Origin: Chrysochromulina tobinii
Lineage: Eukaryota > Haptophyta > Prymnesiales > Chrysochromulinaceae
DNA: 54,847 nucleotides
Reading direction: 5' to 3'
Assembly: GCA_001275005.1 (NCBI GenBank)
Contig: JWZX01002689.1
Coordinates: 1 to 54,847 of the forward strand
Shown: one piece after another, positions 1-54,847 of the stretch
Numbering within the stretch: the first letter of the stretch is position 1
Layout of the letters: each line of letters opens with the position of its first letter
Position numbers and translations under genes: made by a program
The notes under the pieces: model-generated
Database searches by the model: none
What the model was told of the DNA's origin: nothing
What the model saw: the letters and a program-made list of their open reading frames with translations, nothing else

Positions 1-428
1 TCCTCTGCAGAGAAGCGCACGAACCCCGACCGTCGTTCTCGTTGCCGTTCTCGCTGCAGTGCCGGCGGTGCCGGCGGAGAGGACGGAGGAGGCGGAGCCG
101 GAGACGCCGAGACCTGTTCCTGTGCGGCGCAATTCGATTGCGCCGATGCCGGCGAGGCCTGCGCGGACAGGGCCCCAAGACTCCCGAGCGGTGAAATGCT
201 CATCGCCCTTTCGCTGCCGCTGCGCGCGGCGTCATCCTTCGCCTCTTCGAGCTCGTCGTCCTCCTTCTCCTCGTCGCCCTTCTCATCCTCCTCTGATGCT
301 ACCGGCGTCCCATCGACAGTTGAGCGCTTGTCGTATGCGGGATCAGAGCCGAAATCGAGGTGCGCAACTGTCTCTGCAAGGGCCCTGATGTCCTCGGCAG
401 TAAGCCGCTGTGACCGCCGTGCCTCGCG
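1..428 (-). CDS. Partial exon of an unidentified acidic, Pro-rich protein running off the left edge
   Basis: An open frame on the minus strand runs from the left edge with no stop up to about 545. From about 428 leftward it has strong codon character: an amphipathic stretch (RLTAEDIRALAETVAHLDF), then an acidic Glu/Asp/Lys-rich run, then a Ser/Ala/Pro-rich tail leaving the window. There is no in-frame ATG ahead of this stretch. The likely entry is a splice acceptor, for example the CAG whose G is at 429, and the CTTG microsatellite then falls in the intron. I do not recognise the family. It would be divergent from the His-rich gene starting at 594. The exon boundary is a guess and the gene is incomplete. 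Confidence 0.42.
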
Positions 429-448
429 CTGCGGTGCCGGTGGTATCA

Positions 449-486
<38 letters not shown>
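449..486. repeat. CTTG tetranucleotide microsatellite
   Basis: About nine perfect CTTG units lie between the minus-strand exon at the left edge and the His-rich gene. They are read either as 5' leader of the latter or as intron/leader of the former. Shorter CTTG/CAAG runs recur near 30700-30775. Confidence 0.9.
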
Positions 487-593
487 GCTCGACTGTTTTC
501 AAGTTCTCGCCAGTTTTCAAGATTTTTGAGACAAAAGATTCTTCACCGTCGCGCCGGTCTTCTCGCTCCCAAGCCGAGGCTCCCTCTGGCAGG

Positions 594-2912
594 ATGCTCC
601 TCGTCCTGCTGGCGTTGCCGGCCTTCGTGTTCCCGCCACCCATGGGCATGCGTTCTTCGCAACCGGCGTTTGCGTTCGTCCTTCCAAGGAGGAGCGCAAA
701 CGTGGTTGCGACAGGACACGGGGCAGAGCAAGGCCCGGGCGAACATGATTCTCATGTGGATCACGACGACCACGGCTACGGTCACGCGGTTGTACATCAC
801 GAGGCAACAGACGGTGGCGAGCACCACGGCGGCCATGCTTCTTATGAGGCCGCAGATGGTGGCTCGGAGGGCGGCGTCTCCGTGAACGTCAACGTGGCCG
901 AACATGGTTCTCACGAGGCCTCGGCCCAAGACAACCACGAGCATGTAGTTGTTGATCGCGAGGCGGACGGCGGGCACGGCGATAACGAGGTTGCGGATCA
1001 TGAAGAGCACGGCGGGCAGGCGCACAGCGGGCATGCGCACGGCGGCCCCGAAGACGGGCATGATGCTCCCGGCGGCGAGCACGAGGTTGCGGATCAGGAG
1101 GTGCACGGCGGGCAGGCGCCCAGCGGGCATGCACATGGCAGCCACGAAGACGGGCACGCGCACGGAGGCGAGCATGGGGTTGCCGATCATGAGGGGCACG
1201 GACATGCACATGGCAGCCACGAAGATGGGCACGCGCACGGCGGCGGGCTCGAGGTTGCAGATCATGCGGGGCACGGACATGCACATGGCAGCCACGAAGA
1301 CGGGCACGCGCACGGAGGCGAGCATGGGGATGCCGATCATGAGGGGCACGAACTTGCACATGGCAGCCACGAAGATGGGCACGCGCACGGCGGCGGGCGC
1401 GAGGTTGCAGATCATGAGGGGCACGGACATGCACATGGCAGCCACGATGATGGGCACGCGCACGGCGGCGGGCACGAGGTTGCAGATCATGAGGGGCACG
1501 GGCATGCACATGATCATGAGGGGCACGGACACGCACATGGCAGCCACGAAGATGGGCACTCGCACGGCGGTGGTCACGGGGTTGCAGATCATGAGGGGCA
1601 CGGACACGCACATGGCAGCCACGAAGATGGGCACGCGCACGGCGGCGGGCACGAGGTTGCAGATCATGAGGGGCACGGGCATGCACATGATCATGAGGGG
1701 CACGGACACGCACATGGCAGCCACGAAGATGGGCACTCGCACGGCGGTGGTCACGGGGTTGCAGATCATGAGGGGCACGGACACGCACATGGCAGCCACG
1801 AAGATGGGCACGCGCACGGCGGCGGGCACGAGGTTGCAGATCATGAGGGGCACGGGCATGCACATGGCAGCCACGACGACGGGCACGCGCACGGCGGCGG
1901 GCACGGGGTTGCAGATCATGAGGGGCACGGACATGCACATGGCAGCCACGAAGATGGGCACGCGCATGGCGGCGAGCACGGGGTTGGGGGGCACGAGGCC
2001 GCACATAGTGGTGCGGAGGGCGGCGTCACCGTGAACGTCAATGTCAACGTGAACGGGGCCGCCGAAGAGCACGGCCACGGCCACGAGAACAACGGCGGGC
2101 ATGCTCACGGCGGCCATCACGGCGTCGACGACCACCATCACGGGGGCGGGCATGGCCATCATGGGGGGCACCACAGCGGTCACCATCACGCCCATCACGA
2201 TGAGGAGGAAGAGGAGGAGGAAGAAGAGGAAGAGGAGCACCACCACCACCACCACCACGGAGGCGGGCATGGCCATCATGGGGGGCACCACAGCGTTCAC
2301 GAACATGGCCACCATCACGGGGGGCATGGCCATCATGGGGGGCACCACAGCGGTCACCATCACGCCCATCACGACGAGGAGGAAGAGGAGGAGGAAGAAG
2401 AGGAGGAGGAAGAGGAAGAGGAGGAGGAGGAAGAGGAGGAGGAGGAGGAAGAGGAGGAGCACCACCACCACCACCATCACGGAGGCGGGCACGACCATCA
2501 CGGGGGGCATCACGGTGGGCACCACAGCGTTCACGAACATGGCCATCACGGGGGCCATCACGACGTCCACGACGACGGCGGGCACCGGCACGTGTCGTAC
2601 GTGTCAGACGACGGCGGACACTTTGGCTCCTTCGACGGCGGCGATGGCGATGGCAACCTTAATTTTTTGTTTTTGCCGCTTGCGACCCTCTTTGGCATTG
2701 TCTTGGGCATCATCATCCGCGACTCGCAGCTGCAAAACGTGTACTATGGCGACGGCGGCTTTCCTCCGCCTTCGGGCGGCTTTCCTCCGCCTTCGGGCGG
2801 CTTTCCTCCGCCTTCAGGCTTTGGTGGCTACTCGCCGATGAGCTTCCGCCAACCGTTCGACGGCCGTCCATCTCGATCTCCATACGATATGTACCGTGAT
2901 GATTACTATTGA
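594..2912 (+). CDS. Secreted or membrane His/Gly/Asp/Glu-rich repeat protein
   Basis: The product is about 772 aa. The ATG at 594 is chosen because a hydrophobic signal-like segment follows at once (MLLVLLALPAFVF); the frame upstream opens only on a TTG codon. Most of the chain is a tandem array with a 25-residue unit (75 bp) of the type HGHAHGSHEDGHAHGGGHEV. It is followed by HHH/HGG blocks and two long Glu runs. Near residues 690-710 there is a hydrophobic segment (LNFLFLPLATLFGIVLGIII), then three FPPPSGG copies and a Tyr/Asp-rich tail. The His clusters could bind Zn, Cu or Ni, so a role in metal binding, cell-wall or extracellular matrix is possible. That is inference, and no known family is recognised. 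The repeat makes long spurious frames on both strands. Function is unknown. Confidence 0.75.
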   Translation: MLLVLLALPAFVFPPPMGMRSSQPAFAFVLPRRSANVVATGHGAEQGPGEHDSHVDHDDHGYGHAVVHHEATDGGEHHGGHASYEAADGGSEGGVSVNVNVAEHGSHEASAQDNHEHVVVDREADGGHGDNEVADHEEHGGQAHSGHAHGGPEDGHDAPGGEHEVADQEVHGGQAPSGHAHGSHEDGHAHGGEHGVADHEGHGHAHGSHEDGHAHGGGLEVADHAGHGHAHGSHEDGHAHGGEHGDADHEGHELAHGSHEDGHAHGGGREVADHEGHGHAHGSHDDGHAHGGGHEVADHEGHGHAHDHEGHGHAHGSHEDGHSHGGGHGVADHEGHGHAHGSHEDGHAHGGGHEVADHEGHGHAHDHEGHGHAHGSHEDGHSHGGGHGVADHEGHGHAHGSHEDGHAHGGGHEVADHEGHGHAHGSHDDGHAHGGGHGVADHEGHGHAHGSHEDGHAHGGEHGVGGHEAAHSGAEGGVTVNVNVNVNGAAEEHGHGHENNGGHAHGGHHGVDDHHHGGGHGHHGGHHSGHHHAHHDEEEEEEEEEEEEHHHHHHHGGGHGHHGGHHSVHEHGHHHGGHGHHGGHHSGHHHAHHDEEEEEEEEEEEEEEEEEEEEEEEEEEEEHHHHHHHGGGHDHHGGHHGGHHSVHEHGHHGGHHDVHDDGGHRHVSYVSDDGGHFGSFDGGDGDGNLNFLFLPLATLFGIVLGIIIRDSQLQNVYYGDGGFPPPSGGFPPPSGGFPPPSGFGGYSPMSFRQPFDGRPSRSPYDMYRDDYY
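1190..1980 (+). repeat. Tandem 75-bp coding repeat of the His-rich protein
   Basis: Near-identical 75-bp units (core ATGCACATGGCAGCCACGAA) recur about ten times. Two places carry an extra 30-bp insert encoding a DHEGHGHAH block. A block of about 180 bp containing that insert is itself duplicated (about 1500-1680 and 1680-1860), which points to recent unequal exchange. Confidence 0.85.
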
Positions 2913-3365
2913 GCGCGTAGGACATACGACCGGAGGCGACATACGGACTATAGTAAACTTGATTCTAATTTAGTGATAATGGACTACTCACAGACACAGT
3001 ATAAAACTGCCATAGAGATAACACCTAACGGGACGGAGACTAACGACTAAACATTGAGCTAACAAATGAGCCGGGACGGCCGCTCCACGCAGCGCGCGCC
3101 GCCCGGGGGCGCCCACCCGGCGCGGTGCGGCGAGCGCAAACGGCAGAGGGCAGGCGGGGCTGCGCCGTGGCAGCGACGGCAGCGGCTGCGCCGTGGCAGC
3201 GACGGCACAGCGTGCGCGGGACGGCGTCGCCGGCGCGTGGGCCGCAGCGGAAGCTTGGCTCGCGTCGGCCGCGTGTCACCTGGACCTCACCACGGCGCAA
3301 CATCTTAGCTCACCACGGCGCGACATCTCGTATGCGCTCACCACGGCGCGACCGCCCGAATGAGC
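2913..3365. other. Intergenic region between convergent genes
   Basis: This holds the 3' flank of the His-rich gene (AT-rich, about 2930-3060), then GC-rich sequence and a short minisatellite adjoining the 3' end of the minus-strand gene. Short open frames on both strands look like GC-driven noise. No RNA gene seen. Confidence 0.6.
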
Positions 3366-3402
3366 TCACCACGGCGCGACAGCTCGTATGCGCTCCTCGA
3401 GA
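3286..3402. repeat. Four-copy minisatellite overlapping the 3' end of a gene
   Basis: CTCACCACGGCGC starts at about 3286, 3309, 3337 and 3365, giving periods of 23, 28 and 28 bp. The last copy supplies the final Trp codon and TGA stop of the minus-strand protein, so the repeat has grown at the stop codon. Confidence 0.8.
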
Positions 3403-4481
3403 AAGATGAGCTTGAGCAGCTCAGGGAGTATCTCGCGATGGCGAATGCCTAGCAGCTGCTGCACCTCGCCCGACGCGAGCGCGTCGTCATGCTGGCCGTC
3501 GCTGAGCGCGGCCTGCTGCAGGCGGGTGTGCGCCGCCTCAAACGTGGCGCTGCCGAGGCTGCGCATCAGCCGCTCACGCAGCTTGGCGACGCTCGGCGCG
3601 CCGCTACTGCCCTTGTCGAAGAGACCAAAGGAAGGAGAGGCGGTTGCACTCGCCGAGTCGTTCTCTCGAGTGCTGCCAGCCTGGACGAGCGCCGCGAGCT
3701 CTGCCTCGAAGGCCGTCTGCGCGCCGCTCGTGAGTGCCTCGCGCATGATCTCGTCGGGGTCGGCAAGCTCGAGCAAGCGCCGCGAGTGTGGCGAGCGTCG
3801 TGGCGAGCGTCGTCCAAGCGCGAGCGAGGTGAACCGAGCACCGCGCTGCTGCGGAGTGGGCGGCACTGGAGGAGCGCCCGCCTCGGCAGTCAGCGCGGCA
3901 GCGTCGCTTACCTGCACTGGCATCGGATCCACTGGCTCCCGAGTCTGGGGCTGCTCGGGCGAGCCCACCGTGGAGAGAGCCCCGGCTTTGAGCGGCGACG
4001 CATTCCGCCGCTGCTGATGACGTCGATCGAGCTTCTTTGCCAGCGCCTCTGGCACCTTGACAGCGTCGCCACCCTTTGCTGTCACAAGACGCGCGTTCGC
4101 TGCATGACGCTGCGAGCGCGGTGTCGCCGTGCCGCCGCAATCTGCCAGTATGCGACGCTTGTTCCAGTCAGCACCGGCCTTGAGCTCGGAGAAAGCAGCG
4201 CGGCGAGCTGTCGGGCTGATCGCGCCTGGGCTGCGAGACGGCGGCGTGTACGATCCCTTCGGGCTGCGAGATGGCGGCGTGCAAGAAGAGCCTTTAGAGC
4301 TGTCTCCAACGTGTCCGCGCTTGGGAGGCGTCTGTAAGCGCTGATCGGCCATCCGAGTCTCCGCCTCGCACGGCAAACCGCTGCTTCCGCTCGCAAAGAG
4401 CGGCCATTCTTTCGTATCGGACGCGCCCGGAGGCACAGCGCGGAGCGGCGAGTTTTTCCGGCGATTGGATGCCTTGGGCAT
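3366..4481 (-). CDS. Unknown Ser/Arg/Pro-rich protein with a conserved-looking C-terminal helical domain
   Basis: About 371 aa from the ATG at 4481 (MPKASNRRKN). The frame reaches 4691 only through a TTG codon and would overlap the divergent gene. The first 300 residues are basic, Ser/Pro-rich and probably disordered, with two copies of a TPPSRSP motif. The last about 80 residues form a helical block (LRERLMRSLGSATFEAAHTR, then LPELLKLIFLEERI). It resembles C-terminal segments I recall from NEK-type kinases of algae and oomycetes, but no kinase domain is present here. That similarity is from memory and weak. The last codons lie in a minisatellite whose copies each carry a GTGAGC donor-like string, so a further 3' exon cannot be excluded. 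Confidence 0.55.
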   Translation of the reverse strand: MPKASNRRKNSPLRAVPPGASDTKEWPLFASGSSGLPCEAETRMADQRLQTPPKRGHVGDSSKGSSCTPPSRSPKGSYTPPSRSPGAISPTARRAAFSELKAGADWNKRRILADCGGTATPRSQRHAANARLVTAKGGDAVKVPEALAKKLDRRHQQRRNASPLKAGALSTVGSPEQPQTREPVDPMPVQVSDAAALTAEAGAPPVPPTPQQRGARFTSLALGRRSPRRSPHSRRLLELADPDEIMREALTSGAQTAFEAELAALVQAGSTRENDSASATASPSFGLFDKGSSGAPSVAKLRERLMRSLGSATFEAAHTRLQQAALSDGQHDDALASGEVQQLLGIRHREILPELLKLIFLEERIRAVAPW

Positions 4482-4718
4482 CGGACGGCTGACGAGCCCG
4501 CGCCGCCGCGCCGAGGCGCCACGCAGGGTGTCGGCCTTTTGCGTCGGGCGCGTCCAAAACGCTCCCAAATTTTTGACGAAATTGTTTATGTTGGAGAGTT
4601 TGAATCGCAATGTCCCTTCATTCCAGACCCTTTGGCTTCGACTTGGGCAAAGTTCGCACTTGCACGCGCTCGCGGAACAGCGACTCGGCAATTATCGGCC
4701 TTGCCGTGCTCCCAGCAC
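4482..4718. promoter_or_regulatory. Shared divergent promoter region
   Basis: About 240 bp separate the ATG of the minus-strand gene (4481) from that of the plus-strand thioredoxin-like gene (4719). The DNA is AT-richer than its surroundings around 4560-4620. No TATA box is evident. Confidence 0.4.
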
Positions 4719-7595
4719 ATGTTGCTCTTCGCACTCGCGCTCCTCGCTGCAGATGGTTTCCATCCCGAGCCGCCCGAGATGCTCGACATCAGCGACCGGG
4801 ATTTGCAGCGCGCCGACTCGACCTTTGGGCTCCTCGTCATGTTCGGGAGCCGCCACTGCGAGCCGTGTGCCACTCTGCGGCCCCACCTGACTGCGCTGCA
4901 GCTGCAGCTCAACAGCGACGGCATCGCCGTTCTCATGGGTGCACTCGACACGGATCGCTACTCGCAAGTGGCCGATGAGCTCGGCATCACGCACCATCCG
5001 TCGTTTGCGTTCTACGCCGCCCAAGACGCCAAGCCGCCGCGGCTCTACACAGGCGGCAGCTCGATGCGCGAGCTGCTGAATTGGGTGCTGGAGACGTACG
5101 AGCAAGCTCGCGTGCGCAAAGGCAGTGCGTCGCCTTATCGGCCGCGAACGCTGGCTGACACGCGGATGATGCATCCAAATGCGGAGCTGGTCCCGGGGCA
5201 CGGCCGGACAAGTGTCCTGCAGCCTCTCCTCGAGGAGCGACCCCCGGCGCCCGAGAACCTCAGGCCCGCCACGCCCGTCGAGTGCGGCGGAAACGCACGC
5301 ACCGCGCTCGCCGTCATCGGCGGCCAGCTCGAGCTCAGCGTCGGCGCGGAGCGCGAGGGCACGCCGGTGGCCGCCGCCGTCGGTGCGTGGGATGCGACTG
5401 GCGCTCGCTTTGTGCCGCTGGGACAGCCGCAGTCGGCCGAGGGCACCGCGACGCGCACCGGCGGCGGCACGCTCGCGGGCGATGCACGCGTGCTCGCGCG
5501 CAACCGCACCGGGTGCATCTTTGCCGCGGGCACGCTCCGCCCGTCGGCGACCGCAGCGCGAGGCTTCGAAGGCGCCGAGGAGCTCGTGGCGCGCTGGCAG
5601 ACGACGTTAGGATGGCAAGCGCTTCATGGCCCACTACGAGCGGCGGGCGGCGCCGCTCGTGCTGAGCGTCGTGCCGAGCGTTTTGCCGGGCGCGGGCGCA
5701 GCGACTGGGGTGTCGACGAAGACGGCGAGCGCCGTCCCGAGCATCTCGGCGACGCGAGCGACGAGGACGAGGACAATGCTCGGGACGGCGCTCGGGATAA
5801 CAACGCTCGGGACGGCGCTCGGGGCCACGCTCGGGACGACGCGTCGGCGGCCGTCGCGTACGCTGCTCGGGACGGCGCGATCGCCGCGCTTTGCGTGCAC
5901 GGCTCGACCCTCTACGTGGGCGGCGGCTTCACGCTCCGCCCTCTGGGCCTCGACTGCGCGAGCGCCGAGTCGAGCGCGGGCGCCGAGTCGAGCGCGGGCG
6001 CCGTGTCGAGCGCTGGCGAGGGTGCGAGCGCCGAGGGCTACCGGTACAGCCGCGCCGAGCGCGTGCGTGATCTGTGCCGTCCATTGGAAGGCGCCGTGTC
6101 GAGCGGGGGGCGGCGCGAGGTGCGCTTTGTGGCGGCGTGGCACGCCGAGACGAGTGAGTGGTCCGCCCTCGGCGGCGGCGTGGATGCGGCCGTGACGGCG
6201 CTCGCCCTCGACGGCGCGCGAGGCGTGCTGTTCGTCAGCGGCAGCTTCTCGCGTGTCGGCGCGTTGGCCACGCCGAGCGGCCTGGCCGCTTGGGACGGCG
6301 CGCGGTGGCGCGCGCCGTCCCGCGCAGTGAGCAGCCTGCCGAGGGGCTCGCGGCTCCTACAGCTGCTGGTGGGTGGCAGCCGGCTGTTTGCACGTTCCGA
6401 GGATGGGAGTGTGCATGTGCTCGCAGACAGCGGCGAATGGTCGGTGCTGCCACGACTGCCCGCACCGCTACGGACGGTTTCAACGCTCGCATGGCTCGAT
6501 CGTCCGCTCGAGACGACGCTCGAGAGCGCCGTCGTGAGCGCCGGCGAGGCGGGTACGGCCGAGAAGGTCGAGGACGGCGGCGGGCAGTACATACCGGTAA
6601 TACCGGAAGGGCAGCTTCTCGCGGCGGGTGACTTTGTGAGGTACGAGCGGAGTGGTGAGATGGGCGGCGTGGTGGCTTGGGATGGGCGTGAGTGGCGCCC
6701 TCTCGGCAGCACACGCACGAGTGCTCACGACGGCGCGCGCGACGACCAGGCGCCCGGGGGCAGTGCTGCTCGCCACGACGCTCGCACGCCGCCCGAGGGC
6801 ACTGGGGTGCGCTGGGGGCTGATCACGGCTTTGAGCATCGGCGTACTGCCGTGGGGCTCCAGCTCCACTGGGCTGCTCGCCGCAGGCCACTTTGGGCGCA
6901 GCCACGGCATGGCATGGTGGCGCGGTTGGGTGGACTGGGAGCTCGTGCAGGGCACGGGGACCGTGCGCGCGCTCTCGCTCGCCGATCGCGCCGTGCGGGG
7001 GCTCGAGGCGCCCACGACGGCGCGCGGACCTGCGCTCCGCTGGCCCACCACGGCGCCGGCGAGCGTCGTGGCGGGCGAGCCGATGTGGGTCGAGGTGGCA
7101 CCGCCTTCATCCACGTCAGAGTCGCAGGCGACGGGCGAGGGCGCCGTGGTGAGCGTACCGGTAGTCCGATGGGAGTCCTCTGTGGAAGGGGATGGTCCCT
7201 CTGTGGACGGTCCCTCTGGGGCTGGCCCGTCACCAGGCCCAGCACCGGTACCGGCACCCGCGTCGCCGCAGCGTGTTGGCGTGGCGGCGCTCGCGGCAGT
7301 CGAGCAATTTGAACGCCGCAAGGCGCGATACGGCCACCCAAACGATCGGCTGCTGCTCGGAGTGCTGCTAGTGTTGCCGCCGCTCTTCATCGCGTACTAT
7401 GCAGTGCAGGCACGAACCGACTCAAGCGTCCTCACGGCGCGAAGCCGCGCGCCCTCGCCGGCGCAGGCGTGGCTGACGGAGACAGGGCGCAAGCTATCGG
7501 CACGAGCTGGCACGGCGGCGCATACGCTGCAGGATGTTGTGCTGCGCAATGCGGAGCGGGTATTGGAGCGCGCGCTCATAGTACGGACAAGATAA
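4719..7595 (+). CDS. Thioredoxin-like / beta-propeller-like single-pass membrane protein
   Basis: 958 aa. The ATG at 4719 is chosen because it starts a signal peptide (MLLFALALLAADGFH); the frame upstream opens only with TTG. Residues about 20-140 are thioredoxin-like, with a CEPC active-site pair at 47-50 inside FGSRHCEPCATL. The middle (about 180-780) has repeats such as LYVGGGF, AAWHAETSEWSALGGGV and LFVSGSFSRVGALATPSGLAAWDGARW. These are typical of Rax2-like or kelch-like secreted beta-propellers. A transmembrane segment lies at about 877-897 (LLLGVLLVLPPLFIAYY), followed by a short basic tail. The predicted topology has Trx and propeller in the secretory lumen or outside the cell. A role as a PDI-like redox receptor is inference. 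Confidence 0.75.
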   Translation: MLLFALALLAADGFHPEPPEMLDISDRDLQRADSTFGLLVMFGSRHCEPCATLRPHLTALQLQLNSDGIAVLMGALDTDRYSQVADELGITHHPSFAFYAAQDAKPPRLYTGGSSMRELLNWVLETYEQARVRKGSASPYRPRTLADTRMMHPNAELVPGHGRTSVLQPLLEERPPAPENLRPATPVECGGNARTALAVIGGQLELSVGAEREGTPVAAAVGAWDATGARFVPLGQPQSAEGTATRTGGGTLAGDARVLARNRTGCIFAAGTLRPSATAARGFEGAEELVARWQTTLGWQALHGPLRAAGGAARAERRAERFAGRGRSDWGVDEDGERRPEHLGDASDEDEDNARDGARDNNARDGARGHARDDASAAVAYAARDGAIAALCVHGSTLYVGGGFTLRPLGLDCASAESSAGAESSAGAVSSAGEGASAEGYRYSRAERVRDLCRPLEGAVSSGGRREVRFVAAWHAETSEWSALGGGVDAAVTALALDGARGVLFVSGSFSRVGALATPSGLAAWDGARWRAPSRAVSSLPRGSRLLQLLVGGSRLFARSEDGSVHVLADSGEWSVLPRLPAPLRTVSTLAWLDRPLETTLESAVVSAGEAGTAEKVEDGGGQYIPVIPEGQLLAAGDFVRYERSGEMGGVVAWDGREWRPLGSTRTSAHDGARDDQAPGGSAARHDARTPPEGTGVRWGLITALSIGVLPWGSSSTGLLAAGHFGRSHGMAWWRGWVDWELVQGTGTVRALSLADRAVRGLEAPTTARGPALRWPTTAPASVVAGEPMWVEVAPPSSTSESQATGEGAVVSVPVVRWESSVEGDGPSVDGPSGAGPSPGPAPVPAPASPQRVGVAALAAVEQFERRKARYGHPNDRLLLGVLLVLPPLFIAYYAVQARTDSSVLTARSRAPSPAQAWLTETGRKLSARAGTAAHTLQDVVLRNAERVLERALIVRTR

Positions 7596-7671
7596 AAATA
7601 TACTTCGCACAGCTTGAATTACAGAAAATTCTGTGAGCCTTCTTCACAGCCCTGCGGAAAAACCGTATCAA

Positions 7672-9297
7672 ATGCTCGCCGTCTTCATCGCCAGCATTCT
7701 CTCTCCGGCGGTACCGAATGCGGATGCGATCCCTGAGTTGCCCGATTACGGCACTCCACCGACGCTGCAGTGGTCGGGGTTTCTCAATGCCTCCAAGGCG
7801 GAGCCGGGCACCTTCCTCCATTACTGGTTTGCGGCAGCCGAGTTGCCGGACTGGCAGAAGAAGCCGACGATTCTCTGGTTGAACGGCGGTCCGGGCTCGA
7901 GCTCGCTCATCGGCATGCTGCAGGAGATGGGTCCGCTGATCGTCGATCGCAATGGCGCTCTGATGAAAAACCCCTGGGCGTGGACGAAGATTGCCAACTT
8001 AGTTGCGATGGAGTCTCCTGCAGGTGTGGGGTACTCATATTGTGCGGCCATGCTCACAGGCGGCTCGTGCGCCAACACTGACGTGTCGACAGCCAAGGCT
8101 GCCGCAGCCGCGATCGCTGACCTGTTCAGCACCAAGTTTCCGGAACTTCGTGCCAACCCGTTCTTCATCTCAGGCGAGTCGTATGCTGGCGTCTACGTCC
8201 CGACGCTTGCGGCCGAGATCGTCAAGGCAAACAAAGCCGGCGCGCCGCACATCAATCTCGTCGGTCTGGCCGTGGGCGATCCATGCACCGACAACACGGC
8301 GCAGGCCGACAGCATGGACATGCTCTGGTACGCGCACAAGTACGGTCTCGTGCCCGACGCCGAGTTTGACTTCTTATGGAATACGTGCCGGACTCGTGCA
8401 CCTTCGGCAGTGGGCGCGGGTGAGTGGCGGGCCGAGGCCTCGGTGGCGGGGCACGTGCGAGTACGGCCGACGCGCCGATCCTATGCAACTGCAACCTCGC
8501 CGGCAGACCAGGACAATTGCACGATCGCGTACCGCAAGTTCCTTGTATCCTCGAGCAAGGCGATCTCACAAGACTGGGACCTTCAGTACATCAACGAGCT
8601 CTCGTACTACTCTCCCGCCGCGCCCTTCCGCTGGGACGTGCCTTACACGCTCAACGGGCGCACGGCTGCGTACATGAATCGCGACGACGTCAAGAAGGCG
8701 CTGCATGTGGAGACGGCGCCCCAGACCTCATGGCCTGGGCCGCCAGACGGATGGAGTTACAAGTCGAGCTACGACGCGTGCAATGGCGGTGACAAGCTCT
8801 CCAACAAGTCGATGATCGACTTTTACCGCGAGCTTGCCCCAGCACTTCCGGGCAAGATCGTGGTGTTCAACGGCGACACCGACCCGTGTGTCTCGTATGA
8901 GGGTACTCGGACCGCCATCGAGCGGGTCGGCTTCCAAGAAGTGTCCCCCACGCGCCCGTGGTTTTTCAATGCGAGCGCCGCGACGTCGGAGTTCCTGCTG
9001 CAAAAGGACTTGCTCTTTGGGCCGGCCCTCGCAACCGTGGACGCCGGCCCCCAATTCGGCGGGAACATCGTCGATTACGAGCACAACCTCTCCTTTGCGA
9101 CTGTGCACGGCTCCGGGCATATGGTTCCGACGTACCGCCCGCAAGCCGGGCTCAAACTCATTCAGCACATTGTCGAGGATACGCCGTTTGCCCCGCCCGT
9201 GCCGTCCGATGCACAGATTCTCTCCATGTCCGAGGATGACTTTGACGCTTTCCTCGACACGTGGGTGGTAACGGCGAAGACGGCGCATTACGTCTGA
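7672..9297 (+). CDS. Serine carboxypeptidase, family S10
   Basis: 541 aa as an uninterrupted frame, or about 512 aa if an in-frame intron at 8420-8506 is removed. The ATG at 7672 begins a signal peptide (MLAVFIASIL...ADA); codons upstream reach only a GTG. Family hallmarks are the WLNGGPGSSS oxyanion segment, the nucleophile Ser170 in GESYAG, the catalytic Asp in GDTD (402-404, unspliced numbering) and His483 in HGSGHMVP. S10 enzymes remove C-terminal residues from peptides in vacuoles or outside the cell. The length fits the family. All triad residues are present, so it should be active. Confidence 0.93.
   Translation: MLAVFIASILSPAVPNADAIPELPDYGTPPTLQWSGFLNASKAEPGTFLHYWFAAAELPDWQKKPTILWLNGGPGSSSLIGMLQEMGPLIVDRNGALMKNPWAWTKIANLVAMESPAGVGYSYCAAMLTGGSCANTDVSTAKAAAAAIADLFSTKFPELRANPFFISGESYAGVYVPTLAAEIVKANKAGAPHINLVGLAVGDPCTDNTAQADSMDMLWYAHKYGLVPDAEFDFLWNTCRTRAPSAVGAGEWRAEASVAGHVRVRPTRRSYATATSPADQDNCTIAYRKFLVSSSKAISQDWDLQYINELSYYSPAAPFRWDVPYTLNGRTAAYMNRDDVKKALHVETAPQTSWPGPPDGWSYKSSYDACNGGDKLSNKSMIDFYRELAPALPGKIVVFNGDTDPCVSYEGTRTAIERVGFQEVSPTRPWFFNASAATSEFLLQKDLLFGPALATVDAGPQFGGNIVDYEHNLSFATVHGSGHMVPTYRPQAGLKLIQHIVEDTPFAPPVPSDAQILSMSEDDFDAFLDTWVVTAKTAHYV
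8420..8506 (+). other. Putative in-frame 87-nt intron in the carboxypeptidase gene
   Basis: The GTGAGT donor at 8420 and CGGCAG acceptor ending at 8506 enclose exactly 29 codons. Their translation is Arg/Ala-rich and unlike the rest of the enzyme. Splicing restores a clean junction (VGA-DQDNCT) without changing frame. Confidence 0.6.
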
Positions 9298-9561
9298 AAC
9301 CTGGCTCCACACCACAAAGGAATGAGGATGCGATGACGGGCGGTGGTTCCGGTCGGAGGTTCGGAGCGGTGTAGGAAAGGGGCGGATGCTGACTCGTGTG
9401 TGGGGTGGGTGTGGGGTGAGGAACTGACTCGAGGTGTCAAGTCAAGTCCACTTTTACATACTAAGCTGTGAATTCTGTCTTGAATTTGCTGACCGATTTT
9501 CCAGTCGAAAGTCAGACCTCGAAACGAGGGTCGAAACGGCGTCCCGCGAGAGGGTCTCAGC

Positions 9562-10380
9562 ATGCCGTCGAAGACGCCGAAGGCCGTCGCCCCAAAGCCA
9601 GTACGCAAATGCGGCACGCCGGGCTGCAACTTGCCCGACTACCACCCCGGCATTTGCGAATCCCTGGCACCGGCAAGGAAGCGCGATCCGGTGAATTACA
9701 CATTGAAGCCGGCGCCGAAGCCGCCTCCGCGTCCCGCGGCCATGCCTCGGCTTAAGAGGCGGGTTGCCGTGCTGAAACCGGCGGAACAGAGCATTCTGCC
9801 CAACGGTCTGCACCGTTTCTACCATGTTCATCGCTGGGGCGTGCCGCTACCTGATGGCCCTGTCGATTGCACCGCGGGGAGCGACGACGAGGTGGATGAG
9901 AGCTGGCGGCTTGAGGCACCGGCTCGGCGCACGAGGGCGCGCACGGACGTGCCGTCGGGCGATGCGACGTTAGCGCAGCTCTGGAATGCGCACGTGCGAT
10001 CGTTGCCTCCGCTCGTTTCCGATCGCATGGTGCCGGGAGCGTGCCGTCAGTTTGCACGGGCGCACGCAAAGGTCCTCGCCAAGGAGCTGCGCCTTTCCTT
10101 CGCATCGCACCTTGCCGTGCTGTGCGAGCACAATCTGCTACATAACGACGACGCGGAGGATTGCGTGATGATCGTCGATGCTCTTGCCGCCGCCTCTCGT
10201 TCATCGGCGGAGTCAGGTCTTCGAAGCGACTCCGCCGAGGACGGCCCTAGCCCACTGCCCACTGCGCTATGTGCCGAGTGCTCGCGCCCGCTGCACGGGA
10301 AGCGCTGTGTCTCGTTTGGGCGGGCACGAGGAGCGGCCACGTGGCCGCTCCAGCAAACCTTAGCAGCAGCGGATCGCTGA
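9562..10380 (+). CDS. SUZ12: SUZ12-type VEFS-box protein (PRC2 subunit candidate)
   Basis: 272 aa from the ATG at 9562. Residues about 84-215 match the VEFS box of SU(Z)12/EMF2/VRN2/FIS2: RFYHVHRW at the start, an acidic GSDDEVDESW, LAQLWNAHV, a VPGACRQFARAHAKVL helix and an LRLSFASHLAVLCEHNLL helix. In PRC2 this domain binds and activates the EZH2 methyltransferase for H3K27 methylation in the nucleus. The N-terminus carries a compact Cys/His motif (CGTPGCNLPDYHPGIC) instead of the long SUZ12 N-terminal part and its classical C2H2 finger. The protein is much shorter than animal SUZ12 (over 700 aa). Missing upstream exons are possible, but the ATG is well placed. Confidence 0.82.
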   Translation: MPSKTPKAVAPKPVRKCGTPGCNLPDYHPGICESLAPARKRDPVNYTLKPAPKPPPRPAAMPRLKRRVAVLKPAEQSILPNGLHRFYHVHRWGVPLPDGPVDCTAGSDDEVDESWRLEAPARRTRARTDVPSGDATLAQLWNAHVRSLPPLVSDRMVPGACRQFARAHAKVLAKELRLSFASHLAVLCEHNLLHNDDAEDCVMIVDALAAASRSSAESGLRSDSAEDGPSPLPTALCAECSRPLHGKRCVSFGRARGAATWPLQQTLAAADR

Positions 10381-10887
10381 GTGTGCGCTTCGCAACCTGT
10401 TTCAGTGCAACTGTCGTAGTTGGCGTGGGCCCTCGGCGCCTCGGAATGTCGGGAAACGCGGAGCGCGGCGGGTTTGATTCGTTCCTAGAGTGTTTACTCG
10501 TACAGAGCTCAATGGGGCGATATTTCGAGTTATTTTTGAGTAGGTGGGGTTCGCGTATACTACTTTTTGCGTCGCCTCTTTTCGCTCTCTTCCTAGTCGC
10601 TCTCTTGCGCCGGCGTTGCCGGGGTTCGATGCGGCGAAGGCGCAAGGCGGGCGCCACCCGACGCCGAAATGAAGTCGCGCGTAGGTCATATCTGTCGAGG
10701 GCCCAATTCTGACATGGCACCGGCCTGGGCGTGCCCATCGAACTTCGCGGCGCCCAGGATCTTGAGACGAGACGTGCAGGCTGCCCCCGGGTGTCTCTCC
10801 CGTGGAAGCATCAGGGCACTCTGCTGCAGATATCAGGCGTTGCGAGGTCCGTCGGGGACCAGATGGGCGACTGGTGACCGCCGCAGC
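10381..10887. other. Intergenic region between convergent genes
   Basis: 3' flanks of the SUZ12-like gene and of the At4g15545-like gene. It has an AT-richer core around 10480-10580. Open frames here lack protein-like character. Nothing else seen. Confidence 0.5.
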
Positions 10888-11688
10888 CTACGAGAGGCCG
10901 TGCTTGGAGAGAAGCGCCTTGAAGGAGGAGAAGAGGTCCTCGTTCTCGCCACCAAAGATCTCCTGCGCCATTCGTATCGTCTCCTCGCGCGACTGGGCGT
11001 GGTCATTCAGCCGCTTGATGTTCGCGAGGAACTGGTTGAACTGCTCGTACGTGAGCCGCAGCCGAGCCTGCCGGAAAAAGTCCTTGCCGTCCATGCGCGC
11101 GGCAGCCGATTCGGGTGGAGCGGGCGTAGCCGCCACCGAGTGCGCCGCCGGCGGCGGCGCGCCCACCGACGCGGACATCGGCGGCTGAGCGCGGGAGCTG
11201 TAGGGCGCGTTGCAGGGCGACGATGGTCCGAGGCCGCCCAGGAAGCTCGAGCGCGGGCCGAGCGCGCCGCCCGGCGTGAAGTCAGCAACTCCACCGCTGC
11301 AGCCACCGGCGGCGCTGAAAAGGAAGCCACCGGCGGCCGCGGCCGCTGCCGCAGCGCCGCTGCCGGGGAGATCCTCATCCTTGATTGACTGCAAGATTGA
11401 GCGCTTGAACGAGTCGAGCTTCGAAAGGTCGCGCTGCGTGGCCTTCAGATCCTGCTGCAGAGACGACTTTTCGTCGGAGAGCACGCGCACGCGGCTCTCA
11501 CTTTCACTCAGCTGCGCCTCGAGCTCCGCCACACGCCTTTCGAGCAGCGCCACCTGCTGCTGCCGATCCTTGCCATAGGCGCGCAGCTGCTGCAGCTCGT
11601 GCTCCTGCTGCCGGGCCTTTTCGTCGTAGGCCGTCTCGATCATCCGCAGGCCTTGGCGGAGGGCCTCGTCGGGCCCGCTGGCCATCAT
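10888..11688 (-). CDS. At4g15545-like coiled-coil protein
   Basis: 266 aa starting at tandem ATGs (11688, 11685). Residues about 15-105 form a heptad-rich coiled coil (ELQQLRAYGKDRQQQVALLE and on). A Gly/Ala/Pro/Ser-rich linker with a poly-Ala run follows. The C-terminal about 65 residues (DGKDFFRQARLRLTYEQFNQ, later REETIRMAQEIFGGENEDLF) match the conserved C-terminus of the plant family typified by Arabidopsis At4g15545. That family is widespread in plants and protists, and its molecular role is not established. The family assignment rests on recognising the FFRQAR and EIFG..N.DL motifs. Confidence 0.8.
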   Translation of the reverse strand: MMASGPDEALRQGLRMIETAYDEKARQQEHELQQLRAYGKDRQQQVALLERRVAELEAQLSESESRVRVLSDEKSSLQQDLKATQRDLSKLDSFKRSILQSIKDEDLPGSGAAAAAAAAGGFLFSAAGGCSGGVADFTPGGALGPRSSFLGGLGPSSPCNAPYSSRAQPPMSASVGAPPPAAHSVAATPAPPESAAARMDGKDFFRQARLRLTYEQFNQFLANIKRLNDHAQSREETIRMAQEIFGGENEDLFSSFKALLSKHGLS

Positions 11689-12019
11689 TTGATCGGCTTT
11701 TGAGGTCCGTTCACAGCTTTTTGAGAGGGAAGGACTCCTCGCACGAAACCATTCGAGAGTGATATAGTTTCCGCCGACGCCGACCCGCCCCAGCTAGGCG
11801 AGTCAAGTCAATTCAACTTCATGAACAACAGACACAAGTTGTCGATATTATTTGACGCGCTGCCGTGCGAGTCAAGCGCTCAAGCCTCTTGACTTGATAT
11901 GACTTGACTTTGGCTTGAATATCTCGTCGTCTCTCACGAGTTCCGTCTGAAGCGTCGAGATTCCCCCAAATCTCGTCAGAGACCTCCGCCCGACAAACCA
12001 TCTCCGACGCAACCTCGCA
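11689..12019. promoter_or_regulatory. Divergent promoter region with CAAGT/ACTTG repeats
   Basis: About 330 bp between the coiled-coil gene (minus) and the fasciclin gene (plus). It holds GAGTCAAGTCAATTCAAC at 11800-11817 and a cluster of CAAG/CTTG elements in both orientations at 11869-11919, partly able to form hairpins. Similar strings stand upstream of other genes in the window. Confidence 0.45.
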
Positions 12020-12751
12020 ATGTGCGTCGCCGCCGCCACCCTCGCTGCGTCTTGTTCGGCGTGGTTCTCGCCGCCGTCGATCTCGCTCATGCCATGGCGT
12101 GTCTCTTTGCGCAGGATTCACACCACCGTTATGCTCGCTTGCCTTGTTGGCTCCTCCGCACTCATGGTCGGCACCTCCTCGAGGCCGATGGTGATGAGCC
12201 AGCGCATGGCGTCGCCCATGATGGCCACCACGTCCGCGACCCTGAAGACGATCCAGGGCCCGGATCTGTACTGGGAGGACAAAGGCCCCCTGCAGAACCC
12301 TCCGATGGAGGAGTCGGACTTCAAGGAGTACGACAAGTACGACCTGTTCCTCGCTGCCTGCGCCAAGAACGGCGTCAACCTCGACGCGGCGGGCACCACC
12401 GTCCTCGCCCCGGGCAACAAGGCCGTCGCTGAGTACATGGCGGTGAATGGCCCGCTGTCGAAGGCTGTCTGCGAGTACCACATCATCAAGGGTCTTGTCA
12501 ACACCGATGCGCTCGGCAGCGCGAAGCTCACCACCGTGCAGGGCGGCACCATCACCTACCGCCGTATGTTCCGCAAGGATTTCGTGGACAACGCGTTCTG
12601 CGCCGCCAAGTCGTCGCCGCCCCGTACCAGCTACTCGGGAAACATCAAGACCGACAACGGCATGATCCACATGATCAACGAGGTCATCTACCCCGGCTGG
12701 ACGCTGTCGTCCGGCGGCGTTGGCGCTGTCGGCGCCACCCGCGACGCTTAA
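12020..12751 (+). CDS. Fasciclin (FAS1) domain protein with signal/transit-like N-terminus
   Basis: 243 aa unspliced, or 212 aa if the intron at 12022-12114 is removed; the same reading frame and start codon serve both forms. The C-terminal about 140 residues form one FAS1-like domain (YDLFLAACAKNGV, TVLAPGNKAVAEYM, CEYHIIKGLV, INEVIYP). The spliced N-terminus (MIHTTVMLACLVGSSALMVG, then a Met/Ser/Arg-rich stretch) resembles an ER signal followed by a transit-like region. Algae with secondary plastids use such leaders. FAS1 domains mediate adhesion or membrane-surface interactions. Plastid versus cell-surface location is open. Confidence 0.8.
   Translation: MCVAAATLAASCSAWFSPPSISLMPWRVSLRRIHTTVMLACLVGSSALMVGTSSRPMVMSQRMASPMMATTSATLKTIQGPDLYWEDKGPLQNPPMEESDFKEYDKYDLFLAACAKNGVNLDAAGTTVLAPGNKAVAEYMAVNGPLSKAVCEYHIIKGLVNTDALGSAKLTTVQGGTITYRRMFRKDFVDNAFCAAKSSPPRTSYSGNIKTDNGMIHMINEVIYPGWTLSSGGVGAVGATRDA
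12022..12114 (+). other. Putative 93-nt intron splitting the start codon
   Basis: A GTGCGT donor follows AAT, and the acceptor is TTTGCGCAG ending at 12114. The first base of the intron (G) and the first base after it (G) both complete ATG, so the start survives with or without splicing. The 31 retained codons are in frame. Confidence 0.5.
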
Positions 12752-13406
12752 GAAGACATTCTTGCGACTTGCTCACGCACCAAAGCGTACCATCTCACCT
12801 CCGCGGCGCAGCATCGAGGCACAGCCTCGCCAGAGTCGGCCTGTGGAGGCATGCGTCAGGGATGGGCGTGTGCGTCCCAATAAATACGCATTTTTGAATT
12901 AGGTGCAGGTTGCCATGGTGGAGGTGACTGTATGCGGCTGTGTACACGCTGTGATGTATGTGGTGCGTGTCAGCTCGGGATCAGGACCTTAAATTCAATT
13001 TGACGGTAGATCATTCGTGCAATTCGCGCGTGTCATGTGTCGTAGTGCACACCTCTCACCTGTGGACGCAGGGTTGACGCAGGGTCCCGGCGCCCCCGCG
13101 AGGTGGAGCCGGCCGCCGGTGGTGGAGACCGCCCCCGCGACCGGTGGCGGCCGCGCGCCTCCGCGGTCATGTCCGCAGTCCGGTCCGCCCCCAACACGAA
13201 CGTCGAACCAAACCGTCGCTCCGTGGGTCTTATATCGTTAAATCGAATCGCGAGAAAATGTATCTGTGCTTGATACGCGGGGGCGGCCCCGAGGCCCTCG
13301 CAATGGGCCCTCGAGCGTCTAGCGTCTTGCGCGTTGCGGCGCCTTTCACCCTCCGCCCCTCCGGCGGCGTATCACAATGACGGGTACAGCTGAAGCTGAG
13401 TTCCAC
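12752..13406. other. Intergenic region between convergent genes
   Basis: An AATAAA polyadenylation-like signal lies at 12879-12884, about 130 bp after the fasciclin stop. A GC-rich segment (13070-13200) and an AT-rich piece near 13220-13260 follow. No convincing gene. Confidence 0.5.
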
Positions 13407-14663
13407 TCACCTTATTGATAGAACGAGATGCTCATCGAAGACGGCCAGGCAAGCCTCGTAGTCGATCTCTGCTCTAGAGCAGCTCTGGTGGCAGCGCCTC
13501 ACCTCCGCATAGAGTGCCTGAAGCGCTTGGGTGCAAGTTGGGCAGTCGACGCCGTCGGTTAATGCCGCGACCGTTGAGCCCCTGCTCGTGAGCAACCCTC
13601 GCTTGATGGACGTTGTGAGAGCGGCTGGCTGGCCGTGCCACGGCAGGCTGCCCGCCGCCAGATAAGTAAGGGTGTAGACCAGGCTCTCGATGTCATCGGC
13701 GGGGCGCGTCGCACAGGAATGCGCATCGAACTCGTCCGCAGCGACGCTCGCAAACAGGATCGAGCCGAGAGGTCCATGCGGTTGCGAATCCCCCCCGACG
13801 GCGCCACGCTCCCCGACGGCCCCAATGCAGCCCGGAGCGCGCGTGCACGAGCCAAAGTCCACAAGATACAATCGGCTGCGCGGCTCTAGTGTCGTCGCGC
13901 CCGCGTCGAGGAGGATGTTTGACGGCTTGACGTCATTGTGCACGAAGCCGGCGCGGTGCAGACTGCGGAGGAGGCGGAGGAGCGTCGCACCCACACGCAG
14001 CAGCGTCGACGCAGCGACGACTTTGGGCGCCCCCCGGCCGTCGCTCTGTTTCGGACCATGCAGCAGGTCGTCGAGATCGGGGCCGAGTAAGTTCATCACC
14101 AGGGCGCCGCCCGGCGTGTCTGGGCCGGCCACCTCGTGGTGCAGCAGCGTGGGGAAGCCAGGGACGCCCGAAAGGGCAGATAGCACCTCCGCCTCGCGAG
14201 TGATCGCGATCGCGCCAGATTTGAGCCCGACCTTCACGGCCACAGGGTCAGCGTGGCCGGGGAGCTCGCCAAGCCGCACCTCGCACTGCGTCCCCTGTCC
14301 AATGCGTCGTCCAATAGTCAGCTCGTCGATGGATGGGAGAGGAGTTGGCGATCGTGGTGTTGCCGGCTGTAATCGGATCCCGGCATCGAACCACGACACG
14401 ACTCGCGGCGACACCAGTGGTGACACCAGTGGTGGCGGCCGAATGCTTTGGGTGGTGGACACAACCCTCCCGATGACATGTTGCTCCCGAATCTCGTCGA
14501 AGGAAAACGTCGCACCCCAAGTAAAGCCGAGAGGATGTGCTAGGTCCTCCACTGCGGAAAATCGGCCTAACGGCGAGCTTACTGCTGTGGAGTGCGCGAG
14601 GGCTGACAGCATCGAAGGTCCCGACAGCATCGAAGGTCCGGGCAGCCTCTTTTTCCAAAACAT
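13407..14663 (-). CDS. Casein-kinase-1-like protein kinase
   Basis: 418 aa from the ATG at 14663. The first about 110 residues are Ser/Pro-rich and of unknown function. The kinase domain runs from about 112: a glycine-rich loop (IGQGTQCEV), VAVK with Lys144, HNDVKPSN with catalytic Asp244, DFG at 269-271, and GSILFAS in place of an APE-type activation segment. [20 protein letters not shown] follows. The ESL-Y...G-LPW pattern and the missing APE are typical of the CK1/VRK/TTBK group. HN instead of HR at the catalytic loop is slightly unusual. All catalytic residues are present, so an active Ser/Thr kinase is expected; substrate unknown. Confidence 0.85.
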
Positions 14664-14829
14664 TCACAGAAAACTTCACAACGTTCACAGCCCCACCCCG
14701 CGCTCTGGGGACGCCGCACGGGTTGTGCAGAGTCCGTGCGGGTTAGAGATGTGTAAGAGGTTTGGACCCGCTGCCGACGTTACACAGGGACGAGATTGGG
14801 CGGAGCTGTATTCTGCAGCCTTCGCGAGC
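14664..14829. promoter_or_regulatory. Short divergent promoter region
   Basis: About 165 bp between the kinase ATG (14663) and the preferred start of the FHA gene (14830). A second in-frame ATG at 14749 would shorten it to 85 bp. No clear core promoter motif. Confidence 0.35.
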
Positions 14830-15648
14830 ATGTTATCCCTCATCCTCGCGGCGACTTCGCCGCGCGCGCGCCTCAACACTGGTTTAATGGCCACCGCCCC
14901 GCTCTCGATGACCTCCGCGCTGATGGCGAGACCACTGGTGATGCCTAGGTCACGCTCCGTGAAGATGCAGTATCAGGGTTATGGTCAGCAGCAGGCTTAT
15001 GGTCAGCAGCAGGGCTACGGTGCTCAGCAGGGCTACGGTCAGCAGGCGTATGGACAGCAGGCGTATGGACAGCAGGCGTATGGACAGCAGGCATACGGCC
15101 AGCAGCAGGGCTACGGTGCTAGGGGCACTTGGCTGCTGTGCGAGAAGCAGGCATGTTTTACGGTGCGTCCTGGCCAGCAGCAAATACTGGGTCGTCTTGA
15201 CATCCCATCTGAGGATACTACGGATTCACGTGTGTCGCGCGAGCACATCGTGGTGAATGTTGGAATGGATGGGAGCGCTACTCTCAGGCCTCTGAGCAAG
15301 AATCCAACAGGTTGGCGCGCGAACGCGTATTCTCCGTGGCAGTGGCTACAAACGGATCAGTCGATGATCCTTACCGAGGGCTGTCAAATCAGCCTGGATA
15401 TCAGGAATCCCGAGGGTCCCATGTTCACGTGCCAGATAGACAGGGGTGGTGGCATGCAGCAGCCCGGAATGGGAGGCTATCCGCAGCAAGCTGGCTACCC
15501 TCAGCAAGGATACGGCCAGTACCCGCCGCAGCAGGGCTACCCGCAACAGGGCTATCCGCAACAGGGCTACCCGCAACAGGGGTATCCACCGCAGCAGGGC
15601 TATCCGCAGCAAAGCGGCTACATGGGCGGCTATCCGCAGCGGTACTGA
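14830..15648 (+). CDS. FHA-domain protein flanked by Q/G/Y-rich arms, possibly plastid-targeted
   Basis: 272 aa from the ATG at 14830 ([10 protein letters not shown]). ATG 14749 is an alternative in-frame start; the open frame further upstream is antisense to the kinase. The first about 46 residues are hydrophobic then Met/Ser/Arg-rich, like a signal or transit leader. There follow about ten YGQQ-type units, an FHA-like core ([28 protein letters not shown]) and a tail of GYPQQ-type units. FHA domains bind phosphothreonine peptides; the GR, SRxH and N residues are present. The arms are prion-like and could phase-separate. Target and location are unknown. Confidence 0.72.
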
Positions 15649-16095
15649 GGCCTCACTGAGTTCAGCGCTGCGATGCATTGGCGCATGCACGATCGATGGC
15701 TGGGGCTGAACGCTCACCCGCTCTTGGAAGGGTTGTGCTAGATGCACCTTGATGTATGCGCGCGTCCCACAGCAAGGCCTTAATTCTAGCTGAGGGCTGG
15801 CTGCTGACATCGCATGGCAATTGACTTTGTCAAGCAACGAGAGGCTTGGGCGATCGAGGATTGGGCACAACGACGCAACGACTAGGACTTACCGCTCAAT
15901 GTTGGTTCCCTTTCTGCGGACCATATAGTTTGTACATTAAGATTTCGCCCCTTTCTGGGGGGGGCGGGGGGGCGGGCGGTTCGGGCTTTGGCGCGTCCTA
16001 ATACTAAACCATTTGAACCGACGTACCAGTACCTTGTATTTATCTGCGCATCGATTCAAACCCGTCTCCATGCTTCGTTGCTCACTGCACGCCGC
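15649..16095. other. Intergenic region between convergent genes
   Basis: 3' flanks of the FHA gene and of the F-box/SPRY-like gene. A G-rich run (15957-15978) could form a G-quadruplex. No gene seen. Confidence 0.5.
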
Positions 16096-18225
16096 TCACC
16101 AGCCGCTGGCCTCCGCGGTTGAGGCGAGGACATGCATATATTCAGCCGCCAACGCGTCCACCGCGGCTGCGCCTGGGCCGTCCGGATTGCGGAGACTGCG
16201 CGCGCTCTCGAGAGGCTTGACCACGTTACTCACGTCCCAAAGGTCCTTTATGGTCTTGCCGGGGTCGTAGACGTCGGAGTCGTCAATAGAGCTGCCCACG
16301 AGGCGCACGCGACTCTCGCCGCCGCTGCCAAGAGCGCCGCCGAAACCCGCCGATATGGCGCTGCCGACCGTTGTGGGTCCGAGGCTCACGGCGACAGCCA
16401 CTTCCGCAGGCAAGCCGTGCACCTCCAGTTCGCTCTCGGGGACCAGCATGCAGCCGTGCTGCGCTAGCAGCTCGAAACGGAGTGTGCGGGCCTTGGCATC
16501 CACAATGACATTGAGGCGGCAACCGTCGCGCAGGAGCATGCCCTTCGACTTGGCGCTCCCCTTGAGGACCCTCGGCTGCGGGATCGCGAGGTACTCGTGC
16601 CGGTGCCCTTTGAAGAAGACGCGCCCGCTGTACGCGTTGCATACAATCGCGTGGCTGGATCGCTCGAGCGGCGAGGAGCCTTCCCACGAAGCCGCCGCCG
16701 ATGCTAACGCATCGGCCGCGGCCGCCCAGCGCGCGCCAACACTGCGGCCAGCACTACCTCGTCGCCGCGGGAGCACCGGCTCGTCGCCCCCGCGCGCATG
16801 GTCCTTTTGGTAGTTCAAGCCGACGACGCCGACGCACATCGGACCTGAAAGCTTCTCAATGATCAGGGCGACGGTGAGCACCTCGTGCGAGTGCCAACGG
16901 TCGACGATGCACGTAGTCCAGCCTTGCTGCCCTGGGTCGCGCCAGATCAACAGCCGGTCGGGGCTGATGTGTACAAAGGGCACCATGGACTTGTCCGGCG
17001 CCGCGCTTGGCGGTCGGGCTACTGGTATGGCTAGCCTGTCGACCGCCCCAGCATCTGCCTGCAGCAGCGGTGGCAGCGGCGGCGCGAGCAGCGGAAGATC
17101 GAACGGGGCGGCGGCGCCCCCCGACGGTGCGCATGCCCGCAAGGCGCTTCCGAAAGCCGAGCTGGACGCCGCCCGCGCAGCTGGAGCGTCGGCCGTGACC
17201 GTTGCCGCCACGGTGAGGCGAAGGGCCTTGGCGGCCGCGCGCAGGGTCTCGACAGCGCCTCTCGGGGCCTGCGGGCCGTCGCCATCCGGCCACGTCCATC
17301 GGGCGAAGTTGACCTCGCGGTGAGCCTTTTGGCGGCCAGTGCCTTTGAATGCTCCAACCCGGCGACCAATCTTTCGAAGCAGCTCGCTGGCAATGCGATG
17401 GGTGCGCTGGTCGACTGCCTTAGCTTCGCGCAGCGTGCTCGCCGGGCACATGGAGAGGATCATGCGCAGCAGGTCGTCGCTGAGCTCAACTGCTCTCTTG
17501 CTGGTGAGACCGTCGTCGTCATCAAGGTCGTCCTCGAGATCCCAACGCCGCGTGGCTAGAGGTGGGAGTAACAGCGACGCAGAGTCGGCGGCACGTGCCG
17601 GATCTTCGCTGGCCGCCTCGTCGAATAGTTGTCGTGATGCCGAGAAGAAGAATTTGCTCGAACGGTCGCTGCGGCTCTTGAACTTGTCCTTCCCAGGCGG
17701 CGTGGGTGCCAGGCCAGGCGTGGGCAGCTCTTCGGACGGTCCAGGCGGCATGGGTGGGAGACCAGGCGGGGGCGGCTTGCTCGTGGCGGAGGGTAGAAGC
17801 GGCAGCGCCGCAGTGGTCGTCGACCGGGCGGCGCGAGAGGATGCTGCTGCGTCGGCGCGAGAGCTGGCCACACGCGAGGCTGCTGCAGCTGCTGCCAACG
17901 ACGGCCTGCGCCGTTGGGCCCGACGGTTCATACCAGTTCCGCCGATCGGCCCCTGGTTCCACTCCTCTGCCGTCCGTGCTACCGCTGCCGCCCGCCCTGC
18001 TGCGAGTGCTGCCGCTGCGTCCTCTACAGCCTTTCGTGTCGCCGCGATCTTCTCTTGAGCTTCCCGCTGTTCTTTCGCTGATCTTTCAGCGATAGCCTTT
18101 CGCGCCGCGGCCGCCTCTTGCGCTTCCCGCCGAGCCTTAGCCGCCCTTTCCTGCGCCGATGCGAGCTGTGCTTCGGCCGCCGCCGCCGCCGCAACCCCCT
18201 CGGCCGCCGACTGAACAGGTGGCAT
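16096..18225 (-). CDS. F-box-like / SPRY-like protein
   Basis: 709 aa from the ATG at 18225 (MPPVQSAAEG); the frame upstream opens only at a GTG. Residues 1-90 are an Ala/Glu/Lys/Arg-rich helix. A Pro/Ser-rich disordered part follows. Around residues 240-290 is an F-box-like helix set (LSDDLLRMILSMCPASTLRE, then LLRKIGRR). The C-terminal half reads like a SPRY/concanavalin fold (IEKLSGPMCVGVVGLNY, SSHAIVCNAYSGRVFFKG, CRLNVIVDAKARTLRFEL, VAVAVSLGPTTVGSAI). F-box plus SPRY suggests a substrate receptor of an SCF-type ubiquitin ligase. Both domain calls are by eye and moderate. Confidence 0.65.
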   Translation of the reverse strand: MPPVQSAAEGVAAAAAAEAQLASAQERAAKARREAQEAAAARKAIAERSAKEQREAQEKIAATRKAVEDAAAALAAGRAAAVARTAEEWNQGPIGGTGMNRRAQRRRPSLAAAAAASRVASSRADAAASSRAARSTTTAALPLLPSATSKPPPPGLPPMPPGPSEELPTPGLAPTPPGKDKFKSRSDRSSKFFFSASRQLFDEAASEDPARAADSASLLLPPLATRRWDLEDDLDDDDGLTSKRAVELSDDLLRMILSMCPASTLREAKAVDQRTHRIASELLRKIGRRVGAFKGTGRQKAHREVNFARWTWPDGDGPQAPRGAVETLRAAAKALRLTVAATVTADAPAARAASSSAFGSALRACAPSGGAAAPFDLPLLAPPLPPLLQADAGAVDRLAIPVARPPSAAPDKSMVPFVHISPDRLLIWRDPGQQGWTTCIVDRWHSHEVLTVALIIEKLSGPMCVGVVGLNYQKDHARGGDEPVLPRRRGSAGRSVGARWAAAADALASAAASWEGSSPLERSSHAIVCNAYSGRVFFKGHRHEYLAIPQPRVLKGSAKSKGMLLRDGCRLNVIVDAKARTLRFELLAQHGCMLVPESELEVHGLPAEVAVAVSLGPTTVGSAISAGFGGALGSGGESRVRLVGSSIDDSDVYDPGKTIKDLWDVSNVVKPLESARSLRNPDGPGAAAVDALAAEYMHVLASTAEASGW

Positions 18226-18582
18226 ATATGCTGGCAGCTCTTGGAGTGATGCTGCTGCTGCTTGGAGAGTTCGCCGTCCGTGAGCTCGCCCCGTATGTGA
18301 AGTGTGAATGTGAATGGTTGTGAATGTGTTTCTGGGCCGAAACAACACAAGTACCCGCTCAAATTGCACAACCACGAAGGATAACTCGCCCAGCGGAACA
18401 TCTCACACCCGCGCTGGGCCGCACCTGCGACCTCTCACTGTGGGACAACCCACCCGACCTGACACGCCCCAATCAAAATGCGATTCATCTCAAATTCTCC
18501 TCACGTCCGCGACCAGCGAGAATGCATGGCAGGTCATCCCCCGCCCCTCTGCTCATGTCCGGGCTCATGTCATCAGGCGAAC
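18226..18582. promoter_or_regulatory. Spacer between two minus-strand genes
   Basis: 3' flank of the giant gene and upstream region of the F-box/SPRY-like gene. AT-richer stretches lie at 18290-18380 and 18470-18500. No other feature. Confidence 0.4.
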
Positions 18583-21500
18583 CTATTTCTTCTTCTCCGC
18601 GGACTTCGGACCGCCTGGTGTGGTCTTCTTCGCGCCCAGGGGGGACGGCTTCTTGTCGGCAGTCCTGCCGCCACTCGTCAAGGCGTACGCGCGGCGCTGA
18701 ATCCTCCGGAAGGCGCCGTTCAGCTCCCTGTAGTCCAGCTTGCCCGAGCCATCTGGATCGAGGGCCTTGAACACCTTAGCCGAGTCAGCCTTGCTGCAGC
18801 CGAAGCCCATGCCGTTGAGCGCCTGGTGGAACTCCGAGACGTCGATAAAGCCGCTCTTGTCGTCGTCCCACGAATTGAAGAGCTCGAGCACACGCCCCTT
18901 GGACTCTTTGAGAGCCTGCTGCAGCGCCCACTGGACGTACTCCGCCAGGTCCACTGTGCCGCCGCCGTCGAGGTCGAGCTGCACGAAGAGCTTCTTGAGC
19001 TCCTCGTCGGACATTTTAGCGGTCGGGTCGTGCTCCGGGTCGCGCATGCGTACCATGTTGCAGAACTCGTCGAACCCGAGCTCGGAGTTGCCGTCCTCAT
19101 CCGCCTTGAAAAAGTCATCCGCCTTGATCTGCATATTCGATCTGAAGTCGCCTCTCCCCTCGCCGAACACATCGCTCGCTTCAGCATTGGGGGATGTCGA
19201 GCGGGGTCTGTTTGTCGCCTTCTTGAGCCCCAGGACCCCCGCGATCCCCAAGCTTTTCTTGAGGAATTTGTTGAGCTCTTCAAAGTCAATTGAACCCGAC
19301 TTGTTGGGGTCGAACTCGTCGAAGGCCGCTTCGATGACCTGTCTGGGGAAGTCCGCTCCAATCTTCGCCCACGCGGCGATCCACTCCTTCCTATCAATCT
19401 CGCCGCTGCCATCGGCATCAAAGTCGCGGAACAAGTCCATGACGCGCATGTTTTTGGAGCTGAGGTATTCCTTGAGCGACTGAGCCACGGTCTTGGTCTT
19501 GTCGTAAGGGATCAGGGGGGGCGGCCCGGCGGCGGGCACCGCGACCGGCGGCGGGCGCGCCTGCGCGAGCTTGAGTTTGGCGCGCAGCTCGTCGATCTCC
19601 TTGAGGAGCTCCTTTTGGATGACGTGGCGCTCGCCCTCGAGCTGCGAGCGCTGCTCGTCGAGCATGCGCCGGAGCATCTTAGCCGCCGCCTCAGCGTCCT
19701 TGATCTGGCGAGCACTCAGCTCTTCCTTGGCGCGCCGTTCCGCCTCGAGAGCCGCCTCGGCCTCCTTGCGCAGCTGCTCGAGCTGCTGCCGCTCCGCGTG
19801 GGCGCCACGCAGCGCACGCGCGAGCTCCTCGGCCATGCGGTTCGCCGCCATGCGCATCTCGTCAAGCGAGGTCGAGAGCATTGCATTGCGCTCCTCGAGC
19901 TCATCGCGCTGCTGCAACACATTCGCCATGGCCGTGTTGTTGCGCGCGTCCTCGCTGGCGTACTTGGCCATCTCGGCCGCCTTGCGCCCCACTAGCGCCT
20001 CGAGCTCCCAATCCCGCTTCCAGGACGAGTACCCTGCGCTCAGCTTGGGCTTCGTCAGCCGCAGCGACGCGGCACGCAGCAGCCGCTGGCGCCGCGTCTT
20101 CTCGAACCACAAGTCGATCCAAGAGGTCATACCGCGCGACAGGTCCTTTGCCAGGATGCGCCGCGCCGCCATGCGCTGGAGGTGCGCAATGCGCTTCTCC
20201 TTCTCCTCCTCGCGCTGGCGCTGCATCTCGAGCTCAGCGGCCGCTTTGCCGCCGTCGAGCGCCGACAGCTTGTTGAGCAGCTCCTCCCGCTCGCGATTGA
20301 GTCGCACATTCTCCTTTTGGAACGCCGTCCGCTCCGCTAGCACCACTTCGAGCTGCTGTGTCTGGAAGCTCACGCTCGCCGCGAGGGCCGCCTGGCGGGC
20401 CGCGAGCCAGTCGCGGTTCCAGTGCGAGTACGCATTCGCGAGCTTCGGCTTCAAAAGCCGGCCCGCCGCGCTCTGCAACATGCGCCGCTTCTCGACGCGC
20501 TCTGTGTACAAGTCGTGCCACTGTGTCCAGCCGCGCAGCAGGCCCTGCTTTCCGAACCTGTGTGCGGCCATCGTCTTGATCTGCTCGATGCGACGCTCCT
20601 TCTCCTCCTCGAGCTTGCGCCGCAGCTCGGCTTCGCGCTCGGCCGCTCCGCCGTCCAAGGAGGAGAGTTTTTCGAGGAGCGTCTCGCGCTCGCGCTTCGC
20701 CGCCTCGAGCTTCTTCTCGTACTCGTTGCGTTGCCGGAGCAGCTCTTGCTGAGCATCCTCGAGCTTGAGAGTTTCGCGCCGCAGCCGCTGCTCGGCCGAG
20801 CCGCTCGCGCGTGCGATCACCGTCGCGCGCTCCCAGTCCACACGCCAACTCGAGTACGATGCAATCAGCTTGGGCTTGGTCAGGCGCGCGGCCGCCTTCT
20901 TGAGCAGGTTGCGCTGATACACCTTGTGGGACCACATCTCATGCCAAGCTGACCAGCCCATTGCAAGCTTCCCATTGATCATGCGCTTGAGCCCCAGCTG
21001 CGCCAGGTGCTGCACGCGCTTCTCCTTCTCCCTCTCGAGCTCCTCTTGGGCGAGGCGCATCATCTCGGCCTCCTGGCCGCGCCCGTCCAGCATCGCCGCA
21101 CGCGCGTCGGCGAGCTCCTTGTGTAGTTGGGCATTCGCCGCCTGAGCCGCCGCGAGCTCGTCGAATGCGTTCTTGAACTTGAGCTCCTTGCTGTGTGTGT
21201 TCGCGGCAGACATATGAGCCGTCCAGTCGTGCTTCCAGTGCGAGAGCGATTGGATGAGCTTGGGTTTGGTCAGGCGCGAAGCCGCCTTCTTGAGCAGGTT
21301 GCGCTGATACACCTTGTGGGACCACATCTCATGCCAAGCTGACCAGCCCGTTGCAAGCTTCCCATTGATCATGCGCTTGAGCCCCAGCTGCGCCAGGTGC
21401 TGCACACGCTTCTCCTTCTCCATCTCAAGCGCGCGCGCCATCTCAAGCTCCGCCGCCGCCAAGCCGCCATCGAGTTGGCTCAGCTTCTTGAGCAGCATAT

Positions 21501-24500
21501 CGCGCTCCTGAATGGCGGTTGTGAGCTTCTTCTCGAGCTCCTTCTTGACACGCTGCAGCTCCTGCTCGGCCTCGGCGGCCTCGTCGGTCGCCTTCTTGAG
21601 AAGTTGCTCGTGCGTGAGCTCCATATGCGCGTGGGCCTCCGCGTCCCACGAGTGCTTCCAATGGCCGTACGATCGGATGAGCTTGGGCTTGGTAAGCCGC
21701 AAAGCCGCCTTCTTGAGCAGGTTGCGCTGATACACCTTGTGAGACCACATCTCATGCCAAGCCGACCAGCCCATTGCAAGCTTCTGATTCATCATACGCT
21801 TGATGCCCTGCTGGCCCAGAGCTTGCACGCGCTTCTCCTTCTCACGCTCAAGCTCCTCTTGGGCGAGGCGCATCATCTCGGCTTCCTGGCCGCGCCCGTC
21901 CAGCATCGCCGCACGCGCGTCGTCTAGCTCCTTTTCAAGCTTTGCCACTTTGGCCTCGGCCGTGGCGCGCTTTGTCGCCTCGTCGTACAGCTTCTGCTCC
22001 TGCGTCAACGAGGAGAGCCGGCCAACCTCTGCCATGAAGTCGTGCTTCCATTGCTGGTACGACGCGACGAGCTTGGGCTTGGTCAGGCGCGCAGCCGCCT
22101 TCTTGAGCAGGTTGCGCTGGCGCACCACGTCTGACCACATCTCATGCCATGCTGACCAGCCCATCGCGAGCTTCTGGTTCATCATGCGTTTGAGCCCCTG
22201 CTGGCCGAGCGCTTGCACGCGCTTCTCCTTCTCACGCTCAAGCTCCTCCTCGGCAAGGCGCAAGAGCTCAGCTTCCTGGCCGCGGCCTGCGAGCATGGCC
22301 TTGCGCGCCTCGGCGAGCTCCTGAGTAAGCTGCTTAACCTGCGCAACAAGCGAGCCCTGCTTGGCAGCCTCCGCCTCGAGACGCGCTGCCGCCTGTGACG
22401 CAGCATCTGCTCCCATGAACTCCGTCCAGCCGTGCTTCCAGAGCGAGTACGACGCGATCAGCTTGGGCTTGGTCAGGCGCGCAGCCGCCTTCTTGAGCAG
22501 GTTGCGCTGATGCACCTTGTGGGACCACATATCATGCCATGCCGACCAGCCCATCGCGAGCTTCTGGTTCATCATGCGCTTGAGCCCCTGCTGGCCCAGA
22601 GCTTGCACGCGCTTCTCCTTCTCGGCCTCGAGCTTCTTCTGCATCTCTATCTCGGCCGCCGCCATGCCACCGTCGAGTGCCGTCAGGCGACGCAGCAGGT
22701 CATCGCGCTCCTTGTGTGCAACGGCAAGCTTCTTCTCGCTCTCGACATGCACGCGCTCCAGCTCCTTTTCCAACGCTGTGCGCCGCTCGGCGTGGTTCAT
22801 TTCGTGGCTGGCATACGTCTCGAGCTGCGCCGCGGCCATCGCTCGTTCCCAGTCGTGCTTCCAATGCGAGAGCGCTTGAATGAGCTTGGGCTTGGTCAGC
22901 CGCGCGCCCGCCTTCTTGAGCAGGTTGCGCTGGTGCACCTTGTGAGCCCACATCTCGTGCCATGCCGACCAGCCCATTGCGAGCTTCTGATTCATCATAC
23001 GCTTGATGCCCTGCTGGCCAAGCGCCTCGACGCGCTTCGCCTTCTCTTTCTCGAGCTCCTCCTCCTGCAGCCGCCTGAGCTCCGCCGTTCGCCCATCACC
23101 GTTGAGCATGGCCTTTCGGGCGTCCTCGAGCTCCTTGCGGAGCTTGCGAACCTCAGCCTCGGCAGCTGTGCGCGCTTTGAGCTCTTCAACGTACTTTTGC
23201 TCCACCGTCATCGCTGCTGCGGCACCAAGCGTTGCCGTCCAGTCGTGCTTCCAGTGCGAGAGCGCTTGAATGAGCTTGGGCTTCGTCAGCCGCGCGCCTG
23301 CCTTCTTGAGCAGGTTGCGCTGATGCACCTTGTGAGACCACATCTCATGCCATGCCGACCAGCCCATCGCGAGCTTCTGATTCATCATACGCTTGATGCC
23401 CTGCTGGCCCAGAGCTTGCACGCGCTTCTCCTTCTCCTTCTCCAACTCCTCTTCACGCAGCCGCTGCAGCTCCGCCTCGCGGCCGTTGCCGTTGAGCATT
23501 GCCGTGCGCGCTGCGTCGAGCTCGGTCCGCAACTTGAGCACCTCCTTGCGAAGGTCGGCGTTGATCGCATCGCGCTCGGCCGCTGCCTGGGCTGCCTTCT
23601 CGGCGAGCGTCATCTTCGCTGATGCCGCCTTGTCGGTAGCCCAGTCTTGTTTCCAGTGCGAGTACGTCTGAGTAAGCTTGGGCTTGGTCAGCCGCGCGCC
23701 TGCCTTCTTGAGCAGGTTGCGTTGGTGAACCTTGTGGGACCACATCTCATGCCACGCCGACCAGCCCATTGCGAGCTTCTGGTTCATCATGCGCTTGAGC
23801 CCCTGCTTGCCGAGCGCCTCGACACGCTTGAGCTTCTCCCTCTCAAGCTCCTCCTCGGCAAGACGCTTGAGCTCAGCCTCACGCCCGCCACCGGCGAGCA
23901 TGGCGGCCCGCGCCTCGGCGAGCTCCTTCTTCACCTTAGTCAGCTCGACAAGCACCTTGTCCATCTCGGCACTCTGGCTCGAAAGCTGACCCGCCTTCTC
24001 TGCCTGGGCTTCCTTCAACATCTCCATCTCCCAGTCCCGCTTCCATTGCTGGTACGACCCGATGAGCTTGGGCTTGGTCAGGCGCGCGCCTGCCTTCTTG
24101 AGCAGGTTGCGTTGGTGAACCTTGTGGGACCACATCTCATGCCATGCCGACCAGCCCATTGCAAGCTTCTGATTCATCATGCGCTTGATGCCCTGCTGGC
24201 CGAGCGCCTCGACGCGCTTCTCCTTCTCGGCCTCGAGCTGCCTCTGCATCTCCATCTCGGCTGCCGCCTTGCCGCCGTCGAGGGCGTAGATGCGCTTGAG
24301 GAGCTCGTCACGCTCCTTGACCAGGGCGGCGATCTTCTTGGCACTCTCAGCCTCCACGCGCTCGAGCTGCTGGCCCAGAGACTCGTAGCTCGAGGCCGCC
24401 GCTTTCTGCGCCTGTGCCTGCAGCGTCAGGTCAAAGTCTTTGAACCAATGAGAGTAGGCGGCCGAGAGCTTGGGCTTTGTGAGCCGGTTGGCGGCCTGGA

Positions 24501-27500
24501 GCAGAACGCCACGCTCATAACGCCTGGCCTCATACTTGTCAAACCATGTCGTCCACGCAGCGGTGAGTGCCTTGTTGAACACACGGGAGATTGCGCGCTT
24601 CTGCACGATCGCAATGCGCTCCTGCCTCTCCGACTCGAGCTTTTCGGCCAGCCGGCGCTGGATCTCGGCTTCGCGTCCGCCGCCGTTCATAGCGAGCTCG
24701 CGCGTGTGCTTGAGCTCGGCGGTGAGCTTCGCAAGCTTCTCCTCGAGCTCCTGACGAGCGAAGACCTCGGCCGCGAGCCTCTGTTCGCCCGTCATGGACA
24801 TCTGCGCCGCAGCGAAGCTCTCCCAGTCCTTCTTCCACTGCGAATAAGATTGGATGAGCTTGGGCTTGGTCAGCCGCGCGCCCGCCTTTTTAAGCAGGTT
24901 GCGCTGATGCACCTTGTGAGACCACATCTCATGCCAAGCCGACCAGCCCATTGCGAGCTTCTGGTTCATCATGCGCTTGATGCCCTGCTGGCCCAGAGCT
25001 TGCACGCGCTTCTCCTTCTCCCTCTCGAGCTCCTCTTGGGCGAGGCGCTGCAGCTCCGCCTCGCGGCCACTGCCGTTGAGCATTGCCTTTCGGGCGTCTT
25101 CGAGCTCCATGCGGAGCTTGGCATTCTCGGCTTCCGAAGCCTCGCGTGCCTTCAGCTCGGTGACATACTTCTCCTCGATAGTCATCGAGGCCAAAGCGGT
25201 CAACTCCGATTCCCAGTCCTTCTTCCACTGCGAATAAGATTGGATAAGCTTGGGCTTCGTCAGCCGCGCGCCTGCCTTCTTGAGCAGGTTGCGCTGATGC
25301 ACCTTGTGAGACCACATCTCGTGCCAAGCCGACCAGCCCATTGCAAGCTTCTGATTCATCATGCGCTTGATGCCCTGCTGGCCCAGAGCTTGCACGCGCT
25401 TCTCCTTCTCCTTCTCCAACTCCTCTTCACGCAGCCGCTGCAGCTCCGCCTCGCGGCCGTTGCCATCGAGCATTGCCGTGCGCGCCGCATCGAGCTCGGT
25501 CCGCAACTTGAGCACCTCCTTGCGAAGGTCGGCGTTGATCGCATCGCGCTCGGCCGCTGCCTGGGCTGCCTTCTCGTCGAGCGTCATCTTCGCTGATGCC
25601 GCCTTGTCGGTAGCCCAGTCTTGTTTCCAGTGCGAGTACGTCTGAGTAAGCTTGGGCTTGGTCAGCCGCGCGCCTGCCTTCTTGAGCAGGTTGCGTTGGT
25701 GAACCTTGTGAGACCACATCTCATGCCAAGCCGACCAGCCCATTGCAAGCTTCTGGTTCATCATACGCTTGAGCCCCTGCTTGCCGAGCGCCTCGACACG
25801 CTTGAGCTTCTCCCTCTCAAGCTCCTCCTCGGCAAGACGCTTGAGCTCAGCCTCACGCCCGCCACCGGCGAGCATGGCGGCCCGCGCCTCGGCGAGCTCC
25901 TTCGTGAGCTTGTCGACCTGCTTCGCCAGATCCGAGGCATCCTTGACACGCTCGGCCAGCTCCCGCTCGCGCTTCTGCTCCTTGGTCAGGAACTTGGAGG
26001 CCGCCTGGTCGGCGTCCCAGTCGCGCTTCCAGTGCCCATACGATTGGATGAGCTTGGGCTTGGTCAGGCGCGCAGCCGCCTTCTTGAGCAGGTTGCGCTG
26101 GCGCACCACGTCTGACCACATCTCGTGCCATGCCGACCAGCCCATCGCGAGCTTCTGGTTCATCATGCGCTTGAGCCCCTGCGAGCCCAGTGCCTCGACG
26201 CGCTTGAGCTTCTCCCTCTCAAGCTCCTCCTCGGCAAGGCGCTTGAGCTCAGCCTCACGGCTCGAGCCGTCGAGCGCAGCCTTGCGCAGGTCCGAGAGCT
26301 CCTTGCGCAGCCTGTTAAGCTCCATCTCCGTCTCGCGGTGGCGATGCTGCTCGTCGGCCAGCTGCTGGGCGACGGACATTGTCTTGAGCTTGGCGAATTC
26401 TGCGCCCCAGCTGGCGCGCCAGTGTCGGTACGATGCGACGAGCTTGGGCTTGGTCAGGCGCGCACCCGCCGCCTTGAGCATATTGAGTCGGCGCACCTTT
26501 TCGGCCCACATCGTGTGCCAGCCCGACCAGCCCATCGCGAGCTTCTGGTTCATCATGCGCTTGAGCCCCTGGCTGCCGAGCGCCTCGATCCGCTTCTCCT
26601 TCTCCTTCTCGAGCTGCTCCTGCGCCAGGCGCATGATCTCACGCTCGCGTCCCGTTCCCGTGAGCGCCGATTCGCGCGCGTGCTTGAGCTCCAGGCGTAA
26701 AGAGTCAAGCTCCTGCATGGCGATCTTGTACTTGGCCTGTTCCTCGGCGAGCAGCTGGTCCGTCGACTTGGCCGCCTGCACGAGCTTGTCCGCCGCCCAC
26801 AACTGCTTCCACTCTGAGTAGGACGCGATGAGCTTGGGCTTGGTCAGCCGAGCGCCCGCCTTCTTGAGCAGGTTGCGTTGGCGCACGTTTTCGAACCACA
26901 TCTCATGCCAGCCCGACCAGCCCATTGCAAGCTTCTGGTTCATCATGCGCTTGAGCCCCTGCTGGCCGAGCGCCTCGACGCGCTTCTCCTTTTCGGCCTC
27001 GAGCTGCTGATGCATGCGCTGCTCGGCATCAGCCCTACCGCCGTCCATTTGCTGAATCTGCGCAAGAGCTCGCTTGAGCTCCGACGCCAGATCGTCGAGC
27101 TCGCTCTGCAGGCGGCTCTCGTTGGCGCGCGCCTCGCTCAGCTGCTGGTTCTCGCTCTTGCCCAACTGTGCAAGGGAGGGCCACAGGCACGAGCGGATCA
27201 GAAGAAGGGCTAGCATCTCGCATGAATGTGCACGTTCACGACAGAAGGCACGGTATGGGTAGACACGGAGCGACGAGCGGACGGGGCGAGCGTGCTCCGA
27301 TTCGCACCTTGGCCTTCTCGCCGGCCGTCCATTCACGCCGCCAAGAGGCATACGCGGCCGACAGCTTTGGACGTGTGAGGCGGTTCGCTGCCGCCTTTAG
27401 CAGCCGGAGGCGGCGGCGCTTCTCGATCCACGGCTCGTGCCACGCGGACCAGCCCATGGCGAGCTTTTGGTTGAGCATGCGCTTGAGGCCGACCTTGCCA

Positions 27501-28863
27501 AGCTGCTCGATGCGCTTCTCCCTCTCGAGCTCGCGCGCGTGCTCCACCCCGGCCTTGGCCTCGTTCTCCAAGCGCGACGCATCGGTCAGGCGCATACGCC
27601 TCTCGTGCTCAAGGGCCGACTCGGAGCCGTCTCGCAGGCTGGCGATCACGTCTTGCAACTCGCGGACCTCATCGTGGTGCGCGCGACGCGCGTCCTTGAG
27701 CGCTTGGTCACTGGCGCCCTTGGCATGGCTCGTCTCTTCGAGCGCTCGCGAGGCGACTTCGAGCTTGAAAGACGTGTCGTCGAGCTGCTCCTTGAGAGAG
27801 CTGACTTCGCGCTGCAGCTGGCGGATGAGCGCATCCTTGGCGTCCATCTCTGCACGCATGCCCGCGGCCGCCGCGTCGGTGTCCGACTCGAGCTTACGCA
27901 GCTCGGTCTCGAGGGCGCGCCGCTGCTCCGCCATGGCGCGCGCCAGCTGCTTCTCGCCCTCCCTCCGTTCGGTGGCCACTTGATGCGCTTCCTCGCGGGC
28001 GCGCTGCACGTCGATGAGGGCTAGCTCTTCGCCTACGCGTGCGAGCTGACGCTCCTCGCGTTCCTTTGCGAGGCGGTCCTGGGCGGCACGCAGCACGGCG
28101 GCAGTCACGCTCAGCTCGTACTGCAGCTCCTCGGCTGCGGGCCGCCGCGCGCCCGGCGTCGTGAGCACCGTCGACAGGTGCGGAGCTGCCAGGAGATGCT
28201 CCCCGGGCGTGAGCACTCCATGATAGCCCTTGGGAGCAGGCGCAGAGCCCGGGCGGTACACCTGCATCGCGCCCGTGTAGGGTGATGGTCGGCCGCCGCT
28301 GCCGCGCATCACCGCCGCCGAGGTCGGCCGCCCCGGCGCATGCGGCAGCGTCGAGGCGAGTGGCTGCGGTGAGAAGTCGACGATGGTCATCGTCCCCTCG
28401 GGCGGCGTGACGTAGTTGCTGCCGGGCCGTGACTTCGGGCGGCCGCGGGTCGGGCGCGGGCCTGGCGTGGGCGACTCCTGCAGCACTTCGATGTTGTCTG
28501 AGACGATTGTGAACATGTCGGCTGGAGCGGCTGGAGCAGAAGGCTTGGGGCCTCCGCCGCTCGACCATGCGGTGGGCACAGGCTCGCGATGGCTCGAGGT
28601 CTCATAGCGCGAGCGTGGCGGTAAGACGACAACTGGCGCTCCGGCCGCCCTGCAGAGAAGAAGGAAGCGAGGGGCAATACACGTGAGAGCTTGTTGGTAA
28701 TGCGTGAGGCGCACGTGCAAGCGAGGCGGTGCGAGAGCGAATGATGACTCCTTTGCGGGACGGGCGGACGCCGGGCGCACATGTTGTTTGTCGACCCGTC
28801 AGCATTGTCGTAGCGCGCCACGTAGCTGCCGAACATCGATCCGCCGGTTGAACAGGAACCCAC
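18583..28863 (-). CDS. Giant Sfi1-like repeat / coiled-coil / EF-hand protein (three exons)
   Basis: Model: exons 28863-28781, 28649-27308 and 27165-18583. They total 10008 nt, divisible by three, giving about 3335 aa. Residues 1-200 are Pro/Ser/Gly-rich, then coiled coil. Nineteen units follow (about residues 415-2865). Each holds two Sfi1-type motifs (L-x3-[WY]-x2-W-[HK], for example KLAMGWSAWH and KLIQSYSQWK) with the two tryptophans 33 residues apart, joined by Glu/Lys-rich coiled coil. A Pro/Ala linker precedes six EF-hands (about 3050-3300), all with near-canonical loops (DADGSG, DPNKSG, DEDGNS, DLDGGG, DDDKSG, DPDGSG). A basic tail ends it. In yeast, Sfi1 repeats bind centrin on spindle-pole/basal-body fibres. 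A calcium-responsive contractile or basal-body fibre role is inferred. Exon joins are predicted by eye. Confidence 0.85.
23401..23929 (-). repeat. Near-identical long internal duplicate, copy A
   Basis: About 530 bp nearly identical to 25375-25903, at an offset of exactly 1974 bp. Only about a dozen differences are visible by eye, including in the coiled-coil spacers that differ strongly between other units. Confidence 0.85.
25375..25903 (-). repeat. Near-identical long internal duplicate, copy B
   Basis: Partner of 23401-23929. 1974 bp is a multiple of three (658 codons), so gain or loss of the intervening block keeps the frame. Confidence 0.85.
27166..27307 (-). other. Intron 2 of the giant gene (142 nt)
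   Basis: Donor AAG|GTGCGA after the first repeat unit and acceptor CCCTTGCACAG before LGKSENQQ. Its length, 142, explains why the repeat array appears in two different reading frames. A fortuitous ATG with a signal-like hydrophobic run lies inside it and is not taken as a start. Confidence 0.8.
28650..28780 (-). other. Intron 1 of the giant gene (131 nt)
   Basis: Donor AT|GTGCGC, acceptor TTCTTCTCTGCAG. Splicing joins exon 1 (MGSCSTGGSMFGSYVARYDN and on) in phase to AAGAPVVVLPPRS. The junction re-forms an ATG codon. Confidence 0.65.
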
Positions 28864-29550
28864 AAGAGAGGGTCTGCTGCACGTAAGACGGCCTCTTTTT
28901 CCAGTGACCTGACCGAAGGCACGGCCAATAACGTTTTATTGCATGCTGCTTCTTTGAGAAACTCACGTGTCTCACACTCCGGACCAAATTGCTCCGGATC
29001 CCCAGGCACAAGGGACCAAGTATTTTGAGTGTACCTAAACCAAATTTGACTGTTCCGAAATTTAGCGGAGCCGTGCGTTACTACCGAACCTCTCTCTCTC
29101 GAGGCGCCTGCGAAGTGCGGTGGACCAACTCAATCATCACTAGCAGCTTCCCTGGTCTACCCCGCCCCGCGGTTCAAAGACACCGGGGGAGCCGGGACAC
29201 ACACAGACAGTACATGAGCTCTTTGAAGTTTGAACATTGGAACAAGCTCACCGCAGGTGTGTGGTTGTGATCAGTAGATGATGTGACCGAGGGCTCCCCG
29301 CAGGCGAGCCGACCTTCCGGACCAGCCGAGCATGCATGCATATATACCGCCCAAATTACCATATCGGGCATCGTAAACGCAGTTCAGTTCAGTTCAGTTC
29401 AGTTCAGTACTGAACTGAACTGAACCAAACGTCGAGATCCATCGCACGCGCACTCATTGAGTGCTTCGAGAATCGCTCTCGTGCGCTGCGCTCGGTCGTA
29501 TTGTTGTTGTTGTTTCACGCAGGAGTGTGGCGACGTACAAACTGACGTAC
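28864..29550. promoter_or_regulatory. Divergent intergenic region with a perfect palindrome
   Basis: About 690 bp between the giant gene (minus) and the FkbM gene (plus), AT-richer than average. It contains TATATA at 29340-29346, about 210 bp before the FkbM start, and a 34-bp palindrome at 29392-29425. Small open frames here are not protein-like. Confidence 0.45.
29392..29425. repeat. 34-bp perfect palindrome built from AGTTC units
   Basis: (AGTTC)n on the left meets GAACT units on the right around a central GTAC. It can form a cruciform or hairpin in the 5' region of the methyltransferase gene, about 125 bp before its ATG. Confidence 0.9.
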
Positions 29551-30363
29551 ATGCATCAAGTTACAGCGCTCCTGGCTATCTCAGTAACCCAGAACGCCAC
29601 CCGGCACGCCACTGGCACCGTGTGCGACTTGATTTACATCGAGCTAGGCAGCAACAGAGGTGACTCACTCGAGGCATTTGTCGCCAAGAAGCCAGATGGC
29701 CACGTGCACAGAGCATTGATGGTTGCAAACCCATCTTGGTCTCCTGCACAAACATGTATTCACGCCTTCGAGCCGAATCCCAAGTGGACTCGAACGCTGC
29801 ACGACATGCGTGAACACCTTCAGCACAACGTGACCTCCATCGAGATACATACAGAAACGGCAGTAGTCCACGACGACCGGACACAAGTGGAGCTCTTCGT
29901 GGATCCTTCATCACTCAGCGAAGCGAGTAGTATCGCGTATGGGCGCAAGGGTGGCCGAACATCAACGCTGGTGCGCGGGGTGAATCTGCACAAATGGCTG
30001 GTGTCAAGATTTGCTGGCTCCTCTACGCCAATTGTGATGCGGATCGACGTTGAGGGATCCGAGTACAACCTGTTGAGATCGTTGATTTACAGGGGTACGC
30101 CAGCACTTCTCGAGCGGAATGTTCTTCACATCGCAGTGGAATGGCATAGGTATGTGAAGCACGATTCCCTCGGAGTCAACGAGACGTCATGGATGAGCGA
30201 ACTGGACGCCAACTACTCGTGGATTCGAGGAACAAACGTCATGGATACGCGTGACATGCCTCTGGAAGACACGCTCGAGAAGCAGCTGCATTACTGGCTT
30301 GCAGCTGCAGGCGTGCGGCTGTTCTGTGGGAGATGCAAAATGATTGTGGGAGATGCAAAATGA
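29551..30363 (+). CDS. FkbM-family methyltransferase
   Basis: 270 aa from the ATG at 29551 (MHQVTALLAIS, a weak signal-like start); codons upstream open only at a GTG. SAM-binding motif I is IELGSNRGDSLEAF. FEPNP follows, and the later block MRIDVEGSEYNLLRSL is the FkbM hallmark. FkbM enzymes O-methylate sugars, lipids or polyketides. Eukaryotic copies with signal-like leaders are probably secretory-pathway enzymes acting on glycans; this is inference. The last codons and the stop lie in a direct repeat of about 19 bp (TGTGGGAGATGCAAAATGA, twice), so the original C-terminus may have been altered. Base composition is less GC-rich than its neighbours. Confidence 0.82.
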   Translation: MHQVTALLAISVTQNATRHATGTVCDLIYIELGSNRGDSLEAFVAKKPDGHVHRALMVANPSWSPAQTCIHAFEPNPKWTRTLHDMREHLQHNVTSIEIHTETAVVHDDRTQVELFVDPSSLSEASSIAYGRKGGRTSTLVRGVNLHKWLVSRFAGSSTPIVMRIDVEGSEYNLLRSLIYRGTPALLERNVLHIAVEWHRYVKHDSLGVNETSWMSELDANYSWIRGTNVMDTRDMPLEDTLEKQLHYWLAAAGVRLFCGRCKMIVGDAK

Positions 30364-30807
30364 GAGTTCTTGTGTTGACCGAGGGGAGCGGAGCCGCCCT
30401 TTGAGCTTACTCCCCCACCCCTTTCCAAGCTATTTGTAGGGGAGGTGTAGTGAGCACGGGGGGACCGCGACGAAACTGACTGACTGACTGAGTATGGGAA
30501 CCTGAGTGTGGGAACCTGACCCTCTATCGCTATGGACGGAGGTGTATATAAGGTGTGGCCGCATCGGCCGCATGCTGCCGAGTTTCTAATCGTAATCCCG
30601 CAATTTTAGAACATGTTCTTGAAGGACACAACCCATGCAAGCAAACAGCTTCGATTGATGTGTTGTTTGCAATTGCGAATTGGTTGTTTTACTAATGAGC
30701 TTGCTTGCTTGACATGTTGACAACAAAATGAAAATCTGGGTCCTAGGTTCCTATACTTGTACCAAGCAAGCAAGAGAGTTATCAGCACCGCCCGGGGCTC
30801 TAACTTC
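30364..30807. other. Intergenic region with an orphan TATA-like element
   Basis: Short direct repeats (GACTGACTGACTGA, GGGAACCTGA twice) are followed by TATATAAGG at 30545-30553 and an AGAACATGTTCT palindrome at 30609-30620. No coding sequence is seen. The downstream part is the 3' flank of the minus-strand Pro-rich gene. Confidence 0.5.
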
Positions 30808-32664
30808 TCAATCTGCCCATTCGACCGCCTGTGACGGTGGACCAGCGGATGGCACCGTACCAGCGGGTGGTGGGGCGGGCGGACCCAATGGCGGACCCAC
30901 GGGCGGCACTGGACGCGGTGGCGGCGGACCCGCGGGCGGCGGCGGACCCACGGGCGGCACTGGACGCGGTGGCGGCGGACCCGCGGGCGGCGGCGGACGC
31001 GGGGGCGGCACTGGACCCGCGGGCGGCGGCGGACGCGGGGGCGGCGGCGGACGCGGGGGCGGCGGCGGACGCGGGGGCGGACCAATACCAAGCATGGCTC
31101 CCGTGCCCTGTCCACGTGCGCCACCGACCGCCTGCAGGCCCTGCCCGACGGCTCGAGCGCCCTGCTGGATTGGCAACAGGGGCGAGGCTGGGGATGGTGA
31201 GTGCGACTGGGGCGTAGCCGTTGGCAGTGGCTGGGTGGGCAGTGGCTGCGTGGGCAGTTGCGGACTCGCGGACGTTTCAGCGGACGTTACCCCCAGAGGA
31301 GGCGGGCCGTACGGCGGCGACGGGCGTTGCGGCGGATAACCGTTTGGATCCTCCAGCAATACCATGTAGGCTGCCACGCCCTCGAGGCTGATGCTTGTGC
31401 CCAGCTGCGCCGGCGGGCCTGCCGCGGCCGGCGCGGCGGCAGTCGGCAGGCCCTCGCCGCTCTCAGGCCGCTCAGCCGAAGACGCGTCGAGCTTGGTCCA
31501 GAAAGTCGTCTCCAACTCTGATGCGGCCTCGGGCCAAGGGGCGCCCGGCACGACGCGACGCCCCTCGTCGCCACAGCCGTCCGCCCGGCACGACGCTCCT
31601 TCCACCAAACCGGGCCGTGGCGTCTCGCACTTGTCAACGTGCATGCGGCCACCACGCGCCTCGCCGCTGAGCAGACTTGTCTCCCTCTGGGTCCCTTCTC
31701 GGGGATGATCTCGCGGATGATCTCGGGGATGATCTCGGGGGTCGACGCGCCTCAAGCTCCGAAGGAGATCGCGATCTCCCAAGCGATCTCCCAAGCGCCG
31801 TCCCAAGGCCTGCTCCGTTGGCGTCGGTTGCGAGCGCGCGAGCAGCGAGCCGAGCGCGCGCAGCAGCGACACATCCTGCGCCGATCGGCACGGGGGCCGA
31901 GCCACCACTCCGCCATCGTCGTCAACAAAGCCCAGATCTTCGAGAAGGCTGACGCCGCCTGGCGCGTGCAGCACGGCGGCGACCTCGGCCGACGAGAGGA
32001 CGCACGCTGTCTTGGGCGCGTTCAGGGCTCGACGGATGGCCGCCAAGAGCACGCTCAGAGTGGCGCTGGCCACCTCGAGGCTGCTTGCCGTGCCGATGAG
32101 GTGTGGCAGCGTGACTGCCGTGAGCCGCTGCAGCCGATCAGAAATGCCGGACGAGGACAGCGCGTGGCCAGTGAGAAATGCCTCGCCCACGGCAGAGGCT
32201 ATGCTTCCGGCTCGCGCAGCAGGCGACGAGGGAATGCACAGGCACGTGACGAGGCTCACGGCTGCATCGCGCGGCGTCTGGCAGAGCATGCAGTCGCGGT
32301 GGAAAATGGAATTGCAATAGCTGCAGCTGTTGCAGCACCATCGGCACAGTGGGCCATGCGTTGCGTCTAGGGCATCGGCAGCAGCTCGGAGGGCAGCAGC
32401 TGACCTCCATGGCATCGGCGGTGGCGGCCGTTCTTCTCGTTCTTCTCGCCTCCCTTTGGGTGGCCGGCACGGTCGCCGCTGCGGCGGCTGAGTCTTGGTG
32501 CAGATCGACGCGATGAGCATGTCCTCTTCGAGACGTGTTGAAGGCTGCCGCAGGATGTCCCTTCTTGGCAAGTAAGGTATGAAGTCGACCTCCCGGTCCA
32601 GGAGCACATCAGCGTGCCACATGTGCGGCGAGTTCGACCGGATGAAGGACCCATCATGGTACAT
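30808..32664 (-). CDS. Pro-rich protein with Cys cluster and PUB-like domain
   Basis: 618 aa from the ATG at 32664 (MYHDGSFIRSN); the longer frame overlaps the Spg1-like gene and opens with GTG. A Cys/His cluster (CRWCCNSCSYCNSIFHRDC, then C) lies around residues 105-130 and is probably a zinc site. Around 190-250 a helical block (ATLSVLLAAIRRAL, then GVSLLEDLGFVDDDG) resembles the PUB/PUG fold of p97/VCP-binding proteins. Weak repeats RDHP (three copies) follow. The C-terminal about 100 residues are almost pure Pro/Gly/Arg, formin-like. A p97- or profilin-linked role is speculative. The opposite strand of the Pro-rich part gives a Gly-rich frame that I regard as a shadow. Confidence 0.65.
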   Translation of the reverse strand: MYHDGSFIRSNSPHMWHADVLLDREVDFIPYLPRRDILRQPSTRLEEDMLIASICTKTQPPQRRPCRPPKGRREEREERPPPPMPWRSAAALRAAADALDATHGPLCRWCCNSCSYCNSIFHRDCMLCQTPRDAAVSLVTCLCIPSSPAARAGSIASAVGEAFLTGHALSSSGISDRLQRLTAVTLPHLIGTASSLEVASATLSVLLAAIRRALNAPKTACVLSSAEVAAVLHAPGGVSLLEDLGFVDDDGGVVARPPCRSAQDVSLLRALGSLLARSQPTPTEQALGRRLGDRLGDRDLLRSLRRVDPRDHPRDHPRDHPREGTQRETSLLSGEARGGRMHVDKCETPRPGLVEGASCRADGCGDEGRRVVPGAPWPEAASELETTFWTKLDASSAERPESGEGLPTAAAPAAAGPPAQLGTSISLEGVAAYMVLLEDPNGYPPQRPSPPYGPPPLGVTSAETSASPQLPTQPLPTQPLPTATPQSHSPSPASPLLPIQQGARAVGQGLQAVGGARGQGTGAMLGIGPPPRPPPPPRPPPPPRPPPPAGPVPPPRPPPPAGPPPPRPVPPVGPPPPAGPPPPRPVPPVGPPLGPPAPPPAGTVPSAGPPSQAVEWAD

Positions 32665-32737
32665 GGAAATGCTTTGGCTTTCTTGAATCCGTGTGCGTGA
32701 ACGTGAACGCAGGACCCTGCTACATGCAAAGTTGTAT

Positions 32738-33451
32738 CTACACGCTATCAAACATGCCCCGCGGAATCCGCGGTGTGCGCGGGTTGGCGCCCGATACGGC
32801 GCCCTCATCGCCGATCTGCGGCTGCGGCGGCTCGTACATGACACACGGCTCGCCGGGGTCTCGCAGCTGCTTCACGGCAGGTGCGAGGCCGAAGAGGCTG
32901 ATGAGGATGACCTTGAACACGTTGCTCACGTTGATGGGTACCGAGGGCGCGCAGAAGATGAGCGGCGCGCTGATGGCCTCAGCGAAGCGCCGTGAGACCT
33001 TGATTATGTGCGCGTGCTCGTCCACTGGCTGCTCGAGCAGCTGATCGTACTTGCAGCCGACGAGGAAGGGCATCGCGCACTTGTTGAGCGCGCGCGCCTT
33101 GCGATGCCATTCCCGTATAGCATCGAGCGTTTTCGGCCGCGTGAGGTCAAAGAGCAGCAGCAGCGCAGCAGCGTCGTTGCACACGAGCGGAAGCATCGCC
33201 TCCGATTCGATGTGGCCGCCAATGTCCCATAAGCTGAAGGTGACCTCCTGGTCGCCGAGCGACACGATGCGCTCCATGAAGTTGACGCCCTGCGTTTGAA
33301 GCTGCGTCTCATCGAAGTTTCCCTCGCAGAAGCGCTGCATGAGTGACGTCTTGCCCACCTGGCTATCGCCGAGCAAAGCTACTTTGATGATTGTCGCGCT
33401 CGGAGTGCCAAGTACACTGGCGGATCGCCTGTTCGGCTGGCGCTCCGCCAT
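32738..33451 (-). CDS. SPG1: Spg1/Tem1-type small GTPase
   Basis: 237 aa from the ATG at 33451. The P-loop is GDSQVGKTS (28-36). The family signatures GVNFMER, WDIGG, MLPLVCNDAAAL and FDLTR, and the G4 motif CKYD, identify the Spg1/Tem1 branch. That branch controls septation and mitotic exit in fungi and has homologues in plants and protists. At the switch II position equivalent to Ras Gln61 the sequence has His80 (WDIGGH), whereas fungal Spg1 has GGQ; slow intrinsic hydrolysis is possible. No C-terminal prenylation Cys is present, as is usual for Spg1. The next gene on the same strand starts 73 bp downstream. Identity is secure, cellular role inferred. Confidence 0.92.
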   Translation of the reverse strand: MAERQPNRRSASVLGTPSATIIKVALLGDSQVGKTSLMQRFCEGNFDETQLQTQGVNFMERIVSLGDQEVTFSLWDIGGHIESEAMLPLVCNDAAALLLLFDLTRPKTLDAIREWHRKARALNKCAMPFLVGCKYDQLLEQPVDEHAHIIKVSRRFAEAISAPLIFCAPSVPINVSNVFKVILISLFGLAPAVKQLRDPGEPCVMYEPPQPQIGDEGAVSGANPRTPRIPRGMFDSV

Positions 33452-33498
33452 TCCGCTCCTTCACCGAAACCCGCTTCCCCGGCTCTCCAGAAAACACG

Positions 33499-33573
33499 AC
33501 AAGTAAAGTCAAGTCGAGTCAAGTCAAGTTCAAGTCAAGTTGAACTTGACCTTGAACTTGAACAAGTCAAGTC
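33499..33573. repeat. CAAGT/ACTTG repeat cluster upstream of the Spg1-like gene
   Basis: Many CAAGT units and inverted ACTTG units lie in about 75 bp just 5' of the GTPase gene and can fold back on themselves. They also sit in the 3' flank of the permease gene. Confidence 0.85.
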
Positions 33574-33692
33574 ATGGAAGACATTCAACAGTGAATCCCT
33601 TAATACTGCATGCGCCGCGCCCTTGATGAGGCGCAATCAACGGAAGGGAGATACAAACGGAGTGGATGCCCGTCGCGACGCGTCTGAGAGCT

Positions 33693-34850
33693 TCATCGAT
33701 GTGATGCGGACTCGTCCACGTGGGAGGCGTGCTCTGAGGGAAAGCTTGACATTTCGGACTCTTCTGAGATGGCTACGCGCGCGGCCTCATGGGTCAAGTG
33801 GAGCTTCTCGAGATGGCTTGAGGCTCGGCAGACTCCCCACAGATAGAGGGCAGCTCCGGTCCAGATGAGCACGAAAGAGGCGCCTCGGAGTGGCGTGAAG
33901 CTCTCGTGCTGCAGAAGGCCGAGCCCGAAGGTCATGCTCGGCGCGATGAATTGGAGAAAGCCGACCTGCGAGAGCGGCAAGCGACGAGCCGCCCACGAGA
34001 ATAGCACGAGTGGGATAACTGTCACCAGGCCGCAACCTACCAGGAGCAGCGAGACCCCAGTCGCGGGGCCGCCACCAAAGTGACCCTGGCCGTTCGCTTG
34101 CAGCCATACCAAGTAGGCTGATGAGGGCACGCAGAGGATAGTACACTCGACCAGCAAGCCCGTCTGCGCCTCTGCCTTGACTCGCTTCTTGATGATCCCG
34201 TAAGCGCAGAACGAGAACGCGAGCGCGAGGGAATCGGCAGGGAGCGCTCCGAGCGCGATGCCCTGCAGAGCCACACCGCCGGCGGCAAGGCTTATGGCGG
34301 CCATGCTTTCACGCCCAAACCGCTCGTGGAAGAGGAGCGCGCCCGCAACGACCGAGAGCAGCGGGTTTATAAAGTATGCGATGCTCGTCTCCAGCATCCT
34401 GCCGCTGATGGTGCACCAGACAAAGATAGCCCAGTTGACGAAGATGAGCGTGGCGGAGAGAGTGAGCCAGAGGAGCACTCGGAAATTGCAAAACACCTCC
34501 CTCGCATGCTGCTGCTGGCCGGCGAGGACGACCAGGAGCAACGACATGGGCACGCTCCAGACAATGCGGTGCATCACCAGCTCGGTCGGTTCGATGCCGT
34601 GCCGGTTCATGAGCTGGAAGTAAAGCGGCGCCACGGAGCCCCAGAAGATAAAGCAAATGACGCCAGCAGCCAACGCCCGACGGTCGACGGCCATTAGGAT
34701 GTCTTTCTCGCAGACGACTTGCGGAATCTTTCTTGCGAATCTGAGCACGCTCGCAAAGTCCGCGTCTCTCACCGGGCTAACTGACTGAATGTCGGTCTGA
34801 GTCGAAGCTCCCGTCCCATGCAAACTTTGCACGGTGGAGGTTTCAGGCAT
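33693..34850 (-). CDS. RarD-type EamA/DMT permease
   Basis: 385 aa from the ATG at 34850. About 50 N-terminal residues are not membrane-like and may be a targeting leader. They are followed by about ten transmembrane helices (from GVICFIFWGSVAPLYF onward). The segments NWAIFVWCTISGRMLETSIA, YFINPLLSVVAGALLFHERF and LQFIAPSMTFGLGLLQHE match the bacterial RarD branch of the drug/metabolite transporter superfamily, rather than plant UMAMIT or sugar-phosphate translocators. The C-terminus is a hydrophilic Ser/Glu/His tail. The substrate is unknown, as for RarD. Its bacterial affinity with an added leader suggests horizontal acquisition, possibly with organelle targeting. Confidence 0.87.
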   Translation of the reverse strand: MPETSTVQSLHGTGASTQTDIQSVSPVRDADFASVLRFARKIPQVVCEKDILMAVDRRALAAGVICFIFWGSVAPLYFQLMNRHGIEPTELVMHRIVWSVPMSLLLVVLAGQQQHAREVFCNFRVLLWLTLSATLIFVNWAIFVWCTISGRMLETSIAYFINPLLSVVAGALLFHERFGRESMAAISLAAGGVALQGIALGALPADSLALAFSFCAYGIIKKRVKAEAQTGLLVECTILCVPSSAYLVWLQANGQGHFGGGPATGVSLLLVGCGLVTVIPLVLFSWAARRLPLSQVGFLQFIAPSMTFGLGLLQHESFTPLRGASFVLIWTGAALYLWGVCRASSHLEKLHLTHEAARVAISEESEMSSFPSEHASHVDESASHR

Positions 34851-34939
34851 CGCGTCGGAGACTTGACCGACAGCAGCGCGGAGCCTGGGTGCGCTCAGAC
34901 ACGCAGACTCGACCGCTGTCTTGTCGCGCGACGCAGACC
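34851..34939. promoter_or_regulatory. 89-bp divergent promoter
   Basis: The permease ATG (34850, minus) and the dioxygenase ATG (34940, plus) are only 89 bp apart, so the two genes must share their core promoter region. No TATA element. Confidence 0.5.
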
Positions 34940-37589
34940 ATGGACGACACGTGCGCGCCTGAGGCCGAGGCCCTGTCCTCTACAAGTGAGACTGCGGCCG
35001 CCACCAGCAGCGCTGCCGGGACGATCAGCGATGCACCTCCCACCGACAGCGAGGCTTCGTTGGCATCCCACGAGGTCAGCACGTCCATTACAAGTTTGTG
35101 CGCGCCTGTGGCTTCGAGCTCTGGAGAGGCGGCTTCTTCCTCGAGCGACACTGCGCCGGCTTCGGCCACCGGTGCGCACAGTCCGGGCGGGGCCGTCGCG
35201 TACTGGCTGATGCCATGCGCTTCGTGCAGGTTTAACAATGAGGTTGGCATCCCAGTGGGCGAGCAGCTGCACGAGTTCGCAGTGCGCTGCCACGCGTGCC
35301 GGGCGCTCAATAAGGTGACATTGGATGCGGGTGGCGATCCCCTGCTCGTCGCCGAGGGGCTCCTCGAATGGGCCCACCCGTCGGAGCCGTTGCCGGCCGC
35401 TCAAGGCACGCACAAGGCGATGCCCGCTAAGAAGCGGTACAAGGCGACGACGATGTTGAGTTCCGTGGCGGCTGACGACGACGCCGAGCTGGAGGCGCTG
35501 GAGGCGAGTGCCTCGGCCGTACCCGTCACCGCGCGACACGCGGGCATGGATGCGGATGACGACGACGACGACGACGACGACGATGAGGACAAGCCTCTGC
35601 GCAAGGCCAAGGCAAAAGGCAAGGCGTCTAAGGGCTCAGCCAAGGGCAGCGGCGCGAGGCCACTGAACGTCAAGACCGGGGCGTCAAAGCCCAAGGGCTC
35701 GGGCGCGAGCAGCGCGAGCAGCGCGGCGGCGCACAAGAACCCGTCGCCGCCGACGCAGCGTGCTCCGAAGGAAGCCACCGGAGCGAAGCTTGCAAAGGGC
35801 AAAGTTGGGCCTGTGGGGAAAGTCGGGCCCGTTGCTACCAGCGCGAAGCCGGCGGCGGACGGGAAAGCGCGGCTGGCGGTGATCAAGCTGGGGAGCGTGG
35901 TACTTGCCCTCTTCCACGACGGCCAGTACTACACGGGCGTCGTCGAGGACATGCAAGAGGGCACTGGGGTCAAAGCCAAGCCCGCAAAAGGCGCGAAGTC
36001 GAGCAAGGCGCGTGCCGGGGAGCCTAAGGATACGAGTAAGGATCAGATCAAGGTCGCATGGGATGACGGCGATCCGAGCTCGTGGGTGGAGTGTGAACAC
36101 GTGGCGCTCGCTTACAGGCAGCCGCTGCCCGCGGAGCTCGCTCCGGGCATGCCGGTACTCGCGCTCTTCTCGGGCGTGTGCACCACAGCAGACGACGACG
36201 AGCAGACTGACGTGTGGTTCCCCGCGCGGGTGCTACGCGCACCGAGTGCGCCAAAGGGCGCATCGGCCGATGACCCAATCGCAAGCAACTTTGAGCTCGA
36301 GTGGCTTGGCGACGAGGGCGACGAGGGCGACAAGTACTTCAGCGCGGGCGTGCACCAGTTGCGTACCTTCCTGGCTCACATCCCGATGCGCTTTCGTCGC
36401 GTGGCCTCCCCGAAGCCCCTACGCTCCGTCTCGCCGGGGAAGCAGTGGGGGCGTGGCTTCCGGCCGGACGGGACGGTGGGCAGCCTGATCGAGGACGAGG
36501 AGGGCGCGGCCGAGGGCGTCGCGGCCGATTTGCTACGCCGCTCATCTCGCGACCTCTCGAAGGCGGATCCCTCAGACACGAAGCTGCTCAAGGATGCGCT
36601 CGCGGAGCTGCAGCGTGCGTGGGCGGGCAACGAGCCGCGCGGCGGGTGGCGTGTCGAGGTCGACTACGGTGGAATCCCAGGGTTGCTCCTGTGCCACGAC
36701 TTTCTCGATGCCAAAGAGGTCGAGGCACTGCGCACCCTCATGGGCGCACACCGGCAGTGGGCATACTACCATTACGTGCCGTACACCTCGTGAGCGCAAC
36801 GGCTCTCGAGTGCGTGCTCTGACTGCCTCTTGATTGCCACTGATGGGCTTTCTGATTGCCTCCCTCATCAGGACGGCTCTAGGCTCGGCCGTGCAGAGGA
36901 TCGACTTTGGGCCGAACGCGGGCGAGGCAGGCCGGGGAGAGGGCGTCGTCTCGGGCGCGTCCATGTGGCGGCTCGGCGCGCTTCGGGCCGAGCTGCTCAA
37001 CATGGTGGGCGAGCGACTGCGCCATGTCTTCCAGCGGCAAGGGCTCTGGGCGCACACGCAGCCGGACACGCTGCAGCTGACCAAGATCGGTGCGGGGCAG
37101 CAGATTGCCAACCACTACGACCGACGCGATCGCTGGCAGGAGGGCATTGCGTCCATTGCATGGTCAGAGCTGCCCACTTCGGAGCGCGAATCACGTGGGG
37201 AGGCTTGGACACTTGTGATGGAGAAGGGCTTCGCCAAGCGCGATCGGACACAAGTGTCGCTTTCCATGCCGCCCGGCGCGGCATACGTGCTGACCGGGCG
37301 CGCGCAGGGTGTGACCAAGGCGTGCGAGAAGCTCACCGTCGGGCACAACCCGTGCCACTGCTGCTGGACTCACGGTGTGCGTATGGGCGCAGACGTGAGC
37401 GTCACTCGCCAATCGATGACCCTTCGCGTGCTCGCCGATGAGGACGAGGAGGTGGACGGAGACGATGAGGAGGACAAAGAGGAGGAGAACGAGGGTGGTG
37501 AACAGGCCGATGAACCCGACGAGGACGGCGAGGGCGCCGATGAGGAGATGTGCGTCGAGGTTTCCGCCACGGTCGCAGCAGAAGGCTGA
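34940..37589 (+). CDS. Tudor-like / AlkB-like 2OG-Fe(II) dioxygenase (two exons)
   Basis: Exons 34940-36789 and 36872-37589 total 2568 nt and give 855 aa. Residues 70-120 hold a CxxC...CxxC zinc-ribbon-like pair (MPCASCRFNN, RCHACRALNK). A Lys/Asp-rich disordered region with a poly-Asp run follows. Tudor/agenet-like barrels follow (LGSVVLALFHDGQYYTGVVE, WDDGDPSSWVE; then MPVLALFSGV, WFPARVLRA). The C-terminus is an AlkB-like double-stranded beta helix. It has a GIPGLLLCHDFL entry, QLTKIGAGQQIANHYD with the iron ligands H-x-D near 698-700, a distal His near 784 in CCWTHG, and a following RQSMTLRV Arg for 2-oxoglutarate. Demethylation of nucleic acid or protein is the expected chemistry. The tail is acidic. 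Neither exon alone holds the whole fold. Confidence 0.8.
36790..36871 (+). other. 82-nt intron in the dioxygenase gene
   Basis: GTGAGC donor after PYT and CTCATCAG acceptor. A stop occurs at once without splicing. Splicing restores frame into TALGSAVQRIDFG. Confidence 0.82.
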
Positions 37590-37787
37590 GAGAGATCTGA
37601 TCGCACACTCTATGACTATGTTGAGAACTGGGAAAGGGGCGCAAATATGACGAGATATGTTCACCACCAGCGCCACGTGCGCGTGACCTCAGATCTTTAC
37701 GTGCGATCTTAAAAAGTGACAAGCGCCTTCGCGCCCAAAACAGCGCCCTTCCAAATCCGGAAGGGACGCTTCACCTCCATTCACACG

Positions 37788-38553
37788 ATGGAGGCCTTGC
37801 TTCTTCGAGAACGCGTAGCCGAGCTCGCCGAGAGCAAGTGCGCCACCAGAATCCCTGTCGAACACGATTGCCAGTGAGTTTTGACGGGCTGTGAACAGAT
37901 CCACACCACGTACGCACAGGTCCAACCTTGTTGCCATCGCGGATTGGTGCGCGGTGAACTACGTGACCCCGGGAGACGTCTGTTTGACGCGGGCTGAGAC
38001 TTTGTTGCGCATCAAGGAGTACCTCAAGGATGCTCTGGTGATGGTGACGCAGCAAGTCTCAGCCTGCGCCACTACCATGCAGAGCAGCCTCGATCAGCAG
38101 GCGCTCGACTTACAGGAGGTCGACTCGACGATGGAGCTGATCGAGAACCGGCTCGCCTCGCAGAAGGAGCAGATTGCCCGCAGCGCGATGCTCGCGCAGT
38201 GCATGCGTAAGCTTCCAGCGCAATCGCTCGACCTTGACGATTCGATCGAGACCAAGGCCGTCGAGCCTGTGTTCCGCACGCCAGACGGCCTGATCAACTT
38301 TGACGCCCTCGACAAGCTCGGCCGGCACCCGCCGCGCCCCACCGCGCCCGCCAGCGCCCGGCCGCCGCCGCCGCCGCTGCCTCCGCCTCCGCAGCATAAA
38401 GATGGTAAGCCCTTGCCGGCCGGGTTCGTCATTGACGGACAACTCATTCGAGACCTACTGGAACGATCCTCGAAGTCATCCCCGCCCCCGCCACACCTCT
38501 CACCTGATCCCTCCAGCCACATAACAAACACGTTGAAGCCGCGGCTGAATTAA
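37788..38553 (+). CDS. ABI: ABI (Abl-interactor) family subunit of the SCAR/WAVE complex
   Basis: Exons 37788-37873 and 37920-38553 encode 239 aa. The spliced N-terminus reads MEALLLRERVAEL, then SNLVAIADWCAVNYV, and matches the ABI start, where an NLxxVADYCExNY-type segment is conserved. The helices LLRIKEYLKDALVMVTQQVS, LDQQALDLQEVDSTMELIEN and RLASQKEQIARS follow as in ABI proteins. The C-terminal half is Pro-rich (PPPPPLPPPPQ), which fits profilin/SH3 binding. In the SCAR/WAVE complex ABI scaffolds SCAR and activates Arp2/3 actin nucleation. Finding it here implies the alga keeps branched-actin regulation. There is no SH3 domain, as in plant and Dictyostelium ABI. Confidence 0.85.
37874..37919 (+). 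other. Very short (46-nt) intron in ABI
   Basis: CA|GTGAGT donor and CGCACAG|G acceptor. Splicing gives CAG (Gln) and joins two frames that are otherwise unconnected; only the joined form has an ATG. Confidence 0.8.
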
Positions 38554-39183
38554 GTCGAGAGAAGAGAGAGAGAGAGTTGTGTGCGCGGGTGGGGGGTGCG
38601 GGTGGCGCCAATTGCGTGGGACTATAACCAAATTATCTGTCGGGACGACGCGTACACTTGTGCACGGCACGCATGACGGCACGTCGTCGGTAACCACCGG
38701 CCGAAGGATCTCTCGACCGGCTGATGGCGAGCCGGGGTCGTCCTAGGCATCGGCATCGCGCGGGCGCGCGCGCGCACAGCGCGACACTCGGCCGGATACC
38801 ACTCGATCGACGACGCCCATGCCCCACTGTGCATGAGCAATTCGTTGCATGCTGCCCACTCCACAGGCCTCGCCGCAATACTCGGGCGGGCTGCAATACT
38901 ACAAGTACGCACAGGTAACACGCGACAAAAGCGCCAGGCTCGGCTCGCCGATGCGACTCCGCCTACATCGGCGAGCCATGAAGCGCCGAGCCTCAGATCC
39001 GAGCCAACGGCCATGTTCCCAATGATGTCATCATGGGGATCGTGTCCGCATACGACCACCGACGTTCCGTGCCCCATCGCGCATCTTCACCCCCACCCTC
39101 TGTTGCGCTCCCGCACTGCCTGTGTCCTCCAACTGCCTGTGTCCTCCAACCGCCTGTGACCTCCGTCAGCACTCGACGTGTAC
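38554..39183. other. Intergenic region between convergent genes
   Basis: Begins with a GAGA-rich stretch (38560-38577). It ends in three imperfect 16-17-bp repeats of CTGTGTCCTCCAAC type (39118-39165). Open frames here are GC noise. No RNA gene found. Confidence 0.5.
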
Positions 39184-41613
39184 CTAATCGGAGGACCAAC
39201 CGCCTAACTCGGAGGGCAACGTGGCGGACTCGGCAGCGGCGGCGGCGGCTTCCGCCGCGGCAGCGGCAGCGGCAGCGGCAGCGGCAGCGGCGGCGGCTTC
39301 CGCCGCGGCAGCGGCAGCCTCCACCTTTGCGGCCGCGGCGCCCGCGGCCGCAGCCTTCTCCGCCGTGGCGGCCGCGGTGGCGGCGGCCTCGTACGCGGCT
39401 TTGACGATCTCCTCTTGATTACGCCTCCAATCATCGTAGTAGACGAAGCCGACAATCGCCACTGCGAAGAAGATTGCGGCGAGCACCACATACAGGAATT
39501 GGGTGTGCTCCTTGCGCCACCACTTGAGCTGCCAGGCTGGTGCATCAGGACGCTTGACTCGGAACGGGTTGTCCTCCTCCTCTACGGCCGCTGCAGCTGG
39601 CTTACGAGCGCGCAGCCCCACGGAGTCTCCGTGGCTGTGGGAACCTGCCTCGATGAGTCCGCCGAATTTGGCCTCAACCGACGCGTCGAGACCGTGCGCC
39701 TTCGCTAAATCGGCCGCGAGCTTGCGCGGGTCGTCGCCCTCGTGCAGCTCGATCCGGCCGGTGCGGCCAGGCCCGAGGTTGACAGGTGCCGATGCCGGTG
39801 CATCCGCGGGCGCCACCGTGGGCACGTTGGGGGCGCTCGCCGCCCCAGCACCCTTGCGTGTCGGAGCCGTGGGCGGCGTGGGCATCGGCGTGTCCACGCC
39901 AGGGTCAGCCGCCGCTTTCGACGAAGCCGCAGACTCGGAGGCGGAGGGTGCGGCGGCAGTGACGCCCATGGGGCCCTCAGATGGGGTACCATTGTATTTC
40001 TCCTTTTTCTTCGCGGACTTATCCTCCACGTCACCTGTGGTCGCCACCACCGCCGCTGCCACCGCTGCTGCCGCTGCTGAGGACGCTGCCGACTCACCGC
40101 CGCCGCCGCCGCTGCCACCAGCTTCTTCGGCTCTGCCTTGAGCGCTCGCTTTCTTGGCGGTGGCAGCTAGCTCGTCCTCGTCATTGTCTGCGAGGTCGAG
40201 CTCCCCACGATCCACTCCACTCTTCGTGCAAGAGACTGGTGGCACTGGTGGCTCGGCCTTGGTGGGCGTGCCCGCCGAGGCTGCCGGCGCGGCGCCCTTG
40301 GCGAGCTGGGTCTTGTCGGCACTTCCTTGGCCGTCGAGGGGTGGCGGTGGACACTTCGCACCTTCAATCTCAGCTACTGCCGACTTGAGCAGTGCTACGC
40401 ACATACGGTGGTTCTCGGAGCTGCCGTGGAGCGCCCACTCGAGCGCGGATCGGTTCTGGAAGCGCACGCTGAGCGACTCGTCGTTGCCCTCGTCGAGGAG
40501 CATGCGCACGCAGTCCACCTGCCCCACCGAGGCCGCCGAGATGAGGGCGGTCCCTTTGCCCTTGAGCACCTCGCCCGTGCTGGCGCCCTCGTCCAAGAGC
40601 AGCCGCGCCATGGCGCCGTCGCCTTTATGGCACGCGACCATCAGAGCCGTCTTGCCATGCGCCGTGCATGCGTTCACGTCCGCTGAGTGCTCGAGCAGCA
40701 GCCGAGCAACGTCGAGCCGCGACGCTGTGGTCGCGGCGAGCAGCGCCGTCTCGCCGTTCTTGAGCGCAATGTTGGGCGAAGCGCGCGCGTCCAGCAGCAG
40801 CTGGGCCATCGAGCAGTTGCCCTGGATGCACACTGCGTACAGTGCCGTCGCGCCGCCCTCGCCCGGCGCCGCGTTGATGTCCACGACCTCCTCACTCTCA
40901 AGCATACGACGCACGGACTTCTCGTCGTTCGCGGTCGCGGCGCGATAGAACCGATGCGTGCGGGTCACCTCCGGGTTCTGCTGCTGCATGCCCATCGCCT
41001 GCAGTGCGGCCGCCTGCTGCTGCTCCGCAGTAGTGGTCGCCGCGCCGCCGCCGCCGCCGTGCGCGTGCCCGTGCGCGGGCCCGTGCGGCTGCCGCTGCTC
41101 CTCGTACCCCGCTGGCGCGTGCTTGAGCAGCAGTTCGACGAGCTCGTTGCGCTGCTCGCGCTCGGCGAGCATGATCGGGGTCCACTCCTGCACCTTGAAG
41201 GTAGGATCGGCTTTGGCCTCGAGCAGCACCTTGGCGAGCTCGATGTGTCCCTGGTGGCATGCAACCCACAGGGCGGTCATCTGGTTGGCGTCGATCTGGT
41301 CCACCTTGGCACCATGTTTCAGGAGCAGCTTGACGATGTCGAGCTTGCCGTCTTGACACGCCTTGTACAGGGGCGTGGCACCGTCCTCGCGCGGCTGGTC
41401 GGGCGGGGCCTTTGCCTCGAGCAACAGCTTGACTGCGTCTGTGTGCCCGAACTCGCACGCCACGTAGATAGCTGTCGCGCCGCCGTGCGGGTGCGGCCAC
41501 TTCAGCAGGCTGTCGAGCTCCTTCGCGTGCCGCTGCAGCAGCTTCTTCAGGTGGCGCACGTTGCCATGGTAAGCGGCCGTGTAGACCAGCGAGCCCGGAT
41601 CCGCTTCGGGCAT
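39184..41613 (-). CDS. Ankyrin-repeat membrane protein with poly-Ala tail
   Basis: 809 aa from the ATG at 41613 (MPEADPGSLVYTAAYHGNVR); codons upstream end at a GTG. Two blocks of ankyrin repeats (about residues 8-185 and 215-430) show the usual GATPLYKACQDGKLDIVKLL and GKTALMVACHKGDGAMARLL patterns. A His/Gly/Gln-rich insert separates them. A long Ala/Ser/Pro/Glu-rich region follows. One transmembrane helix lies near 708-730 (FLYVVLAAIFFAVAIVGFVY). The end is a highly Ala/Glu-rich helix built on GCN codons. The ankyrin part should face the cytosol and bind protein partners; partners unknown. Confidence 0.85.
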   Translation of the reverse strand: MPEADPGSLVYTAAYHGNVRHLKKLLQRHAKELDSLLKWPHPHGGATAIYVACEFGHTDAVKLLLEAKAPPDQPREDGATPLYKACQDGKLDIVKLLLKHGAKVDQIDANQMTALWVACHQGHIELAKVLLEAKADPTFKVQEWTPIMLAEREQRNELVELLLKHAPAGYEEQRQPHGPAHGHAHGGGGGAATTTAEQQQAAALQAMGMQQQNPEVTRTHRFYRAATANDEKSVRRMLESEEVVDINAAPGEGGATALYAVCIQGNCSMAQLLLDARASPNIALKNGETALLAATTASRLDVARLLLEHSADVNACTAHGKTALMVACHKGDGAMARLLLDEGASTGEVLKGKGTALISAASVGQVDCVRMLLDEGNDESLSVRFQNRSALEWALHGSSENHRMCVALLKSAVAEIEGAKCPPPPLDGQGSADKTQLAKGAAPAASAGTPTKAEPPVPPVSCTKSGVDRGELDLADNDEDELAATAKKASAQGRAEEAGGSGGGGGESAASSAAAAAVAAAVVATTGDVEDKSAKKKEKYNGTPSEGPMGVTAAAPSASESAASSKAAADPGVDTPMPTPPTAPTRKGAGAASAPNVPTVAPADAPASAPVNLGPGRTGRIELHEGDDPRKLAADLAKAHGLDASVEAKFGGLIEAGSHSHGDSVGLRARKPAAAAVEEEDNPFRVKRPDAPAWQLKWWRKEHTQFLYVVLAAIFFAVAIVGFVYYDDWRRNQEEIVKAAYEAAATAAATAEKAAAAGAAAAKVEAAAAAAEAAAAAAAAAAAAAAAEAAAAAAESATLPSELGGWSSD

Positions 41614-42019
41614 GAAGATCGCAGCACGAGCCGCGGCGCTGCGCTGCGCTCGCTCGACGCTCGCGACGCTCGACGGGAGATACACGTGTGAAATAAAACC
41701 GTGGCTGTGAATTGCAGTTAAATGGGCGCACTCGCGTCCTATTACAACACCATGCGCACAACCCTGCTCGGAGCTCGGACGTCCAGCCAGCCTTGCGCCA
41801 AGCGCGAGCTCGCAGCTCAGGCAAGCAGCCGGGCTCTCCGGACCTCAGACAACGGCTCTGTCATCCCTCCGCTCGGCCGTACTGTGTCTGTGAACGTGGT
41901 CGCGTGGTGTGTCGGTTTGGAACTAAAGTAGGGTGAAATCTCCGGGAACTCACCGAGATCACCTATAACTACTTAGGAATCGCCTACTTTTCGCATACAG
42001 ACACCGCATGACCCGCGCA
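41614..42019. other. Spacer between two minus-strand genes
   Basis: Upstream region of the ankyrin gene and 3' flank of the second Sfi1-like gene. An AT-rich patch lies at 41930-42000. Two overlapping plus-strand frames of about 70 codons look like chance. Confidence 0.4.
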
Positions 42020-45000
42020 CTAGACGCGCATCGCAGCCATGCGATCAAGCGCAGTACCAGAGTTAACTAATGTAGATTTCGCCGGCGTTTTGATTTGCGT
42101 GTCCTCCGCATGCACATGAGGGTTGAAGTCGAGGGGCGGGGAGAGTGACATGGAGACGGATCGTTCTGTCACCCCTCTCGTGAACGAAGCCGTCCGTGAT
42201 GTCACTCCAATAGATCGGACCAGGTAGTCGGTCGCTTGCCCAACGCCTTGGAGCACGCGGCTGGTGGTGGCTCGAGGCGAGGTCGAACTTTGATCTGGTG
42301 AGTCCCGGGTGAGCGCAGGGTCAAACTCATCAGTTGCTCCCGGTGAGGAGCGACCAATAGAAGGACCATATGACAAGTGATCGATCCTCTCCTCGCGCTG
42401 CAGCCAGCTAAAGATGTCGCTGCGTGTGTTCGTCCTCGCAAGCGCGATGCACACGAGACGTTCCCACTCTGCGACCCAGCAGTACCACCCACGATGCACG
42501 CGCGAAAGTCGCAAGTAGACCTCGCCGATGCGCGCACGCAGCACCAAGGGCGCGCGCTGTAAACGTGCCTGACGTTGAAGCACCCACGAGCGCCACGCGC
42601 GGTACATGGCTCGCTGCCGCCTCCATCGCTCAGCGCGATTCATGGACTCCTCGAACAGCTTGCCCTCGTAACACCTGTAGTACTTGGAGACCCACGTGGG
42701 CGGCTGCTGCCAAAAGTTGAAGGCCTCGGCGAGCAGCAGCAATGCGAAGCGGTGTGTGCATGCCCGCAGCCGCTGCCACATTAGGGAGCGTCGGCGCCAC
42801 TGGTCGGCACACAAGTTGAACGCGCGCCACGTCCTCACAAGTTGAGTGCCACGAGTAGAAACCCACGAGTTCAATGCGACCCACGAGTTGAACGCGCGCG
42901 ACATTTCGAGATTGCGGAGCTTGCGTGCAGTCCGGCTGAGCATCCGCTCAAGCGCCGCGCGGCGCATCTTGCTCTCCTTGCCTAGAGGAAGTTTGATGGG
43001 CAGCTGCTCCAAGGAGTGCGAAACTGACTCGGCCGCGTCGGCCACCGTCTCCGCGACTGTGTAGATGCCCCTCCACACTCCCATCAGCGCGCTCAAAGGC
43101 TTGCTCACCACCTTCTTGACGCGCGTGGCTCTGGCTGTAGGAATGTCGGTGGTGGTGGGGGGGAGGCTTGGGATGTGCAGGTTGTCACGCCACCAGTCGT
43201 CGGAGGTCGGGGCGCTGTTGAGAGGGTCCGATGCAGCGTGTGGTCTTGTCAGTTCGAGTTCCGCGCGCAACGGCCCCGACTCACGCTCGAGCCCGAACGT
43301 GGTGAAGCCGCCAACATAGCCCCCCCTGGAAGGAGCTGCGCGCACCGGCTCCAAGTCGGGCACGGGCACGATCGTGGTGAAGCCACCTATGTACCCCCCA
43401 CTGCCTCTTTGGGGGCTTGCCAGTCCTGGTTTCTTCTTCGACGGGCTCGGCGGGCTCAGGGCGGCCGGGTCATCGGTGGTGGGGAGGGGCAGGAGGCGAG
43501 GGGAGACTGCCGTCTGTGGGGAGACTGCCATCTGTGGGGAGACTGCCGTCTGTGGGGAGACTGCCGCCTCCTCGAGCACCGCTTCCGCTACCACCACCAC
43601 TACCCCTGGCTCGGAGTGAAGCGCTTGCGCCCGTTCTTCGGCTTCGCGCGCACGTGCCTCGGCGGCTGCGAGTTGACGGCGCATCGTAGCCTCGCGAGCG
43701 GACCAAGCTGAGGCTTTGGTGGACTGGCCGGCTTGCTCCACCACCTCCAAGAGCCTATCTACGGTCTTGTGGGCTGTGTGCAGCTCGGCAGTTAGCTCAC
43801 GCAAACGTGCCTCGCGCGACTCCCTGGCCGCCTCGGCCAGCATGGCCGCCGCCTCGGCCGCCTCGGCGGCTGCATCGGCCGCCGTCTGGGCCGCGAGCCA
43901 ATCTCGCGCTGCTGCGTCCGCCTCGGCCGCCGTCACGGCCGCTGTCTTGCTCGACTCCCGGACCGGCGCCTCGCTGCGCCTCGCGACGACCTCTCGGGCG
44001 CCGTCTCGGCCAAGTGCACCCGACCGAGAGAGGTCCTCTCGAATGCATGCACCCGGCCGAGAGAGGTCCTCTGGAATGCATGCACCCGGCCGAGAGAGGT
44101 CCTCTCGAATGCATGCACCCGGCCGAGAGAGGTCCTCTCGAATGCATGCACCCGGCCGAGAGAGGTCCTCTGGAATGCATTCGGGTATGGGTCCGCGTAT
44201 GTTGGACGCCTTGTACGCCGTAGCCACCATCGCACCCTCGGCCACCGCAGCTAGTACCTGAGCCATGTCGGCGTCTACGTCTGCCATGGCCTCTTCTGCA
44301 AGCTCGTCCGGCGTGGAGCTCTCCTCAACCTCAGAGGACCCCACGATTAATGCTAAGAGGGCGTCCACCCTCGCCGCGGCCGCGTCCGCCTCTGCCGCGT
44401 CTGCTTTCTCAGCCTCAGCCTTGGCATCATCAACAGCCAGCTGGGCCGCGGGAGGACTCATCCAATCAAGCGGTTGCCACCACTCCTTGGGAGCGGCCTG
44501 CACAGCCACCGCCTCCCCGTCTGCCGCCTTCTCGGCGGCTGCATTCTCGGCCGCCGCCCTCTCGAAAACCATCCAATCCAGCGGTTGCCACCACTCCTTG
44601 GGAGCGGCCTGCCCGGCCGCCGCCTCCTCTTCTGCCGCCTTGTCGGCCGCCGTCTTCTCGAAAACAATCCAATCAAGCGGTTGCCACCACTCTTTGGGCG
44701 GGGCTTGCCCGGCTGCCGCCTCACCGGCTGCCGCCTTCTTCTTCGCCGCCGCCTCTTCGGCCGCCGCCTTCTCGGCCGCCGCCTTCTCGGCGGCCGCCCT
44801 CTCGGCTGCCGCCCTCTCGGCCGCCGCCTTCTCGGCCTCCTGCCGGAAATGTTTAGCAAACTTGCGTATTGATACGGTGTTGGGCGTTTCGTAGCCGCTT
44901 GCGCCGCAAGGTGTGGGAATCGTCGGACGGTGCGCTCGAGGCGCCTCAAAATGCAGGGTCTTAGGCGCGGATATGATGTCGGTCCACAAGAGCACCATCT

Positions 45001-45241
45001 CATCGGCCGCCGGCTCCTTGCACGGCTCCTCGGATGATGTGGCAGAAGTGAGAGAAGAAGTCATGATGCGGATTCCCTCGGCCGATTCCTCTGCCAGCCG
45101 CTGCCTCATCTTCTGCTGGAGACGAAGGAACTTGCTGGCGCTGTCTTGAACCGTCTGGCTCGCTCGCAGTCTTCGAATGGCTACCATGATTTCTCGACGC
45201 GCATCCATTTCATCTGGCGCTACATGAACATGTAGCGGCAT
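42020..45241 (-). CDS. Second Sfi1-like (centrin-binding-type) repeat protein
   Basis: 1073 aa in one exon from the ATG at 45241. The N-terminal third has a basic helix, then long Ala/Glu/Lys helices interrupted by three copies of PKEWWQPLDW. A minisatellite encodes five copies of an 11-residue EDLSRPGACI(R/P) unit. A coiled coil and a Ser/Pro-rich region with two GGY(I/V)GGFTT motifs follow. Between about residues 760 and 960 are Trp/Phe motifs of Sfi1 type: MSRAFNSWV, RTWRAFNLCADQW, LLAEAFNFWQ, MYRAWRSWV and HRGWYCWV, set among basic helices. This suggests binding of centrin or calmodulin at a basal body or flagellar root. Similarity to the giant protein is of motif type, not of close sequence. 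Confidence 0.68.
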   Translation of the reverse strand: MPLHVHVAPDEMDARREIMVAIRRLRASQTVQDSASKFLRLQQKMRQRLAEESAEGIRIMTSSLTSATSSEEPCKEPAADEMVLLWTDIISAPKTLHFEAPRAHRPTIPTPCGASGYETPNTVSIRKFAKHFRQEAEKAAAERAAAERAAAEKAAAEKAAAEEAAAKKKAAAGEAAAGQAPPKEWWQPLDWIVFEKTAADKAAEEEAAAGQAAPKEWWQPLDWMVFERAAAENAAAEKAADGEAVAVQAAPKEWWQPLDWMSPPAAQLAVDDAKAEAEKADAAEADAAAARVDALLALIVGSSEVEESSTPDELAEEAMADVDADMAQVLAAVAEGAMVATAYKASNIRGPIPECIPEDLSRPGACIREDLSRPGACIREDLSRPGACIPEDLSRPGACIREDLSRSGALGRDGAREVVARRSEAPVRESSKTAAVTAAEADAAARDWLAAQTAADAAAEAAEAAAMLAEAARESREARLRELTAELHTAHKTVDRLLEVVEQAGQSTKASAWSAREATMRRQLAAAEARAREAEERAQALHSEPGVVVVVAEAVLEEAAVSPQTAVSPQMAVSPQTAVSPRLLPLPTTDDPAALSPPSPSKKKPGLASPQRGSGGYIGGFTTIVPVPDLEPVRAAPSRGGYVGGFTTFGLERESGPLRAELELTRPHAASDPLNSAPTSDDWWRDNLHIPSLPPTTTDIPTARATRVKKVVSKPLSALMGVWRGIYTVAETVADAAESVSHSLEQLPIKLPLGKESKMRRAALERMLSRTARKLRNLEMSRAFNSWVALNSWVSTRGTQLVRTWRAFNLCADQWRRRSLMWQRLRACTHRFALLLLAEAFNFWQQPPTWVSKYYRCYEGKLFEESMNRAERWRRQRAMYRAWRSWVLQRQARLQRAPLVLRARIGEVYLRLSRVHRGWYCWVAEWERLVCIALARTNTRSDIFSWLQREERIDHLSYGPSIGRSSPGATDEFDPALTRDSPDQSSTSPRATTSRVLQGVGQATDYLVRSIGVTSRTASFTRGVTERSVSMSLSPPLDFNPHVHAEDTQIKTPAKSTLVNSGTALDRMAAMRV
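44015..44185 (-). repeat. Five-copy 33-bp coding minisatellite
   Basis: Unit CCGAGAGAGGTCCTCT plus AATGCATGCACCCGG, in frame (11 codons), with C/G variation at one site giving Arg or Pro. A first copy differs slightly (GACCGAGAG). Confidence 0.9.
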
Positions 45242-45414
45242 CGGTGCCCGCCCAGGACATCGAAACTTGACAAATTAGGCGTGTATGCCCTTCATTTTGG
45301 TATGCATGTAGTTGAGCCCCTCCCTGCCGCTGGCCTCGTTGGCTCTGCGACACCGACAGCGAAACGTAAACACTATACACCCCCAGGACCACAGGTCCCG
45401 CACCGCCCGCACCG

Positions 45415-45891
45415 TTATGTGTGAAAGCAGCGGCCAGCGCCGTGACCAGTGTAGAGCAGCTCCCCCCAAAGAGCAGCGCACTTTTGTAACGCGGTGAGAA
45501 CACCACACAGAACATCAATGACGTGTGACGACAACGGCTCTACTCTTTTTGGAAAGATCAGTGATATGTCGGGACAGGCAGCAAGGGCGGTAAGGCTCTG
45601 TGCAACTTGATGCTCGTAGACTTCGACCTTGTAACTGTCCCCGGAAGTGTTGTACTCGATGTGCATCTCGGGCGTGCTGAAATAGGCCAAAGGCTTGCCG
45701 TTCATTAAGCTGGACTTCTTCAGGGCTTGGAACGTGCGTTCGACTTGGGGGGTGCGTTCGATCTCAGGCTTGGCGACTACTGCCTGGAAGGTGGAGCTCG
45801 ACGGTTTCCCAGCTGCCGGCGGAGGCACCTCAGCCTGAACCTTGGCGCACTTAGACAAGGTCTCGTTGCTCAGCCGATCGCTCTTGTGCGC
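45415..45891 (-). CDS. Open frame continuing the zinc-finger gene after an in-frame TAG
   Basis: 158 codons without a stop, in the same frame as the gene at 45892-47325 and directly following its TAG. It has no ATG at its start. The sequence looks like protein (AVVAKPEIERTPQVERTFQ, MNGKPLAYFSTPEMHIEYN, SYKVEVYEHQVAQSLTALAA). The first residues (AHKSD) supply the His expected in the C2H2 finger begun before the stop. It may be the 3' part of one gene reached by readthrough, by splicing around the TAG or after a sequencing error, or it may be a decayed remnant. The family is not recognised. Confidence 0.5.
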   Translation of the reverse strand, partial: AHKSDRLSNETLSKCAKVQAEVPPPAAGKPSSSTFQAVVAKPEIERTPQVERTFQALKKSSLMNGKPLAYFSTPEMHIEYNTSGDSYKVEVYEHQVAQSLTALAACPDISLIFPKRVEPLSSHVIDVLCGVLTALQKCAALWGELLYTGHGAGRCFHT

Positions 45892-47325
45892 CTACAAGCT
45901 CTTCCTGTCGGGAAAGCGAGCACCGCAACGGTCGCAATGCGAGACGCGATGCACACTTGCAGCAGCTGTCCCACCATCAACGGTCCGGACACTTGCGCTG
46001 TTCGGACGACTAGTGTCGTCACTACGTGGCCCGTCCTTGGCTAGCGCGGCTGTCGATGGGCGTTGTCGCGGGGGCGTCGTCTTGGAGCCGTTGGCGCTGC
46101 TCGAGGTTGTTGGGGTGCTGGGTGTGCCTCTTGTGCTGTATGGATCAGATACGCTCAGTAAGCTGCTCTTCGTTGCAGGCATTGCCGTGGGGACCCTGTA
46201 GATCTGAGCCTCCGAGTCGGGTGAGACGAGCATGTTGCAAATGCCATTGCCATAGCGACCGAAGTCGACAGAGACTCGGCGGTGCTTGTCAGGCACGTCC
46301 ACAGTGCAGGCCCCGATAACCGTGCCGATGTCGCCTTTCACGATGGTCACCGGGTTCTGAAGATATGTGATACGCGAGCCCACTGTATCACCCTTGGCGA
46401 AACCACCGAGAAGCTGAACGTCATGCTGTGCCTGGCGTCGATCCTCCTCAAGCCTTCTCTGGCGTCGCTCCTCCTCATGCCTTCGACTCGCATCCTCTTC
46501 GCGCCGGCGGTCCGCACGTCGTTGCACCTCCTCTTTGCGCTCGAGCTCTTCCCGGGCATGTCGTGCTTCGTCTTGGCGTCTGCGATCTTCTGCCCTCCGC
46601 GCTGCTTCCTCTTCGCGGCGTCGCTCCTCCTCGCGCTGGCGCTGAAGAGTTGCGCTGTGCTCTTTCTCCCGTGCAGCCATCGCGCGCTCTGCTGCACCCA
46701 GGCGCTGGGCAGCTTCGATGGCCTTGCGAGCTTCGAGGGCTCGATGAGCCGAATCGATCTGTTTGGTAGCTTCTTGATCCTGGCTAGCCTTACTGCGCTT
46801 GGAGTCGGCTTCTGCCTTCACCATGGAGCCTGCGCTGCTGCCCACTACACATTTGACTGTCGTGGAATCCTCGGCGTCAGCTTCCGCCCTCATGCGCTCA
46901 ATCGTGCGTCGTCCGTACCACTCTTGCCCTTCACTACAGATGTCATGACTGGCTTTGACGAGCTGGGATGCCATCCGCACTTGACGCTTTGCGGCTGTTT
47001 GTGGTACGCTGCTGCTGATCGACCTCTTCTCGACATCCTTCGCGGCATCTTGCTCGAGGAGATTCATCACCACCTTCAACGTGTTGAGGTCATCGTCAGT
47101 CGCATTGCCGACATTCAGCTTGGACATGAGCCGCGCGTTTAGGGCGATTAGCGTCTCACGATCCGCCATGCGCACGCAAAGTGATGGCGAGCGCACCAAC
47201 ACACTGCGCTCGAGGAGACCCATCACCGCCTTCAACGTCTTGAGGTCATCATCAGTCGCGTTGCTAGCCATCAGCTTCGACATGAGCTGCGCGTTTAGGG
47301 CGAGGAGCATCTCACGATCCGCCAT
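45892..47325 (-). CDS. Coiled-coil / SH3-like protein ending in a truncated C2H2 finger
   Basis: 477 aa from the ATG at 47325 (MADREMLLALNAQL); codons upstream open only at GTG. The first 41 residues are duplicated at residues 53-93 (MADRETLIALNARLMSKL, with its own ATG at 47169). A long Arg/Glu coiled coil follows (about 215-310, RQREEERRREEEAARR). Next comes a compact beta domain (VGSRITYLQNPVTIVKGDIG, then RRVSVDFGRYGNGICNMLV) of the GDxGTV type often seen in protist proteins. A Ser/Thr/Pro linker precedes a C2H2 start (CDRCGARFPDRKSL), cut by TAG at 45892-45894. Function unknown. Confidence 0.68.
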   Translation of the reverse strand: MADREMLLALNAQLMSKLMASNATDDDLKTLKAVMGLLERSVLVRSPSLCVRMADRETLIALNARLMSKLNVGNATDDDLNTLKVVMNLLEQDAAKDVEKRSISSSVPQTAAKRQVRMASQLVKASHDICSEGQEWYGRRTIERMRAEADAEDSTTVKCVVGSSAGSMVKAEADSKRSKASQDQEATKQIDSAHRALEARKAIEAAQRLGAAERAMAAREKEHSATLQRQREEERRREEEAARRAEDRRRQDEARHAREELERKEEVQRRADRRREEDASRRHEEERRQRRLEEDRRQAQHDVQLLGGFAKGDTVGSRITYLQNPVTIVKGDIGTVIGACTVDVPDKHRRVSVDFGRYGNGICNMLVSPDSEAQIYRVPTAMPATKSSLLSVSDPYSTRGTPSTPTTSSSANGSKTTPPRQRPSTAALAKDGPRSDDTSRPNSASVRTVDGGTAAASVHRVSHCDRCGARFPDRKSL

Positions 47326-47808
47326 GTGCGTGTGCGAAGTCGAGCACCCATCCACTCCAACGCGCACGCGCGCGCGCAAAGTTGACGATTCCCGGTTCCA
47401 AAATATCGACCTCTTCACAGACAGTACAAACGCAGACTTTCAGACTTTAAGTACGGTTTTACCCAAAGGGGTCCAGGGGAGGGATTGATATCTGGATTTA
47501 CACACAATCCTCATAGCCTGATTTCAAACTCGCCTGAGTGACGCCAAGTGGCAGAGTACACGTCACGCGAGGGTGATACCCAGGCATACAGGGCGTGTAC
47601 GGTGTTCAGCAGTGTGTCGAGTGTCCCGCTGGAATGCCGATGACGAAGTCATCAGTCAACGCTCGCCCGCGGCACCCCCTATTCTCACTTTTCAGGTGAT
47701 CTCTGAGGGCGGTAGGTCACTGCTCACTCTAGACTCTTGTTGGCGTTCGGTTCTACCCAGACGAGAGACCTTTTAACGGACACTTCATGTAGTACGCACA
47801 ATCAAATA
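47326..47808. other. Spacer between two minus-strand genes
   Basis: Upstream region of the coiled-coil/zinc-finger gene and 3' flank of the DPH1 fusion gene. A CG-alternating run (47363-47380) could adopt Z-DNA. No gene seen. Confidence 0.45.
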
Positions 47809-50043
47809 TTACTCCTTGAACAAGATCCGTTCCATGGCGAGCGCCGAGCGGCCCACGCAATAGTAGTCCTGCCGGCGGCCGGCGACGACAAAGCCCATCG
47901 CGAGGTAGAGAGCTTTGGCGGGCTCGTTGGTCTCGTCCACGTGGAGCGTGCAGCACTGCGCGCGCGCCTTACTTGCCATTTCGAGGGCGTGGGCCATCAG
48001 AGCGCGCCCCACGCCGGAGCGCCGTGCGTTCGGCGCGACGACCAGCTTGGTGATGGCGAGGGTGAGGGAGGAGCGCTGGAGCACTGCGTACCCGACGCAC
48101 GTGGTCGGCGCGTCGAGGGGCGCCGCACAGAGGAGCGTGACACCGCGGCCTCGCACCTCTTTGGCTACGTCCATCGCCTCATGCTTCGCAAACGCGCGCC
48201 GCTCGATGGCCGAGCACAGCCCGACCCAATTCTCATCCGCGCGGGCGGCGATCGAGACGCGCGCCGCCGCCGCCGTCGCGCGCGCATCGACGGTGAGGCC
48301 GCCTGATGCTGGCTCAGGCGCCCGTGTCGCCTCGGCGGGTGCGCGCTGTGGCGGCGGGTCCGGTGGCGGCGGCGGGGCCGGTGGCGGCGGGGCCGGTGGC
48401 GGCGGCGGGTCCGGTGGCGGCGGGGCCGGTGGCGGCGAGGCGCGCGGAGCAGCAGGCGGAGGAAGCTCCTCCGCAGCTGGGGCTGCCAGCGGGGCCGATG
48501 GCACGTCTGCCTGCGCGGTGCTGAAAGTCGGCCCTGGAGGCGAGGGTGGTGCAGATACCGCGGCATCACTGGTGAACACAGCAGCATCACAGGCTGTGCC
48601 ATCCGCCTCACATGCGCGGGGATCACCCGCGCCCTGCGCCTCGCACGCACAGCCGCCCAGCGCCGCCCCGCACGCCTCCGCCCCGACCGTGGGCTCACCC
48701 GAGTCGCCCTTGCAGCAGCGCCCAAGTGTGACGGCGCGCACCTCGTCGGTAGCGTAATTCGCGTACGAGCCACCCGCCTTTGCATAGTTATCCATCGGGT
48801 ACGTTGGCAGCCAGTCGCGCACCCCCAGGGCGATCTCCGCCTCGTACGGCGTGAGCAGCGGCGCCGCGAACGCGTGCCCCCAGTCAATGGAGAGTCGCGG
48901 GCATGCGACCTGGATCCATGCTTCCACATGCTCGATCGCTGCGAGCTTCGCCGGGAAAATCTCCGAGAGGAGTAGCGTGACCTGGGTGCATCCCTTTCGC
49001 GCGAGGAGCGCCTGAAGGTGCTGGAGCACGTCGGGGTTGCCCTGCCGGCCGAGCGTGCCGAGTACCAAGCCCCAGCGTGTCGCGCCGCGCGCCGTCGCGA
49101 TCGCCGCCTGCCTGAGCGCATGCATCCGTCCATGCTCGTATCGCTCGCGCGTGATGGCCTTTGAGTAAGGGTCATACCGGTAGAGCGGCACGTGCGGGTT
49201 CTGGATCATGACCGACTCAGGGTGGAAGCGACCATCGGCCACGAAGACGCACGCGTCGAACCCGTCGAGCTGCGGCGACGTGCATCCCAGCACCTCGCCC
49301 GCTGAGAGGGGTCGGCACTGCGGCAACTCCACCGTGGCGAAGCGAGCGCTGAGCGCGGCGCGCGCGGCGTGGAGCGCGCCCGCAAACTGGATGGTACCAC
49401 ACAGGGCGAGGCGCTGCTCCGGTGCAAAGTTGAGCGCCACCGTGTCCACCAGGTGCGGTGTGTCAATCGAGATCTCGACGAAGACGTAGAGCACGTCGGT
49501 CGCCATGCGATCGATGGGCACGAGGCATGAGTGGCCATAGTGCACGAGCAGCAGGCAGCCGAGCGCGGCGGCGCTCAGGTCGTCGACGCAGCACGCGCCG
49601 TACGTCACGTCGCCCATGATCACGCATTCGACTGCCGCGAAGCGCTCGAGGATGTCAGCGATCGCGCACGCGTACAGCAACAGGCCCTCGGGCATCTGCA
49701 GCGCCACAAGCGGCGGCTCTGACGGCGACAGCTGCTCGGCCGGCCGCTGCGCGATCATCTGCTTGAGGCGCCAGATGGTCTTTGGGATCTCAAAGTTATA
49801 ATTCGGCGGCAGCGCGCCCAGCGCGACGAGCAACTCTGGGTCCTCTGTGATGGCTGCCGGGATCTGCGAGACAAATCGGCGCCGCGGCGGCCGGGCCTTG
49901 GTCACCTTGGGCCCGGCAACGAGCGCCGTCGAGGGGTCAGCTGTGGAAGGCGCCGCGGGGGACTTCGCCGCCCCGAGTCCGCCGAAGCGTGGCCGCGGCG
50001 GCGGCGGCGAGTGAATACCCGGGTCGGAAGGCACGGTTGCCAT
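47809..50043 (-). CDS. DPH1: DPH1 (diphthamide synthesis) fused to a GNAT acetyltransferase
   Basis: 744 aa from the ATG at 50043 (MATVPSDPG); a second in-frame ATG at 50133 would add 30 residues. Residues about 55-455 are DPH1. [39 protein letters not shown] (Cys151/152), [34 protein letters not shown] and [15 protein letters not shown] include the cysteines that hold the radical-SAM Fe-S cluster. DPH1-DPH2 adds the 3-amino-3-carboxypropyl group to a His of elongation factor 2. A Cys-rich then poly-Pro linker (about 470-570) leads to a GNAT domain (about 590-744) with the acetyl-CoA loop RRSGVGRA and [15 protein letters not shown]. The frame is unbroken, so the fusion appears genuine. The substrate of the GNAT part is unknown. 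Confidence 0.88.
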
Positions 50044-50325
50044 GTGGTACGACGTCGCTCTCGCAAGTGAGGTGTGAAATGAGAGACTTCGGCGTCTCGT
50101 CCTTGCTAGGCCGGAGCAACTTTGAGAATGCATCAGTCCCTGAGAATCACCATCCTACTCCGCGTCACTATTGTCGCTGAGCGTGCTGAGCCTCGGTGAG
50201 TTTTGTGTATATCGTGTGATGAGTCCCGTCATCAAGGAAGGCCGCAAGAGAGCTCCTCAAACAAGCCCTGGTGCGACACCAACCGTTGCCTGACCGTCCA
50301 GCTGGCCGGCGCTCGAGCGCGCAAC
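50044..50325. promoter_or_regulatory. Divergent promoter between DPH1 fusion and EF-hand gene
   Basis: About 280 bp between the start codons. It contains AT-richer DNA at 50195-50220 (TTTTGTGTATAT). If DPH1 begins at 50133, the region is 190 bp. Confidence 0.4.
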
Positions 50326-50856
50326 ATGATCAGCAGCTTCACAACCGGCAGCGCTGCCGCACCCAGGAGACCTGACCTCTCCAAGACGCACGCGGCGCGC
50401 GTGCAGGAGGCCTACTCGTCCAAGACTCTTTGCACGCGGCCGCGTGTCCCGATGGGCTTGGACATCGATGAGATGATGCCGGCTACAGCTGATCAAGCTC
50501 AGAGGCTGAAAGACGCCGATTTGGGGAAGGCCGTTACGAGACTCGAAATGCAGCTGGTCGAGGTCCTGTACTCGAGAACAACTGCGCACTTCGGTGAGCA
50601 CCGCGTGTTGAAGAGCGCCTTCAACAAGTTTGATACGGACAATTCAGGCGCGATCGACTTCAATGAGTTTAAGCACGCCCTCGAGTACATCGGCCTACAC
50701 ACGCAGGAGTCGGGCCTTCCCGGCAACGGGGGCATGCCGGAAGTTGTCCTTGAGGCCTTGTTCCGTAAGTACGACCAGGATGGCTCGGGCCAACTGGAGT
50801 ACATGGAGTTTGTCAATGCTCTGCTGGCGAACAAGGATGTTGGCCAGCTGGGTTGA
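50326..50856 (+). CDS. Two-EF-hand calcium-binding protein
   Basis: 176 aa from the ATG at 50326 (MISSFTTGSAAAPRR); the frame upstream lacks an ATG. A basic, Ser/Ala-rich head is followed by a helical region. Two canonical EF-hands come next: DTDNSGAIDFNE with flanking AFNKF, and DQDGSGQLEYME with flanking LFRKY. A short GLPGNGGMPE linker lies between them. Both loops hold all expected Asp/Asn/Glu ligands. It is shorter than centrin or calmodulin (two hands instead of four), so it is not a plain member of either. A calcium-sensor role is likely, for example at flagella or basal bodies, but the partner is unknown. Confidence 0.83.
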   Translation: MISSFTTGSAAAPRRPDLSKTHAARVQEAYSSKTLCTRPRVPMGLDIDEMMPATADQAQRLKDADLGKAVTRLEMQLVEVLYSRTTAHFGEHRVLKSAFNKFDTDNSGAIDFNEFKHALEYIGLHTQESGLPGNGGMPEVVLEALFRKYDQDGSGQLEYMEFVNALLANKDVGQLG

Positions 50857-51360
50857 GAGCAGGTGCACTTGTTTGGGGACCTGATGCAGCAGCAGGAGGA
50901 AAAGCCAGGAGCTCACCTTGTCTTCCGAGATGAAGAATCGTGCAGCAGCAGCTGCGCACGTCAGCACCGTTGCACGTCACCGCTGCGCCATACGGCGATA
51001 CGGATTCGGATACCGTGTTCCAGGCGGATGGTCGGATAGTTCCGTATCTCACTGGTCGTTCAATCTAAGGTCTGAAACCGCAACGCAGCACACGCTAGAC
51101 CAGAAACTAGGTCCCCAATGATCCTATCTCATTCCCAAAAATGCCAAACCAGCCAAATGGGGTCCGTGCCGGGTGCGGGTCGCCGACGTTGCACCTGGCA
51201 GTGGCACCTCCTCATTCTCATGTCGCTGTGAGGGACACTAGGGCTCGCATACCGCACCGATTTCGTGTCAGAGTCGGGCACCTGCATGCCAGCGCTCGCA
51301 CGTTGTCAGAGAAAACGACGAAATCCTTAGTTTCGTTAGTTTGAGTTTAGTTTGAGTTTG
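50857..51360. other. Intergenic region between two plus-strand genes
   Basis: 3' flank of the EF-hand gene and upstream region of the CHY gene. Repeated TTAGTTTGAG just before the ATG at 51361 (51330-51358). No gene recognised. Confidence 0.5.
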
Positions 51361-52203
51361 ATGGCGCCGACCGCCACACGTGGCGGCGTCGCGGCGCGTG
51401 GAGCGGGAGCGAAGCCAGTCCTCGCCACGAAGCCCGCTGCCTCATCGAAAAAGGCCGAGAAGGCGAAGTCCAAGGGACAGGTGGACAACCGCATGCTGTA
51501 CTACGCCGGCGGCGCAGCAGGCGCCGTGGTTGCCATTATTGTCGGCAGCGCGCACCTGCTGAAGCGAGCGCGCCGCGCGGAGCGCCGCCGCTTGGCGGCC
51601 ATGTCTGAGGAGGAGCGCGCCGAAGAGGAGGCGCGCATTGCCGCCGCGCGCTGGGTCGTGAGCGAAGGCACGATGCTGCTCATCGCCATAGGGCTGCTGC
51701 TGCTCTGCGTCGGTGGTGTCATCGCCTACTTCTTTGGGACGCGCATCCGGGCAAAGTACGTGGCGATGCATGAGGCGATGCGCGAGCGTGCTGGTCGTGC
51801 GGCCGCGGCCGAGGCCAAGGCGGCCGCCGCTGTCCAGAACCGCGAGCAGCGCCTCGCTGCACGGGCGGTGCGCGCGAAGCGACTCGCCGAGGAGCGGATG
51901 AAGCAGCAGGCATTCGAGGCTGAGCTGCTCGCGGAGATTGCGCGATTCAAGGCATCCGACCAGCAGGCGGCGGCCGAGGAGGCGGCCGTCAGGCTCGCCG
52001 AGTACCAGGAGGCCTGCCGCGAGGCCGAGCGCATCAAGGAGGAGCAACGACGACCGAGCTCGGGAGCCGTCTGTGGCGGAGGCGGGCTCGATGATGAGGA
52101 TGATTGGGACATAGGCGAGTGGGAGCAGACCGAGTGGGCCGACGATGGTGGCGACGATGGTGGCGACAGCGGCCACGCCGGGGAGCCCGGAGAGGAGGAG
52201 AAT

Positions 52204-52249
<46 letters not shown>

Positions 52250-53274
52250 GAGCAGCGCACTTGCCTGCAGCTGAGCGCATGGAACTTGCCGATGGGCCCG
52301 CCCGCGGCACGCGCATCAGCCTCGAGAATCTGAAATTGCCCGAGGCGGTGACGCTGCGCGCGGAGTCCGTGTGGCTGCAGCTCGCGTGCACGCGCTGTGC
52401 CGAGCCGACAGAGCTCATCCTCTCGGGTCTGGTCGCCTCCGAGGCCGAGCGCAAGGCATGGTGCGACAAGTGCGCGTGCATGCTCTCGGCGGCGTTCCGG
52501 CCTGCACTGCTGCATGGGAGCAGTGGGCTTGTCGGGCACGTGGATGCGCTCAACTGCACGGTCGCCGACGTGCCACGTGTCACGGTACTCGCCACCTGCG
52601 GCCGTTGCTATGCCGAGCTGCCTCCTCTCGAGCTGCAACGTGGGCGGCGCGTCCAGTCGGGCTGCCGCCAGTGCTCCGCTCCGATGCAGGTACAGATGAG
52701 TAACGTCAAGGTTGACCGGCTCGCGGGTGGCGGCACGGCCAGCGGTGCCAAGCCGAGCGGCGACGACGACGAGGACGAGCTCGAAAGCTTGCTCAAGAAG
52801 CTGCGAAAGAAGAATGCCGATCAACTCAAGACTCTAGGCATCACCGTTGGGAAGCCCCTACCTAATAAGGGCGCGTGCTCGCACTTCAAGCACTCGTTCC
52901 GCTGGCTGCGCTTCCCTTGCTGCGGGCGTGCATACCCGTGTGCCATGTGCCACGCCGCCTCCGACTGCCCCGCGGCAGAGCTCGGTGCGTGGGCGAATCG
53001 CATGCTGTGTGGCAAATGCTCGCGCGAGATGCCCTACTCCGACCAGCCATGCTCCTTCTGTGGCAATACCTTCCACGGCCCCGGGGGCGCGCACTGGCAG
53101 GGCGGTGATGGCTGCCGTGACCAGCGGCGGCTGAGTACCAAGGACTCGCGCAAGCACAAGGGCGTCTCCGTCGACGGCGTGAAGAAGAGCTCTTCTGCTA
53201 AGAAGCATCGCGTCGGCGTCCTCGGGAAAGTCAACTCGGCGGCGAAAAGTGCGGCACATGCACGTGTGGGTTAG
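51361..53274 (+). CDS. CHY zinc-finger protein with two N-terminal transmembrane helices
   Basis: 637 aa from the ATG at 51361. Two hydrophobic helices at about 45-65 (LYYAGGAAGAVVAIIVGSAH) and 100-124 (TMLLIAIGLLLLCVGGVIAY) are followed by a long Ala/Glu/Arg helix and an acidic (DE)n run. A middle Cys part with CxxC pairs follows (CTRCAEP, CDKCACM, CGRCYAE, CRQCSAP). The C-terminal CHY finger (from about 500) reads CSHFKHSFRWLRFPCCGRAY, PCAMCH, ANRMLCGKCSREMPYSDQPC, CGNTFHG. It is close to fungal CHY proteins that share the RWLRFPCCG and ANRM.CG.CS motifs. The finger binds zinc; membrane location is predicted. A role in redox or protein-quality control is suggested by relatives such as yeast Hot13, but is not shown here. 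Confidence 0.85.
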
Positions 53275-53481
53275 GGGGGCTGGGGGTGGTGTGGCAAAGG
53301 CCCTCCGGCCCGGGGGTGGTGGGATAGTCGCGCGCCAACGGACGTACGAGAGGCCTCTGCCCGCAAAGGCATGGCCCACTAGGTGACTTCGGCAGGTGTT
53401 AAGGGAGAGTCCACAGTGTACGCGGGGTAGATTATGGTTATCATGAGCTCACACTATCCCCTAAGGGCACGCTGGCGTGCC

Positions 53482-53834
53482 TCATGAGACGGGAGTCTCC
53501 TCAGGCGGCGGCGCATCTGACTCGGTCGGCGGTGCATCCGCCTCAGGCTGAGGCGCACCTGCTGCGGGCGCCGCATCTGCCACCTCCCCATCTGCAACCT
53601 GCGAGCGAGGATATGGGCACGGTCATGAGGGCTGAACGCGATATCCAGAAGCGCGAGTGGCCGGGCGACTCGTGGCACCTCAGCGAATTGCGCAAGGTAC
53701 ATGGAGATCACGCGAAATGGATCGGTGGACTCCTGCTTGATGGCTTGGTTAACGGCCTCGGAGAGCTTCTCCTCGATGCCGTACTTTGTGATGTAGTCGC
53801 GCACCTTCTGGATGGAAGACACCGTGTCCGCCAT
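53482..53834 (-). CDS. Small two-exon protein with a docking/dimerization-like helical domain
   Basis: Exons 53834-53679 and 53598-53482 (intron 80 nt, GAG|GTGCCA ... CGCTCGCAG|GTT, phase 0) encode 90 aa. Exon 1 gives MADTVSSIQKVRDYITKYGI, then EEKLSEAVNQAIKQESTDPF and RVISMYLAQFAE. This matches the plan of short helical-hairpin docking modules (RIIa/Dpy-30-like; also seen as N-terminal extensions of some protist enolases and kinases) in which I..KL..A......DP...I..YL is conserved. Exon 2 is a Pro/Glu/Ala-rich acidic tail ending PPPEETPVS. Reading through the intron instead gives an Arg-rich tail that looks artificial. Such modules often anchor proteins in cilia. Family assignment is tentative. 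Confidence 0.7.
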
Positions 53835-53971
53835 GAGTGTCCTGGGCACCCAGCCCTCCTTCCCGACGGCCGTGTGCAAAACGAGAAGGCTTTTTCGATG
53901 TGCCGGTAAAGTACCGGTAGGAACTTGTAGATACCGAGACAGCGTTTTCGAGAGGACGAGTCACCCCAAAC

Positions 53972-54847
53972 TTATGCATGGGCTTTGGGCTGCTCCACCA
54001 CATGCTCCACCTCCTTGGAGAGGGGTAGCTCAGAGTCGGTCTGTCCACAGGATGCCTGCATGGGCTCCGCGATCGCCTCCCCGATGGGCTTGTCGGCGCG
54101 GATCCGCTTCCGCGCCACAGGCAGCACCTCCCGCCAGCCCGAGTATTGGTCCTCGGGTGGCTTGAGCACGCACTTGAGCGGTGCATGCACCACGCCGCGG
54201 TCTCCGAGCCAGTGGTGCCGAGGCTGGCGTGTGTCAACCATGGGACGGGGTTTCGTCGGTCGGATGGGCGCCGCTTGGATAGACGGCTTGGGCGGCCAGG
54301 TGCTCGCCGCGCTCGCTGCAACTCCGGGGGCACAGCCGAGCGCTGCGTCCGCCGCTGTCTCCCTCTCATATGCTATCGCACTCACCCGAACGGCCTGGTG
54401 GGTGGAGCTGTCGTCGTACGCGGCCGGCAAGCCCTGGCGCATTAAAAGGGCGGCTCCGAAGCCAGTGACGTGGCGGGTGCCCGCGAGGCAGCTGATGGCG
54501 CTGCGCGCATCCAAGGGCTTGTCGAAGATGATGAGCGCATGCGCCGCGCCGCGTGCCACATTGCGTATCGTCAGATGGGCCGGCGTCAGGTTGTGATTTG
54601 CGAGCCAGGCACGCACCCATGTTTCGGAGATCGACACCGGCGTCGGCCACGGACCAGTACGCGCCTCGAGGGCACCTTTGACCATCACCAACCGCCCCGT
54701 ACGCCCTGCCTCGTCCAGGACCGCCGGCGCGATCGGCGCATCGAACGCACGTGGCGCCGCCCCCGCCGACGAGGCCCCCTCGGGAGCGCCGAGATGGGCG
54801 CGCGCTCTTCCAAGGTCGCGTTCTCGCTCGAGGCCGCGGGGCGCCGA
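53972..54847 (-). CDS. Partial unknown protein running off the right edge
   Basis: At least 291 codons are open from the right edge to the TGA at 53972; no start is visible, so the 5' part lies outside. The visible part begins Arg/Ala-rich. It then has a compact alpha/beta segment (GRLVMVKGALEARTG, TWVRAWLANHNLTPAHLTIR, AAHALIIFDKPLDARSAISC) that looks like a divergent RRM-type or similar fold. It ends in a Pro/Lys-rich and acidic tail. I do not recognise it. The stop is about 140 bp upstream of the small docking-domain gene on the same strand. Confidence 0.6.
   Translation of the reverse strand, partial: SAPRGLERERDLGRARAHLGAPEGASSAGAAPRAFDAPIAPAVLDEAGRTGRLVMVKGALEARTGPWPTPVSISETWVRAWLANHNLTPAHLTIRNVARGAAHALIIFDKPLDARSAISCLAGTRHVTGFGAALLMRQGLPAAYDDSSTHQAVRVSAIAYERETAADAALGCAPGVAASAASTWPPKPSIQAAPIRPTKPRPMVDTRQPRHHWLGDRGVVHAPLKCVLKPPEDQYSGWREVLPVARKRIRADKPIGEAIAEPMQASCGQTDSELPLSKEVEHVVEQPKAHA

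Follow-up and report, generated by a model that had tools for sequence, protein, structure and literature searches.

Rods that are built of helical repeats and end in C-terminal EF-hand pairs are encountered in alpha-spectrin, alpha-actinin and spectraplakins such as ACF7, and the spectrin repeat has a length of about 106 residues. Sfi1 and Sfr proteins, including yeast Sfi1, human SFI1, Toxoplasma TgSFI1 and Tetrahymena Sfr, carry the triad L-x3-[FLWY]-x2-W and a 33-residue step between motifs, both of which are also present in the protein described below. According to the peptide experiments in PMC9406199, centrin binding by Toxoplasma SFI1 peptides that have F or W at position 4 of the triad requires Ca2+, and proline is thought to lower the affinity for centrin, yet a Pro-containing TgSFI1 peptide still bound. 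Besides these repeat proteins, Trypanosoma BILBO1 is a cytoskeletal protein of which the polymer form is altered by Ca2+ (PMC4379179).

The haptonema of haptophytes coils within a few milliseconds when triggered by Ca2+, by a mechanism that has been called motor-independent and unknown; Ca2+-binding MAPs have been proposed for it, none being named in the sections of that source drawn on here, and at the distal tip of the haptonema centrin has been seen as a dot (PMC6398456). Chrysochromulina tobinii has a long haptonema, pictured coiled, and its published genome is 59 Mb with 63.4% GC (PMC4580454).

The work presented here concerns one gene in a stretch of 54,847 nucleotides of C. tobinii contig JWZX01002689.1 (the window), its gene model, its repeat unit, and the protein family to which it belongs, as well as the function that may be proposed for it.

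Materials and Methods

For the gene model, GT-AG pairings that kept the frame open were collected in the scanned stretch (15 pairings), and GT 27307 with AG 27166 was used; this acceptor was picked because it sets the spacing of units 1 and 2 at exactly 130 residues, the commonest spacing. Each protein search scored the best 8000 candidates within its length range, and the resulting counts are lower bounds. The C. tobinii assembly that was searched comprised 53.15 Mb. Alignment A4, covering the C-terminal region, was taken without P0020. The AlphaFold model of the unit was based on 9 sequences, all of them window units.

Results

Trp units and EF-hands are encoded in one gene

A stop-free open frame of 2922 aa is located at 18583-27351 on the minus strand of the window. 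As this single open frame, given as 2922 or 2937 codons, holds every unit but the first of the 19 together with the full set of EF-hands, the fusion of repeats and EF-hands is independent of any intron. The model protein consists of 3263 aa, encoded by two exons at 18583-28516 on the minus strand with start codon ATG 28516, and has a layout in which the 19 Trp units are followed by the six C-terminal EF-hands (Table 1). Exon A resembles homologues, with residues 61-315 matching P0010 (38% over 269 aa), residues 38-322 matching P0009 (36% over 299 aa), and a further match to P0003 (56% over 98 aa), by which the N-terminus of the model is supported from about residue 38.

Pfam family PF00036 was recognised in six stretches of the window protein (P0001; 9.1e-29, 97.3 bits, cut-off 25.4), five loops were canonical by regular expression, and the sixth, DEDGNSELGFDE, was near-canonical. 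Among PDB sequences, the EF-hand domain had its best match in a centrin (3qrx, 3.2e-12), and calmodulins, a CDPK and RIB57 scored almost as well. The initial annotation had described 19 units with two motifs each, 33 residues apart, followed on the same chain by six near-canonical EF-hand loops, which is the arrangement found here; its protein length was 3335 aa, and the present model has 3263 aa, counted from ATG 28516. The additional 5' exon (28517-28863) and first intron of the initial annotation are putative.

Table 1. Features of the gene for the window protein, in window coordinates
Feature	Positions	Strand	Basis
Exon A; residues 1-403; Pro-rich N-terminus, charged coil, first Trp unit	27308..28516	-	homologue matches
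Intron GT...AG, inferred	27166..27307	-	130-residue unit 1-unit 2 spacing
Exon B; units 2-19, terminal coil, six EF-hands, stop	18583..27165	-	open frame
Array of 19 Trp units, intron inside span	20005..27526	-	unit spacing 130, 133, 134, 141 or 142 residues
Long charged helix from last unit to EF-hands; conserved L-x3-L-x3-R stretch	19555..20004	-	alignment A4; AlphaFold helix H57-212 of C-terminal piece
EF-hand loop 1 DADGSGEIDRKE	19384..19419	-	Pfam + regex
EF-hand loop 2 DPNKSGSIDFEE	19276..19311	-	Pfam + regex
EF-hand loop 3 DEDGNSELGFDE, near-canonical	19066..19101	-	Pfam stretch + A4 alignment
EF-hand loop 4 DLDGGGTVDLAE	18940..18975	-	Pfam + regex
EF-hand loop 5 DDDKSGFIDVSE	18832..18867	-	Pfam + regex
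EF-hand loop 6 DPDGSGKLDYRE	18724..18759	-	Pfam + regex

The Trp unit is a conserved repeat of about 130 residues

Most window units carry a first motif (W1) of the form L-A-x-G-W-x-x-W and a second (W2) of the form R-L-x-K-P-K-L-x3-Y-x2-W, whose triad often has Tyr as its middle residue. Throughout the 117 unit-bearing sequences of the family the two motifs are spaced by 33 residues in 804 of the 820 measurable units; with F, L, W, V or I accepted at position 4 as in TgSFI1, and Y and M besides, the first triad is present in 804, the second in 725, and both in 709 of these 820. Relative to W1, the conserved positions are Arg -24, Arg -13, Gly -4 and Pro +24, the latter being situated between the two motifs and conserved in 776 of 832 cases. 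Successive units are connected by a linker of about 100 residues. Where the distance to the following unit is exactly 130 residues (130 units), the conserved linker positions include E, L, R and G, which lie 73, 74, 78 and 84 residues downstream of W1 and are kept in 84, 92, 91 and 92%, respectively. Because the linker is conserved as well, the true repeat is the segment of about 130 residues and not the 33-residue motif. The pattern of conserved Arg, Gly, Pro and linker positions suggests a structural core more than it does free docking sites.

The window protein contains 34 copies of a relaxed Sfi1-type motif, as compared to a mean of 0.335 and a maximum of 3 in 200 shuffled versions, and this motif is absent from the other open frames in the window that reach 250 codons or more (18,210 residues). 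For the looser plain triad, the counts are 40 in the window protein and 11 in these control frames. The gene at 42020-45241 alone accounts for 5 of these 11 control triads.

The window units evolve under purifying selection, with dN/dS below 1 in 171 of 171 unit pairs (median 0.29). This selection on the sense frame and the homologues on other contigs point to a real gene, and an artefact of a GC-rich antisense frame was rejected. One block of 200 residues has a second copy within the protein, at a distance of 658 residues and with 99% identity at the protein level. The linkers of the window subgroup often step by 4, 7 or 11, and a continuous coiled coil was considered on this basis; the helical phase of the linkers in all sequences (656 spacings of 110-165) had a concentration at 3.6 residues of 0.22, or 0.06 without the modal spacing of 130, and this candidate was rejected.

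Comparison with Sfi1 repeats

The strict consensus A-x7-LL-x3-[FL]-x2-W-[KR] was found neither in the window protein nor in any of 22 homologues (0 in each), and Pfam Sfi1 (PF08457) gave no match to the window protein at E<=1. In the C. tobinii genome the best Pfam Sfi1 score was 14.2 bits (contig C2049), below the 22-bit cut-off; 14 control genomes also gave none, and the sensitivity of this genome-wide search is therefore unproven. The units resemble Sfi1 repeats in the small residue 16 positions before the second Trp that is present in many units. They are unlike Sfi1 repeats in that they lie about 130 residues apart with conserved linkers, in that a conserved Pro and a predicted helix break separate the motifs, and in that the protein lacks the strict consensus and a Pfam Sfi1 match and has EF-hands of its own. 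The TgSFI1 peptides contain the same kind of triad, L-x3-[WF]-x2-W, whereas the Tyr of the second window motif lies outside those peptide data, as far as they are given in PMC9406199.

In view of the absent strict motif, the lack of a Pfam Sfi1 match and the predicted helix break at the conserved proline, the window protein was not filed in the Sfi1 family, although it may work like Sfi1. The term 'Sfi1-like', used in the initial annotation, holds for the triad and the 33-residue step, and does not extend to the strict motif or to the profile comparison with the Sfi1 family that had been suggested there, which gave no Pfam match; in view of the predicted break, it may not extend to an uninterrupted helix either.

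Predicted structure and a possible spectrin-type rod

In the AlphaFold model of the unit (mean pLDDT 80.0, pTM 0.25) the helix breaks at LTKP between the motifs and again at residues 79-81, so that a long helix is predicted to be followed, past the proline, by a helix of 22 residues and then, beyond the second break, by a long helix with a conserved glycine. This order would recur in each of the 19 units. The C-terminal piece (pTM 0.32) contains a predicted helix H57-212, its confidence being too low to judge packing; both models are of limited confidence. Searches for solved relatives of the unit returned one match with a profile (occludin, E 0.15) and one with a consensus (E 0.61), neither of them convincing, and a two-unit model had no Foldseek match in the PDB at E<=10; such negative outcomes do not in themselves establish a new fold.

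These data bear on the chief rival explanation, a cross-linker of the spectrin, alpha-actinin or spectraplakin type, in which the Trp residues would be the buried core of a self-associating helical repeat on which nothing docks, while the EF-hands would regulate attachment to microtubules or to a neighbour. The layout of a repeat rod followed by EF-hands is shared with such proteins. Against this stand the absence of Pfam spectrin at E<=1 and of a microtubule-binding GAR domain in the window protein, the empty Foldseek search, and a repeat of about 130 residues versus about 106 in spectrin. The spectrin repeat was missing both from the nine Pfam families that matched P0001 at E<=1 and from the best 25 of 65 weak Pfam families for 24 unit pairs, the weak matches of the units looking like chance. 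Taken together, a rod of this type is considered somewhat unlikely.

The window protein belongs to a multigene family

Three protein searches yielded at least 118 proteins (P0002-P0119), including a near-copy of the window protein (P0002). With the whole of P0001 as query at least 22 proteins were found, 20 of which have EF-hand Pfam domains; P0023 gave at least 65 rows; and residues 1-840 of P0053, from which the EF-hands are excluded, gave at least 87 proteins, of which 69 have EF-hand domains and the remaining 18 lack any Pfam domain. An extended unit profile detected 850 units in 117 of 119 sequences (118 proteins and the window model), P0084 and P0085 having none, and the first 22 homologues contain 8 to 30 units per protein. 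EF-hand loops recognised by regular expression follow the last unit in 97 of the 117 unit-bearing sequences and precede it in 0 of 117. The other 20 have no such loop; many of them stop no more than about 100 residues past their last unit and may be truncated.

The presence of both candidate partners on one chain in these 97 sequences would suit a self-assembling sensor, in which each molecule would use its EF-hand domain to bind Trp motifs on a second molecule and thus form a single-component, Ca2+-switched polymer. Precedents are Tcb2, which assembles alone with Ca2+ (PMC12661445), and BILBO1, whose polymers are linear and become helical upon mutation of the canonical Ca2+ site (PMC4379179). 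Three EF pairs would nevertheless have to serve 38 motifs, most of which would be left free, and the C-terminal model gives no view of the packing; such self-assembly seems quite improbable.

In the C. tobinii genome, unit matches were located on at least 26 contigs among the best 150 of 276 candidates. Eleven contigs carry units and EF-hands side by side in one frame, as judged by open frames of equal length on one strand (C1532, C182, C812, C1615, C2180, C1676, C2252, C1902, C1973, C1400, and C562); the matches of C812 and C1615 are so similar that both contigs may represent a single locus. C1396, of which the EF match has one TGA inside, and C971 may be further contigs carrying units and EF-hands. 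Among the homologues, P0053 is annotated as 'calmodulin-like 5' of C. tobinii (1002 aa), and it matches contig C1400 with residues 397-1002 at 96%, 145-432 at 99% and 1-145 at 100%. It has the same unit and C-terminal EF-hands as the window protein and belongs to the same family; its model seems to miss part of the gene seen on C1400, and its name reflects the EF-hands only. Pattern matches in viral contigs (187) and in prokaryote genome contigs (20) were in no case confirmed by tblastn.

The initial annotation had treated a single protein; that protein exists, but it is one member of a multigene family, with at least 117 unit-bearing sequences and with units on at least 26 contigs of its genome. 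The haptophyte host it had proposed, of the kind with a coiling haptonema, agrees with the 96-100% match of P0053 and with the coiled haptonema pictured for this species (PMC4580454), and, as it had also stated, no description of this layout or family was found in the open-licence PMC literature, among the matches listed.

Sfi1-type proteins are situated at basal bodies in Tetrahymena and at the spindle pole body in yeast. Since 13 Sfi1-repeat proteins are present in Tetrahymena, a large family need not imply a special organelle (PMC5112337). By analogy, the window family might be a scaffold of basal bodies, roots or the cell cortex that has no part in haptonema movement. The only organism-named match of the three protein searches is from a haptophyte, which argues weakly against this, most matches being nameless; a scaffold of this kind is regarded as very improbable.

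Discussion

The reading that is tentatively preferred here, with a likelihood somewhat short of even, is that of an articulated rod that would dock EF-hand lobes on its Trp triads and sense calcium via its own EF-hands. The window protein would then be a giant, jointed alpha-helical rod and its own calcium-regulated scaffold, in which every unit would offer a pair of hydrophobic Trp triads set 33 residues apart; with 19 units of two triads each, this amounts to up to 38 candidate docking sites. Candidate guests are EF-hand lobes of the centrin or calmodulin kind, which could be provided by free centrins or by the EF-hands of a neighbouring copy, and their docking might stiffen or bend the rod. 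Binding of Ca2+ to the six C-terminal EF-hands would switch docking or bundling of the rods, and in a filament assembled from many copies, a Ca2+ pulse could thereby alter length, curvature or cross-linking. Such a filament would most likely be sited in the microtubule-associated cytoskeleton of the haptonema or the flagellar roots.

Counted against the docking rod are the zero count of the strict Sfi1 motif, the lack of a Pfam Sfi1 match, the Pro between the motifs in 776 of 832 cases, the 20 of 117 sequences without a regex EF loop and the 18 of 87 without an EF-hand Pfam domain, as well as a unit that resembles no solved structure in sequence or fold searches. A bolder version, in which arrays of rods with built-in EF-hands curve on Ca2+ and drive motor-independent coiling as haptonema actuators, in a family specific to haptophytes, is deemed unlikely. 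A large family of giant EF-hand rods in a haptophyte of a kind with a prominent coiled haptonema supplies concrete candidate genes. Even if the rods were ordinary structural linkers, they would still make up a large protein family, whose single named member goes by 'calmodulin-like 5' alone.

Among the known systems, alpha-spectrin, alpha-actinin and ACF7 differ from the window protein in the length and motif of their repeats, the window protein having no spectrin-repeat match. BILBO1 is like the window protein in having EF-hands and a coiled coil on one chain, whereas its EF-hands precede the coil and no Trp repeats are described for it in the consulted sections of PMC4379179. Finally, the giant scaffolds of centrin or spasmin in ciliate contractile fibres (Spirostomum, Paramecium) share with this family the giant repeats, the many candidate sites for EF-lobes and the setting in Ca2+-driven protist biology, as described in part in PMC12661445. 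In the ciliate fibres, or myonemes, the calcium sensor is a separate, small EF-hand protein, whereas in the window protein the six EF-hands reside on the scaffold itself, which brings scaffold and candidate calcium sensor together on one chain (PMC12661445, in part).

Proteins from the family searches

P0053, a member of the rod family annotated in C. tobinii as the 1002-aa 'calmodulin-like 5', matched contig G000:C1400 of the window's genome in three main blocks, and additional unit-like matches were found between these blocks on the same strand, which indicates that the published model is probably incomplete and lacks a portion of the gene. P0084 (1990 aa), returned by the family search, carries ABC-transporter (PF00005) and cyclic-nucleotide-binding (PF00027) domains according to precomputed Pfam assignments; its EF-hand tail is similar to that of the Trp-unit rod family, and scanning with the family unit profile detected no Trp units.

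Other frames in the window

A 1073-aa frame located 15 kb from the rod gene contains five degenerate Trp triads (e.g., LEMSRAFNSW) in its C-terminal third; these look Sfi1-like, and both the relaxed and the strict Sfi1 motif are absent from the frame. The low-complexity Gln/Gly/Tyr-rich frame flanks a stretch that by eye looks like an FHA domain, and the frame had no Pfam matches at 1e-3. Diphthamide synthesis and GNAT acetyltransferase domains are fused in a single 774-aa frame. The predicted His/Gly/Asp-rich repeat protein (HGHAHGSHEDGHAHGGGHEVADHEG), which has a hydrophobic stretch close to its end, could bind metal.

Positions of the described features
Feature	Position	Strand	Source
P0053 match region	G000:C1400:8198-12104		
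His/Gly/Asp-rich frame	window:459-2912	+	
Tandem repeats within this frame	window:977-1986		
Gln/Gly/Tyr-rich frame	window:13690-15648	+	
1073-aa frame	window:42020-45241	-	
774-aa frame	window:47809-50133	-	
Diphthamide synthesis domain (PF01866)	residues 147-445 of 774-aa frame	-	Pfam
GNAT acetyltransferase domain (PF00583)	residues 678-748 of 774-aa frame	-	Pfam
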